Source of the DNA: Peptoniphilus vaginalis
GTDB taxonomy: Bacteria; Bacillota; Clostridia; Tissierellales; Peptoniphilaceae
NCBI RefSeq assembly: GCF_900176605.1
Contig: NZ_FXLP01000005.1
Coordinates: forward strand, 372,001 to 436,000
Length of the DNA: 64,000 nt
Reading direction: 5' to 3'
The notes beneath the pieces were generated by a model, which was given only the letters and a program-made list of their open reading frames with translations, had not been told where the DNA came from and made no database searches. Positions 1 to 64,000 of the stretch are shown here, one piece after another; position 1 is the first letter of the stretch, and the number at the start of each line of letters is the position of its first letter. The translations under genes and the position numbers were made by a program.

Positions 1-1
1 A

Positions 2-400
2 GTTGGAAATCCTAATAGACCTGTGGTTCATATTACAGGAGATGGTTCCTTTAATATGAACTTTAACGAGGTCATAACAGCTGTTAATAATCATGTAAAC
101 ATCATAACAGTTGTGTTGAATAACAGTGCTCTTGGAATGGTAAGACAGTGGCAGCATATCTTGTATAATGATAGATTTTCAGGAACAAATATGGTAAGTG
201 GTCTTGACTACGTTAATCTCTCAAAAGCTATGGGTGCAGATGCCTATTCTTGTAAGAGTTTTAATGAATTTAAAATTTCTTTTGAGAAGGCAATAAGGGC
301 AAATAAACCCGTTGTGATTGAAGTTGAAATAGATAAGGATGAATTAGTATTGCCAATGATACCAGCAGGTGGTTCTGTTGAGGATGTGATAATGGAGTGA
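2..400 (+). CDS. ilvB: Acetolactate synthase large subunit, C-terminal part (5' end outside window)
   Basis: This is the C-terminal part of the thiamine-diphosphate enzyme that makes acetolactate or acetohydroxybutyrate in valine, leucine and isoleucine synthesis. The reading frame is open from base 2, so the gene is cut by the window edge. The visible part carries the ThDP/Mg-binding motif (GDGSFNMN, followed about 20 residues later by LNN) and the family's typical NSALGMVRQWQ segment. It ends 4 bases before ilvN, which encodes the regulatory subunit, and is followed by ilvC and ilvD. An internal GTG at 23 is in frame but is not a real start, because conserved sequence lies upstream of it. 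Confidence 0.95.
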   Translation, partial: VGNPNRPVVHITGDGSFNMNFNEVITAVNNHVNIITVVLNNSALGMVRQWQHILYNDRFSGTNMVSGLDYVNLSKAMGADAYSCKSFNEFKISFEKAIRANKPVVIEVEIDKDELVLPMIPAGGSVEDVIME

Positions 401-404
401 AGAG

Positions 405-1894
<1,490 letters not shown>

Positions 1895-1901
1895 GTCAAG
1901 C

Positions 1902-3566
1902 ATGAAGTTAAATAGTGAAGAAGTATTAAAAGGACCAGAGAGAGCGCCAAATAGGTCTCTCTTCTACGCCCTTGGATATACTAAAAAACAACTTGAGAGA
2001 CCTCTTGTTGGAATAATTTCTGCTTATAGTGAGATTGTACCAGGACATATGTATCTTGATAAGGTTGCAGATGCTGTAAAGATAGGAGTATTAATGAATG
2101 GAGGAACGCCAATTACTATTCCATCAATTGGAGTATGCGATGGCATAGCCATGGGTCATCTTGGAATGAAGTATTCTCTTCCAAGTCGTGACTTAATCGC
2201 AGATAGTGTAGAGACTATGGCAATTGCCCATGGACTTGATGCCCTTGTTCTAGTTCCCAATTGTGACAAGATAGTGCCTGGTATGATTATGGGTGCTCTT
2301 AGATTAAATCTTCCAACCATACTTGTTAGCGGTGGACCAATGCTTGCTGGGAAAAATAATAAAAAAGAAATTTCTCTTTCTTATGCCTTTGAAGCTGTTG
2401 GTGCCAACAAGGCTAACTTGATAAGTGATGATGACCTATATGAAATTGAAAAATCAGTTTGTCCAACTTGTGGATCTTGTGCAGGGATGTATACTGCCAA
2501 CTCAATGAACTGCCTTTCAGAAGCGATAGGTTTAGCCTTGCCAGGTAATGGCACAACCCCAGCAGTCTATTCTGAAAGATATAGAATTGCAAAAGATTCA
2601 GGATTTGAAATTATGGAACTACTTAAGAAGGACATCAGAATAAAGGACATAATAACTGATAGGTCAGTTAGGAATGCAATAGTTTGTGACATGGCCCTAG
2701 GTTGTTCTACTAACACCGTTCTCCACCTCTTAGCAATTGCATCTGAAGCTGGACTTGATGTAGACCTTAACTTGTTTAACGAAATAAGCGAAAAAGTTCC
2801 AAACTTGTGTCATCTTGCTCCAGCAGGACCTCATCACATGGAAGACTTATATTTAAGTGGTGGAATAGGGGCAGTGCAAAAGGAACTTCTAAAGGGAGAT
2901 TTTCTCGATAAAGATGTTATAACAGTGAGTGGAGAAAAGCTTTCTAATAATTTAAAAAGTGTCGAGATTAAAAGTCATAACGTTATTAGACATTTAGAAA
3001 ATCCTTATTCAAAGGTTGGTGGCTTAGCAATTTTATTCGGTAACATTGCAAGAAGAGGTTGCGTTGTAAAAAGATCTGCTGTAGACGAAAGTATGTTAAG
3101 ACACTCTGGACCAGCAAGAGTTTTCAATTCAGAAGATGATGCTATTAAAGCTATTTATGGAAGAAAAATAAATAAGGGTGATGTAGTTGTAATTCGTTAT
3201 GAAGGACCAAAGGGAGGTCCTGGTATGAGGGAGATGCTTAACCCGACATCAGCTCTTGCAGGTATGAAGCTTGACAAGGAGGTAGCACTTATAACTGATG
3301 GTAGGTTTTCTGGAGCATCAAGAGGAGCATCAATAGGTCATGTATCTCCTGAAGCCGCCCTTGGTGGCGAAATAGGAATTATTGAAGAAGGAGATATTAT
3401 TGAAATAGATATACCTAAGTATTCAATAAATTTAAAAATTTCTGATGAGGAGTTAAAGAAAAGAATGGAAAACTTTAAACCATTAGAAATAAATAAGGTT
3501 TCAGGATGGCTCGACAGGTACAGAAGATGCGTTACAAGTTCAGACAAGGGCGCAATTCTAAAATAA
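1902..3566 (+). CDS. ilvD: Dihydroxy-acid dehydratase
   Basis: Iron-sulfur dehydratase that forms the 2-keto acid in valine and isoleucine synthesis. 554 residues, normal for the IlvD/Edd family. The cluster cysteines are visible in NCDKIVPGM (near residue 121) and [11 protein letters not shown] (near 187-197). The C-terminal swivelling domain contains GRFSGASRG. It starts 7 bases after ilvC and is the last gene of the operon, ending before a strong convergent terminator at 3611-3645. Confidence 0.97.
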
Positions 3567-3610
3567 AAATTTTTTATTAACTTAATAAGATTAATAACTT
3601 CATAGGATAT

Positions 3611-3645
3611 AAAAGGGTAGGCCTAAAATTGGACCTACCCTTTTT
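3611..3645. terminator. Bidirectional intrinsic terminator, ilvD / ABC permease
   Basis: Perfect 11-bp stem AAAAGGGTAGG / CCTACCCTTTT (3611-3621 with 3634-3644) with a 12-base loop. T-rich on the plus side and A-rich on the minus side, so it can serve ilvD (plus) and the convergent permease gene ending at 3647 (minus). Confidence 0.9.
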
Positions 3646-3646
3646 C

Positions 3647-4360
3647 TTATTCATATTTTAATAATTTATTAGACAGTTTTGTAAAGATTAAGATTTCAAT
3701 TAACGAAAACAAAAACATTTTTATCCCTTCAACTTTATTTATTAAGTCAAAATGATTTGTCGCCATAGCCAGCTTGCTTGAAGCAATAATATTTTGAAAT
3801 AGTGGCAATATATTTTGTGCCACAATACCAAAGCCAAAAATTGAAATCAAGACTGACGCAAGAACTATTAAGCCTAGAGATTTTATTTTTAAACTAAGAT
3901 AATTCATTATCGCAATTATTGGAATAGAAGATAGAATGCTTATTCCGATGTAGTAGATGTATAATCCTAAGCTTTCAATATTAAAACCACATATAAATTT
4001 GCCACTTAATACAAATAGTAATAAAAAATATATTTGAGTGAAGGCTATTATGATAAAGGCAATAAAAGACTTTGCCCTGATGAAATTTATATTTTTAATA
4101 GGACTTGTTCTTATTAATTTTAAGCCAGCCTTATGTTCAACTGACCAAAGGCTTGAAACTATTATGGATATAAGGGGGATTATAAAAAACGTAAAGTAGA
4201 ATAAAGATGTTTGAGTCCAAAGACTTTCCAATTTGTTTTTTAAGATTTCTTGATTTAGTAAATAATTTATAGTCCCAAAAATATTTGCGAGCAAGGGAAT
4301 TATTAATACTGTAGTTAAGAGTGAAAACAATTTTAATTTTTTAAATTCTATTTTTAACAT
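3647..4360 (-). CDS. ABC-2 type permease, lantibiotic-immunity (LanG/MutG-like) transporter
   Basis: Integral membrane subunit of an ABC exporter, 237 residues, with about six hydrophobic segments (near residues 15-35, 50-70, 95-118, 130-152, 160-185, 215-230). The segment LWSVEHKAGLKLIRTSPI after the second helix is the usual cytoplasmic loop of ABC-2 permeases of the BcrB/LanEG group. It lies 9 bases downstream of a second permease and behind an ATPase of the BcrA/LanF type; one ATPase with two different permeases is the layout of LanFEG self-protection transporters. The substrate cannot be read from sequence; a bacteriocin or cell-wall-active peptide is the likely class. Confidence 0.75.
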   Translation of the reverse strand: MLKIEFKKLKLFSLLTTVLIIPLLANIFGTINYLLNQEILKNKLESLWTQTSLFYFTFFIIPLISIIVSSLWSVEHKAGLKLIRTSPIKNINFIRAKSFIAFIIIAFTQIYFLLLFVLSGKFICGFNIESLGLYIYYIGISILSSIPIIAIMNYLSLKIKSLGLIVLASVLISIFGFGIVAQNILPLFQNIIASSKLAMATNHFDLINKVEGIKMFLFSLIEILIFTKLSNKLLKYE

Positions 4361-4369
4361 TTATGCCTC

Positions 4370-5125
4370 CTATATGTCCTTAGAGAGTGTAAATTTATTA
4401 AGTCTTGTGATGTAAATTAGACTGAGGATTATATAAATTAAGCTTACTAACAATGTGAGATAATTTATATTATTCATAGTCTGTGTGTATACTTGTCCAT
4501 CTTTTACATAATTTATATTCAAGATAGTAGCAAGGAGTCCAAAGGGATTTATTTGTGATAATACTTTTGATGTTAGCATAGTAATTATTCCAGACATTGC
4601 TCCAACAATTGAAAAGAAGAGGGAGAAATAAATTTTTTTACTTTTAATTTCAATTATTGTGAAGATCAATAGCATAGAAATGTTAATTGATAAAGTTGTT
4701 AAAAAGTAAATCACTATTCTTTTTATTACCTCTATATCTAAGTCAAAGTTTATATTTTTACTTGCTAAAAATATTATTATCAACCACTCAATAATTTGTA
4801 GTAAGAAAACTTTTATTGACAAGTTTTTAATTTTATCCAATAAAATTTTCTGAACTTTTAAACCAAGGCTCATTTGCATTTGCCACATATTATTTTTTTC
4901 TTCAATCTCAATTACTTTTTTAACAAGGGATGATAGGGCGATGGGATTAAAAAATAAAGAGATTGCTAGATAGGAATCTAATATCCTTGCAAGGGGATAC
5001 TGGTTAGTTTGAAAGTCTTTTGTCTTGAAGGCTATAAGGATTGAAAATAAATGTATGGCAAATAAAATTAAAATTGTTAAATTTAATTTCAGCCCCTTAT
5101 TCTTTTTTATTTCTAAGTTTTTCAT
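4370..5125 (-). CDS. ABC-2 type permease, lantibiotic-immunity (LanE/MutE-like) transporter
   Basis: Second membrane subunit of the same transporter, 251 residues with six predicted hydrophobic spans. The frame is open upstream to 5215, but that would overlap the ATPase gene by about 85 bases. I chose the ATG at 5125 because an AGGTGA ribosome binding site lies just upstream, the ATPase stop is at 5130, and the protein then begins MKNLEIKKNKGLKLNL directly before the first hydrophobic helix. The cytoplasmic segment EEKNNMWQMQMSLGLKVQK after helix 2 resembles the MutE/EpiE immunity permeases. Substrate unknown. Confidence 0.75.
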   Translation of the reverse strand: MKNLEIKKNKGLKLNLTILILFAIHLFSILIAFKTKDFQTNQYPLARILDSYLAISLFFNPIALSSLVKKVIEIEEKNNMWQMQMSLGLKVQKILLDKIKNLSIKVFLLQIIEWLIIIFLASKNINFDLDIEVIKRIVIYFLTTLSINISMLLIFTIIEIKSKKIYFSLFFSIVGAMSGIITMLTSKVLSQINPFGLLATILNINYVKDGQVYTQTMNNINYLTLLVSLIYIILSLIYITRLNKFTLSKDI

Positions 5126-5129
5126 AGGA

Positions 5130-6026
5130 TCACCTTGCACTTGTTTCTTGAATAAATAACTTTTCAAGACTTTCTTTTCTTTTTTCGACCCTATAAATAT
5201 CGACAACATTGACAAGATTTTTTATTATTCTTGCAACTTCTTCTTTACTTTTATTTCCAAGAACTAAATAGTCGTTAACAATATTTGACTGAGGAAGATC
5301 TAATAACTTTGATGCCTTAAGATTATCTGAAGTTTTTAAAACAATCACTGGTGGATGGAGGTCCCTATAGTCTCTTAAAGAACCAGTGTAAGTTAAGGAC
5401 CCATTTTTAAGTATGCCAATGTGAGTCGATATTTTTTCAATTTCATCTAAGATATGTGAAGAGATTAAAATGCTAGTATTAGAATTTTTAACGATACTCT
5501 TGAACAAGTCTCTCATCTCTTCAATACCATAGGGATCAAGTCCATTAATAGGCTCATCTAAGATTAAAAATTTTGGATTTCCAATAAGGGCTATGGCAAT
5601 ACCTAGTCTTTGTTTCATACCCAGTGAAAACTCTCTGACCTTTTTGTCTTTACTTTTTATTAGTCCAACATCTCTTAAGGTTTGATCAATCATATTTTTA
5701 TTTATATTTTTCATGTCACAGATAAGATCTAAGTTATCATAGGCTGTGAGGTGGTCATAAAAGGACGGGGCTTCGATTAATGAACCTAAATTCTTATTTG
5801 TTTCTTTTTGATTTTTTTCATTTACTTCTTTTCCATACAAGCTTATTTTTCCAGAATCTTTTTTAACTAAACCTAGAATAGACTTCATAAGGGTGGACTT
5901 GCCAGCACCATTGGGCCCAATAAGTCCAAAGATACTTCCTTCTTGGATTTCTAAATTTACATTCTTTAAGACTGTGTTTTTGTCATAGGATTTCGTAAGA
6001 TTTTCAATTTTTAAAATATTTGTCAT
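5130..6026 (-). CDS. ABC transporter ATP-binding protein, LanF/BcrA-like
   Basis: ATPase that drives the two permeases encoded downstream. Walker A GPNGAGKST near residue 41, signature FSLGMKQRLGIA near 135, Walker B FLILDEPINGLDP near 155, followed by an H-loop (SSHIL). The SLGMKQRLGIAIALI and DEPINGLDPYGIEEMRDL segments are typical of bacitracin- and lantibiotic-protection ATPases. The start is set at 6026 (MTNILKIENLTKSYD, AAAGGAG 6 bases upstream) rather than the longer frame from 6050. Divergent from a two-component system at 6161, which is the common arrangement for peptide-sensing detoxification modules. Confidence 0.85.
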   Translation of the reverse strand: MTNILKIENLTKSYDKNTVLKNVNLEIQEGSIFGLIGPNGAGKSTLMKSILGLVKKDSGKISLYGKEVNEKNQKETNKNLGSLIEAPSFYDHLTAYDNLDLICDMKNINKNMIDQTLRDVGLIKSKDKKVREFSLGMKQRLGIAIALIGNPKFLILDEPINGLDPYGIEEMRDLFKSIVKNSNTSILISSHILDEIEKISTHIGILKNGSLTYTGSLRDYRDLHPPVIVLKTSDNLKASKLLDLPQSNIVNDYLVLGNKSKEEVARIIKNLVNVVDIYRVEKRKESLEKLFIQETSAR

Positions 6027-6103
6027 GATATTCTCCTTTCTCAAATTCAAAATGATTATAAAAAATGGAAATAACTTAGAGATTTTAAGTAGATTACTTT
6101 TAC

Positions 6104-6136
6104 ATCACATTTTAAAAATTAAAATTTTTATGTGAT
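6104..6136. promoter_or_regulatory. Inverted repeat in the divergent intergenic region, possible response-regulator operator
   Basis: ATCACAT (6104-6110) and ATGTGAT (6130-6136) form a perfect 7-bp inverted repeat, with A/T-rich inner complementarity (AAAAATT ... AATTTTT). It sits between the divergent ABC transporter and two-component genes and overlaps the probable -10 region of the latter (TAAAAT, 6136-6141). Position and symmetry suggest an operator or autoregulatory site; this is inference. Confidence 0.4.
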
Positions 6137-6160
6137 AAAATTGCTTTAAAGGAGAAAGAA

Positions 6161-6865
6161 ATGAATATTTTTAGAGATGCAAGCATTTTATTAGTTGATG
6201 ACGAGTCTTATTTGATTGATAGTATGTACAAGTTTTTAAAGAACAAGGGATACCAAAAGATACTCACAGCAAAAAATATTGCAGAAGCAAGATTTAAACT
6301 TAATAACAATAAAGTTGATTTAATGATATTAGATATAATGCTCACCGATGGGAGTGGCTTTGACTTATTAAAGGACCTTAGAAAGAAGTCAAGCCTACCT
6401 GTAATTATATTGTCAGCCTTAAGTGGTATTGATGACAAAAAAGAAGGTTTCGATTTAGAAGTAGACGACTATATAGTAAAGCCTTTTTTGCCTGAAGACC
6501 TCTTGTGGAGAATAGAGGCAGTGCTTAGGAGAACTTATCAAAATAAAAATGAAAAAATTATCTTATCAGGTGGAATTATTTTTGATAGAGAGAGGGCAAT
6601 GCTAATAAAGAATGAAGAGGATATACAATTGACGGCAAAACAATTTAAAATTTTAGATTATCTTGCTACTAATTTAAATAAAATTGTTTCAATAGACCAA
6701 ATATTAGAAAAATGTTGGGAAGATAGCTTTGGTTACGAAAACACGTTAATAACCCACATCTATAGACTAAGGGATAAGCTTGAAACAGATCCTGCAAATC
6801 CAAAAATTCTTATTACAGTAAAGGGATTGGGCTACAAGTTACTTGGGGATAATAAAGAATGTTAA
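6161..6865 (+). CDS. OmpR-family response regulator
   Basis: DNA-binding response regulator, 234 residues. Receiver domain (residues 8-120) with the acidic pair D13-D14, phospho-acceptor D58 (LMILDIML) and the conserved lysine in VKPF. The C-terminal winged helix (about 135-230) ends with the family motif ITVKGLGYKL. AGGAG lies 6 bases before the ATG. It overlaps the kinase gene by 7 bases and is divergent from the LanFEG-like transporter, so it probably controls that transporter in response to the kinase signal; this is inferred from position only. Confidence 0.9.
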   Translation: MNIFRDASILLVDDESYLIDSMYKFLKNKGYQKILTAKNIAEARFKLNNNKVDLMILDIMLTDGSGFDLLKDLRKKSSLPVIILSALSGIDDKKEGFDLEVDDYIVKPFLPEDLLWRIEAVLRRTYQNKNEKIILSGGIIFDRERAMLIKNEEDIQLTAKQFKILDYLATNLNKIVSIDQILEKCWEDSFGYENTLITHIYRLRDKLETDPANPKILITVKGLGYKLLGDNKEC

Positions 6866-8169
6866 ATTATTTTTTAAAAAAACTAAAGAAATTTGTTTTA
6901 TTTATATTAATTTTATTAGTCTTAATGATTTTGAGTTTAATTGGAAATTTTTATACAAGTTTTAAATTTTCAAAAAAATATACAGAGCCAAGCAATGTAT
7001 TTGAATTTGTAGAAAATAATAAAGAGGAAAATAAGGCTGAAGAAATTTATTTTACAGAGGAAAATAAGAAATACTTAGAAGATAAAAATATTTGGGCAAT
7101 AAGAATTGATAAAAATGGACAAGTTGTTGAGAGCTTTAACAAGCCTAAAGAAGTTAAAAATAAATTTGAAATAAGTGATATTGTTAGGTTTACAAGGTAT
7201 TACTTAAATGATTATCCTGTCTTTACTTTTGTAGTAGATGATGGAGTATTAGTTCTTGCTTATCCAAAAAATTCTTTAGATAAGTTTCCCTTTAATTATT
7301 ATTCTTATGAATTAGCAAAGATAAACTTCCTTATTTTACTTATTAGTATTCTCTTCTTCGCTCTACTTGTTTATGTATTTTATGTTTATGAAGTTAAAAG
7401 TATTTTTAAAAAATTAAACCCACTTCAAGAAGCTATCAATAATGTTTTTGATGAAGATTATAAGGGACTTGAAGAAGAGGGAGAGTTAAAAGAAATTTCT
7501 AAAACAATTAATGAAGCAAATGAGAAATTTATTAATCTTAAAAAAAGCCAAGCAAGTTGGCTCAGAGGAATCAGTCACGACATAAGGACTCCTCTCACAA
7601 AAATCTCTTGGGAGATGGAAGGAATCAAGACAAAAGAAAATTTAGATGAAGTCAAAAGAATTGAAGATCAAGTTATAAAAATAAGCAGAATTATCGAGGA
7701 CTTAAATTTAACAAATAGCCTTGAGAACCTTAGCGACAAACATTTTGAGTATAGGGATCCAATCTCTGTTATAAGAAAGTTAATCGTAAATAGTTTAAAT
7801 GAAAATCCTAATAAAGAAATTATTTTTGAAAATAAAATAAATAAAGAAATAAAAATAAAAATGGATAATCATTTATTTTACAGGATGCTAGAAAATATTT
7901 TAAACAACAGTATTAAATATGGAGAGGGGAAAATTTATATAAATTATGAGATTTTATATGACAGCTTGCTTATATCCATTACGAATGAAGGAAGTCCAAT
8001 TGATTATAGTGTTATAAAAAGACTTAACGAAGAAAATCTATCCGATGTTCAAAGACATGGAATGGGCTTATTTGTATCAAAACAAATTTGTAACTTGCAT
8101 AAGGGCGTGATGAAAATAGAAAATTATGATCAAGCTGTAAGTGTGTCTTTTATTTTTGATTTGAAATAA
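6859..8169 (+). CDS. Sensor histidine kinase
   Basis: Partner kinase of the preceding regulator, 436 residues. A membrane helix at about 12-34, an extracytoplasmic domain of some 115 residues, a second helix at about 152-175, then a cytoplasmic DHp domain with phospho-acceptor H240 in GISHDIRTPLTK, and an HATPase domain (N box NNSIKYGEG, G box HGMGLFVSK). The moderately sized sensor loop is too divergent to name a ligand. Together with the adjacent transporter it resembles peptide-antibiotic sensing systems. Start overlaps the regulator stop. Confidence 0.85.
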   Translation: MLNYFLKKLKKFVLFILILLVLMILSLIGNFYTSFKFSKKYTEPSNVFEFVENNKEENKAEEIYFTEENKKYLEDKNIWAIRIDKNGQVVESFNKPKEVKNKFEISDIVRFTRYYLNDYPVFTFVVDDGVLVLAYPKNSLDKFPFNYYSYELAKINFLILLISILFFALLVYVFYVYEVKSIFKKLNPLQEAINNVFDEDYKGLEEEGELKEISKTINEANEKFINLKKSQASWLRGISHDIRTPLTKISWEMEGIKTKENLDEVKRIEDQVIKISRIIEDLNLTNSLENLSDKHFEYRDPISVIRKLIVNSLNENPNKEIIFENKINKEIKIKMDNHLFYRMLENILNNSIKYGEGKIYINYEILYDSLLISITNEGSPIDYSVIKRLNEENLSDVQRHGMGLFVSKQICNLHKGVMKIENYDQAVSVSFIFDLK

Positions 8170-8208
8170 AAATAATGAAGTGATAAGCATCATCTTATGC
8201 CCATAATA

Positions 8209-8238
8209 TTGACGATTACTAAAGTGATGTAATATAAT
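8209..8238 (+). promoter_or_regulatory. Promoter of the yebC operon
   Basis: TTGACG (8209-8214) and TATAAT (8233-8238) separated by 18 bases, about 45 bases before yebC. This is the only good sigma-70-type promoter I see ahead of the run of plus-strand genes reaching to 16505. Confidence 0.8.
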
Positions 8239-8281
8239 AATCTATATGCTTAAAAATCGATTTATATAGAAAGGTGATTAG

Positions 8282-9007
8282 ATGTCAGGACATTCTAAAT
8301 GGAATAATATTAAAAATAAAAAAGGTAAGGAAGATGCAAGAAGAGGTAAAATTTTTACAAAACTTGCAAGACAAATAACTGTAGCAGCTAAGGAAGCTGG
8401 ACTTGATCCAGATTACAATCCATCACTTAAGGTTGCTATTGATAAGGCTAAGGCAGAAAATATGCCTAATGACAACATAGAAAGAGCTATTGCTAAAGCT
8501 GGTGGTGGCGACAACGACGATAACTTTGAAGAAATTGTTTACGAAGGATATGGTCCAGGTGGGGTTGCTGTTATGGTTCACTGCCTAACAGATAATAGAA
8601 ATAGAACTGCACCTGAAATAAGACATTTATTTGATAAATATGCAGGTAATCTTGGTCAACCAGGTTGTGTATCTTTTATGTTTGATAAAAAGGGAATACT
8701 TGGTGTCTTAAAAGAAGACTTTGACGAAGATGAGTTTACTTTAATTGCAATTGATGCTGGAGCAGAAGATGTAGTCGACAGGGGAGAAGCCTTTGAAATT
8801 ATTACTGAGCCAGAAGACTATCACAATGTAAGAAAGGCTTTGGAAGATGAAGGTCATTCCTTTATTGAATCTGATATAACTTACATCCCTCAAACTGAAA
8901 CTGCTTTAGCTGATGAAGATGATATTAAGAATATGGAAAAGTTAATTGATGCCTTAGAGGACAACGATGATGTAACAGATGTGTTCACATCATGGGAGAG
9001 AGATTAA
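8282..9007 (+). CDS. yebC: YebC/PmpR/TACO1-family protein
   Basis: 241-residue member of the YebC/TACO1 family, starting with the diagnostic [15 protein letters not shown]. Members were first described as transcriptional regulators (PmpR); more recent work assigns YebC proteins a role at the ribosome, easing translation of proline-rich stretches. All three family domains are present, with the acidic [20 protein letters not shown] segment. The usual neighbours ruvCAB are absent here; instead deoC overlaps its stop codon by one base. A ribosome binding site AAGGTG precedes the ATG. Confidence 0.93.
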
Positions 9008-9666
9008 TGGAAATTAATAGGATTATTGACCATACATTATTAAAACCAGAATCTACAGAAGAACAAATTGAAAAAATAATAGAAGAAGCCAAAGAATATA
9101 ATTTTTTCTCAGTTTGCGTAAACCCAGTGTGGGTTAAAAAATGTGCTGAAAGTTTAAAGGACACTGATGTAAAAGTTTGTACAGTTATTGGGTTTCCACT
9201 AGGTGCTAATACTAAAGAAGTTAAAGTTTTTGAAACAGAAAATGCTATAAAAAATGGAGCCAATGAAATTGACATGGTAATAAATATTGGACTTCTTAAG
9301 TCAAAAAAATACGACTTAGTTAAAGAAGAAATCCATGAGATTGCAAAAGTTTGTCATAATAATGGGACCCTTTTAAAGGTTATACTTGAAAATTGCCTTC
9401 TAACAAAAGAAGAAATTGTTAAAGCTTGTGAACTTTCAGATGAAGCCGGAGCAGATTTTGTTAAGACTTCTACTGGTTTTTCAACTTCAGGAGCAGATCC
9501 TGATGACGTTGCCTTGATGAGAAAATCTGTATCAGAAAGAGTAAAGGTTAAGGCTAGCGGAGGCATAAGAGACTACAAAAAATCCCTAGAAATGATTGAA
9601 AATGGAGCCGATAGACTTGGTGTGTCTGCCGGAGTTAATATTTACAAAGAAAGCAAGTCACTATGA
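9007..9666 (+). CDS. deoC: Deoxyribose-phosphate aldolase
   Basis: Cleaves 2-deoxyribose 5-phosphate to glyceraldehyde 3-phosphate and acetaldehyde in deoxynucleoside catabolism. Start at ATG 9007 ([17 protein letters not shown]), which shares a base with the yebC stop and has GGGAGAG upstream; the frame is open from 8992 but those residues are not conserved. 219 residues, one TIM barrel. Motifs visible: DHTLLKP at the N-terminus, the Schiff-base lysine in [10 protein letters not shown] and the second lysine in [11 protein letters not shown]. No other deo genes are nearby. Confidence 0.95.
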
Positions 9667-10418
9667 ATATAAATCCCGTTGCCTTTACAATTTTTGGATT
9701 AGAAGTTAAATGGTACGGAATTCTAATTGCTCTTGGAGTTTTCTTGGCTATCCTTATAACAGAGTCCATGGCAAAGAAGAAATCTTACAAAAATGGACTT
9801 TACAAGGATATTGCAAATGATGTTTCTCTATTTGCAGTTATAATTGGAGTCTTGGGAGCAAGGCTTTATTATGTAATATTTGAATGGGACTACTATAGTC
9901 AACATTTAAATGAAATCTTTGCAATCCGAAATGGTGGACTAGCAGTTTACGGAGGCATTATTGCCGGCGGTCTAACAATTTATATATTCACAAGAGTGAA
10001 AAAAGTAAATTTTTGGACTTTGACAGATTGTATTGCACCTGGTCTTGCCCTTGCCCAATCAATTGGCAGGTGGGGGAACTATATTAATGGAGAAGCTCAC
10101 GGTGGAGTTACTAATGTGCCTTGGGCAATTTTAGTTGATGGACAAAGGGTTCATCCAACATTTTTTTATGAATCCTCTGTAAATTTTTTGATATTTTTAT
10201 TTTTATATTTTTATCTTTCAAAAAAGCAAAAGTTTGAAGGACAATTAATATCTTTTTATTTAATATGCTATGGTATCGCAAGATTCTTTATTGAGGGAAT
10301 GAGAACTGATTCTCTTTACATTGGTGCCTTTAGGGTTTCCCAACTTGTGAGTCTTGGACTTATTGTCTTTGGACTTGCCATAAGATTTATAGCAAAAAGT
10401 AGACAAGAGAATAAATGA
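9663..10418 (+). CDS. lgt: Prolipoprotein diacylglyceryl transferase
   Basis: Membrane enzyme that transfers diacylglycerol from phosphatidylglycerol to the lipobox cysteine of prolipoproteins, the first step of lipoprotein maturation. 251 residues with about seven membrane helices. The Lgt signature is visible as [15 protein letters not shown], with [14 protein letters not shown] and [12 protein letters not shown] also typical. The ATG overlaps the deoC stop (ATGA). Confidence 0.95.
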
Positions 10419-10422
10419 TTTT

Positions 10423-10442
10423 TAGACTAGGCGACTAGTCTA
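10423..10442. repeat. Perfect 8-bp hairpin between lgt and queH
   Basis: TAGACTAG (10423-10430), loop GCGA, CTAGTCTA (10435-10442), ending 7 bases before the AGGTGG ribosome binding site of queH. The following ATTTTATA is a poor U-tract, so this may be a weak terminator, an RNA-stability element or a control on queH translation. Confidence 0.5.
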
Positions 10443-10459
10443 ATTTTATAGGTGGTATT

Positions 10460-11071
10460 TTGAATAAGATTAATTACAATTTGGAAATGGAAAAAGTAAT
10501 AAAAACTATAGACAAAAACCATAAGCCAAGGCTACTTTTGCACTCTTGTTGTGGTCCTTGTTCTTCTGCAATCTTGGAAAGAATTAATGAATACTTCGAC
10601 ATTGATGTATTTTATTACAACCCAAACATTGATAGGGAAGAAGAATTTTACAGAAGAGCCGAGGAGCAAGTGGAACTTGTGAAGAATTTAGGACTAAATG
10701 ATGAAATTCAAGTACAAGTAATTAAGTATAATCATAATGAGTTTCTTGATTACATCAAGGGTTTTGAAAAATATCGCGAAGGTGGTCCTAGATGTTTTAA
10801 GTGTTACAGGCAGAGAATGGAAAGGGCAGCAGAATTTGCTGCTGAAAATAAGTACGACTATTTTACAACGACACTTTCTATTTCTCCCCACAAGGACTCA
10901 CAAATTTTAAATAAATTGGGAGATTTTTTATCCAAGGAATACAATGTTAAATATTTATTTTCAGACTTTAAGAAAAAAAATGGGTTTAAAAGGTCTGTAG
11001 AGTTAACAGAAAAGTTTAATATGTATAGGCAAGATTATTGTGGTTGTGAATTTTCAAGGAGTAAAGATTGA
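10460..11071 (+). CDS. queH: Epoxyqueuosine reductase QueH
   Basis: Non-cobalamin epoxyqueuosine reductase (formerly DUF208), which performs the last step of queuosine synthesis on tRNA wobble G34. 203 residues. The family cysteines are visible: LLLHSCCGPCSS near residues 25-36, GPRCFKCYRQR in the middle and QDYCGCEFS at the C-terminus, which supply the iron-sulfur and metal sites. The start is TTG, with AGGTGG 4 bases upstream. No other queuosine genes are in the window, so this may act on salvaged precursor. Confidence 0.93.
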   Translation: MNKINYNLEMEKVIKTIDKNHKPRLLLHSCCGPCSSAILERINEYFDIDVFYYNPNIDREEEFYRRAEEQVELVKNLGLNDEIQVQVIKYNHNEFLDYIKGFEKYREGGPRCFKCYRQRMERAAEFAAENKYDYFTTTLSISPHKDSQILNKLGDFLSKEYNVKYLFSDFKKKNGFKRSVELTEKFNMYRQDYCGCEFSRSKD

Positions 11072-12246
11072 AAAATTTTAAAAACATCTTTATAATTTCT
11101 CTTGTTTTCTTTTTAAGTTTGAGCTTATTTGTTGCATATAAAACTGATTTTAAATTTGAGAATATAAATAATGTAAGTAATGAAAAGATAGAAAAAAATA
11201 AAGATAAGGCTAACTTAAAAGAAGACAAGACTCAAGTTAAAATTCTTGCCATGGGTGATATGATTTTTCATCAGCCCATTGTTAAAAATTATAGGACTGG
11301 TAATACTTATGATTTCACACCTATTTTTGCAAATATATCAGAAGATATTAAGGGAGCAGATCTTGCTATTGCAAACTTCGAAGGATCCGTAAACTCAAAT
11401 AGAAAATTATCTGATTTTCCTATGTTTAACTTTCCCAAGGAGTCTATTTATTCTTTAAAAAATGCTGGATTTGATATTTTGTCTACTGCTAACAATCATT
11501 CACTTGATACAGGTCTTGAAGGAGTAGCTGAAACTCTAAGTCACATTAAAGAAAGTGGTATGGAATCCTTTGGTACCCTTGCAGAAGAGGGCGAGAAGGG
11601 AATAGTTGTAGAGAAGAATGGAATAAAAATTGGATTAATCTCTTTTACAGATACCTTAAATGGTATGGACTCGCTAATGAGAAATAAGGAGTATTCCGTC
11701 AACACTTTTTCACAAGATGTCGCTGGAGATATAAAAAAACTTAAGGATAAATCTGACATTGTAATAGTTTATCCTCACTGGGGAAATGAATACCAAGTCC
11801 ATCCAAACGAAAGACAAATCTACTTAAAAAACAAACTCCATGAGTATGGGGCAGACATCATTTTAGGCTCTCATCCTCATATTTTGCAAAGATATGAAGT
11901 AGAAGAGATTAATAACAAAAAACTCTTTACTATTTATTCTATGGGAAATGCTCTTTCCAACCAAAGAGTTGAAAATTTAAAAAAATCTGGAGTTGACACA
12001 GGCGTCCTTGTTAAACTTGAAATCGAAAAGGATAATATAAGTGGGGTAACTTGTTTAAAATCCTATGAAGTCCAACCAACTTATGTCAATAGGTATAGGG
12101 CAAAGGGAAGGCTTAATTATGATGTGGTTAAACTTCAAGATATAAGGCCTGGTGGAAAATTAAGTGGAGGTATAGATAAGGCTCTACAAAATTCTGCCGA
12201 TAAAAAATACAAGGATGCCCTTGGGGTTTTACAAGGTGAGATATGA
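11068..12246 (+). CDS. CapA/PgsA-family metallophosphatase-fold protein, membrane anchored
   Basis: 392-residue protein of the CapA family, named after a poly-gamma-glutamate/capsule protein, though most members are of unknown exact function. The TTG start overlaps the queH stop. Residues 7-25 are a single hydrophobic helix (signal anchor), followed by a charged linker and the CapA domain from about residue 55: KILAMGDMIFHQPI, AIANFEGSV, STANNHSLD, YPHWGNEY and GSHPHILQRYE, the metal-site motifs of the metallophosphatase fold. No capB, capC or other polyglutamate genes are adjacent, so capsule synthesis should not be assumed. Confidence 0.85.
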   Translation: MKNFKNIFIISLVFFLSLSLFVAYKTDFKFENINNVSNEKIEKNKDKANLKEDKTQVKILAMGDMIFHQPIVKNYRTGNTYDFTPIFANISEDIKGADLAIANFEGSVNSNRKLSDFPMFNFPKESIYSLKNAGFDILSTANNHSLDTGLEGVAETLSHIKESGMESFGTLAEEGEKGIVVEKNGIKIGLISFTDTLNGMDSLMRNKEYSVNTFSQDVAGDIKKLKDKSDIVIVYPHWGNEYQVHPNERQIYLKNKLHEYGADIILGSHPHILQRYEVEEINNKKLFTIYSMGNALSNQRVENLKKSGVDTGVLVKLEIEKDNISGVTCLKSYEVQPTYVNRYRAKGRLNYDVVKLQDIRPGGKLSGGIDKALQNSADKKYKDALGVLQGEI

Positions 12247-12932
12247 AAAAGGACCAAGTACCAGGTACAAATTTTATAATTTTTCAAGATGAAGATGAGT
12301 TTAAGTACACCACTGACTCTTTAATACTTTCTTCTTTTGTTAAAAGGGGAAGGAGGGCTCTTGATCTAGGCTGTGGTAATGGAATACTTTCTCTAAGACT
12401 AGCTGATAGGTTCCTTGAAATTCATTCTGTTGACATTAACAAAATAGTTTTAGGGAACTTTAGGGAGTCTCTAAAAGAAAATAAACTAGAGGATAAGATA
12501 AAAATATTAGAAAAAGATATTTTTGATTTAAAAGAAGTTTATGAAACAAATTATTTTGATTCTATAGTTTTTAATCCACCCTACTATGATTATGAAAATA
12601 TAAAATTTGAAACAATTCCGGCAAAGCACTTTTTTGATATCGAAAAGAGCCTTTACATAATTAATTATCTCTTAAAAAACTCTGGAAATCTTTATATTGT
12701 TTATCCAACTTATAGGTTGGCTGAACTTATTTATAAGATTAATCTTGCAGGGTTGAGAGTAAAACATATAATAAACATCCATGGTAACCTTCATAAGGAC
12801 CCAAAGAACTCTATAGTAATTGCAAGAAAACAGGGAAACTTTGGCAATGATTTTAGAGATTTTTACATAAGACAAGGGGAGGACTATACAGACGAGATGA
12901 AGAGAGTTTACAGAAATGAGGTGATCTTGTGA
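12243..12932 (+). CDS. tRNA1(Val) A37 N6-methyltransferase-like SAM enzyme
   Basis: 229-residue class I SAM-dependent methyltransferase of the YabB/TrmN6 type. SAM-binding motif ALDLGCGNGILSLRLA near residue 40 and the N6-adenine/N5-glutamine catalytic motif NPPYYD near residue 112. The N-terminal FIIFQDEDEFKYTTDSLILS is typical of TrmN6. In Bacillus the corresponding yabB-yazA-yabC genes are neighbours; here it overlaps rsmI directly, and the YazA-like gene lies further on at 16545. The ATG overlaps the capA-like stop. Confidence 0.88.
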   Translation: MKKDQVPGTNFIIFQDEDEFKYTTDSLILSSFVKRGRRALDLGCGNGILSLRLADRFLEIHSVDINKIVLGNFRESLKENKLEDKIKILEKDIFDLKEVYETNYFDSIVFNPPYYDYENIKFETIPAKHFFDIEKSLYIINYLLKNSGNLYIVYPTYRLAELIYKINLAGLRVKHIINIHGNLHKDPKNSIVIARKQGNFGNDFRDFYIRQGEDYTDEMKRVYRNEVIL

Positions 12933-13723
12933 TTTATTTTTGCCCAACTCCCATAGGAAACTTAGGTGATATAAGTCTTAGGACAATAGAAATTTTAAAG
13001 TCAGTAGATATAATTTATGCAGAAGATAGGAGAGTTACTTTAAAACTTTTAAATCACTATGATATTAATAAGGAACTGAGGACTTATCATAAGTTTAATG
13101 AGGCAGAAATGTCTGAAAAAATTATTGAACATTTAGACGACAAAAATATTGCCCTGGTAACTGATGCAGGTATGCCTGGTATAAGTGATCCTGGTTCAGT
13201 CTTAGTTAAAAAACTCATTGAAGAAAATATTGACTTTAGGGTTTTGCCAGGATCTAATGCAGCCTTAACAGCCTTAGTTTTATCAGGACTTGATACAGAT
13301 CATTTCACTTTTTATGGCTTTACTGGAAGTAAATCTAGTAGCAGAAAAAAAGACTTAGAAGGCCTTAAAGATTTAAAATTCACTTTGATTTTTTATGAAG
13401 CGCCTCACAGAATAAGAGACTTTTTACAAGATGTATATGAAGTTTTTGGCGAAAGGAAAATTTCTATCTCGAGAGAAATTACAAAAGTCTTTGAAGAAAC
13501 TATTAGGACTACAACATCAAAAATTCTAGAAAGAGACATTGTAGAAAAGGGAGAGTTTGTTATAGTTCTCGAAGGAAATAATGAAGAAAAAGTTTACGAT
13601 ATTAAAAGTCTTCTTGAAGAAGAGTTGAAGTCTGGAAAGAAAAAGTCTCAGGCAGTAAAAGAAGTTTCAAAAAAATATAATCTTCCTAAAAATGATGTTT
13701 ACAAGGAGAGTTTAGACCTATGA
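12929..13723 (+). CDS. rsmI: 16S rRNA (cytidine-1402 2'-O) methyltransferase
   Basis: Tetrapyrrole-methylase-fold enzyme that methylates C1402 of 16S rRNA. 264 residues. Typical segments: CPTPIGNLGDISLRTIEIL at the N-terminus, YAEDRR, VTDAGMPGISDPGSVLV, LPGSNAALTALVLSGL and FYEAPHRI. GTG start overlapping the previous stop, with GAGGTGAT just upstream. The stop overlaps the NurA start. Confidence 0.95.
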   Translation: MIYFCPTPIGNLGDISLRTIEILKSVDIIYAEDRRVTLKLLNHYDINKELRTYHKFNEAEMSEKIIEHLDDKNIALVTDAGMPGISDPGSVLVKKLIEENIDFRVLPGSNAALTALVLSGLDTDHFTFYGFTGSKSSSRKKDLEGLKDLKFTLIFYEAPHRIRDFLQDVYEVFGERKISISREITKVFEETIRTTTSKILERDIVEKGEFVIVLEGNNEEKVYDIKSLLEEELKSGKKKSQAVKEVSKKYNLPKNDVYKESLDL

Positions 13724-14664
13724 TTAATTTACAAGATCTTGAAGGTCAGCTTAGAGAAGTAAATAAGAGTCTTAGAAACAAGTATGATTTCATCTTTAGC
13801 CTAGACAATGATGCTTTTAGAAAAGAGCTTACAGAAAATGTTGGAAGACTTATTAAAATGGAAAAATTTCCTAAGGAAAAACTTTCTAAATATAAGAGGA
13901 CTGTTGGAGTAGATGGATCTAACAACAGGTCTGGTGGCGCCTTTCCTCACTTCATAGAAATTTTCCAAGGACTTGCCAAGTCAACTGATGGTAATGAAAT
14001 TTATAAAAATAAGGTCTACACACCCACACTAAATGATATTTACGAGGATAAAAATCTTTCGCAAAAATATCTTGCAACAATTGAAATTGAAACTGCACTT
14101 GAATATATAGACAAATATGATTTTGATTACTTAATGATGGATGGTGGCTTTATAAGATATAAGATTAACTGTCTTAATTTGTTTACGGAGTTAAGAGAGA
14201 CTTGTGAAGCAAAAAACATAATACTCTTTGGAGTTATAAAGGACTTAAAGACAAATGTAATTGCAAGAAGTCTTGAAATCGACGAAAGTATTTATGACAG
14301 AGAAATTTTATTTAATCGACTTAAGACTGGTGAAGCAGTTTTAATTCGTAATGAAATTAATAAAAAGTTTATCAAGGATGGTTTGGGGGAAGGATTTTCA
14401 TCAGCTTTTATGAGAACATCAAAGTTCCCTGGTGCAGTAGGTCTTGATATCTTAGACACACAAGAAAGATATTTGGAAGAAATATCTAGCCTCATCTACA
14501 CCCTAACACCAATGTCATCAAGGGGAGTTCCCCTTTGGCTTGATATAGTTGATAAGGATGTAAAGATAACCGATGAAATATTGACAACTCTTTTAGAAGA
14601 ATACCTAGATAGAGATGTCTATGAAAGATTTTTTATTTCTGAAAGAGATAAGAGAAGCCTATAG
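13720..14664 (+). CDS. nurA: NurA-domain nuclease
   Basis: 314-residue protein with a NurA-type nuclease domain, a 5' to 3' nuclease characterised in archaea as the partner of the HerA translocase. The first catalytic aspartate is in TVGVDGSNNRSGG (near residue 65); a second conserved acidic segment is YLMMDGGFIRY (near 138-147). It is directly followed (8 bases) by a HerA-like ATPase, the conserved pairing. Inferred role: DNA-end resection or defence against foreign DNA. The ATG overlaps the rsmI stop. Confidence 0.8.
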   Translation: MINLQDLEGQLREVNKSLRNKYDFIFSLDNDAFRKELTENVGRLIKMEKFPKEKLSKYKRTVGVDGSNNRSGGAFPHFIEIFQGLAKSTDGNEIYKNKVYTPTLNDIYEDKNLSQKYLATIEIETALEYIDKYDFDYLMMDGGFIRYKINCLNLFTELRETCEAKNIILFGVIKDLKTNVIARSLEIDESIYDREILFNRLKTGEAVLIRNEINKKFIKDGLGEGFSSAFMRTSKFPGAVGLDILDTQERYLEEISSLIYTLTPMSSRGVPLWLDIVDKDVKITDEILTTLLEEYLDRDVYERFFISERDKRSL

Positions 14665-14672
14665 GAGGAAAT

Positions 14673-16505
14673 ATGAAGGTACTTGGAGTAACAACAACAA
14701 GAGAAGTATATATTGGTTCTAAGGACAAAAACTTTAGGAACAATGAATTTTTAATAGTTGAAGACCCAGTTCAAGGTGATATCATTGGAGAAGTTGTGGA
14801 CTCGCAAACTTTTAACCGTTTCATTCCTCTTGATATTGGTGGAGACTTTGTTGATAGCGATGTCTTATCATCCCTTGGATCAATGGGATATGATGTTGGA
14901 GATGAAACAGTTTATGTAGCAAAGCTGAGATTCTTTGAGGAACTTTTATATCCACCACTAACTGGTAGTGACTTAAGAGCTCCAGTCTTTGATGAAATAA
15001 AAAATTTATTAATAGATACCCTTCCAAAAGAATCACTTATTTTAGGTTCTATAAAAAACACTGACAATATTGCAGAAGGAATGGATGATGTTTATAGGGA
15101 TTTATTTTCAACTTTTCAAAATAAGGAATTTATAAAGCAAAGGGAACTTCCTTATTTATTTGATTATAAGTCTATGCACCAGTACCCTCACATAGGTGTA
15201 TTTGGTGGCTCAGGTAGTGGTAAGTCCTTTGGCATTAGAGTTCTTTTAGAAGAACTTATGGAAATGGGTGTGCCTGCAATTGTAATGGACCCTCATTACG
15301 AAATGGACTTTACAAATAATTCTGAAATTTCTAATAAGGACTACACTGACAAATTTAAGTGTTTAGAAATTGGAATTCAAACAGGAATAAAATTTCAAGA
15401 ACTACAAAAAAGAGATTTAAAAAATCTTTTAAATGCAGCCTCGCCTTTAACTGATTCTATGAACAACGTAATTGATGTTATGCTTTCAAAGGGCGCAAGC
15501 TTTGAATCCTTTAAAAATAAGTTGGACTTATTACTTGAAGGACAAGAAATAGGTTCAAGAGATAAAATTTTATCAGAGATAGCAATTGAAGAAGACCAAA
15601 CGAGAAGAGATAGACTTGAAGAAGTTTTAGATATTTATGAAAGATATGACAAGACTTGCAACTCAATGAGTGTTCGTGGAGTCTTGTGGAGGTTAATGAC
15701 CCTCCAAGGCGAAGGAATTTTTTCACATAATATTGATGAGCTTTTGGACCTATTAAAGAGAAGAAAGTTAGTTGTCCTTCAAGGGTCAACAAGGATGATA
15801 AATGTATTCTCTACTTATCTTTTGTCAAAATTATATTATTTGAGAAAGGAATATAGAGACGAACTTTATAGAAATAATGTTAAGGTAGATTATTTCCCAC
15901 CTTTTATCATTATTACTGATGAGGCTCACAACTTTGCTCCTAAGGGTTTTGACACTCCTTCAAAGTCTATCTTGCGTGAAATTTCACAAGAGGGAAGAAA
16001 GTATGGCGTGTTTTTGATACTTGCAACACAAAGGCCAACACTCCTTGATGAAACAATAACTGCTCAGCTAAATACAAAACTAATTTTCAGAACAGTAAGA
16101 GCATCAGACATTGATACTATTAGAGAAGAAACTGACCTTTCATCAGATGAGACAAAGAGACTTCCTTATTTGAGTTCAGGGGATGTTTTCATTTCTTCGG
16201 CAAAGAAGGGAAGGACTTCCTTTGTTAGAATTAGGGCTGCTAATACAGTTTCACCTCATACAGAAAATCCCTTTGACGAATTGACAGCTCACGACAATGA
16301 AGTTTATGAAAAGTTCTTCTTAGACATAAAAGACTTGCTTCCAATTGACACTTCCAATTTAAATGGAGCTCTTATGAATTACAACAAAAAATCTGGAGAT
16401 AATTTGTCCTATGATGAATTTAAAAACAATTTGGATAAGTTATGTGAAATAGAAATGATTGAAAAAGAGACAAACTTCTTAACGGAAATGTATAAGATAA
16501 AATAA
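14673..16505 (+). CDS. herA: HerA-like hexameric DNA translocase/helicase
   Basis: 610-residue FtsK/HerA-superfamily ATPase. N-terminal HAS-barrel-like region (residues 1-110), DUF87 Walker A in FGGSGSGKSFG near 178-185 with VMDPHYEMDF, Walker B in FIIITDEAHNFAP near 412-420, and a sensor/arginine region (LATQRPTLLDETI). In archaea HerA forms a ring that powers NurA to resect DNA ends for recombination. The AGGAGG-type site precedes the ATG. Last gene of the yebC transcription unit. Closely related HerA families also occur in antiviral systems. Confidence 0.85.
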   Translation: MKVLGVTTTREVYIGSKDKNFRNNEFLIVEDPVQGDIIGEVVDSQTFNRFIPLDIGGDFVDSDVLSSLGSMGYDVGDETVYVAKLRFFEELLYPPLTGSDLRAPVFDEIKNLLIDTLPKESLILGSIKNTDNIAEGMDDVYRDLFSTFQNKEFIKQRELPYLFDYKSMHQYPHIGVFGGSGSGKSFGIRVLLEELMEMGVPAIVMDPHYEMDFTNNSEISNKDYTDKFKCLEIGIQTGIKFQELQKRDLKNLLNAASPLTDSMNNVIDVMLSKGASFESFKNKLDLLLEGQEIGSRDKILSEIAIEEDQTRRDRLEEVLDIYERYDKTCNSMSVRGVLWRLMTLQGEGIFSHNIDELLDLLKRRKLVVLQGSTRMINVFSTYLLSKLYYLRKEYRDELYRNNVKVDYFPPFIIITDEAHNFAPKGFDTPSKSILREISQEGRKYGVFLILATQRPTLLDETITAQLNTKLIFRTVRASDIDTIREETDLSSDETKRLPYLSSGDVFISSAKKGRTSFVRIRAANTVSPHTENPFDELTAHDNEVYEKFFLDIKDLLPIDTSNLNGALMNYNKKSGDNLSYDEFKNNLDKLCEIEMIEKETNFLTEMYKIK

Positions 16506-16506
16506 A

Positions 16507-16552
16507 GAAAAGGCCTAGGTTTAATTCGATTTAAACTTAGGTCTTTATTTTT
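16507..16552. terminator. Bidirectional intrinsic terminator, herA / GIY-YIG gene
   Basis: Imperfect inverted repeat AGGCCTAGGTTTAA (16511-16524) with TTTAAACTTAGGTCT (16530-16544), with G-T pairs and a short loop, followed by TTATTTTTTT. The minus-strand stop at 16545 lies at its edge. Confidence 0.85.
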
Positions 16553-16841
16553 TTGATTTATTTATAAGATAGGCATCATATAAGTCTTGTAGTGATTTTT
16601 TCTTATTGATTATTTTTAATTTGTTATTCCTCGATAAAGTTTTTATAAAGTGTTCTTTCTTTAGGGCGTCAGACTTATCTAAACACTCTTCACTAAAGAC
16701 CATCTCTACAGGCAGCCTTATTGCAGTGTATTTAGATGCCTTGCCGGCCTTATGAGTTTTTAATCTTTTATCAAGGTCGACTGTGTAGCCAGTATATAGA
16801 CTACCATCGGAACATTTTAAAATATAAACGTAGGATGCCAT
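16545..16841 (-). CDS. GIY-YIG nuclease-superfamily protein (UPF0213/YazA-like)
   Basis: 98-residue single GIY-YIG domain protein. The motif is seen as YVYILKCSDGSLYTGYT, followed by LDKRLKTHKAGKASKYT and the catalytic-site glutamate in KKEHFIKTLS. Members of this small family are widespread; some have nuclease activity, but the cellular role is unclear. The ATG overlaps the recX stop (TAATG), so the two are co-transcribed. Confidence 0.9.
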   Translation of the reverse strand: MASYVYILKCSDGSLYTGYTVDLDKRLKTHKAGKASKYTAIRLPVEMVFSEECLDKSDALKKEHFIKTLSRNNKLKIINKKKSLQDLYDAYLINKSKK

Positions 16842-17449
16842 TACTCATCACCTAGATAGTCATCAAGAGTGAAATTAATTATTTCAAACTCAAAACCACG
16901 ACCTTGAAGATAATTCTTTGTAGAATTAATTTTTTTTGGATCAGTTTCATCTTTTGATATTCGTTTTTCTATTAGTTCAAGGGCATTCATATATTCAAGC
17001 TCGTAGTCATAGTTTTTCATAACTTTTTCGATAATATTTTTATCAATGCCCTTTGACATAAGCATATATCTTGACTTAATCTTGCCGTATTTCTTTATAT
17101 TTAATGCATCACTAAGATATCTCCTTGCGTAGTCCTCATCATTTAAATAATTTTTTTCTTCTAGCATAGGTAAGATAAGATCAATTATGTCTCTTTGAAT
17201 TTTATTTTTATATAAATAATCCACTAACTGCTGCCTAGTCTTGTTCCTTTGTAAAAACTTGTAAGACAAGAGTAGGGCTTCAGACTTCTCATCTTCAAAC
17301 TTCAAATTTTCAACGAATACTTCTTCAACTTCTTGTCCCTTATAAAGTCCAAAGTTAACGAGAGTATCTTCAGAAATTTTTATCTCCTCGCCATTATCAA
17401 AGCTAACGTGAAATTTTTTCTTTTCAAAACTTATATTAGAAATAATCAT
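16841..17449 (-). CDS. recX: RecX regulatory protein
   Basis: 202-residue RecX homologue, a modulator that binds RecA filaments. Three tandem three-helix repeats are visible, with LLSYKFLQRNKTRQQLVDYL and NYLNDEDYARRYLSDALNIK as the best-conserved pieces. recA itself is 37 kb away. GGTGAT precedes the start. Divergent from the FHA-ftsW operon, with a promoter at 17466-17494. Confidence 0.88.
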   Translation of the reverse strand: MIISNISFEKKKFHVSFDNGEEIKISEDTLVNFGLYKGQEVEEVFVENLKFEDEKSEALLLSYKFLQRNKTRQQLVDYLYKNKIQRDIIDLILPMLEEKNYLNDEDYARRYLSDALNIKKYGKIKSRYMLMSKGIDKNIIEKVMKNYDYELEYMNALELIEKRISKDETDPKKINSTKNYLQGRGFEFEIINFTLDDYLGDE

Positions 17450-17465
17450 TTATATCACCAAAGTT

Positions 17466-17494
17466 ATTTTATCATAAATCATAAGAATCCCCAA
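17466..17494 (-). promoter_or_regulatory. Promoter of recX and GIY-YIG gene
   Basis: On the minus strand, TTGGGG (17494-17489) and TAAAAT (17471-17466) with a 17-base spacer, ending 17 bases before the recX ATG, so the leader would be very short. Confidence 0.5.
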
Positions 17495-17515
17495 TTCATC
17501 ATATTTAACAAAATA

Positions 17516-17545
17516 TTGGAAAATTAAGAGTAAAAAGTATATAAT
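17516..17545 (+). promoter_or_regulatory. Promoter of the FHA-ftsW-PBP operon
   Basis: TTGGAA (17516-17521) and TATAAT (17540-17545) with an 18-base spacer, 33 bases ahead of the FHA gene. Confidence 0.7.
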
Positions 17546-17577
17546 TAGATAGAGTTTAAGACTGAGAGAGGTGTAAA

Positions 17578-18018
17578 ATGTTTGAGTTAATCTCGCAAGT
17601 GTTGAGGTATGTGTTTATAATCTTAATATATCTTTTTATTTTTAGTATTTTAAGACTTATGTATCTCGATGTTAAGAGCATAACAAGTGGGGGAGGCTCC
17701 CTTGATGAGGCTTATCTAAAAGTTGTAAATAGACTTGATTCCTTGAACTTTAAAATGCAGGAGTATTATGTCATAGAAGGTGATATAAGTCTTGGCAGGA
17801 GTTCAAAGAACGATGTTGTAATAAAAGATAAATTCGTAAGTAAAAATCATTTGTTAATCCGTGAAAAGAACCAAAGATATTATTTAGAAGATTTGGGTTC
17901 TGCCAATGGAACTTTTTTAAATGGTGTAAAAATTGATCCTAATGAGCTAATTGAACTCCAAAACAATGACAAAATAGGAGTTGGCTTCATTCAATTTATT
18001 TTTGTAGATAAAAGGTGA
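17578..18018 (+). CDS. Membrane-anchored FHA-domain protein
   Basis: 146 residues: one N-terminal membrane helix (about 8-29), then a cytoplasmic forkhead-associated domain (about 60-146) that recognises phosphothreonine. The FHA motifs are clear: LGRSSKNDVVI, SKNHLLI and NGTFLNG. It is followed after 4 bases by an FtsW/RodA polymerase and its transpeptidase partner, the same trio as actinobacterial fha-rodA-pbpA loci, so a phosphorylation-dependent link to wall synthesis is likely. No Ser/Thr kinase gene is in the window. AGAGAGGTG precedes the ATG. Confidence 0.88.
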   Translation: MFELISQVLRYVFIILIYLFIFSILRLMYLDVKSITSGGGSLDEAYLKVVNRLDSLNFKMQEYYVIEGDISLGRSSKNDVVIKDKFVSKNHLLIREKNQRYYLEDLGSANGTFLNGVKIDPNELIELQNNDKIGVGFIQFIFVDKR

Positions 18019-18022
18019 AATT

Positions 18023-19288
18023 GTGTTAGATAAAATTTTTAAACAGAGAAAACCTAGAAACCTACTATTAATTTTTGAAATTTTAAGTATCTTATTACTA
18101 TTTAATTTCAACGACAATAATATTGATAGGTACATAGTGATTTTATTTTTAGGTCTAATTTTAATTGTTTATATTTCAAATTTAGTCCTTGGTAAAGTTT
18201 CTACTGGGGATAATTATATATTTTTAATAGTATCAATGCTTTTGAGCCTTGGGATAATAACTATATATAGGTTGTCGCCAAAACTTGGTTTAAGACAGCT
18301 TATATGGGTTTTGGCTGGTATTCTAGTTTTTTATTTGACTTATTTTATAATAAGGGCAATGAGAAGACTAGAGTATATGACGGGTCTTTATTTAGGACTT
18401 TCTATTTTATTTTTCTTATTAACGATTATTCTTGCTCCATCTAAGTACGGAGCTAAAAACTGGATAGAAATTTCTGAAGGTATAACAATTCAGTTATCCG
18501 AATTCACTAAAATTTTAGTTATATTTTTAATAGCTTCTTTTTATACAACTTTCCAAACAAGATTAAAAAAATTAAATTATAAATATACTTCATATTACTT
18601 AATGGGAGTAATATATATTTTTGTGGGATTTTTGTTTATACAAAGGGACTTAGGTACTGCTGCAATTTTCATTGCTATTTACACACTTATCCAGTATATA
18701 TATGACGAGGATAGGAAGTCTATTCTTTTGAATGTTGGTTTAATGGTAGTAGGATCTGTTGCAGGATATTTTTTATTCTCCCACGTGAGAAACAGGGTAG
18801 ATATATGGTTAAATCCTTGGACTGCTGATAAGGTGGTTAATTCTGCAAGACAGATTGTCCAATCTCTATTCGGAATAGGAGAGGGAGGATTTATAGGTCA
18901 GGGTATAGGCTTGGGTTATCCAAAGCAAATCGCCTTTGCCTATTCAGATGTAATCTTCTCAGCTATTTGCGAAGAAATGGGAGTTTTAACTGGAATAGGA
19001 ATAATAATGCTCTATATGCTATTAGTTTATAGGGCCATTAAGATTGCTCTTAATCAAGAATATTTATTTTATAGGATTCTTGCCCTATCAGTAGCAATTC
19101 TTTTTACAGTGCAAGCCTTTTTAAACATAGGTGGAGTTATAAAGCTTATACCTATGACTGGTTTAACCTTGCCTTTTATCTCTTATGGAGGAAGTTCCTT
19201 AATTTCAAGTTTTGTTTCCCTAGGAATTTTGCAGGTTACTAGTGAGGATTTATCATACAAATACGATAAAGGAGTGGACAATGAATAG
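18023..19288 (+). CDS. FtsW/RodA/SpoVE-family peptidoglycan glycosyltransferase
   Basis: 421-residue SEDS polymerase that joins lipid II into glycan strands. About ten membrane helices. SEDS motifs: GAKNWIEI, TEFTK-like LSEFTKILVIFLIA, FIQRDLGTAAIF (with the conserved catalytic-loop aspartate), AYSDVIFSAICEEMG and GLTLPFISYGGSSLISS. GTG start with AAGGTG upstream. It overlaps by 8 bases the gene for a class B PBP, its expected partner. Whether it acts in septation or elongation cannot be decided. Confidence 0.9.
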   Translation: MLDKIFKQRKPRNLLLIFEILSILLLFNFNDNNIDRYIVILFLGLILIVYISNLVLGKVSTGDNYIFLIVSMLLSLGIITIYRLSPKLGLRQLIWVLAGILVFYLTYFIIRAMRRLEYMTGLYLGLSILFFLLTIILAPSKYGAKNWIEISEGITIQLSEFTKILVIFLIASFYTTFQTRLKKLNYKYTSYYLMGVIYIFVGFLFIQRDLGTAAIFIAIYTLIQYIYDEDRKSILLNVGLMVVGSVAGYFLFSHVRNRVDIWLNPWTADKVVNSARQIVQSLFGIGEGGFIGQGIGLGYPKQIAFAYSDVIFSAICEEMGVLTGIGIIMLYMLLVYRAIKIALNQEYLFYRILALSVAILFTVQAFLNIGGVIKLIPMTGLTLPFISYGGSSLISSFVSLGILQVTSEDLSYKYDKGVDNE

Positions 19289-20723
19289 TAAAGATAATAA
19301 AAGAATTTTATTCCTACTTGTTTTTTTAATGTTTCTTTTAGTTGCTCCAATAATATACTTAACTTATTTCACTGTATTTAAGGCAGATGATATTGTAAAG
19401 CACCCTGCTAATAGGAGAAGTGAGCTAAGAGAAAACTCTGTTAAAAGAGGGACTTTCTATGATAGAAATCACGAAGTTTTAGCCTACTCTAATGGAGAAA
19501 AATATAATTATCACAGGATATACAATCAGCCAATAATTTATTCTCACATAATAGGTTATTCAGATAAGATAGTTGACAAGTATGGACTTGAAAAGGAATT
19601 AAATGATTATTTAGTTGGTAAAGAAGGATCGAAGTTATTAAAAACCTTCAAGTCAATAATAAATAAAAATTACGATCCATATACGGGAGATGATATCACA
19701 CTTACAACAGACACAGAATTGCAAGAAAAGACTAGGTCAGTTTTATCTGCAAATTCAGATAAGGGGTCTGTTGTAATAATGAATCCAAAAACTGGGGAGG
19801 TTCTTTCAATGGTATCTCTACCAGACTTCAATTCTCAAAATATTGCACAGGACATGCAGAAAATTAATGAAGCAAACAATGGAGCTCTCTTTAACAGTGC
19901 TACAAAGGGTAAGTTTGCACCGGGATCAGTATATAAGATAGTAACAACAACTGCAATTCTTGAGTCAGGAATTTCCCAAAAATACACTGATGAGGGAGTA
20001 GAAAAGATAGACAATGGTAGAGAATTTAAGAATGCTGAAAACAAATCCTACGGAAGAGTTGATCTTAGAAAGGCCTTTACAAACTCTCTTAACACTTACT
20101 TTGTAAGAAAATCTGTTGATATGGGAATTGACATAATGGGTCCGGTTTCTGAAAAGTATATGATTAATAAAAAAGTTAATTTTGAACTTCCATTGGAAAC
20201 TTCAACTTGGACTTACAAGAGAAATGGCTTTGACAGGACTGCACTTGCTGCAGGTGGAATTGGTCATGATACTATTCTAGTAACACCTCTTGAAATGTGT
20301 ATGATTGCATCTACTATTGCAAATGATGGTGTTATGATGCAGCCTCATTTAGTTAAAAAAATTGATTCATCTGATGGCAAAAATGTAGTGAGAAATACTC
20401 CAACAGTTTTAAGTGAAGTTACATCTAAAGAAAATGCCGACCTAATTACAAAATATATGGTTAATGTAGTAAACAATGGTACTGGTACAGAAGCCTATGT
20501 ATCAGGTATAAAGGTTGCAGGTAAAACTGGTACTGCACAACTAGACCTTAAGGAAGGAACTAATAATGCTTGGTTTGTTGGATTTGCACCAGCAGATGAT
20601 CCTAAAGTCGCTATTTCAGTAGTTATACCTAATGTAAAAGATTATGGATCTCAAGCCGCAGCACCTATTGCTGGAGAACTTTTAAAGTACGCTGTTAAGA
20701 ATTTACAACTTGAAGAAGAGTGA
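19281..20723 (+). CDS. Class B penicillin-binding protein (transpeptidase)
   Basis: 480-residue D,D-transpeptidase that crosslinks peptidoglycan, with an N-terminal membrane anchor (about 9-32). Active-site motifs: SVYK (S216-K219, within FAPGSVYKIV), SLN (near 268-270) and KTGT (near 415-418). The start is placed at ATG 19281 (MNSKDNKRILFLL), with GGAG 7 bases upstream; the longer open frame from 19242 would lie wholly within ftsW. The short N-terminal dimerisation region resembles PbpA of actinobacteria more than PBP2b/FtsI. Operon partner of the preceding SEDS protein. Confidence 0.9.
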   Translation: MNSKDNKRILFLLVFLMFLLVAPIIYLTYFTVFKADDIVKHPANRRSELRENSVKRGTFYDRNHEVLAYSNGEKYNYHRIYNQPIIYSHIIGYSDKIVDKYGLEKELNDYLVGKEGSKLLKTFKSIINKNYDPYTGDDITLTTDTELQEKTRSVLSANSDKGSVVIMNPKTGEVLSMVSLPDFNSQNIAQDMQKINEANNGALFNSATKGKFAPGSVYKIVTTTAILESGISQKYTDEGVEKIDNGREFKNAENKSYGRVDLRKAFTNSLNTYFVRKSVDMGIDIMGPVSEKYMINKKVNFELPLETSTWTYKRNGFDRTALAAGGIGHDTILVTPLEMCMIASTIANDGVMMQPHLVKKIDSSDGKNVVRNTPTVLSEVTSKENADLITKYMVNVVNNGTGTEAYVSGIKVAGKTGTAQLDLKEGTNNAWFVGFAPADDPKVAISVVIPNVKDYGSQAAAPIAGELLKYAVKNLQLEEE

Positions 20724-20727
20724 TTTT

Positions 20728-21429
20728 GTGTATAAGGAAAAATTTGTTACTGCCATAGTTGCAGCAGCAGGTATGGGCAAAAGAATGAAAATGGGGATTA
20801 ACAAGCAGTTCCTAACAATTGATGGAATTCCAATTCTTGCCCACACTATTAAAAAAATTGAAAAATCCAAATACGTTGACTTTTTAATTCTAATTGTAAA
20901 AGAAAGCGACATGATATATGTAGATGATATCATTGATAAATATAAGATTAATATGGCATATAAAATAGTTTATGGAGGTAAGGAGAGGCAAGACTCAATT
21001 AACAATGGACTATTAAATATGCCTTATGAAACTGATATTGTCTTAACCCACGATGGAGCGAGACCTTTTGTATCAGTTGATAAAATAGACGAAGCTATTG
21101 AGAGTGTAATGGATACTGGTGCTTGCGTTCTTGCAAACCCAGTTAAAGATACTATAAAAGTTTCTACTGATGGAGAAACTGTAGACTATACTCCAAACAG
21201 GGATAAACTTTGGCAGGTGCAAACGCCGCAAGTCTTTAAAAAAGAAATTATAATGAAGGCATACAGTCAGGCTTATTCAGAAGGCTATTATGGTACTGAT
21301 GACTGTTCCTTAGTTGAAAAAACTGGAGTCAAAGTTAAACTAATATACAACTCCTATGACAATATAAAAATTACAACAAGAGAAGACTTATCTATTGCAC
21401 AGATATTAGTGAAGAAGGTGAAAATATGA
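20728..21429 (+). CDS. ispD: 2-C-methyl-D-erythritol 4-phosphate cytidylyltransferase
   Basis: Third enzyme of the MEP isoprenoid pathway (CTP + MEP to CDP-ME). 234 residues from the GTG at 20728; a TTG at 20710 is a possible alternative but lies inside the PBP gene. Nucleotide-binding loop AAAGMGKRMKMGINKQFL near the N-terminus, HDGARPFVS in the middle, and LWQVQTPQVF. Stop overlaps ispF, the usual pairing. Confidence 0.92.
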   Translation: MYKEKFVTAIVAAAGMGKRMKMGINKQFLTIDGIPILAHTIKKIEKSKYVDFLILIVKESDMIYVDDIIDKYKINMAYKIVYGGKERQDSINNGLLNMPYETDIVLTHDGARPFVSVDKIDEAIESVMDTGACVLANPVKDTIKVSTDGETVDYTPNRDKLWQVQTPQVFKKEIIMKAYSQAYSEGYYGTDDCSLVEKTGVKVKLIYNSYDNIKITTREDLSIAQILVKKVKI

Positions 21430-21902
21430 GAATTGGTATTGGTTATGATGTTCATAAACTAGTCAAAGATAGAAAACTTATACTTGGTGGAATTGAGGTA
21501 GCTTATGACAAGGGACTTTTAGGTCATTCTGATGCAGATGTACTCATCCATGCCATAATGGATGCTATTTTAGGGGCGCTTGCCTTAAGAGACATTGGAT
21601 ATCACTTTCCAGATAATGACAATGAGTACAAGGATATTGATTCAAAAGTTTTATTAAATAGAGTTTATGAAATAATGAAATCAAAGAAATATAAAATCGG
21701 AAATGTAGATTCTGTTGTTGCTTGTCAAGCACCAAAACTTGCAAGCCATATTGACGAAATGAGAAGGACAATAGCAAATATTTTAAATACAAATATAGAA
21801 AATATTTCTATAAAAGCAACTACTACAGAAAAACTTGGCTTTGTTGGAAGAGGAGAAGGAATATCTTCCCAAGCTGTTGTATTACTTGAAAGGGATGATT
21901 AA
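21426..21902 (+). CDS. ispF: 2-C-methyl-D-erythritol 2,4-cyclodiphosphate synthase
   Basis: MEP pathway cyclase that forms MEcPP. 158 residues, normal. Zinc-binding motif GYDVHKL (D8, H10) and [16 protein letters not shown]-terminal [17 protein letters not shown]. Overlaps ispD by 4 bases (ATGA) with AAGGTG upstream. Confidence 0.96.
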
Positions 21903-21906
21903 TAAA

Positions 21907-22560
21907 ATGAAGTTTTTTATTGACACTGCTAATATTGAAGAAATTAAAGAAATTAACTCCTGGGGAGTCCTGTCAGGAGTTACAACAAACCCTAGCCTAA
22001 TAGCAAAAAATGGGGGAGTTTTTGAAGATGTAATTGAAGAAATTACTAATATTGTTGATGGAGATATATCTGCTGAAGTAATTTCTACAGACCTAGATGG
22101 AATGCTTAAGGAAGCAAGAGAACTTGCAAAAATTTCAAAAAATATTGTAATTAAGATTCCAATGATTGAAGAAGGACTAAAGGCTGTAAGTATCCTTAGT
22201 AAAGAAGGTATAAGGACTAACGTGACATTAATATTTTCAGTTTCACAAGCCCTTCTTGCAGCAAATGCTGGTGCTACTTATGTCAGCCCTTTTATGGGTA
22301 GACTTGATGATATAGGAGAGTCTGGTATAGATCTTGTAGCAGATATTGCTTATATTTTCAAAGAATATGGATATGATACTCAAATCATAGCAGCAAGTAT
22401 TAGACATATTAAGCATGTTGAAGATGTAGCAAAAACGGGTGCAGACGTAGGGACTATTCCTTATAAGATATTTAAAGAAATGATTAAGCATGAGTTAACA
22501 GATAAGGGTTTGAAAAAATTCTTAGAAGATTTTAAAAACGTAAAGACAAAGGAGAAGTAA
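21907..22560 (+). CDS. Transaldolase / fructose-6-phosphate aldolase family
   Basis: 217-residue short transaldolase (TalC/FSA type). [16 protein letters not shown] at the N-terminus, [14 protein letters not shown], the Schiff-base lysine in NIVIKIPM and [12 protein letters not shown] are typical. Start chosen at ATG 21907, just after the ispF stop; the open frame from 21835 lies inside ispF. Sequence alone does not separate transaldolase from fructose-6-phosphate aldolase activity. It is 1 base ahead of glpX, another C6/C3 sugar-phosphate enzyme. Confidence 0.9.
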
Positions 22561-22561
22561 G

Positions 22562-23527
22562 ATGGACAGAAATTTAGCATTAAACTTAGCAAGAGTAACA
22601 GAAGCAGCAGCACTTTCAGCTGGTAAATGGCTTGGAAAAGGTGACAAGAATGCCGCAGATGGGGCCGCAGTAGATGCAATGAGAAGAATGTTCGACACAG
22701 TTGATATTGATGGAACTGTTGTTATTGGTGAAGGAGAAATCGACGAAGCTCCTATGCTCTACATTGGAGAAAAGATTGGTACTAGAGAAGGTGACGATCA
22801 AGTAGATATTGCTGTAGACCCAATAGATGGAACAAACTCCATAGCAAATGGAACTGACAATTCAATAGCTGTTCTTGCAGTTGCACCTAAGGGATGCCTT
22901 TTAAATGCACCGGATATTTATATGGATAAAATTGCATGTGGTCCAAAGGCCAAAGGAGCAATCAAGCTAGATGATTCTCCATCTGAAAATGTTAAAAGAG
23001 TAGCTAAGGCACTTAATAAGAATATTGATGAAATAACAGTTGCAGTACTTGATAGACCAAGACATGAAGGAATCATAAATGAAATTATTTCTGTTGGTGC
23101 AAGAGTTAAAAAGATTTCTGACGGAGATATAGTAACTGCAATTGAAACTTGTTATGAAGATTCTGGTATTGACCTTGTTATTGGTAGGGGAGGAGCACCA
23201 GAAGGAGTTATTGCTGCAGCTGCTCTTAAGTGTCTTGGCGGTGACTTCCAAGGAAGACTTCATCCAACAGACGAAAAACAAGAAGCTAGATGTAGAGATC
23301 TTCATTCAGATTTAAAAAAGATTTATTCAATTGATGATCTTGTAAAGGGAAATGAAGTTATCTTTTCAGTAACAGGTATTACTTCAGGAGAAATCCTTGA
23401 TGGAGTAAAATACTATGGCGACAACAAGGCTAAGACAGATACTCTTGTATTAAGACTTCCAAGTGGAACTCAAAGATTTATTAAATCTGTTCACTCTCTT
23501 GATCTAAAGCCAGATTATGCTAAATAA
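22562..23527 (+). CDS. glpX: Fructose-1,6-bisphosphatase class II
   Basis: GlpX-type FBPase for gluconeogenesis. 321 residues. Metal and substrate motifs: [57 protein letters not shown] precedes the ATG. In the same operon as the transaldolase, consistent with sugar-phosphate interconversion feeding the wall-precursor genes, though that link is inferred. Confidence 0.95.
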
Positions 23528-23535
23528 TTCTAATT

Positions 23536-24966
23536 ATGACTAATAATAATGAATTGATTAATAAATCAATTGAAGACCTGAGAAAAATTTCTTCTTCTTT
23601 AGGTCTTCAAGATGCAGATAATTATAATATTGAAGAATTAAAACATTTTATTGAGAAGGGTAAACTTCCAAATAAATCACTAAGTGATGAAGACTTAAAC
23701 AAGCTGAAAGTTTCAGAGCTTAGAGACTTAGCAAAGGAATATAGCATTGAAAAAGCTTATTCTTTAAAAAAAGAACAACTTGTTGAAGTTATAAAAGAAA
23801 AAAGAGAATCTAAAAAAATAGATGAACTTGACTTATCAGATAATGCAGCAAAAGCTTTAAAAAATCTTGATGATAAAGACTATGTAAAAGGAATTTTAGA
23901 GTTACATCAAGATGGATATGGTTTTTTAAGAAGGATAAACTATTTACCAAGCGAGGATGATATCTATGTATCTCCTTCACAGATAAGAAAATTTAGACTT
24001 AGAAATGGCGATGAAGTTCTTGGAGTGAAATCTCCACCAAAAGATGGCGAAAACTTTAATGCTCTTTTATATATTAAGTCAGTAAATGGACTTCATCCTT
24101 CAAAAATTATTAATAGACCATTTTTTGATAACTTGACACCAATCTATCCAAAAAAGAAATTAGATTTAGAGACTGAGGATACTGCTATGAGGGTCATAGA
24201 TCTCTTATCTCCAGTTGGCCTTGGTCAAAGAGGGCTTATTGTTTCCCAACCAAAATCAGGTAAAACAACTCTACTTAAAAAAATATCTAAATCTATAAAC
24301 ACAAACTATCCAAATCTTCACCTTATAGTATTACTAGTTGATGAAAGGCCTGAAGAAGTTACTGATATGAAAAGATCTGTCAAGGGAGAAGTTGTATATT
24401 CAACCTTTGATGAAAATCCAAAGAATCATACTAGGGTAGCAGAGATGGTAATTGATAGAGCGAAAAGATTAGTAGAAAACAAGGAAGATGTTGTAATTTT
24501 ACTTGACTCACTAACGAGACTATCAAGAGCTTATAACTTAATTACTCCAGCAAGTGGCAAAACTTTATCAGGAGGTCTTGATCCCTTATCACTTCACAAA
24601 CCAAAGAGATTTTTTGGAGCTGCTAGAAATATAGAAGAGGGTGGAAGTCTAACTATACTTGCTACAGCCCTTGTTGACACAGGTTCAAGGATGGATGATG
24701 TAATCTTTGAAGAGTTTAAGGGCACAGGAAATATGGAGCTCCATTTAAATAGAAGCTTATCTGAAAAAAGAATATTTCCTGCAATTGATATTTTAAAGTC
24801 TGGAACTCGAAAGGAAGAACTTCTATTGAATAAAAAAGAGTTAGAATTTAACTATGATTTTAGAAATAAATTAAGTCAAGAAAATATAGAGGAAGTAACA
24901 GAAAAGTTTTTAGATAAATTATCAAAAACAAAAAACAATGAAGAATTTCTAATGAAGAAATCTTAA
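23536..24966 (+). CDS. rho: Transcription termination factor Rho
   Basis: Hexameric RNA-dependent ATPase of factor-dependent termination, 476 residues. N-terminal Rho-N helices preceded by a second SAP-like helical repeat (about residues 8-40 and 50-85), then the cold-shock RNA-binding domain ([15 protein letters not shown]), Walker A QPKSGKTT near 238-245, Walker [16 protein letters not shown] and the R-loop region [10 protein letters not shown]. The two SAP-like repeats make the N-terminus a little longer than the minimal form. No clear SD (TAATT before the ATG). Confidence 0.95.
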
Positions 24967-25039
24967 ATCGAGATTTTATTTTTCATAATCTTGATAAATC
25001 TATTTGAATATTGTATAATAATTAAGCAAATAGTTGTGT

Positions 25040-25068
25040 TTGCACTAGAGTGAAAATTATGTTATAAT
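25040..25068 (+). promoter_or_regulatory. Promoter of rpmE
   Basis: TTGCAC (25040-25045) and TATAAT (25063-25068) with 17-base spacing, about 40 bases before rpmE. Confidence 0.8.
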
Positions 25069-25109
25069 ATTAAAATTGAGTTATAAAATAAGTTTAAGGG
25101 GGCTAAACA

Positions 25110-25313
25110 ATGAAAAAAGGAATTCATCCAGATTATAAAGAAGCTACAGTAACTTGTGCTTGTGGCAATACTTTTAAAACAGGATCCGTTAAAGAAGATT
25201 TAAAAGTTGAAATTTGTTCAGCTTGTCATCCTTTCTTTACAGGAAAGCAAAAACTCTCTGATCACGGCGGAAGAATTGAAAAATTCAATAGCAGATATAA
25301 GAGAAATAAATGA
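25110..25313 (+). CDS. rpmE: Ribosomal protein bL31, zinc-binding form
   Basis: 67 residues. The zinc-ligand cysteines C16, C18, C36 and C39 (CACG and CSAC) mark the zinc-containing paralogue, not the zinc-independent YtjA-type. AAGGGGG precedes the ATG. Own promoter and its own terminator follow. Confidence 0.96.
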
Positions 25314-25319
25314 CAATGA

Positions 25320-25342
25320 GGTTAGCATAGCTAACCTTTTTT
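25320..25342 (+). terminator. Intrinsic terminator after rpmE
   Basis: GGTTAGC (25320-25326) / GCTAACC (25330-25336) with loop ATA and a run of six T. It ends only 13 bases before the prmC start codon. Confidence 0.88.
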
Positions 25343-25355
25343 ATTACTTAAATTT

Positions 25356-26186
25356 ATGAAAATTAAAAAAGCCTTAATAGAAGGCAGAGATTATTTAAAA
25401 GATTTAGAATACACTGATCCAATTTATGAAACTAGAAGAATCTTAAGTGAATTATTAAAGAAGGATTTATCTTATTTGGTATCTCATGACGATGACTTAT
25501 TAGATTCAAAGATAGAAAATAAATATTTTGAAATTTTAGCAAAAAGAAAAAAAGGAATTCCACTTCAATATATTTTAGGTAAAGAAGATTTTTATGGGAG
25601 AACCTTTAAGGTTATTGAAGGAGTTTTAATTCCAAGACAGGATACAGAAATATCAGTAGAAAAACTCTTAAATATAATAGAAAACAATCCTATAAACAAT
25701 ATGTTAGAAATTGGTTGTGGGAGTGGCATAGTCAGTATTAGTATTGATTTAGAAACAAAAGTTGATGTAACTTCTGTTGATATTAGTGACAAAGCTATAG
25801 AAAATACAACTATAAATAGAGATATGCTGAATTCAAATATAAAAATATTAAAGAGTGATTTATTTTCCAATGTTACAGAGAAGTTTGACCTGATATATTC
25901 AAATCCACCTTATATAAAATCAAGAGATATCGAAAAACTACAAGTCGAGGTAAAAAATTACGAACCAAGGCTTGCCCTTGATGGCGGAGAAGATGGACTT
26001 TTCTTTTATAGAAGTATAATAAAAACCTGTCCTAAATTCTTAAATAGCAAGGGATTTTTAGTTTTTGAAATAGGGTATGATGAGGCAGAAGATATCTATA
26101 ACTTGATGAAAGATAATTTTAAGGTTGAAGTTTATAAAGATTTTAACAAACTAGATAGAGTAATAGTTGGACAGTTAAAAATGTAG
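25356..26186 (+). CDS. prmC: Release factor glutamine methyltransferase
   Basis: N5-glutamine methyltransferase that modifies the GGQ motif of release factors; its substrate RF1 is encoded next. 276 residues: N-terminal helical domain, [16 protein letters not shown] motif and catalytic SNPPY near residue 183. The start has no recognisable Shine-Dalgarno and lies directly behind the rpmE terminator, so expression may depend on readthrough or an unusual initiation. Confidence 0.94.
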
Positions 26187-26194
26187 GAGTAAAT

Positions 26195-27262
26195 ATGTAC
26201 GAAAAACTTTCGGTTTTTGAAGATAAATTATTAAAATTAGAAAAAGACCTTAGTGATGTTGAGGTTATTAATAACTCAAAACTTTATCAACAAAAGGCAA
26301 TTGAACATGCTGAAATTGAACCTATTGTGACAAAGTATAGGGCTTATAAAGAAACTTTAAAATCACTGAATGAAAATAAAGAATTAATAAAAGAAAAATT
26401 GGATGATGACTTTAAAGAATTGGTAAGAGAAGAAATTAATGAAGCAAGTAAGAAAATTGAAAAACTTGAAAACGAGCTGAAAATTCTTTTGATTCCAAAG
26501 GACAAAAATGACAATAAGAACGTAATGGTAGAAATACGAGCTGGAGCAGGTGGAGATGAAGCTGCCTTATTTGCTGGTGTTCTTTACAGACAATATGTTA
26601 GGTATGCAGAAAGATCTGGTTTTAAAGTTGAAACCATTTCATCAAATGAAATAGGAATTGGTGGCTACAAGGAAATTGTCTTTATGATAATTGGAAATGG
26701 AGCTTATTCAAGACTTAAATATGAATCTGGTGTACACAGAGTTCAAAGAGTACCAGAAACTGAAAGTGGAGGAAGGATTCATACTTCTACTGCAACAGTA
26801 GCCGTGCTACCCGAAGCAGAAGATGTTGATATAGAAATAGATCCAACACAAATAAAGTTTGATGTTTTCCGTGCTTCTGGAAATGGCGGACAATGTGTAA
26901 ACACAACTGACTCTGCTGTTAGACTTACTCATATTCCAACTGGAATAGTAATTTCATGCCAAGACGAAAAGTCTCAACTAAGAAATAAGGAAAAAGCGAT
27001 GAAGCTTTTAAGATCAAAACTTTATGATTTAAAACTTCAAGAGCAAAGTGAAAAAGAATCCATGGAAAGGTCGTCTCAAATAGGAACTGGCGACAGGTCT
27101 GAAAGAATAAGAACCTATAACTATCCTCAAGGAAGAGTAACTGATCATAGAATCAACTTAACATCTCACAGAATTGATGCAATAAATGATGGAGACCTTG
27201 ATGAAATAATTGATGCATTGATCACTTATGATCAAACACAAAAAATCGAAAAAATATCTTAA
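26195..27262 (+). CDS. prfA: Peptide chain release factor 1
   Basis: RF1, which terminates at UAA and UAG. 355 residues. GGQ motif in [10 protein letters not shown] near residue 231, [14 protein letters not shown] in domain 2, and [20 protein letters not shown] near the C-terminus, all diagnostic of class I release factors. It follows prmC after 8 bases with AGGAGTAA upstream; the opposite gene order is more frequent. Confidence 0.96.
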
Positions 27263-27305
27263 ATGCTTTTTTTAAAATATTATTAGTATATTTTTAATAC
27301 ATTAT

Positions 27306-27334
27306 TTGATTTTTCATAAATATTATTCTATAAT
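27306..27334 (+). promoter_or_regulatory. Promoter of the rubrerythrin gene
   Basis: TTGATT (27306-27311) and TATAAT (27329-27334) with 17-base spacing. Confidence 0.75.
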
Positions 27335-27376
27335 GATTGTGGTAGTTTTATTATTAAATATTATGGGGGTAATATT

Positions 27377-27919
27377 ATGAATCAAATGACAAGTGACAAT
27401 TTAAGATCAGCATTCGGTGGAGAATCTCAAGCACGTACTAGATACAATATCTGGGGCGAAGCAGCAGAAAAAGATGGCTTCAAAAACGTTAGGAGACTTT
27501 TTGACGCAACATCTAATGCAGAAAAAATTCACGCTACACTACACTTCAAGGCTATGAAAGATGTTTCAGGCGATTTCGCTGTAACATCAATGGCAGGATT
27601 TGGAATTAATTCAACTTCTGAAAATCTTGAAGCTGCTAGAGGCGGAGAAATTTTTGAATCAACTCAAATGTACCCAGCTTTTATCGCAGTTGCAGAAATG
27701 CAAGACGAAAAAGGAGCTGTTAAAGCAATGAAATTTGCTACAGCAGCTGAAGAAGTTCATGCTAAGAGATTTGCAACAGCTAAAGAAGCTGTTGATGCTG
27801 GAAAAGATTTAGATGTTGAAAACATCTACCTATGCCCAGTATGTGGATATATTGCTTTTGAAGAAGAAGAGAAATGTCCAATCTGCGGATGTGCAGGAAG
27901 CAAATTTGTTGCATATTAA
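27377..27919 (+). CDS. rbr: Rubrerythrin
   Basis: Non-haem iron peroxidase for oxidative-stress protection in anaerobes. 180 residues: ferritin-like diiron domain (GESQARTRYNIW, NAEKIHATLHF, AEEVHAKRF supply Glu and His ligands), then a rubredoxin-like domain with CPVCGY at C153/C156 and CPICG about 15 residues later. GGGGG precedes the ATG. Monocistronic, with its own promoter and terminator; supports an anaerobic host. Confidence 0.95.
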   Translation: MNQMTSDNLRSAFGGESQARTRYNIWGEAAEKDGFKNVRRLFDATSNAEKIHATLHFKAMKDVSGDFAVTSMAGFGINSTSENLEAARGGEIFESTQMYPAFIAVAEMQDEKGAVKAMKFATAAEEVHAKRFATAKEAVDAGKDLDVENIYLCPVCGYIAFEEEEKCPICGCAGSKFVAY

Positions 27920-27931
27920 TTTTTGTTAGGG

Positions 27932-27967
27932 AAAGTCTCCTCATCACTGTGATGGGGAGACTTTTTT
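27932..27967 (+). terminator. Intrinsic terminator after rubrerythrin
   Basis: Long stem AAAGTCTCC...CAC / GTG...GGAGACTTT (27932-27947 with 27949-27964, one G-T pair, top few bases looped) followed by T residues. Confidence 0.9.
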
Positions 27968-28029
27968 ATGAAAGATGAAGAAATAATTATCTATACAATT
28001 TAAAAACTAATTATAAAATAAAGTATTTA

Positions 28030-28058
28030 TTGCTAATTTCTCTTGCCTGTGGTATACT
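28030..28058 (+). promoter_or_regulatory. Promoter and leader of rpsB
   Basis: TTGCTA (28030-28035) and TATACT (28053-28058) with 17-base spacing and a TG two bases upstream of the -10. This leaves a leader of about 100 bases before rpsB, long enough for an autoregulatory element. Confidence 0.7.
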
Positions 28059-28164
28059 TTTATCCGGTAAGAAATACACACATTTTCTGATATCACTGGA
28101 GTTGCCAATTCGGTCCCTATGATAAATGATGAAAATGGAGGAAAAAAACACGGAGGTGGCTTAA

Positions 28165-28938
28165 ATGTCAGTAATTTCAATGAAAAGCTTATTAGAAGCT
28201 GGTGTACACTTTGGACACCAAACTAGAAGATGGAACCCTAAAATGAAGAGATTTATTTTTACCGAAAGAAACGGTATTTATATAATCGACCTTCAAAAAA
28301 CAGTTAAAAAAGTAGAAGAAGCTTACGACTTTGTAAGAGAAATTGCAGCTAATGGTGGAGAAGTACTTTTTGTAGGTACAAAAAAGCAAGCCCAAGATGC
28401 AATTGAAAAAGAAGCTACTAAATGCGGTATGCCATACATTAACCAAAGATGGTTAGGTGGTCTTTTAACTAACTACAAAACTATTAAGAATAGAATTGAA
28501 AGACTTTATAAGTTATACGAAATGGAAGAAAATGGAACTTTTGATGTTCTTCCTAAAAAAGAAGTCGCTCAATTACTTCATGAAAGAGAAAAGCTTGAAA
28601 AATTCCTAGGTGGAATTAAGGAAATGAAGGGTATGCCTAAAGCCTTATTTGTAGTAGACCCTAAAAAAGAAAATATTGCAGTTAAAGAAGCGCATATTTT
28701 AGGAATTCCTGTTATCGGTATCGTTGATACAAACTGTGATCCTGAAGAACTTGATATTCCAATTCCAGGAAATGATGATGCTATTAGAGCAGTAAAACTT
28801 ATTACTGAAACAATTGCTAATGCAGTTATCGAAGGAAAACAAGGCAGTCAAATTGAAGATACAGATTATGATGAATCCACTCAAGAAGTTTCTGAAGAAG
28901 AAGCAGTTGAGGATGAAAAGTCAGCTATAGAAGAGTAA
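28165..28938 (+). CDS. rpsB: Ribosomal protein uS2
   Basis: 257 residues. Starts [20 protein letters not shown], with the family motifs [22 protein letters not shown] and [12 protein letters not shown]. An acidic C-terminal tail of about 25 residues extends beyond the core. CGGAGGTGG is 6 bases before the ATG. Followed by tsf, as in nearly all bacteria. Confidence 0.97.
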
Positions 28939-28947
28939 AGATATTTC

Positions 28948-28985
28948 GAGAGTTCTAAAGTAATCCTTTATAACTCTCTTTTTTT
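28948..28985 (+). terminator. Intrinsic terminator/attenuator between rpsB and tsf
   Basis: GAGAGTTCTAAAG (28948-28960) / CTTTATAACTCTC (28966-28978), one mismatch, then seven T. It lies inside the rpsB-tsf unit, so it probably lowers, not stops, downstream transcription. Confidence 0.85.
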
Positions 28986-29009
28986 AAAATAAATAAGGAG
29001 TGAATTAAA

Positions 29010-29654
29010 ATGGCTATTACAGCAGCAATGGTTAAAGAATTAAGAGAAAAATCTGGCGCAGGTATGATGGACTGCAAGAAAGCTTTATCAGAAACAAATG
29101 GTGATATGGATAAGGCAGTAGACTTTTTAAGAGAAAAGGGACTAGCTTCTGTTGCAAAAAAATCTTCAAGAATTGCTTCCGAAGGTATTGTTGAATCTTA
29201 TATACACGGTGGTAGAATTGGAGTTTTAGTTGAAGTTAACTCTGAAACTGACTTCGTAGCTAAAAATGAAGAATTCAAGAACTTTGTTAAAGACATTGCA
29301 ATGCAAATCGCAGCAGTTGCTCCAAAATACGTTAGCCGTGAAGAAGTTCCTGCTGAAGAAGTTGAACACGAAAAGAACGTATTAACTGAACAAGCAAGAG
29401 GAGAAAATAAACCTGAACACATCATTGAAAAAATGGTTGAAGGAAGGCTTGAAAAATTCTATGAAGAAATTTGTCTACTTGACCAAGACTTCATTAAAGA
29501 TTCAGATAAGAAAATTAGAGACATTCTAAATGAGCTTATTGCAAAAATTGGTGAAAATATTAAAATCAGAAGATTTGTTAGATATGAAGTTGGCGAAGGT
29601 CTTGAAAAGAGAGAAGAAGACTTTGCTGAAGAAGTAGCAAAACAAATAAGATAA
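29010..29654 (+). CDS. tsf: Elongation factor Ts
   Basis: Nucleotide-exchange factor for EF-Tu. 214 residues, at the short end of the family. N-terminal UBA-like domain ([19 protein letters not shown], then [15 protein letters not shown]) and the core [27 protein letters not shown] precedes the ATG. Confidence 0.96.
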
Positions 29655-29670
29655 CAAATTGGAGGAGTAA

Positions 29671-30375
29671 ATGCCAAAATATAAGAGAATTGTTTTAAAA
29701 CTCAGTGGAGAAGCACTAGCAGGATCAAATACTCTTGGTATTGACATGGATTATGTTAATTTAATTGCCAAGCAAGTTAAGAAGATTTACGACTCAGGAG
29801 TAGAAACTGGTATTGTTGTTGGTGGCGGAAACTTTTGGAGAGGACGTGACGAAAACAATATTGACCGTGCTACATCTGATTATATGGGTATGCTAGGTAC
29901 TGTAATGAATGCTTTGGCATTGCAGGACTCTTTAGAAAAATTAGGCGTTATTACTCGTGTGCAAACTGCTATTGAAATGAAGCAGGTTGCCGAACCCTAT
30001 ATTAGAAGACGTGCTATAAGACACTTGGAAAAGGGTCGTGTAGTTATATTCTCAGCAGGAGTAGGTAATCCATACTTCTCAACAGACACAGCTGCTGCAC
30101 TTAGGGCAGCGGAAATTGATGCTGATATAATATTATTAGCCAAGAAGGGCGTTGATGGAATCTACGATTCTGATCCTAATATTAATTCTGATGCTAAGAA
30201 ATTTGACAAGTTAACATATAGGGAAATTTTAAATAAAAACTTAAAAATCATGGATGGCACAGCAACTACGCTTTGCATGGATAACAATATTCCACTTCAA
30301 GTTTTTGGAATTGACGAAGAAGATGCAATGTACAAGGTTGTTTGTGGCGAGGACATTGGTACTAATGTTAAATAG
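29671..30375 (+). CDS. pyrH: UMP kinase
   Basis: Amino-acid-kinase-fold UMP kinase making UDP. 234 residues. [23 protein letters not shown] and [17 protein letters not shown] are characteristic. Follows tsf after 16 bases with GGAGGAG. Confidence 0.96.
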
Positions 30376-30384
30376 GAGGATATT

Positions 30385-30942
30385 ATGATATCTGATCTTA
30401 AAAAAACTACTGAGTCAAGAATGGTAAAATCAATTGACTCACTTACTGAATCACTTCAGTCAATTAGAGCAGGACGTGCTAATACAAATTTACTAGATAG
30501 GATTTATGTTGACTACTATGGACAACAATCTCCACTTAATCAAGTTGCAAGTCTTTCTGCCCCAGAAGCTAGACTTCTTGCTATTCAACCTTGGGATGCT
30601 AATTTAATTCCAGAAATTGAAAAAGCAATTCAAAAATCTGACTTAGGAATAACTCCTTCAAATGATGGTAAGGTTATTAGACTTGTTATACCTCAACTAA
30701 CTGAAGAAAGAAGAAAAGATCTTACAAAGTTAGTTGGAAAATACGCTGAAGAAGCTAAGGTTTCGATAAGAAACATTAGAAGAGACGCCATGGAGGATAT
30801 AAAAAAAGCTGAAAAAGCTAAGGAAATATCCGAGGATGACAGAAAGACTTATGAAGAAGATATTCAAAAGTTAACTGATAAATTCATTAAAGATGTTGAT
30901 GGCGTAGCAGCAGAAAAAGAAAAAGAACTTATGGAAATTTAA
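30385..30942 (+). CDS. frr: Ribosome recycling factor
   Basis: 185-residue [40 protein letters not shown] and [11 protein letters not shown] are the family motifs. AGGAGG 6 bases ahead of the ATG, 9 bases behind pyrH. Confidence 0.97.
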
Positions 30943-30947
30943 TTTTT

Positions 30948-30978
30948 AGCCTTAGATTATTCTAAGGCTCTTTTTTTA
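30948..30978 (+). terminator. Intrinsic terminator/attenuator between frr and uppS
   Basis: AGCCTTAGA (30948-30956) / TCTAAGGCT (30961-30969) with loop TTAT and a T-tract. It ends just before the AAGGAG of uppS, so it separates the ribosome genes from the lipid genes. Confidence 0.87.
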
Positions 30979-30987
30979 AGGAGTTTT

Positions 30988-31713
30988 ATGAATTATTTCG
31001 AAAAATTAGATCTAAACAATATACCAAAACATATTGGGATCATTATGGATGGAAATGGTAGATGGGCAAAAAACAGAAAAATGCCTAGAACTTTCGGTCA
31101 TAGAGAAGGAACTGAAAGAGTTATAGAGATTGTTGAGGCAGCTTATAAGATTAATGTCAAATCTCTCACACTCTATGCTTTTTCAACTGAAAACTGGAAA
31201 AGACCGAAAGAGGAGATTTCTAAACTAATGGATTTACTTGCCTTTTATATAAAAAGTCAACTAGAAAAAATAAAGAAAAATAATATTAGGATAAATGTAT
31301 TAGGAGATTATAAAGTATTACCTGATAAAATCGTAAAGCTAATTGACGCTGCGTTGCAGGAAACAAAATCAAATGATAAAATGATATTAAATATTGGTCT
31401 AAATTATGGTGGTCAAAGCGAAATTGTTAGGGCTAGTAAAATGATTTGTGAAGATGTCATAGCTGGTAAAATTTCTTTGGAAGAATTAAATACTGAATCT
31501 TTTAAAAATTATTTATACACAAGAGGGCAAGATGACTTAGACCTACTTATAAGACCAAGCGGCGAGCTTAGAGTTTCAAATTTTTTACTTTATCAGTTGG
31601 CCTATAGTGAGTTTTATTTCTCAAATATATTGTGGCCAGACTTTCATGAAGAAGAATTTTATAAGGCCATTTGCGATTTTCAAAATCGTAATAGAAGGTA
31701 TGGAGGATTATGA
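30988..31713 (+). CDS. uppS: Isoprenyl (undecaprenyl diphosphate) transferase
   Basis: cis-Prenyltransferase making the undecaprenyl carrier lipid for wall synthesis. 241 residues. [18 protein letters not shown] with the catalytic aspartate, [22 protein letters not shown] and [22 protein letters not shown] upstream. Uses products of the MEP pathway, of which ispD, ispF and ispG are in this window. Confidence 0.95.
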
Positions 31714-32498
31714 TCTTGACAGACTTACAAAAAAGAGTTTCCACAGGTATAGTGGGTATTGCTGTATTAATTTTAATTTTTTATTTAGGGTTAAATGCAA
31801 TTAAATTTTCGATTTTTATTGTAACAATAGAAGCAATAAGAGAACTTAATAATGCTCTTATTAATAAAGGTATAAAACTCTATTTACCAAGCTTACTTTT
31901 TGGTGCTTTTATAACATTTTTATTTTCTATATTGGATAAAAATTTAACTTTTGCCCTAGTCTTATACTTTATATTTAATTCTTCGTTATATGTTATTTCA
32001 AGAGACTATACTTTGAGCAACTACTCTTTTACAAATATGGCTTATTTTTATCTTGTGTTTTTTCTAAATTTACTTGGAAGTCTAGATGACATTTATATAA
32101 TTATTTCAGCATTTGTAATAGCCTTCTCTACTGACACTTTTGCCTACTTTGTAGGATCAACTTTTGGAAAGCACAAGTTAATTGAGCGAGTAAGTCCAAA
32201 CAAATCCATTGAAGGAGCTTTTGGCGGAACATTTTTTGCTATAATTTTAACTTCTTTCTATTTCATAATGCTTAATAAGTATAATTATATATACGATATT
32301 AACCTTCTTGTTATTTTTATAATAATGCTCGCTTCAATAGCTGGTCAGTTTGGTGATTTATTTGCATCAAAAATTAAAAGATATACAGGAATAAAAGACT
32401 ATGCACAAATTTTACCAGGCCATGGAGGTATTCTAGACAGATTTGACAGTTTGATTTTTATAAGCCCTCTTGTTTTTATTTTGTACCATTTTATTTAA
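31710..32498 (+). CDS. cdsA: Phosphatidate cytidylyltransferase
   Basis: Integral membrane enzyme that forms CDP-diacylglycerol. 262 residues with about seven to eight helices and the C-terminal CDS signature [18 protein letters not shown]. The ATG overlaps the uppS stop; a TTG at 31716 has better spacing from the GGAGG and is an alternative start. Confidence 0.93.
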
Positions 32499-32507
32499 GG
32501 AGGAAAA

Positions 32508-33518
32508 ATGATAACCTTAATAAGTTCATTACTTGTATTTATACTTGTAGTTATACTTCATGAGCTTGGCCACTTTACAGTTGCCAAGTTATCTGGCGTT
32601 AAAGTAAATGAATTCTCAATAGGAATGGGTCCAGAAATTTATCAAAAGCAAAAAGGGGAAACTTTATATAGTCTAAGAGCCCTTCCAGTTGGAGGTTATG
32701 TTGCTATGGAAGGGGAAGAAGAAAATTCACAAGACCCTAGAGCCTTTAATAATGTTCATATTTTAAAAAGAATGGCTGTTGTTTTGGCTGGTGTTTTTAT
32801 GAATTTTGTTTTGGCCTTTCTAGCCTTCACCATTATTTTTTCTATAGTTGGATATGGTTCTAATGAAATAGATAAAGTTATGGAAAATACTCCAGCTATG
32901 ATTTCAGGACTAAAATCTGGCGATAAAATTATTAAAATTAATGAATCAATTACTAGGGATATATATGACATAAATTCTCTTATTTCTAAAAATAATGACA
33001 AAGAAATGAATTTTTCAATTGATAGAAAAGGAGAAATCTTAAATATTAAAATTAAACCAGAGTATTCTGAAGAAAATAAAATGTATCTTATTGGAATCAC
33101 ATCAAAAATCAATCATTCAATCTTAAAGTCACTAAGTCTAGGTGCCGATAGGACTTTACAAATTTCAAAAATGATTATTCAAAGTATTAAGATGATGTTT
33201 AACGGTTCCTTTAAATTGGAATACTTATCAGGACCAGTTGGAGTTATTCAACTAATAGGTTCTGAATCATCAAAGGGATTCCTGAATTTTTTACAAATTT
33301 TGGGCTTAATTTCAGTTAATCTTGGTGTATTTAATTTGCTTCCTATTCCAGCACTTGATGGAGGGAAATTTTTATTTTTGTTAATAGAAGCTTTAAGAGG
33401 TAAACCAATTAATGAAAAAATTGAGCAGGGACTTTCCTTAATTGGTATGAGCCTTTTGTTTTCTTTGATGATATATGTAACTATTTTTAATGATATTGGA
33501 AGGTTGTTTAATAAATGA
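32508..33518 (+). CDS. rseP: Site-2 protease RseP (RasP/YaeL)
   Basis: Intramembrane zinc metalloprotease, 336 residues. HELGH zinc motif in the first membrane helix (near residue 19), a single PDZ domain (about 120-195) and the third zinc-ligand motif NLLPIPALDGG. One PDZ is normal for Gram-positive RasP. In this cluster dxr usually lies between cdsA and rseP, but it is absent here. AAGGAGG upstream. Confidence 0.94.
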   Translation: MITLISSLLVFILVVILHELGHFTVAKLSGVKVNEFSIGMGPEIYQKQKGETLYSLRALPVGGYVAMEGEEENSQDPRAFNNVHILKRMAVVLAGVFMNFVLAFLAFTIIFSIVGYGSNEIDKVMENTPAMISGLKSGDKIIKINESITRDIYDINSLISKNNDKEMNFSIDRKGEILNIKIKPEYSEENKMYLIGITSKINHSILKSLSLGADRTLQISKMIIQSIKMMFNGSFKLEYLSGPVGVIQLIGSESSKGFLNFLQILGLISVNLGVFNLLPIPALDGGKFLFLLIEALRGKPINEKIEQGLSLIGMSLLFSLMIYVTIFNDIGRLFNK

Positions 33519-34570
33519 TAAATAGAAAAGAAACAAAAAAAATTTATGTTGGAAATGTTCCAATTGGTGGAGATTCTTTTATTTCAATCCAATCAATGAC
33601 AAACACCAACACTAAAGATGTAAAATCTACTGTTTCCCAAATAACAAAGCTTGAAAATGCAGGATGCGACATCATCAGAATGGCTGTCAATGACCTTGAT
33701 GATGCAGCTGCTCTAAGGGAAATAAAAAAAGAAATTAACATTCCAATAATATCGGATATACAGTTTGATTATAAACTTGCTCTTGCGGCTTGTGAGAATG
33801 AATCTGATGCTATAAGACTTAACCCAGGAAATATAGGAGCACCGTGGAAGGTTCAGGAAGTTGTTGAAGCTTGTAAGTTTCATAACATCCCCATAAGAGT
33901 CGGCGTAAACTCAGGATCAGTTAAGCAAGCTTTTTTGGATAAGTTTAAAGGAGTGAACGCATCTTCTATATGCTATAGTGCACTAGAAGAAATTGAATTA
34001 TTAGAAAAAAATAATTTTTATGATATAGCAGTATCTTTAAAAGCTTCTAACGTAAACTTAACTATAGAAAGTTATAGAAAATTTTCTGAAATGTCAAGCT
34101 ATCCTTTACATTTAGGAGTTACTGAGGCTGGAAGTCCAAAGAAGGGTATAGTAAAGTCAGCAATTGGTATTGGAACACTTTTAGCTGAGGGTATAGGGGA
34201 TACTATAAGAGTATCTCTAACTTCAGATCCTCTTGATGAAGTAATTGCTGGCAAGGATATTTTAAAAGCTCTTGACTTAAAAAGAGAGGGTATAGATTTA
34301 ATTTCATGTCCAACTTGTGCTAGGACTAAGGTTGATTTAATTGAAATAGTTAATAAAGCAGAAGAAAGGCTTTATAGTATCAACAAAAATTTAAAGATAG
34401 CAATAATGGGATGCCCTGTTAATGGACCTGGCGAGGCAAGGGAAGCCGATATAGGAATTGCTTGTGGACACGGTGAAGGATTAATATTTAGAAAGGGAGA
34501 AATAATAAAAAAAATCCCTGAAGATAAACTATTATCGGAGCTTTTATCTGAGATAGAAAAAAATGGGTGA
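33515..34570 (+). CDS. ispG: 4-hydroxy-3-methylbut-2-en-1-yl diphosphate synthase
   Basis: Iron-sulfur enzyme of the MEP pathway (MEcPP to HMBPP). 351 residues. QSMTNTNTKD at the N-terminus, cluster cysteines in SCPTCARTKVDL and in IMGCPVNGPGEAREADIG. The ATG overlaps the rseP stop and its end overlaps polC. Confidence 0.95.
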   Translation: MINRKETKKIYVGNVPIGGDSFISIQSMTNTNTKDVKSTVSQITKLENAGCDIIRMAVNDLDDAAALREIKKEINIPIISDIQFDYKLALAACENESDAIRLNPGNIGAPWKVQEVVEACKFHNIPIRVGVNSGSVKQAFLDKFKGVNASSICYSALEEIELLEKNNFYDIAVSLKASNVNLTIESYRKFSEMSSYPLHLGVTEAGSPKKGIVKSAIGIGTLLAEGIGDTIRVSLTSDPLDEVIAGKDILKALDLKREGIDLISCPTCARTKVDLIEIVNKAEERLYSINKNLKIAIMGCPVNGPGEAREADIGIACGHGEGLIFRKGEIIKKIPEDKLLSELLSEIEKNG

Positions 34571-37500
34571 TAATTTGATTTTATTAAAAGATATTTTACA
34601 AAAATTAAATACTTCATACGAAAATATTTCTGAGGAAATTTTTATAGAAACCATTAAAAGAAATAAAACCACTAATGAAGTTTATTTTGTAATTAATTCA
34701 AAAAATGATTTAGATGCAACTTTTAAAGGCGAAATTAAAAATATCTTTTCCAAAAACCTAGATGAATACAAAATATATATTGACTTTAAATCATCTTCTC
34801 TATATACCAGTGAAGATGATTTAATTTGTGCAGAAATTTTAAAATACAATCCATCTTCAAAAATTTGGATAAATGATATTAAAATAAATAAAAATAAAAA
34901 AATAGGAACAATTGACATAATCCTACCTAGTGAAGAAGCTTTTTATAGTTTAAGTCAAAAGGGTTTTGCCAACTATCTTCAAAAAGAATTAAAAGTTTTT
35001 GGAGATTTTACTATTAAATTTGATTTTGTCAAAAATGAATTTGAAGAAGAAAATATTGAGGACTTTATATCTCATATTGAAGAAGCTGAAGAAGTAATTT
35101 CCACAAAGCAAGAAGAAGATGTTAAAACTAAGATTGAAAAAAAATCAAAAGAGAAAAAAATAACTAAATCTGACTCCTATGGTAAAAAAGATCTTGGAAC
35201 AATAGAAAAATTAATCGATGTAAATGTAAACTCACAAAAAGTTAGTGTTGAAGTTGATATATTTAATGTTGAAAACAGAGAGTTAAAAAATGGAAACCTC
35301 TTAATATCACTTTCTATTACAGACTATACTTCTTCTACCCTAGCAAAAATATTTTTGAAACCCGATAAGGCAGAAGAGTTTTTAGAAAGCTTCAATAAAG
35401 GAGACCATGTAGTAATCACAGGAAATGTTTCTTATGATAATTTTTCTAGATGCGAAACTATCATGATTAGATACATTGAAAAAAAAGATAAGGTTCTTAG
35501 AATGGATTATTCAGATGAGAAAAGAACAGAACTTAGGATACATTCTAAGATGTCACAAATGTCCGGTGTAACTTCTTTTACTGATTTCGCAAAAAGAGCA
35601 AAACTTTGGGGACAAGATTCTATCGGTATAGCTGATACAAATGATGTTCAAGGTTTTCCAGAAGCTATGGAGGCCGCAGAAAAAACTGGATTAAAAATTC
35701 TATACGGTACTGATATTAACTTTGTTGATGACAAAGAAAAAATTGTTACTAACTATGAAGATGGAAAAACTTATGATACCTATGTCGTATTCGATATAGA
35801 AACCACAGGACTTTCTTCAAAAAATGATAAAATTACAGAAATTGGAGCTGTTAAGATTAAAAACGGAATAATAGTGGATAGATTTTCACAACTTATTAAT
35901 CCAGAAAAGGAAATACCGCAAGTTGTTGTTGAACTAACAGGGATTAGCAATGCTTTAGTTGAAAATGAACCCACTATAGAAGAAGTAATTCTCAAATTCT
36001 ATGACTTTTCTAAAGATGCAGTTTTAGTAGCTCACAATGCAAAATTTGATATTTCTTTTATAAGACGAGAGTACGCAAACAATAATTTAATATTTAATCA
36101 TCCTATTTTAGATACTCTGGTCCTTGCAAGAGCAACGATGGTAGATATGAAGAGGTTTAACCTAGGAACCCTTTGTAAAAATCTTGGAGTATCCCTTGTA
36201 GGTGCACACAGAGCAGTGAATGATGCAGAGGCTACTGCTGAAGTATTTATTAAGTTAATTGAAAAGATAAAAAGAGAAGAAGAATTTAATTTTGAAAATC
36301 TAAATCGAGAAATAATAAACATAGATTCTAAACGTTTATTCGAGTCATCCTTGTTGTTGTTAGTTAAAAATGAAATTGGCTTGAAAAATTTATACATGCT
36401 AATTTCAGATTCTCACATGAAATACTTTAATTTTGTAGCTAAAGTGCCTAGAAGCCTTCTGGATAAATATCGTGAAGGAATATTAGTAGGTTCAGGTAAT
36501 GCTAATTCAGAATTATTCGATGCTATTTACAGGATGTGCCCTCAAGAAGAATTGCTTGAGATTGCAAAATATTATGACTTTTTAGAAATACAGCCAGCAA
36601 GTGATAACATTCTTGCAATTGAAGACGGAAAATACACTATTGATGATATAAGAGAAATTAATAAAAGAATAATATCCTTAGGTGAAGAATTAAATATACC
36701 TGTGGTTGCTGATTCTGACACTTATTATCTTGAAGAATCTGAAGATGTACTTAGAAGAATAGTGCTTAATGGTAAACCAGGAAGACCAGATCCTAGAGCC
36801 AGCAGAAATCAAAAATTTTATTTTAAAACTACAGAAGAAATGCTTGATGAGTTCTCTTATTTAGGGCAAGACAAGGCTTATGAAGTTGTCGTAACAAATA
36901 CTAAAAAGTTAAAGGATTCTATAAATGATATTAAGCCAATTCCAGATGGAACTTATCCTCCAGTTATTGAAGGTTCTGATGAAAGTTTAAGAGAAATGAC
37001 CTACAAAAAAGCACATGATATTTATGGAGATGAACTTCCAAAAATTGTAGAGGAGAGATTAGAAAAAGAACTAAAGTCAATTATTTCAAATGGTTACTCA
37101 GTCCTCTATATAATTGCTCAAAAGCTTGTAAAAAAATCTAATGATGATGGCTTCTTAGTAGGATCAAGAGGTTCTGTTGGTTCATCCTTTGTCGCAACAA
37201 TGGCAGACATAACAGAAGTAAATCCACTTCCACCACACTACATTTGTCCAAATTGTAAATATTCTGAATTCACAGAAGACTTAACTTATGGTAGTGGAGT
37301 TGATATGCCAGATAAAGTTTGTCCTAAGTGCGGCAGTCCTCTTAAAAAGGATGGACACAACATTCCTTTTGAAGTTTTCTTAGGTTTTTATGGTGATAAA
37401 GAACCAGATATTGATTTAAACTTCGCCGGTGAATACCAACCAAGGGCACATAAGTACACTGAAGAATTGTTTGGTGAAGGTTATGTATTTAGAGCAGGGA

Positions 37501-38822
37501 CTATTGGAAAAATTGCAGATAAAACTGCTTATGGTTATGTGAAGAAATATTTTGAAAATAAACATATTTCTCCTATAGAAATTGATAGGTTATCGCGAGC
37601 CATAACTGATGGAAAAAGGACTAGCGGACAACATCCAGGTGGTGTAATGATTGTTCCTAAATCAAATTCAATTTTTGATTTTACACCAATTCAGTATCCT
37701 GCAGATGATCCAAGCTCTGGAGTAATAACAACACACTTTGATTATAACTTTATCCATGGAAAGATTTTAAAATTAGATATACTTGGTCACGATGGTCCAA
37801 CAATTATTAAAATGTTGGAGGACTTCACTGGAATTGATTCCAATACAATAAGATTTGACGATAAAAAAACACTCTCAATCTTTAATAGTGCAAATGCCTT
37901 TAATATGGACGAAGAAATTTTTTCTTGTAAAACAGGGACTCTTGGAATACCAGAGTTTGGAACTTCTTTTGTTATATCAATGCTCTTAGAAACAAATCCA
38001 AAGAACTTTGCAGACCTCGTTAGAATTTCTGGTCTATCTCATGGCACTGACGTATGGATTTCTAATGCACAAGAGCTAGTTGACTCTGGCAGAGCTGAGC
38101 TTAAAGACGTTATAGCTACAAGAGAAGATATTATGGTTTATCTTATTAATGCTGGTGCCGAAAATAAAATGGCCTTTGACACAATGGAAAAAGTTAGAAA
38201 GGGCAAGGGACTTACTGAAGAACAAGAAAGTATAATGAAGAACTTAGACTTACCTGAATGGTATATTGATTCTTGTAAAAAAATTAAGTATATGTTCCCT
38301 AAAGCTCACGCAGTAGCCTATGTTATGCTTTCTTTTAGAATCGCATATTATAAATTAAACTATCCTTTGGCCTTCTATGCAACCTTCTTCACTATTAAGT
38401 TAACAGACTTTAATGGAGAAAATATTATTGAAGGACCGAACTTTTTGAAGAATAGGATTAAAATCTTAAGAGAAATTGAAAAACCAACAGCTAAGGATAA
38501 GGGAGAAATTAGAGTTTCAGAAGTTGCACTTGAGATGTATGCTAGAGGTTTCCAATTTTTAAAAGCAGATATTTATAAGTCAATGGCATCTAAGTTTACC
38601 ATTGAAGATGGAAAAATCAGAATGCCTATACGAGCAGTTCCTGGAATCGGAGAAAATTGTGCTAGTAAGATAGAAAAAGAATCAAAAAAATCAAACTATC
38701 TATCCATTGAAGACTTTTCAAAACGAACTGGTGCAGGAAATTCTGTTATAACAATTTTACAAAAAAATGGTATGCTTGATAACTTAGACGAAACAAACCA
38801 AATTTCATTATTTAATTTTTGA
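34563..38822 (+). CDS. polC: DNA polymerase III PolC
   Basis: Replicative polymerase of low-GC Gram-positives, 1419 residues. Order: N-terminal domain with a low-complexity lysine-rich linker (about 175-215), OB domain (about 225-320), PHP domain split by the proofreading exonuclease (FDIETTGLSS near 409-418), the zinc finger (CPNC near 895 and CPKC near 919), palm, fingers (FPKAHAVAYVML) and C-terminal domain. The polymerase PDIDLNF motif is present. Start overlaps ispG by 8 bases. The presence of PolC is strong evidence for Firmicutes. Confidence 0.97.
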   Translation: MGDNLILLKDILQKLNTSYENISEEIFIETIKRNKTTNEVYFVINSKNDLDATFKGEIKNIFSKNLDEYKIYIDFKSSSLYTSEDDLICAEILKYNPSSKIWINDIKINKNKKIGTIDIILPSEEAFYSLSQKGFANYLQKELKVFGDFTIKFDFVKNEFEEENIEDFISHIEEAEEVISTKQEEDVKTKIEKKSKEKKITKSDSYGKKDLGTIEKLIDVNVNSQKVSVEVDIFNVENRELKNGNLLISLSITDYTSSTLAKIFLKPDKAEEFLESFNKGDHVVITGNVSYDNFSRCETIMIRYIEKKDKVLRMDYSDEKRTELRIHSKMSQMSGVTSFTDFAKRAKLWGQDSIGIADTNDVQGFPEAMEAAEKTGLKILYGTDINFVDDKEKIVTNYEDGKTYDTYVVFDIETTGLSSKNDKITEIGAVKIKNGIIVDRFSQLINPEKEIPQVVVELTGISNALVENEPTIEEVILKFYDFSKDAVLVAHNAKFDISFIRREYANNNLIFNHPILDTLVLARATMVDMKRFNLGTLCKNLGVSLVGAHRAVNDAEATAEVFIKLIEKIKREEEFNFENLNREIINIDSKRLFESSLLLLVKNEIGLKNLYMLISDSHMKYFNFVAKVPRSLLDKYREGILVGSGNANSELFDAIYRMCPQEELLEIAKYYDFLEIQPASDNILAIEDGKYTIDDIREINKRIISLGEELNIPVVADSDTYYLEESEDVLRRIVLNGKPGRPDPRASRNQKFYFKTTEEMLDEFSYLGQDKAYEVVVTNTKKLKDSINDIKPIPDGTYPPVIEGSDESLREMTYKKAHDIYGDELPKIVEERLEKELKSIISNGYSVLYIIAQKLVKKSNDDGFLVGSRGSVGSSFVATMADITEVNPLPPHYICPNCKYSEFTEDLTYGSGVDMPDKVCPKCGSPLKKDGHNIPFEVFLGFYGDKEPDIDLNFAGEYQPRAHKYTEELFGEGYVFRAGTIGKIADKTAYGYVKKYFENKHISPIEIDRLSRAITDGKRTSGQHPGGVMIVPKSNSIFDFTPIQYPADDPSSGVITTHFDYNFIHGKILKLDILGHDGPTIIKMLEDFTGIDSNTIRFDDKKTLSIFNSANAFNMDEEIFSCKTGTLGIPEFGTSFVISMLLETNPKNFADLVRISGLSHGTDVWISNAQELVDSGRAELKDVIATREDIMVYLINAGAENKMAFDTMEKVRKGKGLTEEQESIMKNLDLPEWYIDSCKKIKYMFPKAHAVAYVMLSFRIAYYKLNYPLAFYATFFTIKLTDFNGENIIEGPNFLKNRIKILREIEKPTAKDKGEIRVSEVALEMYARGFQFLKADIYKSMASKFTIEDGKIRMPIRAVPGIGENCASKIEKESKKSNYLSIEDFSKRTGAGNSVITILQKNGMLDNLDETNQISLFNF

Positions 38823-38827
38823 AAAAC

Positions 38828-38855
38828 TTGTATTTATAGCATTTTATGTTATAAT
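38828..38855 (+). promoter_or_regulatory. Promoter upstream of rimP-nusA operon
   Basis: TTGTAT (38828-38833) and TATAAT (38850-38855) with 16-base spacing. Transcription would begin about 20 bases before the hairpin at 38882. Confidence 0.65.
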
Positions 38856-38881
38856 CTTAAATAAGAAAGATATTTTAGAGT

Positions 38882-38912
38882 AAAGAGTGGGTGAGCCCAC
38901 TCTTTGTTTTTT
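38882..38912 (+). terminator. Intrinsic terminator inside the rimP leader
   Basis: Perfect 10-bp stem AAAGAGTGGG (38882-38891) / CCCACTCTTT (38896-38905), loop TGAG, then GTTTTTT. It sits between the promoter at 38828-38855 and rimP, so it ends polC transcripts and may also attenuate the nusA operon. Confidence 0.9.
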
Positions 38913-38928
38913 AGTAGTGAGGTGTTAA

Positions 38929-39390
38929 GTGAATAAAAAAGAATTAAAAAAAGAAATTTACCCACTAGCTGAAGAGGTAGCAGAAGAACTTGGTTACGAA
39001 ATTGTAGACATTGAATTTCAAAATGGATCAAAGCATGATTTGTTATCAATCTTTATTTATAAGAAAGAAGGAATTGATTTAAATGACTGCACTGATATGA
39101 GTAGAAGTCTAGAAAAAAAACTAGACAATTTAGAAATTTTAAAAAATCCTTATTATCTTGAGATTTCTTCGCCGGGACTTGATAGACCTTTAAAAACACA
39201 AGATGACTACAGAAGAAATATTGGAAATGAAGTAGATGTTAAACTTTATGCTCCAATAGACGGAAGAAAAGAATTTAGTTTTGTTTTAGACAAGTACGAC
39301 GATGAAAATGTATATTGTACTCTTGATGAAAAAGAATTTGCAATACCAATTAAGTCAATTTCATCAATGAAACAAACTATTAAATTTTAA
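38929..39390 (+). CDS. rimP: Ribosome maturation factor RimP
   Basis: 30S assembly factor, 153 residues. GYEIVDIEFQNG, the IFIYKKEGIDLNDCT strand-helix and YYLEISSPGLDRPLK are typical. GTG start with GAGGTG upstream. First gene of the nusA-infB operon. Confidence 0.94.
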   Translation: MNKKELKKEIYPLAEEVAEELGYEIVDIEFQNGSKHDLLSIFIYKKEGIDLNDCTDMSRSLEKKLDNLEILKNPYYLEISSPGLDRPLKTQDDYRRNIGNEVDVKLYAPIDGRKEFSFVLDKYDDENVYCTLDEKEFAIPIKSISSMKQTIKF

Positions 39391-39401
39391 TGGAGGAATA
39401 A

Positions 39402-40640
39402 ATGAATCAAGAGTTTATTGACGCTTTAAGTGAAATCGAGAAAGAAAAAGGAATTTCTAAAGAAATCGTCTTTGAAGCTTTGGAATCAGCTTTAGTTTCT
39501 AGTTATAGAAAAAACTATGGTACATCAGAAAATGTTATTGTAAACATGGATAGAGAAACTGGAGAAATTAAATTATTTGCTTCTAAAAATATTGTAGAAA
39601 AAGTTGAGGATCCTCAACTTGAAGTTTCTTTAGAAGAAGTAAAGAAAATTAATCCAAACTATGAAATTGGAGATGTATATAACCAAGAAATTCACCCAAA
39701 AAATTTTGGAAGAATTGCTGCTCAAACAGCTAAACAAGTTGTAATTCAAAGAATTAAAGATGCTGAAAGAGATATAGTATTTGATGAGTATGTTGAAAGA
39801 GAAAAGGAAATTATAACAGGACTTGTTCAAAGAAAATCTTACAATAATGTTTACGTAGATTTAGGTACAACTGAGGCAATACTTCCTTACAGTGAGCAAA
39901 TTAGTGGAGAATCTTATAATCATGGAGATAGATATAAGATGCTAATCTTATCAGTAGAAAAATCTACTAAAGGTCCTCAAATAGTTCTTTCAAGATCTCA
40001 CCCAGATTTAGTAAAAAGACTTTTTGAATTAGAAATTCCAGAAGTTAGTGAAGGAATAGTAGAAATCTATTCAATTTCTAGAGAAGCTGGTTCAAGAACA
40101 AAAATAGCTGTCTTTTCTAGAGACCCAGAAGTTGATCCCCTTGGAGCTTGTGTAGGCTACAAGGGTCAAAGAGTTAATGCAATTGTAGATGAAATTGACA
40201 ATGAAAAAATTGATATTGTTATATACGAAAAAGAAATTGATAAGTTTATTGCAAACTCTTTGAGTCCTTCTAAAGTTGAGAAGGTTTTTGTAAACGAAGC
40301 AGAAAAATCTGCTCTTGCGATTGTACCTGATTATCAACTTTCTCTTGCAATTGGTAAAGAAGGTCAAAATGTTAGACTTGCTGCAAAATTGACTGGATGG
40401 AAGATAGATATTAAGTCAAATCTTCAGTTTGAAGAGTATCTTGAAGAAAGAAATATGACAGAAGAGGAATTAATAGAAGAATACGAAAATTCTGTAAAAG
40501 AGAGTACAGAAGAAGTAACAGAAGATATTAATATGCCTGAAGAAGAACAAGCTTTAGGAGAAGATAACATAACAAATGAAGATTCTGACAATTTAGAGGA
40601 TGCAAATGAAGAATCTTCTGTTGAAGAAAATGAAATATAA
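39402..40640 (+). CDS. nusA: Transcription termination/antitermination factor NusA
   Basis: 412 residues. NusA N-terminal domain (FEALESALVSSYRKNYG), S1 domain (GLVQRKSYNNVYVDLGTTEAILP) and two KH domains (ACVGYKGQRVNAIVDE and LAIGKEGQNVRLAAKLTGW). A strongly acidic tail of about 60 residues follows the last KH domain in place of the AR repeats of proteobacterial NusA. TGGAGGA upstream. Confidence 0.96.
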   Translation: MNQEFIDALSEIEKEKGISKEIVFEALESALVSSYRKNYGTSENVIVNMDRETGEIKLFASKNIVEKVEDPQLEVSLEEVKKINPNYEIGDVYNQEIHPKNFGRIAAQTAKQVVIQRIKDAERDIVFDEYVEREKEIITGLVQRKSYNNVYVDLGTTEAILPYSEQISGESYNHGDRYKMLILSVEKSTKGPQIVLSRSHPDLVKRLFELEIPEVSEGIVEIYSISREAGSRTKIAVFSRDPEVDPLGACVGYKGQRVNAIVDEIDNEKIDIVIYEKEIDKFIANSLSPSKVEKVFVNEAEKSALAIVPDYQLSLAIGKEGQNVRLAAKLTGWKIDIKSNLQFEEYLEERNMTEEELIEEYENSVKESTEEVTEDINMPEEEQALGEDNITNEDSDNLEDANEESSVEENEI

Positions 40641-40665
40641 AATTCTTAATTTAACGGAGTAAATA

Positions 40666-40929
40666 ATGGCTAAAATTAGGAAGATACCTATGCGTACATG
40701 TATAGGATGTAGAGAACAAAAGGCAAAAAAAGATTTAATCAGAGTAGTAAAAAACAAAGAAGATGAAATCTTTATTGATAAAACTGGAAAGGCAAATGGA
40801 AGAGGAGCTTATTTATGTAATGACAAAAGTTGTTTGGAAAAAGCGATAAAGTCAAAGGCTTTAAATAGGGCATTTCAAACAGAAATTAGTGAGGAAGTTT
40901 ATGAAAAACTAATTAATTCTGTAGATTAA
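40666..40929 (+). CDS. rnpM: YlxR/RnpM-family RNA-binding protein
   Basis: 87-residue YlxR family protein; the Bacillus member has been reported to bind and modulate RNase P RNA (RnpM). KIPMRTCIGCREQKAKKDLIRVV and GRGAYLCNDKSC are diagnostic. The L7Ae-like gene that usually follows (ylxQ) is missing: infB comes next after 24 bases. Confidence 0.93.
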   Translation: MAKIRKIPMRTCIGCREQKAKKDLIRVVKNKEDEIFIDKTGKANGRGAYLCNDKSCLEKAIKSKALNRAFQTEISEEVYEKLINSVD

Positions 40930-40953
40930 GCTTCTTTTTAGGAGGTGTTCAAT

Positions 40954-43218
40954 TTGTCAAAAATTAGAGTACATGCGTTGGCAAAAGAAATTGGTATTAC
41001 AAGTAAAGAACTACTTTTAAAATTAGAGGAACTTGAAATATCAGTAAAAAATCACATGTCAACATTAGACAGTGCTGAAGAAGAAAAAATAAGAAATTTA
41101 TACAATAAAACTTCTTCAAAAAATGAATCTCCTGTAAAGAATGAAAATTCGAATAAAAAGAGAGATAAGAGCAAAAAAAACAATCCTAATAGGGAAAAAC
41201 AAGACGTAAAAAATTTAGATAACAAAAAGAGTAAGAAAGAAAACAAAGACAGACATTTAAAAAAAGACTCAAATTCTAATACTTATGAATTAAAGGAGGA
41301 TAAAAAACTTCTTGACAAAAAAAATAAGAAGAAGAATAAGTCTAAGAATAAAGATGATAAAGATGATAATAACAACTTCTTTAAAAGAGATTTAACTAAG
41401 AAAAAACCTAAGAAAAAAGTTAAATCAAAACATAAAGTTGAAGAGGAAGATAAGGGAGATGATTCTATAATAGTGATTGCACCTATTACAGTTAAAGATT
41501 TTGCTAACCAATTAGGAGTATCAGTTTCAACAGTTATAACAAAGCTAATAGGACTTGGGGTTATGGCAAATCAAAATCAAAGTATTGATGAAGATACTTG
41601 TGTCTTACTAGCCGATGAGCTTGGAGTAGAAATAGAAATTGAAGCCCCAAATCTTGACCAATCTGTTGAGGAAGAATACGGACTTTTAAAGGGAGATAAA
41701 GAGAGAGACCTTAAGCCAAGACCACCTGTTGTAACAGTTATGGGGCACGTTGACCACGGTAAAACTTCTTTACTAGACTCAATTAAAAAAACACACGTTA
41801 CACAATCAGAAGCTGGTGGAATTACTCAGCATATAGGAGCATACACTGTTAACCTTTCAGGAAAGAAGATAACTTTCCTTGATACTCCTGGTCACGAAGC
41901 CTTCACTTCTATGAGACTAAGAGGAGCTCAAACTACTGATATTGCTATTCTTGTTGTAGCAGCAGATGATGGGGTAATGCCACAAACTATTGAAGCTATT
42001 TCGCACGCAAGATCAGCAAATGTACCAATAATTGTAGCAATTACAAAAATAGATAAACCTGAAGGAAATCCTGAAAGAGTTAAGCAAGAATTGATGAACG
42101 AAAACCTTGTTCCCGAAGAATGGGGAGGAGATACAATCGTTGTTGGTGTTTCTTCTAAAACTGGAGAAGGTATAAATGACTTGCTTGAAATGATTCTATT
42201 AGTTGCTGAAATGAAAGAACTAAAGGCTAATCCTAACAGACGTGCTGTAGGAACAATTATCGAGGCAAATCTAGATAAAGCTAAGGGACCTATGGCGACT
42301 ATTCTTATTAAAAATGGTACTTTAAGATTTGGTGATGCTGTAGTATCAGGAACTTGTTCAGGTAGAATTAGGGCAATGGAAGATGATAAGGGTAAAAGAG
42401 TTAAAAAAGCAGGCCCTTCAATGCCAGTTGTAATTCTAGGACTTAATGATGTTCCTAATGCTGGAGATACAATCTATGCAGTAAACGACGATAAAACTGC
42501 AAAGGCTATTGCTGACAAGAATAAAGAGATCTCAAGAGAAAAGAGACTAAGTCAAACTACTAAGATTAGCCTTGACAACTTATTTGAAAAAATTTCAGAA
42601 GAAGATGTAAAAGAACTTAATATTGTTGTTAAAGCTGACGTAAAGGGTTCAGTTGAAGCGCTTAACCAATCGCTATTAAAACTTTCTACTGATGAAGTTA
42701 AGATTTCTGTTATTCACTCTGGAGTTGGTGGAATTAATGAATCTGACGTAACATTAGCTTCTGCATCTAATGCAATTGTTATAGGATTTAACGTTAGACC
42801 TAATATTAATGCCATCGAACTTGCAAAAACTGAAGATGTAGAAATAAGAACTTATAGAGTTATCTATGAAATTATAAATGATATCGAACAAGCTGCTAAG
42901 GGTATGCTTGATCCAGATATCGTTGAAGAAATTCTCGGAAGATGTGAAATTAGACAAACCTTTAAATTACCTAACAATCAAATGGTTGCAGGAGTTTATG
43001 TGTTAAGTGGCAAAATCTTAAGAAATTCAAAAGTCAAAGTACTAAGAGATGATGTTGTTATTCATGAAGGTGATATTGCTTCACTTAAGAGATTCAAAGA
43101 TGACGCTAAAGAACTTGCAACAGGTTTTGAAGGTGGACTTGTTATAGATGGATTTAATGATATAAAAGAGGGCGACCTTCTTGAATCATATATCATGAAG
43201 GAAGTTGAGAGATCATAA
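40954..43218 (+). CDS. infB: Translation initiation factor IF-2
   Basis: 754 residues. Start set at TTG 40954 because AGGAGG lies at 40939-40945, 8 bases upstream; the GTG at 40945 overlaps that site and cannot be the start. N-terminal IF2-N helix (RVHALAKEIGIT), a long lysine/asparagine-rich linker (about 50-170), second IF2-N, then the GTPase: VMGHVDHGKTSLLD, DTPGHEAFT, ITKIDKPE, and domains II-IV. The linker is unusually Lys/Asn/Asp rich, reflecting AT-rich DNA. Confidence 0.96.
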   Translation: MSKIRVHALAKEIGITSKELLLKLEELEISVKNHMSTLDSAEEEKIRNLYNKTSSKNESPVKNENSNKKRDKSKKNNPNREKQDVKNLDNKKSKKENKDRHLKKDSNSNTYELKEDKKLLDKKNKKKNKSKNKDDKDDNNNFFKRDLTKKKPKKKVKSKHKVEEEDKGDDSIIVIAPITVKDFANQLGVSVSTVITKLIGLGVMANQNQSIDEDTCVLLADELGVEIEIEAPNLDQSVEEEYGLLKGDKERDLKPRPPVVTVMGHVDHGKTSLLDSIKKTHVTQSEAGGITQHIGAYTVNLSGKKITFLDTPGHEAFTSMRLRGAQTTDIAILVVAADDGVMPQTIEAISHARSANVPIIVAITKIDKPEGNPERVKQELMNENLVPEEWGGDTIVVGVSSKTGEGINDLLEMILLVAEMKELKANPNRRAVGTIIEANLDKAKGPMATILIKNGTLRFGDAVVSGTCSGRIRAMEDDKGKRVKKAGPSMPVVILGLNDVPNAGDTIYAVNDDKTAKAIADKNKEISREKRLSQTTKISLDNLFEKISEEDVKELNIVVKADVKGSVEALNQSLLKLSTDEVKISVIHSGVGGINESDVTLASASNAIVIGFNVRPNINAIELAKTEDVEIRTYRVIYEIINDIEQAAKGMLDPDIVEEILGRCEIRQTFKLPNNQMVAGVYVLSGKILRNSKVKVLRDDVVIHEGDIASLKRFKDDAKELATGFEGGLVIDGFNDIKEGDLLESYIMKEVERS

Positions 43219-43571
43219 TGAATAATAAAAGAATAAATAGAATCTCTGAAGAAGTAAGAAAAACTATTTCCAATATTGTTCAAAATGAATTAAAGGATCC
43301 TAGAATACCATCTATTACAAGTATCTCTCATGTTGAAGTGACTAACGATTTATCCTTTGCAAAAGTTTATGTTTCTGTCTTAGGGGATGATTATGATAGA
43401 GATGAAGCAGTTGAAGGACTTAATTCTGCTAAGGGCTTTATTAAAAAAGAATTAGCACATAGAGTAAAACTTAGGGCTATGCCTGAATTAATTTTCATTA
43501 AAGATGACTCTATAGAAAAAGCTATGGAACTAGACAAACTTATAGAAGAGGTAAATAACAAAAATGATTAA
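43218..43571 (+). CDS. rbfA: Ribosome-binding factor A
   Basis: 117-residue KH-fold 30S maturation factor. RISEEVRKTISNIVQNELKD, SFAKVYVSVLGDD and LRAMPELIFIKDDSIE are typical. Start shares a base with the infB stop. Confidence 0.95.
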   Translation: MNNKRINRISEEVRKTISNIVQNELKDPRIPSITSISHVEVTNDLSFAKVYVSVLGDDYDRDEAVEGLNSAKGFIKKELAHRVKLRAMPELIFIKDDSIEKAMELDKLIEEVNNKND

Positions 43572-44538
43572 TTTAAAGGAAGTATCCTCTGAATTAAAAA
43601 CTTTAATAGATAGTAGCCAAACTATTGCAGTTGCATCCCACCTAAATCCAGATGGAGATAATTTGGGGTCTGTGACTGCAATGATTGGCATGCTTAATAA
43701 ACTTGGTAAAAATCCTATTTTTGTTCTGGATGATCTAATACCATCGACCTTTGAATTTTTACCAAATCTCTCCTTTGCAAAAAATCCTGACAATATTGAC
43801 ACAAGTTTTGATTTATTTATTGCTCTTGACTCATCAGACGAAGATAGGATGGGAGATAGGGTAAAAGAAATCTTTAATAAATCAATTAAAACTGTTAATA
43901 TAGACCACCACTTTAGCAATAAAAATTATGCTAATCTGAATATCGTAGATGAAAAATCACCAGCAACTTGTGAAATACTTGCTAGGGTCTTTAAGTGTCT
44001 TGGACTTGATTTAAATAAGGAAATCGCGACTTCTTTATTTACTGGTCTTTCAACTGATACAGGATCATTTAAATATAGCTCTGTTACATCACAAACCTTT
44101 GAAATAGCTTCAGAATTATTTGAATATAATATTGATATTAATGAAGTAACACAAAATGTTTATCAAAGTAGATCTAGACAAAAAACCGACCTTTTAATTA
44201 AAGCCATGAACTCTATTGAATACTTTGATGGAGATAAAATAGCGGTAGTTATTGTTACTAAAGACGATATGGAAAAAACTAAAGCTGCAAAATCAGATGC
44301 GGATGGGATTGTTGAGTTTGTTCGAGATATCGATTCAGTTGAACTTGCTGTGCTTCTAAAAGAAAAGGATGATTGTATAAGATTGTCTCTTAGGTCCAAA
44401 TCTTATGTAGACTGCACAAAAATAGCTTCAAAATTTAATGGTGGTGGTCATATAAGAGCTTCAGGTGGAACAATTAATCACACTGACCTTATTAAGGCTA
44501 AAAAAGATTTGATAAAAGTGGCAGAAGAAGAGCTATGA
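43564..44538 (+). CDS. nrnA: DHH-family oligoribonuclease / pAp phosphatase
   Basis: 324 residues, DHH-DHHA1 architecture. ASHLNPDGDNLGSV, ALDSSDEDR, the name-giving NIDHHFSN and the C-terminal GGGHIRASGG. NrnA degrades nano-RNA and dephosphorylates pAp; its place between rbfA and truB is the conserved one. Overlaps rbfA by 8 bases. Confidence 0.93.
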   Translation: MINLKEVSSELKTLIDSSQTIAVASHLNPDGDNLGSVTAMIGMLNKLGKNPIFVLDDLIPSTFEFLPNLSFAKNPDNIDTSFDLFIALDSSDEDRMGDRVKEIFNKSIKTVNIDHHFSNKNYANLNIVDEKSPATCEILARVFKCLGLDLNKEIATSLFTGLSTDTGSFKYSSVTSQTFEIASELFEYNIDINEVTQNVYQSRSRQKTDLLIKAMNSIEYFDGDKIAVVIVTKDDMEKTKAAKSDADGIVEFVRDIDSVELAVLLKEKDDCIRLSLRSKSYVDCTKIASKFNGGGHIRASGGTINHTDLIKAKKDLIKVAEEEL

Positions 44539-45425
44539 TTGATGGTCTATTAATATTTGACAAAGAAAAAGGAATCACTTCTCACGACTTAGTGTATAAA
44601 GTCAGACGCAAGTTAGGTATAAAAAAAGTAGGACATACTGGAACCCTTGACCCAATGGCAACAGGTGTCCTAGTTATATCTATTGGTAAGGCCACTAAGA
44701 CTAGTGATTATATAATTTCTAGTGACAAAGAATATAAGGCTAGAGTCAAACTCGGTATTCTAACAGATACCTATGATATTACTGGCGAAATTTTAAAAGA
44801 AGAAAAGGTAACTTTTACAATAGACGAAATCACAAATGCACTTAAGAACTTCACTGGTAAAATGACTCAAAAACCTCCAATATACTCTGCCTTAAAAGTA
44901 AAAGGAAAAAAACTTTATGAATATGCTAGGGAAGGCAAAGATGTTGAAATCAAAAAAAGAGATATTGAGATTTATAATAATGATCTATTAGACTTCAATG
45001 GAAATGACGAGTTTTTGATAAGAGTAAAGGTATCTAAAGGAACTTATATTAGATCTATTGCTAATGATATTGGAGAATTCCTTGGCACTTATGGAACACT
45101 TACTGAACTTAGAAGAACTAGGACTGGAGATTTTAAAATTGAAGATTCTATAACGACTTCATCCTTTCAAGAAATGTCTCTTGATGAAATAAAAGAAAAA
45201 ATCTTGCCTATGGATAGAGCTTTAAGTAATTTTAAAAGGCTTGAGATAGATAAAAGTTTTTGTCAGAAATTTCTTAATGGACAATTTTATAAACTAAACA
45301 ATAAACTAGAAGACGAAGATTACAGAGTCTACTGTGATAATTTGTTTTTAGGCATTGGAGAAGTAAAATTTATTGATAATAAAGCCTACCTAAAAATGAA
45401 GAAGAAATTAATAGGTGATTTATGA
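44535..45425 (+). CDS. truB: tRNA pseudouridine-55 synthase
   Basis: 296 residues. Catalytic aspartate in GHTGTLDPMATGVLV; RRKLGIKKV, KPPIYSALKVKGKKLYEYAR and GTYIRSIANDIG are typical. ATG overlaps the nrnA stop. Confidence 0.96.
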   Translation: MIDGLLIFDKEKGITSHDLVYKVRRKLGIKKVGHTGTLDPMATGVLVISIGKATKTSDYIISSDKEYKARVKLGILTDTYDITGEILKEEKVTFTIDEITNALKNFTGKMTQKPPIYSALKVKGKKLYEYAREGKDVEIKKRDIEIYNNDLLDFNGNDEFLIRVKVSKGTYIRSIANDIGEFLGTYGTLTELRRTRTGDFKIEDSITTSSFQEMSLDEIKEKILPMDRALSNFKRLEIDKSFCQKFLNGQFYKLNNKLEDEDYRVYCDNLFLGIGEVKFIDNKAYLKMKKKLIGDL

Positions 45426-46330
45426 AAATAATTGAAATTGACTTAAATTATGTAGCAGATGAAGAATCAGTTATTGCCCTTGGGAATTTTGATGGGGTCC
45501 ACAAGGGGCACATTGAATTAATAAATAGGGCAGTTAAAAATGCAAAAAAATTAAATATTAAATCTAGTTTATTACTTTTTAATGAGCATACTGATAACCT
45601 AGTCAAAGTTGGAAAGAAAGATATCATAACAACTAACCAAACAAAATTTGAAATAATTGAGGACTTAGGTGTAGATATTATCTATCTTATAGACTTTACT
45701 AGAGATTTTATGGCTTATACACCAATGATGTTTTTAAAAGATTTTCTAGCCGATAATCTAAAAATAAAAGGTGTTGTTGTAGGTTATGACTATACCTATG
45801 GTTATAAAAAATCTGGAGATGTTGAATTTTTAAATAAAAATAAAAATTTATTTAAAAGTGTGGATGTTATAGAACAAATTTCTTCACACGGTGTAAAAAT
45901 CTCATCAACTCTTATAAGAAAACTAATTGAAGATGGCAAGATTAAAGAAGCAGATGAACTTTTATCTAGGCCCTATAAATTAATAGGCGAAATTATTCAT
46001 GCCAAAGGCTTAGGCAAAAAAATGGGATATCCCACTGCCAATTTAAAGTTAATAGATAATTTTGTAATCCCAAGGTTCGGCGTTTATGATACAGATATTA
46101 TAATCAAGGGAGAGAGGTTTAGGGCCTCAACCAATATTGGAACTAACCCAACCGTTGAACACGATGGAATAAAAATAGAAGCCCATATACTTGATTTTAA
46201 TAGAGATATTTATGGAGAAATTGTAGAGCTTGAACTATTAGATTTTGTTAGACCAGAATTAAAGTTTGCTTCTATTGAAGAATTATTTAAACAAATCGCT
46301 AAAGATGTTTTAGTTACAAGGAATAGATGA
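45422..46330 (+). CDS. ribF: Bifunctional riboflavin kinase / FAD synthetase
   Basis: 302 residues. N-terminal FMN adenylyltransferase domain (ALGNFDGVHKGH, ISSTLIRKLI) and C-terminal riboflavin kinase (KKMGYPTANLKL, GVYDTDI). The second kinase motif reads STNIGTNPTVE. Overlaps truB by 4 bases. The conserved truB-ribF-rpsO order is kept. Confidence 0.95.
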   Translation: MKIIEIDLNYVADEESVIALGNFDGVHKGHIELINRAVKNAKKLNIKSSLLLFNEHTDNLVKVGKKDIITTNQTKFEIIEDLGVDIIYLIDFTRDFMAYTPMMFLKDFLADNLKIKGVVVGYDYTYGYKKSGDVEFLNKNKNLFKSVDVIEQISSHGVKISSTLIRKLIEDGKIKEADELLSRPYKLIGEIIHAKGLGKKMGYPTANLKLIDNFVIPRFGVYDTDIIIKGERFRASTNIGTNPTVEHDGIKIEAHILDFNRDIYGEIVELELLDFVRPELKFASIEELFKQIAKDVLVTRNR

Positions 46331-46331
46331 C

Positions 46332-46360
46332 TTTACAAGTAAGTTATTATGTGTTAAGAT
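46332..46360 (+). promoter_or_regulatory. Promoter of rpsO-pnp
   Basis: TTTACA (46332-46337) and TAAGAT (46355-46360) with 17-base spacing, directly after the ribF stop codon. Confidence 0.65.
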
Positions 46361-46374
46361 ATCTAAGGTTAAAT

Positions 46375-46439
46375 AGCTATTCGCAGTTGGTCGCTCCTCG
46401 ACGCCTACTTCGATTAGCTTTATCTAAAAATTTAGGAGG
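46375..46439 (+). promoter_or_regulatory. Structured leader of rpsO, probable S15 autoregulatory site
   Basis: AGCTATTCG (46375-46383) pairs with CGATTAGCT (46411-46419), one mismatch, enclosing a hairpin GTCG/CGAC (46390-46393 with 46399-46402). The nested structure lies 16 bases before the AGGAGG of rpsO. S15 represses its own mRNA through structured leaders in several phyla, so this is a good candidate; whether it matches a described class I cannot tell. Confidence 0.6.
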
Positions 46440-46444
46440 AAAAT

Positions 46445-46711
46445 ATGTTAGAAACAAACATAAAACAAATTATTATTGACGAATTTAAAACTCACGAAGG
46501 TGATACAGGATCACCAGAAGTACAAATTGCTCTTCTTACTAGAAGAATTAACGATTTAAACGAACACTTAAGAATTCACAAAAAAGACCACCATTCAAGA
46601 AGAGGACTTCTTAAAATGGTAGGTAAGAGAAGAAACTTATTAAGATATTTAAAAAATAGTGATATAGAAAGATATCGTACACTTATTAAAAAACTACAAA
46701 TAAGAGGATAA
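46445..46711 (+). CDS. rpsO: Ribosomal protein uS15
   Basis: 88 residues. [19 protein letters not shown] and [19 protein letters not shown], the 16S-binding segment, are diagnostic. AGGAGGAAA precedes the ATG. Followed by pnp. Confidence 0.97.
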
Positions 46712-46716
46712 TAGGA

Positions 46717-46737
46717 GCGGTAATCCCGCTCTTTCTT
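46717..46737 (+). terminator. Small hairpin between rpsO and pnp
   Basis: GAGCGG (46717-46722) / CCGCTC (46728-46733), then TTTCTT. A weak terminator or an RNA-processing element; in enterobacteria the equivalent gap carries the RNase III site controlling pnp. Confidence 0.6.
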
Positions 46738-46754
46738 ATTAGAAGGAGGAAATA

Positions 46755-48866
46755 ATGGAAAAAACTTATACTATGGATCTTGCAGGTTCTCAGTTAAAAG
46801 TAACAATTGGAAAAGTTGCTGAACAAGCTAATGGTGCTTGTTTAGTACAATATGGAGATACTGTTGTACTTGTTACAGCGACAGCATCTTCTAATCCAAG
46901 AGAGGGAATCGACTTTTTTCCTCTAAGTGTAGACTATGAAGAAAAAATGTACGCTGTTGGTAAAATTCCTGGCGGATTTATTAAAAGAGAAGGAAGACCT
47001 AGCGAAAAAGCTACTCTTTCAGCTAGACTAATTGACAGACCACTAAGACCACTTTTCCCAGAAGGTTATAGAAATGATGTACACATAGTAGCAACTGTTT
47101 TAAGTGTTGATCAAGATCATTCACCAGAAATTGTTGCCATGATAGGTTCTTCTATTGCTCTTTCTATTTCTGATATTCCTTTTGATGGACCTACTGGTTC
47201 AGTTGAAGTTGGATATATTGACGGAAAATATATAATTAATCCTAGTGAAGAGGAAAGAAATAATTCTAAAATAAATTTATCTCTCGCTGGAACAAAAACT
47301 GCCATTATGATGGTAGAAGCAGGTGCCCAAGAAGTTAGCGAAGCAGAAATGCTCGAAGCTATTCTAGATGGTCATGAAGTTATTAAAGAAATTTGTAATT
47401 TCGTTGAAGAAATTGCAAAGGAAATTGGCAAAGAAAAAGCTGAATACGAAGTATTTAAAGCTGACGAAGAAATTGTTGCTAAGGTTAAAGAGTTTGGTCA
47501 AGATTTACTTGTTAATGCTATTAGAGAAAAGGATAAAGTAGTTAGAGAAGCAAATACTGAAAAAGCTAAGGAAGCTATTAGAGAACACTTTGAAGACCTT
47601 ATGGAAGAACACGAAAAAGATATTTCAGCTGCAATTGATGAAATTGAAGTTAATGAAATTAGACGTGGTATTATCGAGGAAGAAAGGAGACCTGATGATA
47701 GGAAATTAACTGAGATAAGACACCTTTCTTCAGAAGTTGGTGTCCTACCAAGAACTCATGGTTCAGGTTTGTTTACTAGAGGTCAAACTCAAGTCCTTTC
47801 AATTGCTACTCTTGGAGCACTTTCTGAAGAGCAAGTTATTGATGGGTTGGGAGATGATAAGCCTAAGAGATATATTCACCACTATAACTTCCCAGGATTT
47901 TGCGTTGGGGATACAAAACCATCGAGATCTCCTGGTAGACGTGAAATCGGTCACGGTGCTCTTGCTGAAAGAGCTTTAATTCCAGTTATCCCAGATTCTG
48001 AAGAATTCCCTTATACAATAAGGGTTGTTTCTGAAGTTTTATCATCTAATGGATCTTCGTCACAAGCATCTATTTGTGGATCTACACTTGCTCTTATGGA
48101 TGCAGGTGTTCCTATTAAAGCACCAGTAGCTGGTATAGCTATGGGGCTTATTGAAGAAGATGGAGTTATGAAAATACTTACTGATATTCAAGGCTTAGAA
48201 GATCACTTTGGCGATATGGACTTCAAGGTAGCGGGCACTAGAAAAGGTATCACTGCTATTCAAATGGATATAAAAGTTGAAGGAATCAAAAAAGAAATTC
48301 TTGAGACTGCTCTTGATAGGGCAAAGGATGCTAGATTTGAAATCCTAGATCATATTGCAACAACTATTGAAAAACCAAGAGAAGAACTTTCTAAATATGC
48401 TCCAATAATCCATATGATTACTATTAACCCTGAACGAATTGGAGAAGTAATTGGTGCTGGTGGAAAGATAATAAATAAAATTATTGAACAAACTGGTGTT
48501 AAAATCGATATTGATGACGACGGTAAGATTTCTATTTTATCTGATAATGATGAAAAAGCTAAAGAAGCAATTGCGATAATTGAAGATATCGTTAAAGAAA
48601 TCGAAGTTGGAGAAATTTACCTTGGTAAGGTTAAAAAGATTGTTAAGTTTGGAGCTTTCGTAGAGCTTAAAAAAGGAACTGAAGGTCTTCTTCATATCTC
48701 TGAAATTGCCCACGAAAGAACAAATAACGTCGAAGATGTATTAAAAGTTGGCGATTCAGTAGAAGTAAAAGTAATTGATATAGCTAAAGACACTGGTAAG
48801 ATTTCACTATCAAGAAAAGCTCTAATTGAAAGAGAAGATAATTCAAAAAAAGAAGAAAATAAATAA
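46755..48866 (+). CDS. pnp: Polyribonucleotide nucleotidyltransferase
   Basis: PNPase, 703 residues: two RNase PH domains ([17 protein letters not shown] near the start, [18 protein letters not shown] in the catalytic second domain), an alpha-helical linker, then KH ([19 protein letters not shown]) and S1 ([16 protein letters not shown]) RNA-binding domains. GAAGGAGG precedes the ATG. Confidence 0.97.
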
Positions 48867-48878
48867 GAAAAATTTTAG

Positions 48879-48911
48879 TCGCATTAGAATTTATTTTAAT
48901 GCGATTTTTTT
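48879..48911 (+). terminator. Intrinsic terminator after pnp
   Basis: TCGCATTA (48879-48886) / TAATGCGA (48897-48904) followed by seven T. Confidence 0.88.
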
Positions 48912-48923
48912 AAAGGAGAAATT

Positions 48924-49355
48924 ATGAAATTAAAAGTTATAAATAAAAGTAAACACCCACTACCAAAATACGAAACTGAAGGTTCATCTGGTATGGACTT
49001 AAGAGCTAACTTAGATGAAAGTTTAGTTTTAAAACCTCTTGATAGAGTTCTAGTAACTACAGGCTTATACTTTGAATTTGAAAAAGGTTATGAAGCACAA
49101 GTAAGGGCAAGATCTGGACTTGCATTAAAAAAAGGTTTAGGACTTCCAAATGGTATTGGAACAATTGACTCAGACTACAGAGGAGAGTTAAAAGTTATTT
49201 TGATTAATATGAGTAGGGAAGATGTTGTAATCGAAGATGGCGATAGGATTGCCCAAGTAGTTTTTATGAAAATTGAGCTTCCCGACGTAGTAGAAGTTAA
49301 AGAAATAAGTGAGACAGAAAGAAGTGACGGAGGCTTCGGTCACACTGGTCTTTAA
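48924..49355 (+). CDS. dut: dUTP diphosphatase
   Basis: 143-residue trimeric dUTPase. The family motifs are in order: SSGMDLRAN, RARSGLALKKG, NGIGTIDSDYRGEL, RIAQVVF and the C-terminal P-loop-like RSDGGFGHTG. AAGGAG upstream, directly after the pnp terminator. Confidence 0.96.
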   Translation: MKLKVINKSKHPLPKYETEGSSGMDLRANLDESLVLKPLDRVLVTTGLYFEFEKGYEAQVRARSGLALKKGLGLPNGIGTIDSDYRGELKVILINMSREDVVIEDGDRIAQVVFMKIELPDVVEVKEISETERSDGGFGHTGL

Positions 49356-49393
49356 GAGCACAAATTGTTATAATATTAATGAGGTGCTAGCTC

Positions 49394-51766
49394 TTGAAAA
49401 AATTTTTTAAATCAAATAAAAAACCTACAAAAAAGAAAAATAATAAAAAAGTTAATAAAAGAAATAAAAATTCAGATATAGGTAGTGGTCAAGAAATAAT
49501 GGGACTATTTTTAATAGTAATTGGTATAGTCTTCTTCATTTGCCTTTATAGTCAAAAAATGGGAATTGTTGGTTCATTAATTTACAAATTATTCTCAGCC
49601 TTATCTGGTTCAGGCAATTTTATAATTCCACTTCTTCTAATTTTCTGGGGAATACTTTTTAATATTCAAGCAACAAAACTACACGTTAATCGCTATATAA
49701 TTTTTTCACTTATAATATTTTTATGTGTTTTAGTTTTCTTGGATGGATCAAAGGAAATGGATATGACACTTATTGAAAGAATTATAAAGTCAACAGAGTA
49801 TATGGATATTACTAGAAGCGGTGGAATAATCGGAGCTATTTTTGGTTTCTTTTCTTATAAACTCTTAGGATCTCTTGGTACCTATTTAATCCTAGGCTTG
49901 ATAATTATTGCCTCTATATACTTTATGCTCAGACCTAATATGGAGCAAATTATTATGGCTTTTGAAGATCTAGGGGAGAGCCTTGAAGATAGAAAAAAAG
50001 CTTTAGAGAATAAGAAAGCTGCTAGAAAATTAAAGGCTGAAGAAAAAGAAAAGAAAAAAGCCTTAAAAGAAATTAGAAAAAAAGATGCATCAAAAAACAT
50101 TGACAAAAATGAGTCTGAAAATAATAGTGATGATATTTCAGAAAGTTTAATCATAAAAGATTATTCTGAAGATAATATTATAGAAGCTACTGATAATAAT
50201 GACTTTGAAAAGATAAATGAAAGTAGCGAAAATATTGGACCAAATAATTCTTTAATAGATAGTCAAGAAGATGAAGAAGTAATTGATACAATAAAAGATG
50301 ATATCGAACACAAAAAAGAGGAAGAGTTTGTCTATACTTATCCAGACCCAGCGCTATTAGAAAGAATCCCATCAAAGGGAAATTTCTCTAAAAATGAAGT
50401 TATAGAAAAGGGTAGAATAATCGAAAATACCATGAAAAATTTTGGGATTGAGTCAAAGGTTGTTGCTATAAATCGCGGACCAGTTATAACATCCTATGAA
50501 TTAAAGCCTGCTCCAGGAATAAAATTATCCCGAATAGTTGGTTTAAGTGACAATATAGCTATGGCACTAGCAAGTTCTGATTTGCGTATTGAAGCTCCAA
50601 TACCAGGGAAAACCGTAGTTGGTATTGAAGTACCAAATAATGAAAAGGATTCAGTTGCCCTTAAGGAATTAATTGAGTCAAAAGAATTTAAAAATATAAA
50701 ATCCGATATTCCTTTAGCCTTAGGTAAGGATGTAGAAGGTAATATTTTAATTTCTGGTATGGAAGATATGCCGCATCTTTTAATAGCTGGTGCAACTGGT
50801 TCAGGTAAGTCAGTTTGTATAAATTCGATTATCACTAGTGTAATATACAAATCATCTCCTAAAGATGTAAAGTTAATGCTAATAGATCCTAAGGTAGTTG
50901 AACTAAGTGTATATAACGGAATTCCTCATCTTTTAATTGATGTTGTTACTAATCCAAAGAAAGCAGCCTTTGCTCTTAATTGGGCAGTAGACGAAATGGA
51001 AAAGAGATATCAAGCCTTTGCAGAAAATCATGTAAGGGATTTAAAGGGCTATAATAAAAAAATGATGGCAGAAGGAAAAGAAGACGAAAAACTTCCAAAA
51101 ATTTTAATAATAGTAGATGAGTTGGCTGATCTTATGATGGTTGCTTCTAAAGAAATAGAAGAATATATAGCTAGGCTTGCTCAAAAAGCAAGAGCTGCTG
51201 GTATGCACTTAATACTTGCAACTCAAAGACCTTCTGTTGATGTTATCACTGGAACTATTAAGGCCAATGTTCCATCTCGAATTGCTTTTGCAGTAGCTTC
51301 TTCTGTAGACTCTAGAACAATACTTGATATGGCTGGTGCTGAAAAGTTATTAGGCAAGGGAGATATGCTGTTCTATCCAAGTAAATATCCTAAGCCAAAG
51401 AGAATTCAAGGTGCTTTCATAAGTGATGGAGAAGTGGAAAGACTTGTCGACTTTGTCAAAAATAACAACGAAATTAAAAATAATGTTGAGTCAAAAATTG
51501 AACAAGCAATTGAAGATAGAAAGGTACAAATTGATAACGAAAGGGACCCTCTTTTTAAAGAAGCAGTGGAGCTTGTAGTTAATGATGAACAAGCTTCTAT
51601 TTCCTATATACAAAGGAAATTAAAGGTTGGTTATTCAAGGGCTGGTCGTATTGTTGATCAAATGGAAGAAATGGGCATAATTGGCCCTCACGAAGGTTCA
51701 AAACCGCGTAAACTTTTAAAAACAAAGGAAGAATTGGATATGATTTTAGGTGAAGAAGATGAATAA
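49394..51766 (+). CDS. ftsK: FtsK/SpoIIIE-type DNA translocase
   Basis: 790 residues. A very basic N-terminus (residues 1-25), four to five membrane helices (about 33-180), a charged Lys/Glu-rich linker (about 190-310), then the motor: GATGSGKSVCINSII Walker A, LIIVDELADLMM Walker B, and a C-terminal winged-helix gamma domain (SYIQRKLKVGYSRAGRIVDQME). TTG start with GAGGTG 7 bases upstream; a TATAAT at 49369-49374 may be its -10. Confidence 0.95.
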   Translation: MKKFFKSNKKPTKKKNNKKVNKRNKNSDIGSGQEIMGLFLIVIGIVFFICLYSQKMGIVGSLIYKLFSALSGSGNFIIPLLLIFWGILFNIQATKLHVNRYIIFSLIIFLCVLVFLDGSKEMDMTLIERIIKSTEYMDITRSGGIIGAIFGFFSYKLLGSLGTYLILGLIIIASIYFMLRPNMEQIIMAFEDLGESLEDRKKALENKKAARKLKAEEKEKKKALKEIRKKDASKNIDKNESENNSDDISESLIIKDYSEDNIIEATDNNDFEKINESSENIGPNNSLIDSQEDEEVIDTIKDDIEHKKEEEFVYTYPDPALLERIPSKGNFSKNEVIEKGRIIENTMKNFGIESKVVAINRGPVITSYELKPAPGIKLSRIVGLSDNIAMALASSDLRIEAPIPGKTVVGIEVPNNEKDSVALKELIESKEFKNIKSDIPLALGKDVEGNILISGMEDMPHLLIAGATGSGKSVCINSIITSVIYKSSPKDVKLMLIDPKVVELSVYNGIPHLLIDVVTNPKKAAFALNWAVDEMEKRYQAFAENHVRDLKGYNKKMMAEGKEDEKLPKILIIVDELADLMMVASKEIEEYIARLAQKARAAGMHLILATQRPSVDVITGTIKANVPSRIAFAVASSVDSRTILDMAGAEKLLGKGDMLFYPSKYPKPKRIQGAFISDGEVERLVDFVKNNNEIKNNVESKIEQAIEDRKVQIDNERDPLFKEAVELVVNDEQASISYIQRKLKVGYSRAGRIVDQMEEMGIIGPHEGSKPRKLLKTKEELDMILGEEDE

Positions 51767-53075
51767 TGTTCACATAGTGACCCTTGGGTGTTCAAAAAAC
51801 GATGTGGACTCTTCTATGATGTATTCACTATTAGATAAAAATAAATATCAAATGGTTAATGAAGCAAGCCAAGCTGATATTTTAATAGTAAACACATGTG
51901 GTTTCATAGATGCAGCTAAGGAAGAATCCATTGATACAATACTTGAATCTCTGGAATATAAAAATGAAGGTAAGTGTAAAAAAGTTCTATTATCTGGATG
52001 CCTTGCTCAAAGATACCCTGAAGAACTTATTAAAGAAATACCTGAGATTGACGGAATAATTGGGACAGGAAACATTGATTATATAAATGAACTTTTAGAT
52101 AGGAGTCTTGCTGGGGATTTATTCATAAAGACAGATAATTTAAACTCAGCTTATATAGAAGGAATTAGAAAAGAAGTAGTTAAGACTACAGAATATGTTA
52201 AGATTTCTGAAGGTTGCAATAATAATTGTTCCTACTGTATAATTCCTTCACTCCGTGGGAAAAATAGATCTAGAAAAATAGAAGATATTTATAGTGAAGT
52301 TGACTACCTTGTAAGTAAAGGTGCAAGGGAAATTATATTAATTGCTCAAAATACTACAGACTATGGAATAGACTTATATTCTAAGTACTCTTTAGCAAAA
52401 TTAATAAAAGAGATTTCCAAAATAGAGGATTTAAAATGGATCAGAGTTTTATACTTATATCCAGATCACTTCACAGAAGAATTAATCGAAGAGTTTAAAA
52501 ACAATGATAAACTTGTAAATTATGTGGATATGCCACTTCAACACATTTCAGATGATGTTTTAAAAAGGATGAATAGGAAGACAAGTAAGGACCACATTAT
52601 AAAAACTCTAAAGAACCTCAGAAAATCTGTCCCTGATATTGTGATTAGAACAACATTCATTGTTGGTTTCCCCGGAGAAAGTGATGATGATTTTAACCAA
52701 TTAGTTGATTTTATTGAAGATATAAAATTTGATAAACTTGGTATTTTTGAGTACTCTTTGGAAGAGGGAACAGGGGCAGCTTCCTTAGATGAACAAATTT
52801 CTGATTCAGTGAAAGAGAAAAGAAAAAATGAAATTATGGCAATTCAAAGCGAAATTTCTGCTGACATCCTATCAAAAAATATAGGAAAAAGACTTGAAGT
52901 TTTAATTGAAGAACAAGTTGATGAGGAAAACTATGTTGGTAGGACCTATATGGATTCTCCAGAGATTGATGGCGTTACTTATGTTCACTCAAATAAAGAA
53001 CTTGAAATTGGTAGCTTTGTAGAGGTAAATGTTGTTGATAGTTTAGATTATGACTTAGTAGGTGAAATTATATGA
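51759..53075 (+). CDS. rimO: Ribosomal protein uS12 methylthiotransferase
   Basis: Radical-SAM enzyme adding a methylthio group to Asp of S12. 438 residues from ATG 51759, which overlaps ftsK by 8 bases and has AGGTGAAG upstream. UPF0004 domain with HIVTLGCSKNDVDS, radical-SAM CNNNCSYCIIPSLRGK, and a C-terminal TRAM domain. The following pgsA-cinA-recA order also favours RimO over MiaB. Confidence 0.94.
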   Translation: MNNVHIVTLGCSKNDVDSSMMYSLLDKNKYQMVNEASQADILIVNTCGFIDAAKEESIDTILESLEYKNEGKCKKVLLSGCLAQRYPEELIKEIPEIDGIIGTGNIDYINELLDRSLAGDLFIKTDNLNSAYIEGIRKEVVKTTEYVKISEGCNNNCSYCIIPSLRGKNRSRKIEDIYSEVDYLVSKGAREIILIAQNTTDYGIDLYSKYSLAKLIKEISKIEDLKWIRVLYLYPDHFTEELIEEFKNNDKLVNYVDMPLQHISDDVLKRMNRKTSKDHIIKTLKNLRKSVPDIVIRTTFIVGFPGESDDDFNQLVDFIEDIKFDKLGIFEYSLEEGTGAASLDEQISDSVKEKRKNEIMAIQSEISADILSKNIGKRLEVLIEEQVDEENYVGRTYMDSPEIDGVTYVHSNKELEIGSFVEVNVVDSLDYDLVGEII

Positions 53076-53605
53076 ATACTCCAAACAAATTAACTTTAAT
53101 GAGGACCTTAATGGTTCCTATTTTTATCCTATGTATGTATTTAGATTTTAATAATTCTAGGTTAATAGCTACAGTTATCTTCGCAGTGGCATCATTTACT
53201 GACTTTTTAGATGGTCACATAGCAAGAAAATACAATCTTGTTACAAATTTTGGTAAATTTGCTGATCCCCTTGCAGATAAAATATTAGTATGCTCTGCAA
53301 TGATAATGTTAGTTAGTACTGGCGAAATGCCAGCTTGGGCTGTAATAATAATTATTGCAAGAGAGTTTACTATTACTGGATTTAGAATTATAGCAGCTTC
53401 TGAAAATATTACTATTGCTGCAAGTCCCTTAGGAAAATTTAAGACAGTTACACAACTAATTTCAAACATTCTACTTTTAACAGGTTTGGAAAGTCTAAGG
53501 GGCATTGGAATGATTATATTCTATCTAGCTGTAGTATTTACTATTATTTCTGGTGCTGATTACCTTATTAAAAACAAAAAAGTATTGGACTTAGAAAATA
53601 TATAA
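53072..53605 (+). CDS. pgsA: CDP-diacylglycerol-glycerol-3-phosphate 3-phosphatidyltransferase
   Basis: Membrane enzyme of phosphatidylglycerol synthesis, 177 residues with about five helices. CDP-alcohol phosphotransferase motif DFLDGHIARK ... FGKFADPLADK. ATG overlaps the rimO stop. Uses the product of CdsA (31710). Confidence 0.95.
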   Translation: MNTPNKLTLMRTLMVPIFILCMYLDFNNSRLIATVIFAVASFTDFLDGHIARKYNLVTNFGKFADPLADKILVCSAMIMLVSTGEMPAWAVIIIIAREFTITGFRIIAASENITIAASPLGKFKTVTQLISNILLLTGLESLRGIGMIIFYLAVVFTIISGADYLIKNKKVLDLENI

Positions 53606-53613
53606 GGAGAATT

Positions 53614-54849
53614 ATGAAAGCAAGTATTCTAACAATTGGTAAAGAAATCCTAATTGGTTCAATTGTAAACACGAATTCAAAATATATTTCAGAAAAATTA
53701 ACTGACATGGGGATAGATGTTATAAGACAGGTCTCAGTGGATGATTGCTTGGAAGAAATTGTCGAAGAGTTAGACTATATTTCCAAATCTTCTGATTTAA
53801 TAATTATAAGTGGAGGACTTGGGCCTACAGATGACGACTTAACAAGAGATGCTGTAGCAAAATTTTTAAATAGAAGGGTCTATCTCGACCAAGACGAAAA
53901 AAGAAAATTAGAAGACAGTTTTAATAGACTTGGAAGGGCAATGACTCCAAACAATCTTAAACAAGTTATGCTTATAGAAGGATCAGAAAAAATTGACAAT
54001 CAGTGGGGCGTTGCTCTTGGAGAGTTTATAGAGTTCGATAATAAAAAAATTATCCTACTACCTGGACCTCCAAATGAAATGGAACCAATGCTTGATTATT
54101 ATATTGCCAATAAATCTTTTACAAGAGATAATATTATTATAAAATCTATAGATATTATTGGTCTCGGTGAATCTGTTATTGAAGATAGAATAAGACATAT
54201 GGACTTTAATGACAGGAGTATCTCAATCAATACTTTTGCCCACGGGACTTATACAGAGGTTAAAATAATCGGAAAAAATTCTAATAAAGAAAAACTTAAG
54301 TCTTCTATAGAAGAAACAGTTAATTCTCTTTATAGGGAATTTAAAACTCACATTTATTCAGAAAATAACGAAGATGTTGCAAAACAAATTGTAGATATTT
54401 TAAGAAAAAATAATTTAAAAGTTTCTTTCGCAGAATCTATAACTGGTGGAATGTTAGCATCAGCTATTACTGATATAAGTGGAGCATCTAGTGTTATTGA
54501 AAGCTCCTTTATCACTTACTCCAATGATTCAAAAAATAAGAATTTAAATGTATCTAAGAATACACTGAAGAAATTTGGTGCAATAAGTGAGCATACTGCT
54601 TACGAAATGGCAAAGGGAGTAAAAGAAAAGTCCCAAGCGGATATTGGAGTCTCTACAACTGGTGAAGCCGGTCCTAATCCATCAGAAACTGAAGTTGGAA
54701 ATGTCTTTACCTGTATATATTTTGGTGAAGATAATTACAATACAAAACATTATTTCTTTTCGGGAGACAGAAATAAAATACGCAGAAGCACTGTAAATAG
54801 AGTTTTATCTCAAATTCTTTATTTACTTAGAAAAAATTTTAAGGAGTAA
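53614..54849 (+). CDS. cinA: CinA-family protein (nicotinamide-nucleotide amidohydrolase)
   Basis: 411 residues: an N-terminal MoaB-like (COG1058) domain ([30 protein letters not shown]) and a C-terminal CinA amidohydrolase domain ([31 protein letters not shown]). The C-terminal domain deamidates NMN in the pyridine nucleotide cycle; in streptococci CinA interacts with RecA and is competence-induced. AAGGAG upstream; 2 bases before recA. Confidence 0.93.
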
Positions 54850-54851
54850 TT

Positions 54852-55913
54852 ATGAAAGAAAGCAATTTAAGTAAAGAAAAACAAGAAGCTCTTCACAACG
54901 TCATATCAAAAATTGAAAAACAATACGGTGAAGGATCCGTAATGATTCTAGGTGACGATGTTAAATTAGATATTGAATCTATACCTACTGGATCACTTGC
55001 TCTTGATATTGCCCTTGGAATTGGTGGAATTCCTAAGGGAAGAATTATAGAAATATATGGACCAGAATCATCAGGTAAAACTACTTTGGCTCTACATATG
55101 TTAGCCGAAGCACAAAAAATGGGTGGTACAGGTGCTTTTGTAGATGCTGAGCATGCTCTTGATGCTGGATATGCTAAAAACCTTGGGGTAGATGTAGAAA
55201 ATTTAATTATTTCTCAACCTGATACAGGCGAACAAGCCCTAGAAATAACTGAAGCCCTTGTAAGATCTAACGCTGTAGATTTGATTATTATCGACTCAGT
55301 TGCTGCCCTTGTTCCAAAAGCAGAAATTGATGGTGACATGGGAGCAGCACAAATTGGTCTTCAAGCAAGACTAATGTCTCAAGCTCTTAGAAAATTAACT
55401 GGAGCAATTAACAAGTCAAAATGTACTGTTGTATTTATTAACCAACTTAGAGAAAAAGTTGGTATTATGTTTGGTAACCCAGAAACAACTACAGGTGGTA
55501 GGGCACTTAAGTTCTATTCATCTGTAAGACTTGATATTAGAAAGTCTGAAAATATAAAAAAAGGTGATGAAATAATTGGTAACAGAGTTAGGGTTAAAGT
55601 TGTTAAAAACAAGATAGCTCCACCTTTTAGACAAGCTGAGTTTGATATTATGTACGGTAAGGGAATATCCAGCGTAGGCAATATACTTGATGTTGCCGCT
55701 GAAGCTGACATAATTAAAAAAGCTGGTGCTTGGTATTCTTACGGTGAAGAAAGACTTGGTCAAGGTAGAGAAAATGCTAAGGACTTCTTAGAAGAAAACC
55801 CCGAACTACTAAAGGAAATAGACCACAAAGTAAGACTTCACTACAATCTAATTTCAGATGATGAAAATATAGAAAAAGATGAGGAAGAAAACACATCTAA
55901 TAATGAAGAATAA
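54852..55913 (+). CDS. recA: Recombinase RecA
   Basis: 353 residues. Walker [10 protein letters not shown] near 70-77, Walker [13 protein letters not shown], loop L2 region [20 protein letters not shown]. The acidic C-terminal tail is present. AAGGAGTAATT upstream. First gene of what looks like a recA-Mre11-Rad50 unit, with only 11 bases to the next gene. Confidence 0.98.
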
Positions 55914-55924
55914 GGCGTGATTTA

Positions 55925-56905
55925 TTGAAATTACTTTATTTAACAGATACTCACATAAGAGGTACTAATCCGAAGAATAGATTAGATGATTATTGTGAAA
56001 CTTTAAAAGAAAAATTAAAAGAAATTTCAAATATTATTAAGGAAGAGAAAGTTGATTATGTTTTGCATGGAGGAGACTTATTTGACAGGCCCGATGTGTC
56101 TGTTAGTATAGTCTCCGAATTTGCACAAATTTTTCAATCTTTTGGTGTGCCTATATATATAATAAGCGGAAATCATGATATATTTGGTCACAATCCAGAT
56201 ACCTTAGATAGAACTATGCTTGGTCTTTTATGTAATCTTGGAATTATGCATCTTGTGAACTATAAAAAAATTATTTTAGAAAAAGATAATTTAAGAGTTC
56301 AGTTAACAGGATCTCCTTATATTTATTCCATGGATGAGCTTTCCAATAGAGATAACTATAAAGTTACTGAAGTTGATGAATCCTGTAAATATGCAATACA
56401 TATGACTCATGGATTTTTAATCGACAAGCCCTTTATGAAAGAAGTCAGCCATACTTTAATAGAAGATATTAAAGATACAAAAGCAGACATCACTCTAGGG
56501 GGACATTATCATTTTGGATTTAAAACTGTAGAAATCGATAATAAGTTTTTCGTAAATCCTGGTGCCTTGATAAGAATTTCAAATTCGAAAATTGAGATGA
56601 AAAGAAGGCCTAAAGTTGATATCATCAACTTAGGAGAAGAAATTAAGATAGAAGAGAGATATCTTAAGTCTGCTAAACCTGGTGAAGAAGTTCTTGATAG
56701 GTCCGAAATGGAAAGACATCAATTTAAGGGAATTAAGATGGCAGAATTTAAAGAGAGTATAGAAGCTTCTGCAAACTATAAGAGCCTCGATATTTTTGAT
56801 TTGCTCCTAAGAATTTCTAAAAGTGAAAATATTAGTGAGGAAGTTAAAAGTGAAGCTCTAAAGAGAGTAGAAGAAGCTCAAATTAATGAGGTTAACTACT
56901 CATGA
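55925..56905 (+). CDS. Mre11/SbcD-like metallophosphoesterase
   Basis: 326-residue calcineurin-like phosphoesterase of the Mre11/SbcD type. Metal-site motifs: LTDTHIRG (D8, H10), LHGGDLFDRPD near 49-56, ISGNHDIFGH near 81-88, MTHGF and GGHYHFG near 192-198. TTG start 11 bases after recA with AAGGCGTGA upstream. It overlaps the next gene (ATPase N-lobe) by 4 bases, the conserved nuclease-ATPase pairing. Inferred: exo/endonuclease on DNA ends driven by the split Rad50-like ATPase. Shorter than classical SbcD (about 380-400), with a reduced C-terminal capping region. Confidence 0.87.
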   Translation: MKLLYLTDTHIRGTNPKNRLDDYCETLKEKLKEISNIIKEEKVDYVLHGGDLFDRPDVSVSIVSEFAQIFQSFGVPIYIISGNHDIFGHNPDTLDRTMLGLLCNLGIMHLVNYKKIILEKDNLRVQLTGSPYIYSMDELSNRDNYKVTEVDESCKYAIHMTHGFLIDKPFMKEVSHTLIEDIKDTKADITLGGHYHFGFKTVEIDNKFFVNPGALIRISNSKIEMKRRPKVDIINLGEEIKIEERYLKSAKPGEEVLDRSEMERHQFKGIKMAEFKESIEASANYKSLDIFDLLLRISKSENISEEVKSEALKRVEEAQINEVNYS

Positions 56906-58353
56906 TATATATAAAAAATGTTGAACTTAGAAATTTCCAATCTCACAATCATACAGAAATAGAATTTGACCGAGGTCTTAATGTTATCCTCGGTAATTCT
57001 GATGCTGGTAAAACTGCAATTCTAAGGGCTATAAAGTGGGCTCTTTTCAATGAACCAAAAGGTGATTATTTTATTAGACAAGGGGAGAAGGATGTATCAG
57101 TTAAAGTTACCTTCTCCAATGGGGTTGTGGTTGAGAGATCAAGAACTCCATCTAAAAATTCCTATTATCTTATGGATGCTGAAGGTCAAGAAATGCGTTT
57201 CGAAGGTTTTGGGTTAGATGTCCCAAAAGAAATAACTGATGCTATCCATATGTATAAAGTTTCATTAGATAATTCTAATAACAAAGTTATTCTAAATATT
57301 GCAGAACAACTAGATGGACCTTTTTTACTTAATGATCAAGCCTCTATGAGGGCCTCTGCTATTGGCAGACTTATTGGAGTTAATTATGTAGACGATGCTC
57401 TTAGGACCGTTGTAAGAGATAATAAAAGAATTAATCAAGAAATTGATAATCTTAGAGCAAGTAGAGATGATTTTAAAGAACAATTAAAAGAATTTGACTA
57501 TATCAAAGACTATAAAGATAAATTTCAAAAACTTTCTCATATTAGAGATAAAATAAGTGATTTAAACCAAAGATTAAATTTAGTATCTAATCTAAAAGAT
57601 ACTTATGAGCAATATAATTTGGAAATAGATAATATTGGCATTTTATTGGAAAATTTTAAGAATTTAAGTGCGATAGATTCTGTTATTCCTAAAATTGAAA
57701 CTAATCTAATTAAAAGAAGCACTTACCAATCTTTTTTTGATAGACTAAATCAGACTGAATCTGAAGTTACTATCATTTCTAATAGTTTAGAAAAATTAAA
57801 TAATATTGAATCTCTGAATTACAAAACTAAAGACATCGAAATCAAAAAAAATAAGTTAAATTCTTTTTCCGAACTCTTCCATAAATATAAAAATACCTCC
57901 AATCAAATTCTCAATACAAAAAAAGATTTAGATTCTTTAAAAAATAGTGATAAGATTGCAGAAATTAATAAGACTTTAGATGAAAAGATAAGTCTATATA
58001 ATAAAATTTTTTCAGGAAGAGAAAGTCTTCTAGTGATTAATGACAAATTAAATTATGGTAATGATTATATAAAGAACTTTTCTAATAATGATAATATTGA
58101 AAATATTTCCAAACAATTGGAGAAATATATAAAAAATTTATTTATTTTATCAGATATTCAAAGAAAATTAGATGAACTACAAAATGAATATATGCGAGAG
58201 ACTAATAAACTTACTGAAGTTAATAATAATTTAAAAAATTATACAGAAACATACGAGAAAACCATTTTAGAAATTGGGGTTTGTCCCTTCTGTTATAGCG
58301 AAATAAATAAGGAGTCCATTGAGCATATAAAATACCATTTGAGGAATGATTAA
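56902..58353 (+). CDS. Rad50/SbcC-like ATPase, N-lobe with first coiled coil and zinc hook
   Basis: 483 residues containing only half of an SbcC/Rad50 protein. The N-lobe shows LRNFQSHNHTEIEF and Walker A GNSDAGKTAILRAIKW (residues 31-46). From about 165 to 455 the sequence is heptad-rich coiled coil. Near the C-terminus lies CPFC (C461, C464), the CxxC of a zinc hook. There is no signature or Walker B: these are in the separate gene at 58592. The stop is immediately followed by the ATG of the 77-residue gene. The frame is intact, so this looks like a stable split, not a decayed gene. Confidence 0.85.
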   Translation: MIYIKNVELRNFQSHNHTEIEFDRGLNVILGNSDAGKTAILRAIKWALFNEPKGDYFIRQGEKDVSVKVTFSNGVVVERSRTPSKNSYYLMDAEGQEMRFEGFGLDVPKEITDAIHMYKVSLDNSNNKVILNIAEQLDGPFLLNDQASMRASAIGRLIGVNYVDDALRTVVRDNKRINQEIDNLRASRDDFKEQLKEFDYIKDYKDKFQKLSHIRDKISDLNQRLNLVSNLKDTYEQYNLEIDNIGILLENFKNLSAIDSVIPKIETNLIKRSTYQSFFDRLNQTESEVTIISNSLEKLNNIESLNYKTKDIEIKKNKLNSFSELFHKYKNTSNQILNTKKDLDSLKNSDKIAEINKTLDEKISLYNKIFSGRESLLVINDKLNYGNDYIKNFSNNDNIENISKQLEKYIKNLFILSDIQRKLDELQNEYMRETNKLTEVNNNLKNYTETYEKTILEIGVCPFCYSEINKESIEHIKYHLRND

Positions 58354-58587
58354 ATGAATTACGAAGAAAATTTAAAAAATTTAAAAGAACAATTAGATAG
58401 ATTAAAAAATATGAAGTACAAATCTGAAGCAAGGCTTGAGCAACTTAATGCCCAAAAGAAGGATATCTTAAATGAAATTGAAAAGCTAGGTATTAAACCA
58501 GAAGATCTTGAAAATGAAATATCAAATTTAAAAAGTGAAATTGATAGGCTTTTTGCTGAAGCCAATGACTTAATGCCAAGGTTGTGA
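58354..58587 (+). CDS. Small coiled-coil protein between the Rad50-like halves
   Basis: 77 residues, almost entirely charged heptad-type helix (LKEQLDRLKNMKYKSEARLE, EKLGIKPEDLENEISNLKSE). It begins at the base after the previous stop and ends 4 bases before the C-lobe gene. I recognise no family. It may supply part of the returning coiled coil of the split Rad50-like protein or bridge the two chains; this is inference from position and composition. Confidence 0.65.
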   Translation: MNYEENLKNLKEQLDRLKNMKYKSEARLEQLNAQKKDILNEIEKLGIKPEDLENEISNLKSEIDRLFAEANDLMPRL

Positions 58588-58591
58588 TTAC

Positions 58592-59242
58592 TTGGACCTT
58601 AAAGAATTAGATCAAAACTTAAATAAATTAAATAATAAGATTTTAAGCGATGAAGGTAAAATTGAAATTTTAAATGACCAGTTGGAAAAAGTAGAGAAAA
58701 AACTTGAAGAAAAAGAAAAATATAGCGAAGTTCTCACTCAAGTCTCACTACTTTTTCAAAAGACTTCTGAATTCGCTAGGGAACAATCGAAGAGACAGAT
58801 TGAAGATACTGTAACTAAATGTCTTCAATTTATTTTTGAAACAGACATAGAGTTTCTAATAGAATTATCAGAAGCAAGATCAGTTCCTATTGCAGACTTT
58901 TTTGTTCAATCTAACTATACTGAAGGCTACAGCATAAAGACAAAGCCTGAGATAGCAAGAGGTGGGGGAGTTGTTGATATAATTTCTCTTGCCCTTAGGA
59001 TTGCTTTCTTGCAACAAAACCAACCAATATTATCTGGTCCTTTGATATTGGATGAACCTGGAAAGCATGTGAGTAATGATTATATTTTTAATCTTGGGGA
59101 GTTTTTAAAGCAATCATCAAATATTTTCAACAGACAAATAATAATGGTAACCCACAATCCACATTTATCACAAATTTCTGATAGGGCTTTTCAGGTCAGA
59201 AATAAGAAGGGAATTAGTGAAGTAAGCCTATATGAAGAGTAA
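58592..59242 (+). CDS. Rad50/SbcC-like ATPase, second coiled coil and C-lobe
   Basis: 216 residues: coiled coil (about 1-75), then the C-terminal ATPase lobe with ARGGGVVDIISLALRIAF, the ABC-type signature region (near 121-138), Walker B LILDEPGKHVS (near 150-160) and the H-loop MVTHNP. Together with the protein encoded at 56902 this makes a complete Rad50-type ATPase head. TTG start with AAGG upstream. No terminator seen after it; a new promoter begins at 59250. Confidence 0.85.
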   Translation: MDLKELDQNLNKLNNKILSDEGKIEILNDQLEKVEKKLEEKEKYSEVLTQVSLLFQKTSEFAREQSKRQIEDTVTKCLQFIFETDIEFLIELSEARSVPIADFFVQSNYTEGYSIKTKPEIARGGGVVDIISLALRIAFLQQNQPILSGPLILDEPGKHVSNDYIFNLGEFLKQSSNIFNRQIIMVTHNPHLSQISDRAFQVRNKKGISEVSLYEE

Positions 59243-59249
59243 TATTTTC

Positions 59250-59278
59250 TTGACTTTAGTGAACAAAATTGTTAGTAT
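59250..59278 (+). promoter_or_regulatory. Promoter of yerC-type regulator
   Basis: TTGACT (59250-59255) and TAGTAT (59273-59278) with 17-base spacing, 65 bases before the ATG. Confidence 0.65.
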
Positions 59279-59343
59279 ATTAATGAGCATATAGAGCGTT
59301 TATGTATTATATTAATATTAACTTTAAGTCAGGAGGATGTATA

Positions 59344-59661
59344 ATGATTTACGACTCAAAATTAAAGAATAAAGATATCGATGGTTTATTCGAAGCTATT
59401 CTTTTACTTGAAAATTTAGAAGAATGTTATAGATTTTTTGAAGACATTTGTACAGTTAAGGAATTGCAAGCAATTGCACAAAGACTACAAGTTGTTAAGC
59501 TACTAGTTAAAAACAAAACTTATCATGAAATCGAAAGTGAAACTGGAGCTTCAACAGCTACAATCTCTAGAATAAATAGATCTTTAAACTACGGTTCCGA
59601 TGGATATAAATTAGTTTTACAAAGATTGAACTTTATAGATGAAGACGAAGAAAAAGAATAA
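59344..59661 (+). CDS. TrpR/YerC/YecD-family DNA-binding protein
   Basis: 105-residue helix-turn-helix protein of the Trp-repressor-like YerC/YecD family. The HTH is ELQAIAQRLQVVKLLVKNKT followed by YHEIESETGASTATISRINR. Start at ATG 59344 with AGGAGG 6 bases upstream; the open frame from 59302 lacks such a site. The family's targets are not well established and no trp genes are nearby. Confidence 0.9.
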   Translation: MIYDSKLKNKDIDGLFEAILLLENLEECYRFFEDICTVKELQAIAQRLQVVKLLVKNKTYHEIESETGASTATISRINRSLNYGSDGYKLVLQRLNFIDEDEEKE

Positions 59662-59680
59662 GGAATTCCTTATTCTTTTT
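59651..59680. terminator. Bidirectional terminator, perfect 30-bp palindrome
   Basis: A perfect palindrome centred on AATT (arms AAAAAGAATAAGG and CCTTATTCTTTTT). It overlaps the stop codon of the yerC-type gene and touches that of the convergent rqcH. Confidence 0.9.
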
Positions 59681-61401
59681 TATATGCTTACATTTATAGT
59701 TTTATAATTTGTATAGGATACTAAACCAGGCTTTTTTGCTGGATGTCTTTTTACATTCATCTTAAAGGTATAATCAACAGGAATGTTTTGCGATTTTGAC
59801 AAAGAGCTATACTTTGCTGCTAGTTTAGCCGCAGTCATCATTGCACCATTTGAAAAATCCCTATTATCATTTTTTAATATTACATGAGACCCTGGTGCGT
59901 CCTTTACGTGAAACCATAGGTCATTTTTTTTAGCTTTTTTTAAGGTTAGATAGTCATTTTGCCTATTGTTTCTACCAATATAAATATCAAATCCGTCTTC
60001 AGTTTTTATTTTAATATAATTTTCTTGTGAATCTTTCCTTTTCTTTTTATTGTTTTTATTTCTCTTTTTTAAGTAACCTTCTTTTTCTAACTCTTCATAC
60101 AAGTCATCAACATCATCAGGAGTCTCAGCAAAATCTATATTTAATAAAATTGACTCTAAGTAATCAACTTCTGATTTTCCTATATTTATTTGTTCTTCCA
60201 AATATACAGCTGCGTTTTTTAGTTTAGAGTACTTTTTGTAATACTTAGAAGCATTTCCAGGCCCATCTAATTTCGAATCAAGTGGAATTTCTATTTCTTC
60301 CATTTCATTATAAAAATTCTCGACTATAACATTATTAGAACCTTTTTTTATTCTGTGAAAATTTGAAGAAATAAGGTCTGCATAAACTTTATATTTCTCT
60401 CTATTTAGGGCTAGATTGAGTTCATTTGATTGGTTTGATATTTTCCTATTAATTTTATCAATATGCTTCTTAACAGCCTTTCTAAGCTCTTTACTCTTAG
60501 ATCCAAGAGAATCACGCAGAAATTTTGAATTATAAAACTCTTCAAGTAGGGAAGAGATGCTATCTGTTATTACCTTATCTTTTTCACTCAAGGATTTTAA
60601 ATCTATAGAATAAAAATCCTTAAAAATTTCTTCTCTATAAATTTTTATTGGTAAAAATTTATTTTCTTTAACATTTTCAAAAATATCGACGAAAACCTTA
60701 TTTAAATTATCAATCTCTTCATCATTAAGTGAAAGAATATTCTTTTTAAAATCAATGTTAGTCCTGTATTCAATCTCTTCACACATTTGGGGACTAATTC
60801 CTGTAAAAGTCTTTAAAAAGAAAGATTTTAAATTTAAATTTTCTTCACAATCTTTTATTAGTTTTATAATAGTTTTAGTTTCACAAGGATTATAACCCTG
60901 AGAAATATCCTCCTCATTATAAACAAGTCCTGGGAGAATTTCTCTAACACTTGATAAATTAAAGTTTACTCTCTTAAGAGAATCAATAATTTTTTTGCTT
61001 TCATTATCAATTAATATGACATTGGAGTGCTTGCCCATAAGTTCTATTATAAGAGACTTTTCACTATATAAGCCAAGTTCATCTCGAGATTTAACGTGTA
61101 TTTCTACAATCCTATCCATCTTATATTGCTTTACACTTAAAATTTGATTATTCTCAAGGTGTTTTCTAAGAAGCATACAAAAAGCAGGTGGATTCTGAGG
61201 ACTATCGAAAATCTCTTCACTAAAATACATCCTAGGACTTCCAGAAATAGATATAAAGAGTCTTTCTCTTTTACCATTAGCTCTTATATTTATTAAAAGA
61301 TCATTGCTTTCATTTTGGTAAATTTTATCTATTCTGCCACCATTGACACGATTATTTATTTCATAAACTAAATGTTTTACTACTGTTCCATCTAATGACA
61401 T
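59680..61401 (-). CDS. rqcH: Rqc2/RqcH homologue (NFACT family, FbpA-like)
   Basis: 573 residues. NFACT-N domain at the N-terminus (MSLDGTVVKHLVYEINNRV), a central helix-hairpin-helix and coiled-coil region (about 280-430) and the C-terminal NFACT-R domain (NDLWFHVKDAPGSHVILKN near 490-510). RqcH binds stalled 50S subunits and adds C-terminal alanine tails to nascent chains. Older annotations call it fibronectin-binding protein. GGTGAT is just upstream of the start. It is the last intact gene before the eroded region. Confidence 0.92.
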   Translation of the reverse strand: MSLDGTVVKHLVYEINNRVNGGRIDKIYQNESNDLLINIRANGKRERLFISISGSPRMYFSEEIFDSPQNPPAFCMLLRKHLENNQILSVKQYKMDRIVEIHVKSRDELGLYSEKSLIIELMGKHSNVILIDNESKKIIDSLKRVNFNLSSVREILPGLVYNEEDISQGYNPCETKTIIKLIKDCEENLNLKSFFLKTFTGISPQMCEEIEYRTNIDFKKNILSLNDEEIDNLNKVFVDIFENVKENKFLPIKIYREEIFKDFYSIDLKSLSEKDKVITDSISSLLEEFYNSKFLRDSLGSKSKELRKAVKKHIDKINRKISNQSNELNLALNREKYKVYADLISSNFHRIKKGSNNVIVENFYNEMEEIEIPLDSKLDGPGNASKYYKKYSKLKNAAVYLEEQINIGKSEVDYLESILLNIDFAETPDDVDDLYEELEKEGYLKKRNKNNKKKRKDSQENYIKIKTEDGFDIYIGRNNRQNDYLTLKKAKKNDLWFHVKDAPGSHVILKNDNRDFSNGAMMTAAKLAAKYSSLSKSQNIPVDYTFKMNVKRHPAKKPGLVSYTNYKTINVSI

Positions 61402-61789
61402 TTTATCACCTGAAAATTATTATAACATATATTATAAAATCAATTTTACAAAATATTGAAACGATAGCTTAGAACGTGTGTACACATCGTGAGTTAAAAT
61501 TTAAAATTTAGAACTAACATTAATGATATATATGATATGAGATAAGAAGTTAAATGAAAGTAGAAAGCATATATTATATAGAAAAGACTAATTTATAGAA
61601 TATATTATCAATAAGAAACATACTTAAATTTTATTGATATTTGTAAAAAATAGTTGAATTCCTGAGTTGAATCTGGCTTGTAAATTCAATGAATAGTAAA
61701 AGACATAAATAATAATATAAAAAATAAATCATATAAAAGATAAAATTGTTTTCAAAGCCAAATCTAGTATCTATTACTTTTTTAGCTTA
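61402..61789. other. Gene-free AT-rich stretch
   Basis: About 390 bases between rqcH and the recG remnant. I see no open frame of note, no RNA gene and no clear repeat. It is more AT-rich than the flanking genes and may contain further unrecognisable debris. Confidence 0.6.
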
Positions 61790-62395
61790 TATTTTCTCTT
61801 AATCAATTAAAGGAGAAATTATATAGTTCTGATGACCTTTCTTAACTTCTCAAATTATATGAGCGTAAGCTTCCTCTGTGTCTGTTGTTACTTCTGTTTT
61901 TGCTATCTGTCTTCCTTTAGGCAACTCTAATATATAATAAATTTCGATATTCTTACAATGACTTATTAGGTCTAAGGATTTAGGTATAGGAGTAGCCGAC
62001 ATTGATATACTATGAATATTCTTATACGTATTAGACAAGCTCTATCTTTATCTTACGCCAATCCTATCTATTGTCTGCCATTATAAACATTAATAGAAAG
62101 GCTGCTTATAGTCTTCCCACAGCCAACATCACCTTGAATTAATCCTTGAATTTTTTCTCCCTCTTGCATTTTAAACAAAATATTTGTTACAATATTTTAT
62201 TGATCACAGGTTACAGGTTAAAAAAAAGTCATAATTTTAAATTTTTTAAGTAAAAGTTAATCCCATTCTTTAAAATTTTCTGATGGCAATATTTTCATCA
62301 AAACCTTTAGATACTGATGATTTTATATTATAAACTTTGGTAAAATCATAATATTCTTTAGGAAGAAATTCTAATATATCTTCCATAGATAACTA
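61790..62395 (-). pseudogene. recG: recG remnant, internally deleted and frameshifted
   Basis: Reading the minus strand from 62395 downward, pieces of RecG appear in the right order but in different frames. First comes the wedge-domain start (DILEFLPKEYYDFT, about 62390-62350), then helicase motif I (IQGDVGCGKT, about 62135-62105), a broken motif II region (IDRIGVR), motif III with SMSATPIPKSLDL (about 62005-61970) plus LPKGRQIAKTEV, and EVKKGHQNYIISPLID past a stop at about 61850. Only about 600 of the usual 2000 bases remain, with large deletions and several stops. A functional recG is presumably elsewhere. Confidence 0.85.
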
Positions 62396-62527
62396 ACTTT
62401 ATTCAAGGAAAAGGACACATATATTAAAAATTTTTAAAATTAATTATTTTAAAAGTTAAAAAAGAGTATACAAATTTGAAAAATATGAAAAGAAGTGGTA
62501 TCGTTATCATTAGAAGGGGATGTTGTT

Positions 62528-63710
62528 ATGGATTATGATATTTGGGATTCTTTTATGATTAGAACACCAACTATTCCTTTTTGTTATTTAGAAGAATATA
62601 GAAATTCAAATAAAGATATTTATGAATTTATTTCAGAAAATGAATTTTTAGATAATTTTCTTAAAATGCTCTTTTAATATCTTCTAAATCACTTTATTAT
62701 TCATATATAAATAAGCCTGAAAAAGGAAAAAAATATAGAAATCTATGTCAAGGTTTATTAAAGTATTTTATAAGAGCAAGTTCTAGACCAACCCCCTATT
62801 GGAGTTTTGCAAACGTATCGATTGAAGAAATCTGGTAAAAATACAAAAATTGAAAAAGAATATGAAATAATAGATATTAAAGTAGATACAGATTGGGCTA
62901 ATGGTTTAATAAAAAAATTAGAGGATGACTCAACAATATTTAAAAAATTATATTTAAATTTTAATGATATTTGCTATGTTAGCGGAGATAGACTGAAAAA
63001 TCCTTATTTTTCAAATAGAGGAAATTTAACAAATAGTTCTGAGGAGATTAAAGAAAATAGTATTAGATTTACAATTCTTGGAAAGTTAGTAAAAAGCAAC
63101 TCCAAAAAATTTATTTAATATAATGATTTATTTTATATCATAAAAAATGAATATGAAGATGTTGATGATTTACTTCTTCAAAATATAATTAAAAATTTAA
63201 TGGAAAATGAATATTTGTTTACTAATTTAAGACTTCCAGCTTATTGCACTGATATATTAACTTATTTAATAAAGATCTTAGAAAATATCATAAATTAACC
63301 CTGAAATTAATAATTATGGATTTTTAAGCAACTTTAAAAATAAGTTTATAGAAAAATACGGAAGTAATATAGAAGTTGATTAAATTGAGATAATTGAGAT
63401 ATTTGACGAAAATAAATTTAATGGGTTTATCTATTTAAATGATTCTTATAATCCAAGTGATATGGAAATAGAGATTAGTAAAATAATTACAGATAAAATT
63501 GAAAAGGCTATATTTAATGGTGAAGAAGTATATCTTACAAAAAATGATTTTAAAAATATTGATAATAGTAATCTAAATCTTACAAAAGGATTTGACTTAA
63601 ATTTATACATAACTAAATCAAAAGGAGCCTACGATTTAATAGTTGGTCCCAATGGAGGAGCTCCAAAAGAAGGCTCAATGTTTCAGCGATTTAGCGATTC
63701 TTTTGTAAAA
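62528..63710 (+). pseudogene. Lanthipeptide dehydratase (LanB-type) N-terminal remnant
   Basis: LanB glutamylation-domain segments follow one another across broken frames. From ATG 62528 (RBS AGAAGGGG): DYDIWDSFMIRTPTIPF. After a shift near 62666: FIRASSRPTPYWSFANVSI. After a shift near 62833: GDRLKNPYFSNRGN and SIRFTILGKL. After an in-frame TAA at 63116: NEYLFTNLRLPAY. After a shift near 63298: GFLSNFKNKFIEKYGSNIEV. After a TAA at 63381: KGFDLNLYI, LIVGPNGGAPKEGSMFQRFS. The order matches intact LanB, but the remaining two thirds of the protein are missing. Nonfunctional as dehydratase. Confidence 0.85.
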
Positions 63711-63968
63711 GAAGACTTTGTTCTAGATTTAAATATAGTAAAAAACGAAACAAATAATTCAGGCATTCCTAGTATAGCAATTACATGTATACCTTGTATA
63801 TTATCTCAGTGGAAATGTCCTTCTCTAAAAAATCCAAATTGTTCAGAAGGACGTCCTCAACCTCCAGATTCAACCTTATGCCCAACTATATCTCCAACTG
63901 ATATGGGTATGTGTGATAATTTAAAAGCAAATAACAATGCAACTGGAAATATCGAACCATTAAGATGA
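63462..63968 (+). CDS. Chimeric ORF: LanB fragment fused to lanthipeptide precursor-like peptide
   Basis: A 168-residue open frame. Residues 1 to about 82 are the last surviving LanB piece. From about residue 83 it changes to KEDFVLDLNIVKNETNNSG, matching the F-x-L-D box of class I lanthipeptide leaders (63717-63731). Next come IPSIAITCIPC and a tail of about 60 residues rich in Cys (six in all), Ser, Thr and Pro. An internal ATG at 63678 with AAGAAGG upstream could start a 96-residue precursor alone. Inferred: a deletion joined lanB to lanA in frame, or lanA once followed lanB. No modification, protease or transport gene is visible downstream. Function unknown; the leader match is by eye. 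Confidence 0.55.
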   Translation: MEIEISKIITDKIEKAIFNGEEVYLTKNDFKNIDNSNLNLTKGFDLNLYITKSKGAYDLIVGPNGGAPKEGSMFQRFSDSFVKEDFVLDLNIVKNETNNSGIPSIAITCIPCILSQWKCPSLKNPNCSEGRPQPPDSTLCPTISPTDMGMCDNLKANNNATGNIEPLR

Positions 63969-64000
63969 TAAACGATATAATAACAAAGTATGTAAAATAA

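Follow-up and report, generated by a model that had tools for sequence, protein, structure and literature searches.

Two described families come closest to the locus reported here: LanB (PF04738/PF14028), the class I lanthipeptide dehydratase, and the FDLD-type precursor peptides (NF038155; gallidermin/nisin TIGR03731). Within Peptoniphilus, lanC homologues have already been listed: P. lacrimalis 315-B appears among them in a survey of class I clusters from 2010 (PMC3091789), the accessible part of which gives no fusion. The same part describes one cluster with two LanCs and without a structural peptide, which may be that of P. lacrimalis 315-B. According to the accessible table rows of PMC3930743, position 2 of the precursor leader box is N or D, except in two mutacins (A and T). 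A lanB-lanA fusion of the kind described below was found in no title or abstract; subscription papers lay outside this coverage.

The window, a stretch of 64,000 nucleotides (G000:C1:372001-436000) within the 1.88-Mb genome of Peptoniphilus vaginalis, carries an open frame that reads LanB-like sequence up to MFQRFSDSFVKEDF, then VLDLNIVKNETNNSGIPSIAITCIPC, then a tail rich in Cys, Ser, Thr and Pro (Table 1). A sequence-only reading had described this frame as LanB running into a lanthipeptide precursor-like peptide, and translation and the homology of both halves bear this out: FVLDL, IPSIAITCIPC and six cysteines are all present, uninterrupted by stops. We are highly confident that the locus is what remains of a class I lanthipeptide cluster and that the fusion is a deletion scar, a by-product of decay; we infer that, most likely, the fused frame goes untranslated or serves no function. 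Settling the odd fusion as decay keeps it from being annotated as a new kind of precursor. The fusion is known from the one available genome of the species.

Table 1. Features of the lanB-lanA locus, in window coordinates
Feature	Position	Strand	Evidence
lanB remnant (class I lanthipeptide dehydratase), N-terminal domain parts only, broken	62528..63719	+	tblastn, Pfam Lant_dehydr_N
TAA stop in lanB, then frame switch	62675..62677	+	
In-frame TAA stop in lanB	63116..63118	+	
In-frame TAA stop in lanB, just 5' of the fused frame	63381..63383	+	
Fused open frame, lanB piece plus lanA remnant, 168 aa	63462..63968	+	translation
lanA remnant without start codon or first residues, keeping the core and the leader from (K)DF on	63712..63968	+	P. 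genitalis locus, free homologues
Putative deletion joint AAGACTTT, common to P. genitalis lanA leader and LanB codons KEDF	63712..63719	+	
Leader box change, GTT (Val) vs GAT (Asp) in P. genitalis, both G008 copies and G001	63720..63722	+	
Core change, CGT (Arg) vs TGT (Cys) in P. genitalis; Cys in all seven other alignment rows	63852..63854	+	
TGA stop vs P. genitalis TGT (terminal Cys) before its stop	63966..63968	+	

The stop-free run at the fusion is 194 codons long. Across 40 mononucleotide shuffles of the window, read in all six frames, the longest stop-free run had a median of 131 and a maximum of 191 codons, and the openness of the fused frame taken alone is weak evidence. We take the frame to be more than chance because both of its halves are homologous to real genes.

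The LanB half was aligned by tblastn using three intact LanBs from the same order (G089, G636 and G639; residues in G089 numbering). Residues 4–260 and 351–483 aligned, at 35% and 42% identity; nothing aligned for residues ∼261–350 (∼90 residues) or for anything beyond 483. The frame switches between the three stops, and the earlier description of a badly broken lanB ahead of a stop-free peptide half stands. At the genome level, Pfam found three LanB pieces at the locus, two above the 28-bit cut-off (69.7 and 30.8 bits) and one below it (26.4), and no further Lant_dehydr_N match in the genome at E ≤ 0.01; residues 7–85 of the fused protein on its own matched at 18.4 bits, below the cut-off. 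The window gene resembles LanB in its identity to intact relatives and in two pieces over the PF04738 cut-off, but differs in keeping only parts of the N-terminal domain, interrupted by stops, with nothing C-terminal aligning.

LanB homology reaches slightly further into the frame than had been noted: to KEDF at 63719 (...VKEDF) when G089 is the query, whereas with G636 it stops at the F that precedes VKEDF. Beyond KEDF the G089 LanB reads KEDFKEYNKIYEK. The alignment with the G639 LanB crosses the joint, with 6 of the 14 residues after KEDF in agreement (...ETN.S); we take this agreement as chance, because in P. genitalis these letters belong to a lanA leader that has a start of its own. On these two grounds, the G089 continuation and the presumed chance nature of the G639 agreement, we rejected the peptide as the natural continuation of LanB.

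The closest named relative of the locus lies in the complete genome of Peptoniphilus genitalis SAHP1 (NZ_CP097885.1), flanked by the same neighbours. There, the first 23 lanB codons and a stop are followed by ATGTCAAAATTTAAAGACTTTGATCTAGATTTAAATATAG: MSKFKDFDLDLNIVKK, an FDLD leader with its own ATG (ATG-TCA-AAA...). Beyond the leader this lanA copy carries a frameshift and is missing the front of the core, but over its last ∼150 bases it is almost identical to the window, apart from two one-base gaps. P. genitalis lost its lanB through a deletion with different breakpoints.

Across the joint the window reads GTAAAAGAAGACTTTGTTCTAGATTTAAATATAG. The LanB codons AAA-GAA-GAC-TTT (KEDF) cover AAGACTTT, and AAGACTTT plus the next base, G, is identical letter for letter to the P. 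genitalis leader. The joint is consistent with a deletion between short repeats. That a deletion joined lanB and lanA, one of two possibilities raised from the sequence alone, is well supported because the sister species P. genitalis has a separate lanA leader, relatives have a free lanA after lanB, and the joint has short shared sequence. The order in G636 and G639 is lanB - lanA - CPBP(s) - FMN reductase - lanC - lanT, and in G089 the same but without CPBP between lanA and the reductase; the ancestral order would have been that of G636 and G639, CPBP being a membrane protein. (Pfam was run on lanC, the reductase and one CPBP of G008, the G639 CPBP and the G089 reductase; other cluster labels are by resemblance, with LanB confirmed separately.) With roughly AAGACTTT present twice, at the KEDF codons of lanB and at the KDF codons of the lanA leader, a deletion between the two copies would have removed the 3' half of lanB together with the first lanA codons, leaving the joint in frame. 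Some points run against the relic interpretation: the joint is in frame, which chance gives one time in three, no stop interrupts the peptide half, a Shine-Dalgarno-like AGAAGG precedes ATG 63678, and the G639 LanB alignment crosses the joint.

We give very little credence to the joint being an artefact of assembly or sequencing. Several frame breaks do fall within a short stretch of an AT-rich genome, but missing blocks combined with several stops are atypical of read errors, and the assembly is 99.5% complete in 5 contigs, with the joint deep inside one of 863 kb. Moreover, the same kind of cluster has decayed in the complete P. genitalis genome and in G001, G004 and G008.

The peptide half has recognizable kin. 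Its leader box FVLDL (63717–63731), of the FxLD type, corresponds to FDLDL, FELDL, FDLEL and FDLDI in relatives, and its core is rich in Ser, Thr and Cys. Another member of the genus, G008, has two free precursors that share 31 and 33% identity with the window peptide and have ribosome binding sites 5' of their ATGs (AAAGGAGG and AAAGGAG). A profile built from the window peptide and these two precursors, whose matches in G000 and G008 are consequently circular, found free precursors in G639 (E 1.8e-6), G636 (3.9e-6) and G089 (two, 1.7e-5 and 7.5e-4). Six of 249 genomes matched at E ≤ 0.001, including the profile sources G000 and G008 and the sister genome G003. A third precursor-like frame in G089 (L037 5913–6089) was spotted by eye. 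Free precursors lie directly 3' of an intact lanB in G636, G639 and G089, where the sequence-only reading had advised looking for one, and directly 3' of a broken lanB in G008.

Other searches returned little. A 398-genome sample of the phylum, at E ≤ 0.001, gave a match to the peptide in the window's own genome alone. In two homologue searches, matches beyond G000 and G003 (E 0.026 to 0.96) and beyond G000, G008 and G003 (E 0.002 to 0.09) were treated as chance. Among plasmids, the window peptide gave one match (E 0.7, at cobS/cobT), held to be chance, and one of the G008 precursors gave none; searches of phages and viral contigs gave nothing. At E values up to 10, the window peptide matched no family in NCBIfam or Pfam. 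Five relatives were compared with NCBIfam: those in G639 and G089 scored 17.4 and 18.3 bits with NF038155, the model of FDLD class I precursors (cut-off 20), and the G636 relative and two G008 relatives had no NF038155 match. The earlier statement that the core matches no known lanthipeptide holds for curated models, but the order does contain free homologues. The window peptide is like FDLD-type precursors in its F-x-L-D box, its Ser/Thr/Cys-rich core and its position adjoining lanB, and unlike them in its FVLD, its missing start and its lack of a match to NF038155 or TIGR03731 at E 10. We judge it a genuine, though decayed, member of the FDLD-leader precursor group, which in this order stands beside intact lanB and falls under the thresholds of the models tested.

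Its own start was lost at the joint. Translation of the precursor alone from ATG 63678 had been suggested, and both that ATG and the AGAAGG just 5' of it exist; however, the ATG encodes an internal LanB Met (MFQRF), likewise MFQRF in the intact LanBs of G089, G639 and G636, and is not the start of the precursor itself. Further changes have struck the leader box and two conserved Cys codons (Table 1). The terminal Cys ends the precursors of P. genitalis, G008, G636 and G639; the three in G089 end in Pro. We rejected selection on the fused frame because these changes hit the leader box and two Cys positions, one conserved and one terminal, and because the P. genitalis counterpart is frameshifted. 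The other possibility raised from the sequence alone, an unusual precursor under selection, is not supported: the peptide lacks its start, one residue of the leader box and two Cys codons conserved in relatives, no intact LanB and no class I LanC turned up in the genome, and no intact transporter was seen at the locus.

The remainder of the cluster is also degraded. Directly 3' of the fusion, outside the window, is an open CPBP gene (263 aa; Rce1-like by Pfam), then a lanT-like transporter gene with an internal deletion, missing ∼1 kb that the P. genitalis copy has. The longest piece of the transporter had no Pfam match; the frame in P. genitalis, an ABC transporter by Pfam, is itself interrupted by a stop. 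A transposase-like gene follows (HTH_38 over cut-off, rve below), which we take to be IS30. Neither lanC nor an FMN reductase was present among the frames read beside the locus, and no intact lanB and lanC, as a functional class I cluster would have, were found at the locus or in the genome. We considered rescue by another class I LanC and rejected it: the LanC-like stretches at C1:70934 and C1:71462 both belong to a single 852-aa class III lanthipeptide synthetase (G000:C1:69212-71770; L070 2213–4771) with RamC_N, kinase and LanC-like domains.

It is very unlikely that the frame encodes a working precursor, whether with a LanB-derived N-terminal extension or as a 96-aa peptide from ATG 63678, modified by other enzymes of the cell. 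The open frame, the AGAAGG and a Ser/Thr/Pro-rich core with six Cys would suit such a peptide. Opposed to this are a genome with no match to an intact LanB or class I LanC, the altered leader box and two altered conserved Cys, the status of ATG 63678 as an internal Met common to intact LanBs, and a P. genitalis counterpart that is frameshifted and without the front of its core; the class III enzyme elsewhere, moreover, has its own class III precursor nearby.

That class III cluster, outside the window in the same genome, looks intact. A 40-aa precursor 3' of the synthetase (L070 4982–5104) scored 31.6 bits with NF038159 (cut-off 30).

Rates of change were compared with P. genitalis. For rqcH and two other flanking genes, presumably an xerC-like gene and one for a stalk-domain protein, dS was 0.58, 0.59 and 0.62 and dN/dS 0.077, 0.045 and 0.10, respectively. 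The CPBP gene gave a dS of 0.066 and a dN/dS of 0.57, from 33 changes (9.5 synonymous, 23.5 non-synonymous). Because the transporter fragment gave an ill-defined alignment, we make no use of its dN/dS. DNA identity in 200-base steps was 93.5–99.5% from the lanA remnant through CPBP, 83–97% on the rqcH side and 83.5–98.5% on the far side, ranges that overlap and a measure poorer than dS here. Because CPBP dS is far below that of the flanking genes, the comparison suggests that the lanA-CPBP tract (∼63712–64000, on to L002 5361) is younger than the species split, through exchange or separate uptake. It also suggests that this tract is under weak constraint.

These values bear on the possibility that biosynthesis is dead and the neighbouring CPBP has been kept as putative immunity, the locus serving a resistant non-producer. 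CPBP is open here and in P. genitalis, with lanB, lanA and the transporter broken at both loci, and CPBP-like frames are open in G008 (one of them Pfam-tested) and in G004 (by resemblance to G008). Yet the CPBP dN/dS of 0.57, against 0.05–0.10 in the three flanking genes, is relaxed, if on few changes, and we consider retention for immunity possible but rather unlikely. It is compatible with the relic interpretation, concerning the neighbouring CPBP and not the fusion. A broader proposal, which we think doubtful, would have Peptoniphilus lineages turning repeatedly from lanthipeptide producer to resistant non-producer as lanB dies and CPBP is kept, with the lanA-CPBP tract moved recently between species and the relic locus spreading as an immunity element.

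Decayed lanB is seen in other genomes of the genus too. Lant_dehydr_N matched in 4 of 14 genus genomes (G000, G001, G004 and G008), every copy broken or truncated, which makes the genus a small natural series on the decay of bacteriocin clusters; P. genitalis, whose stub is too short for this, gave no match.

A second, different leader fusion was noted in G001 (L034 1–354, minus strand), directly 3' of a lanB that is broken close to its beginning. Here a lanA leader that has a start of its own, preceded by AGGAGG (MNKYEDFDLDMKVTGEK), continues in frame into a membrane protein at the contig edge. This fusion protein has matches in 17 of 249 genomes (G001 included), and no FDLD leader was found at the start of matches L072, L073 and L077; L074, L076 and L078 could not be usefully aligned.

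Related class I clusters carry a gene of the NADPH-dependent FMN reductase family (L036 2594–3133, L037 6812–7576, L063 6471–7232 and L064 9398–10120), confirmed as PF03358 in G008 and G089 and assigned by resemblance in the other two. LanJB enzymes of the FMN-reductase family make D-amino acids in class II lanthipeptides; according to the accessible part of the same source, FMN-reductase-type LanJB is found in class I clusters, with D-amino acids so far seen only in class II (PMC7268733).

In G089 an rqcH-like (NFACT) gene, labelled by its resemblance to the window gene, is separated from the lan cluster by a few genes (L065 14793–16586), as in the window; this is possibly coincidence. Between rqcH and lanB in the window are short fragments on the minus strand (61850–62200), which we presume to be pieces of a RecG-type helicase; the one tested, 61853–62038, had no Pfam match. 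An ATPase gene at 56902–59242 (plus strand), which we take to be SbcC/Rad50-like, is split into three open frames of 483, 77 and 216 aa, with AAA_23 in the first. The split looks inherited rather than a recent error, because the P. genitalis gene is split at the same places.
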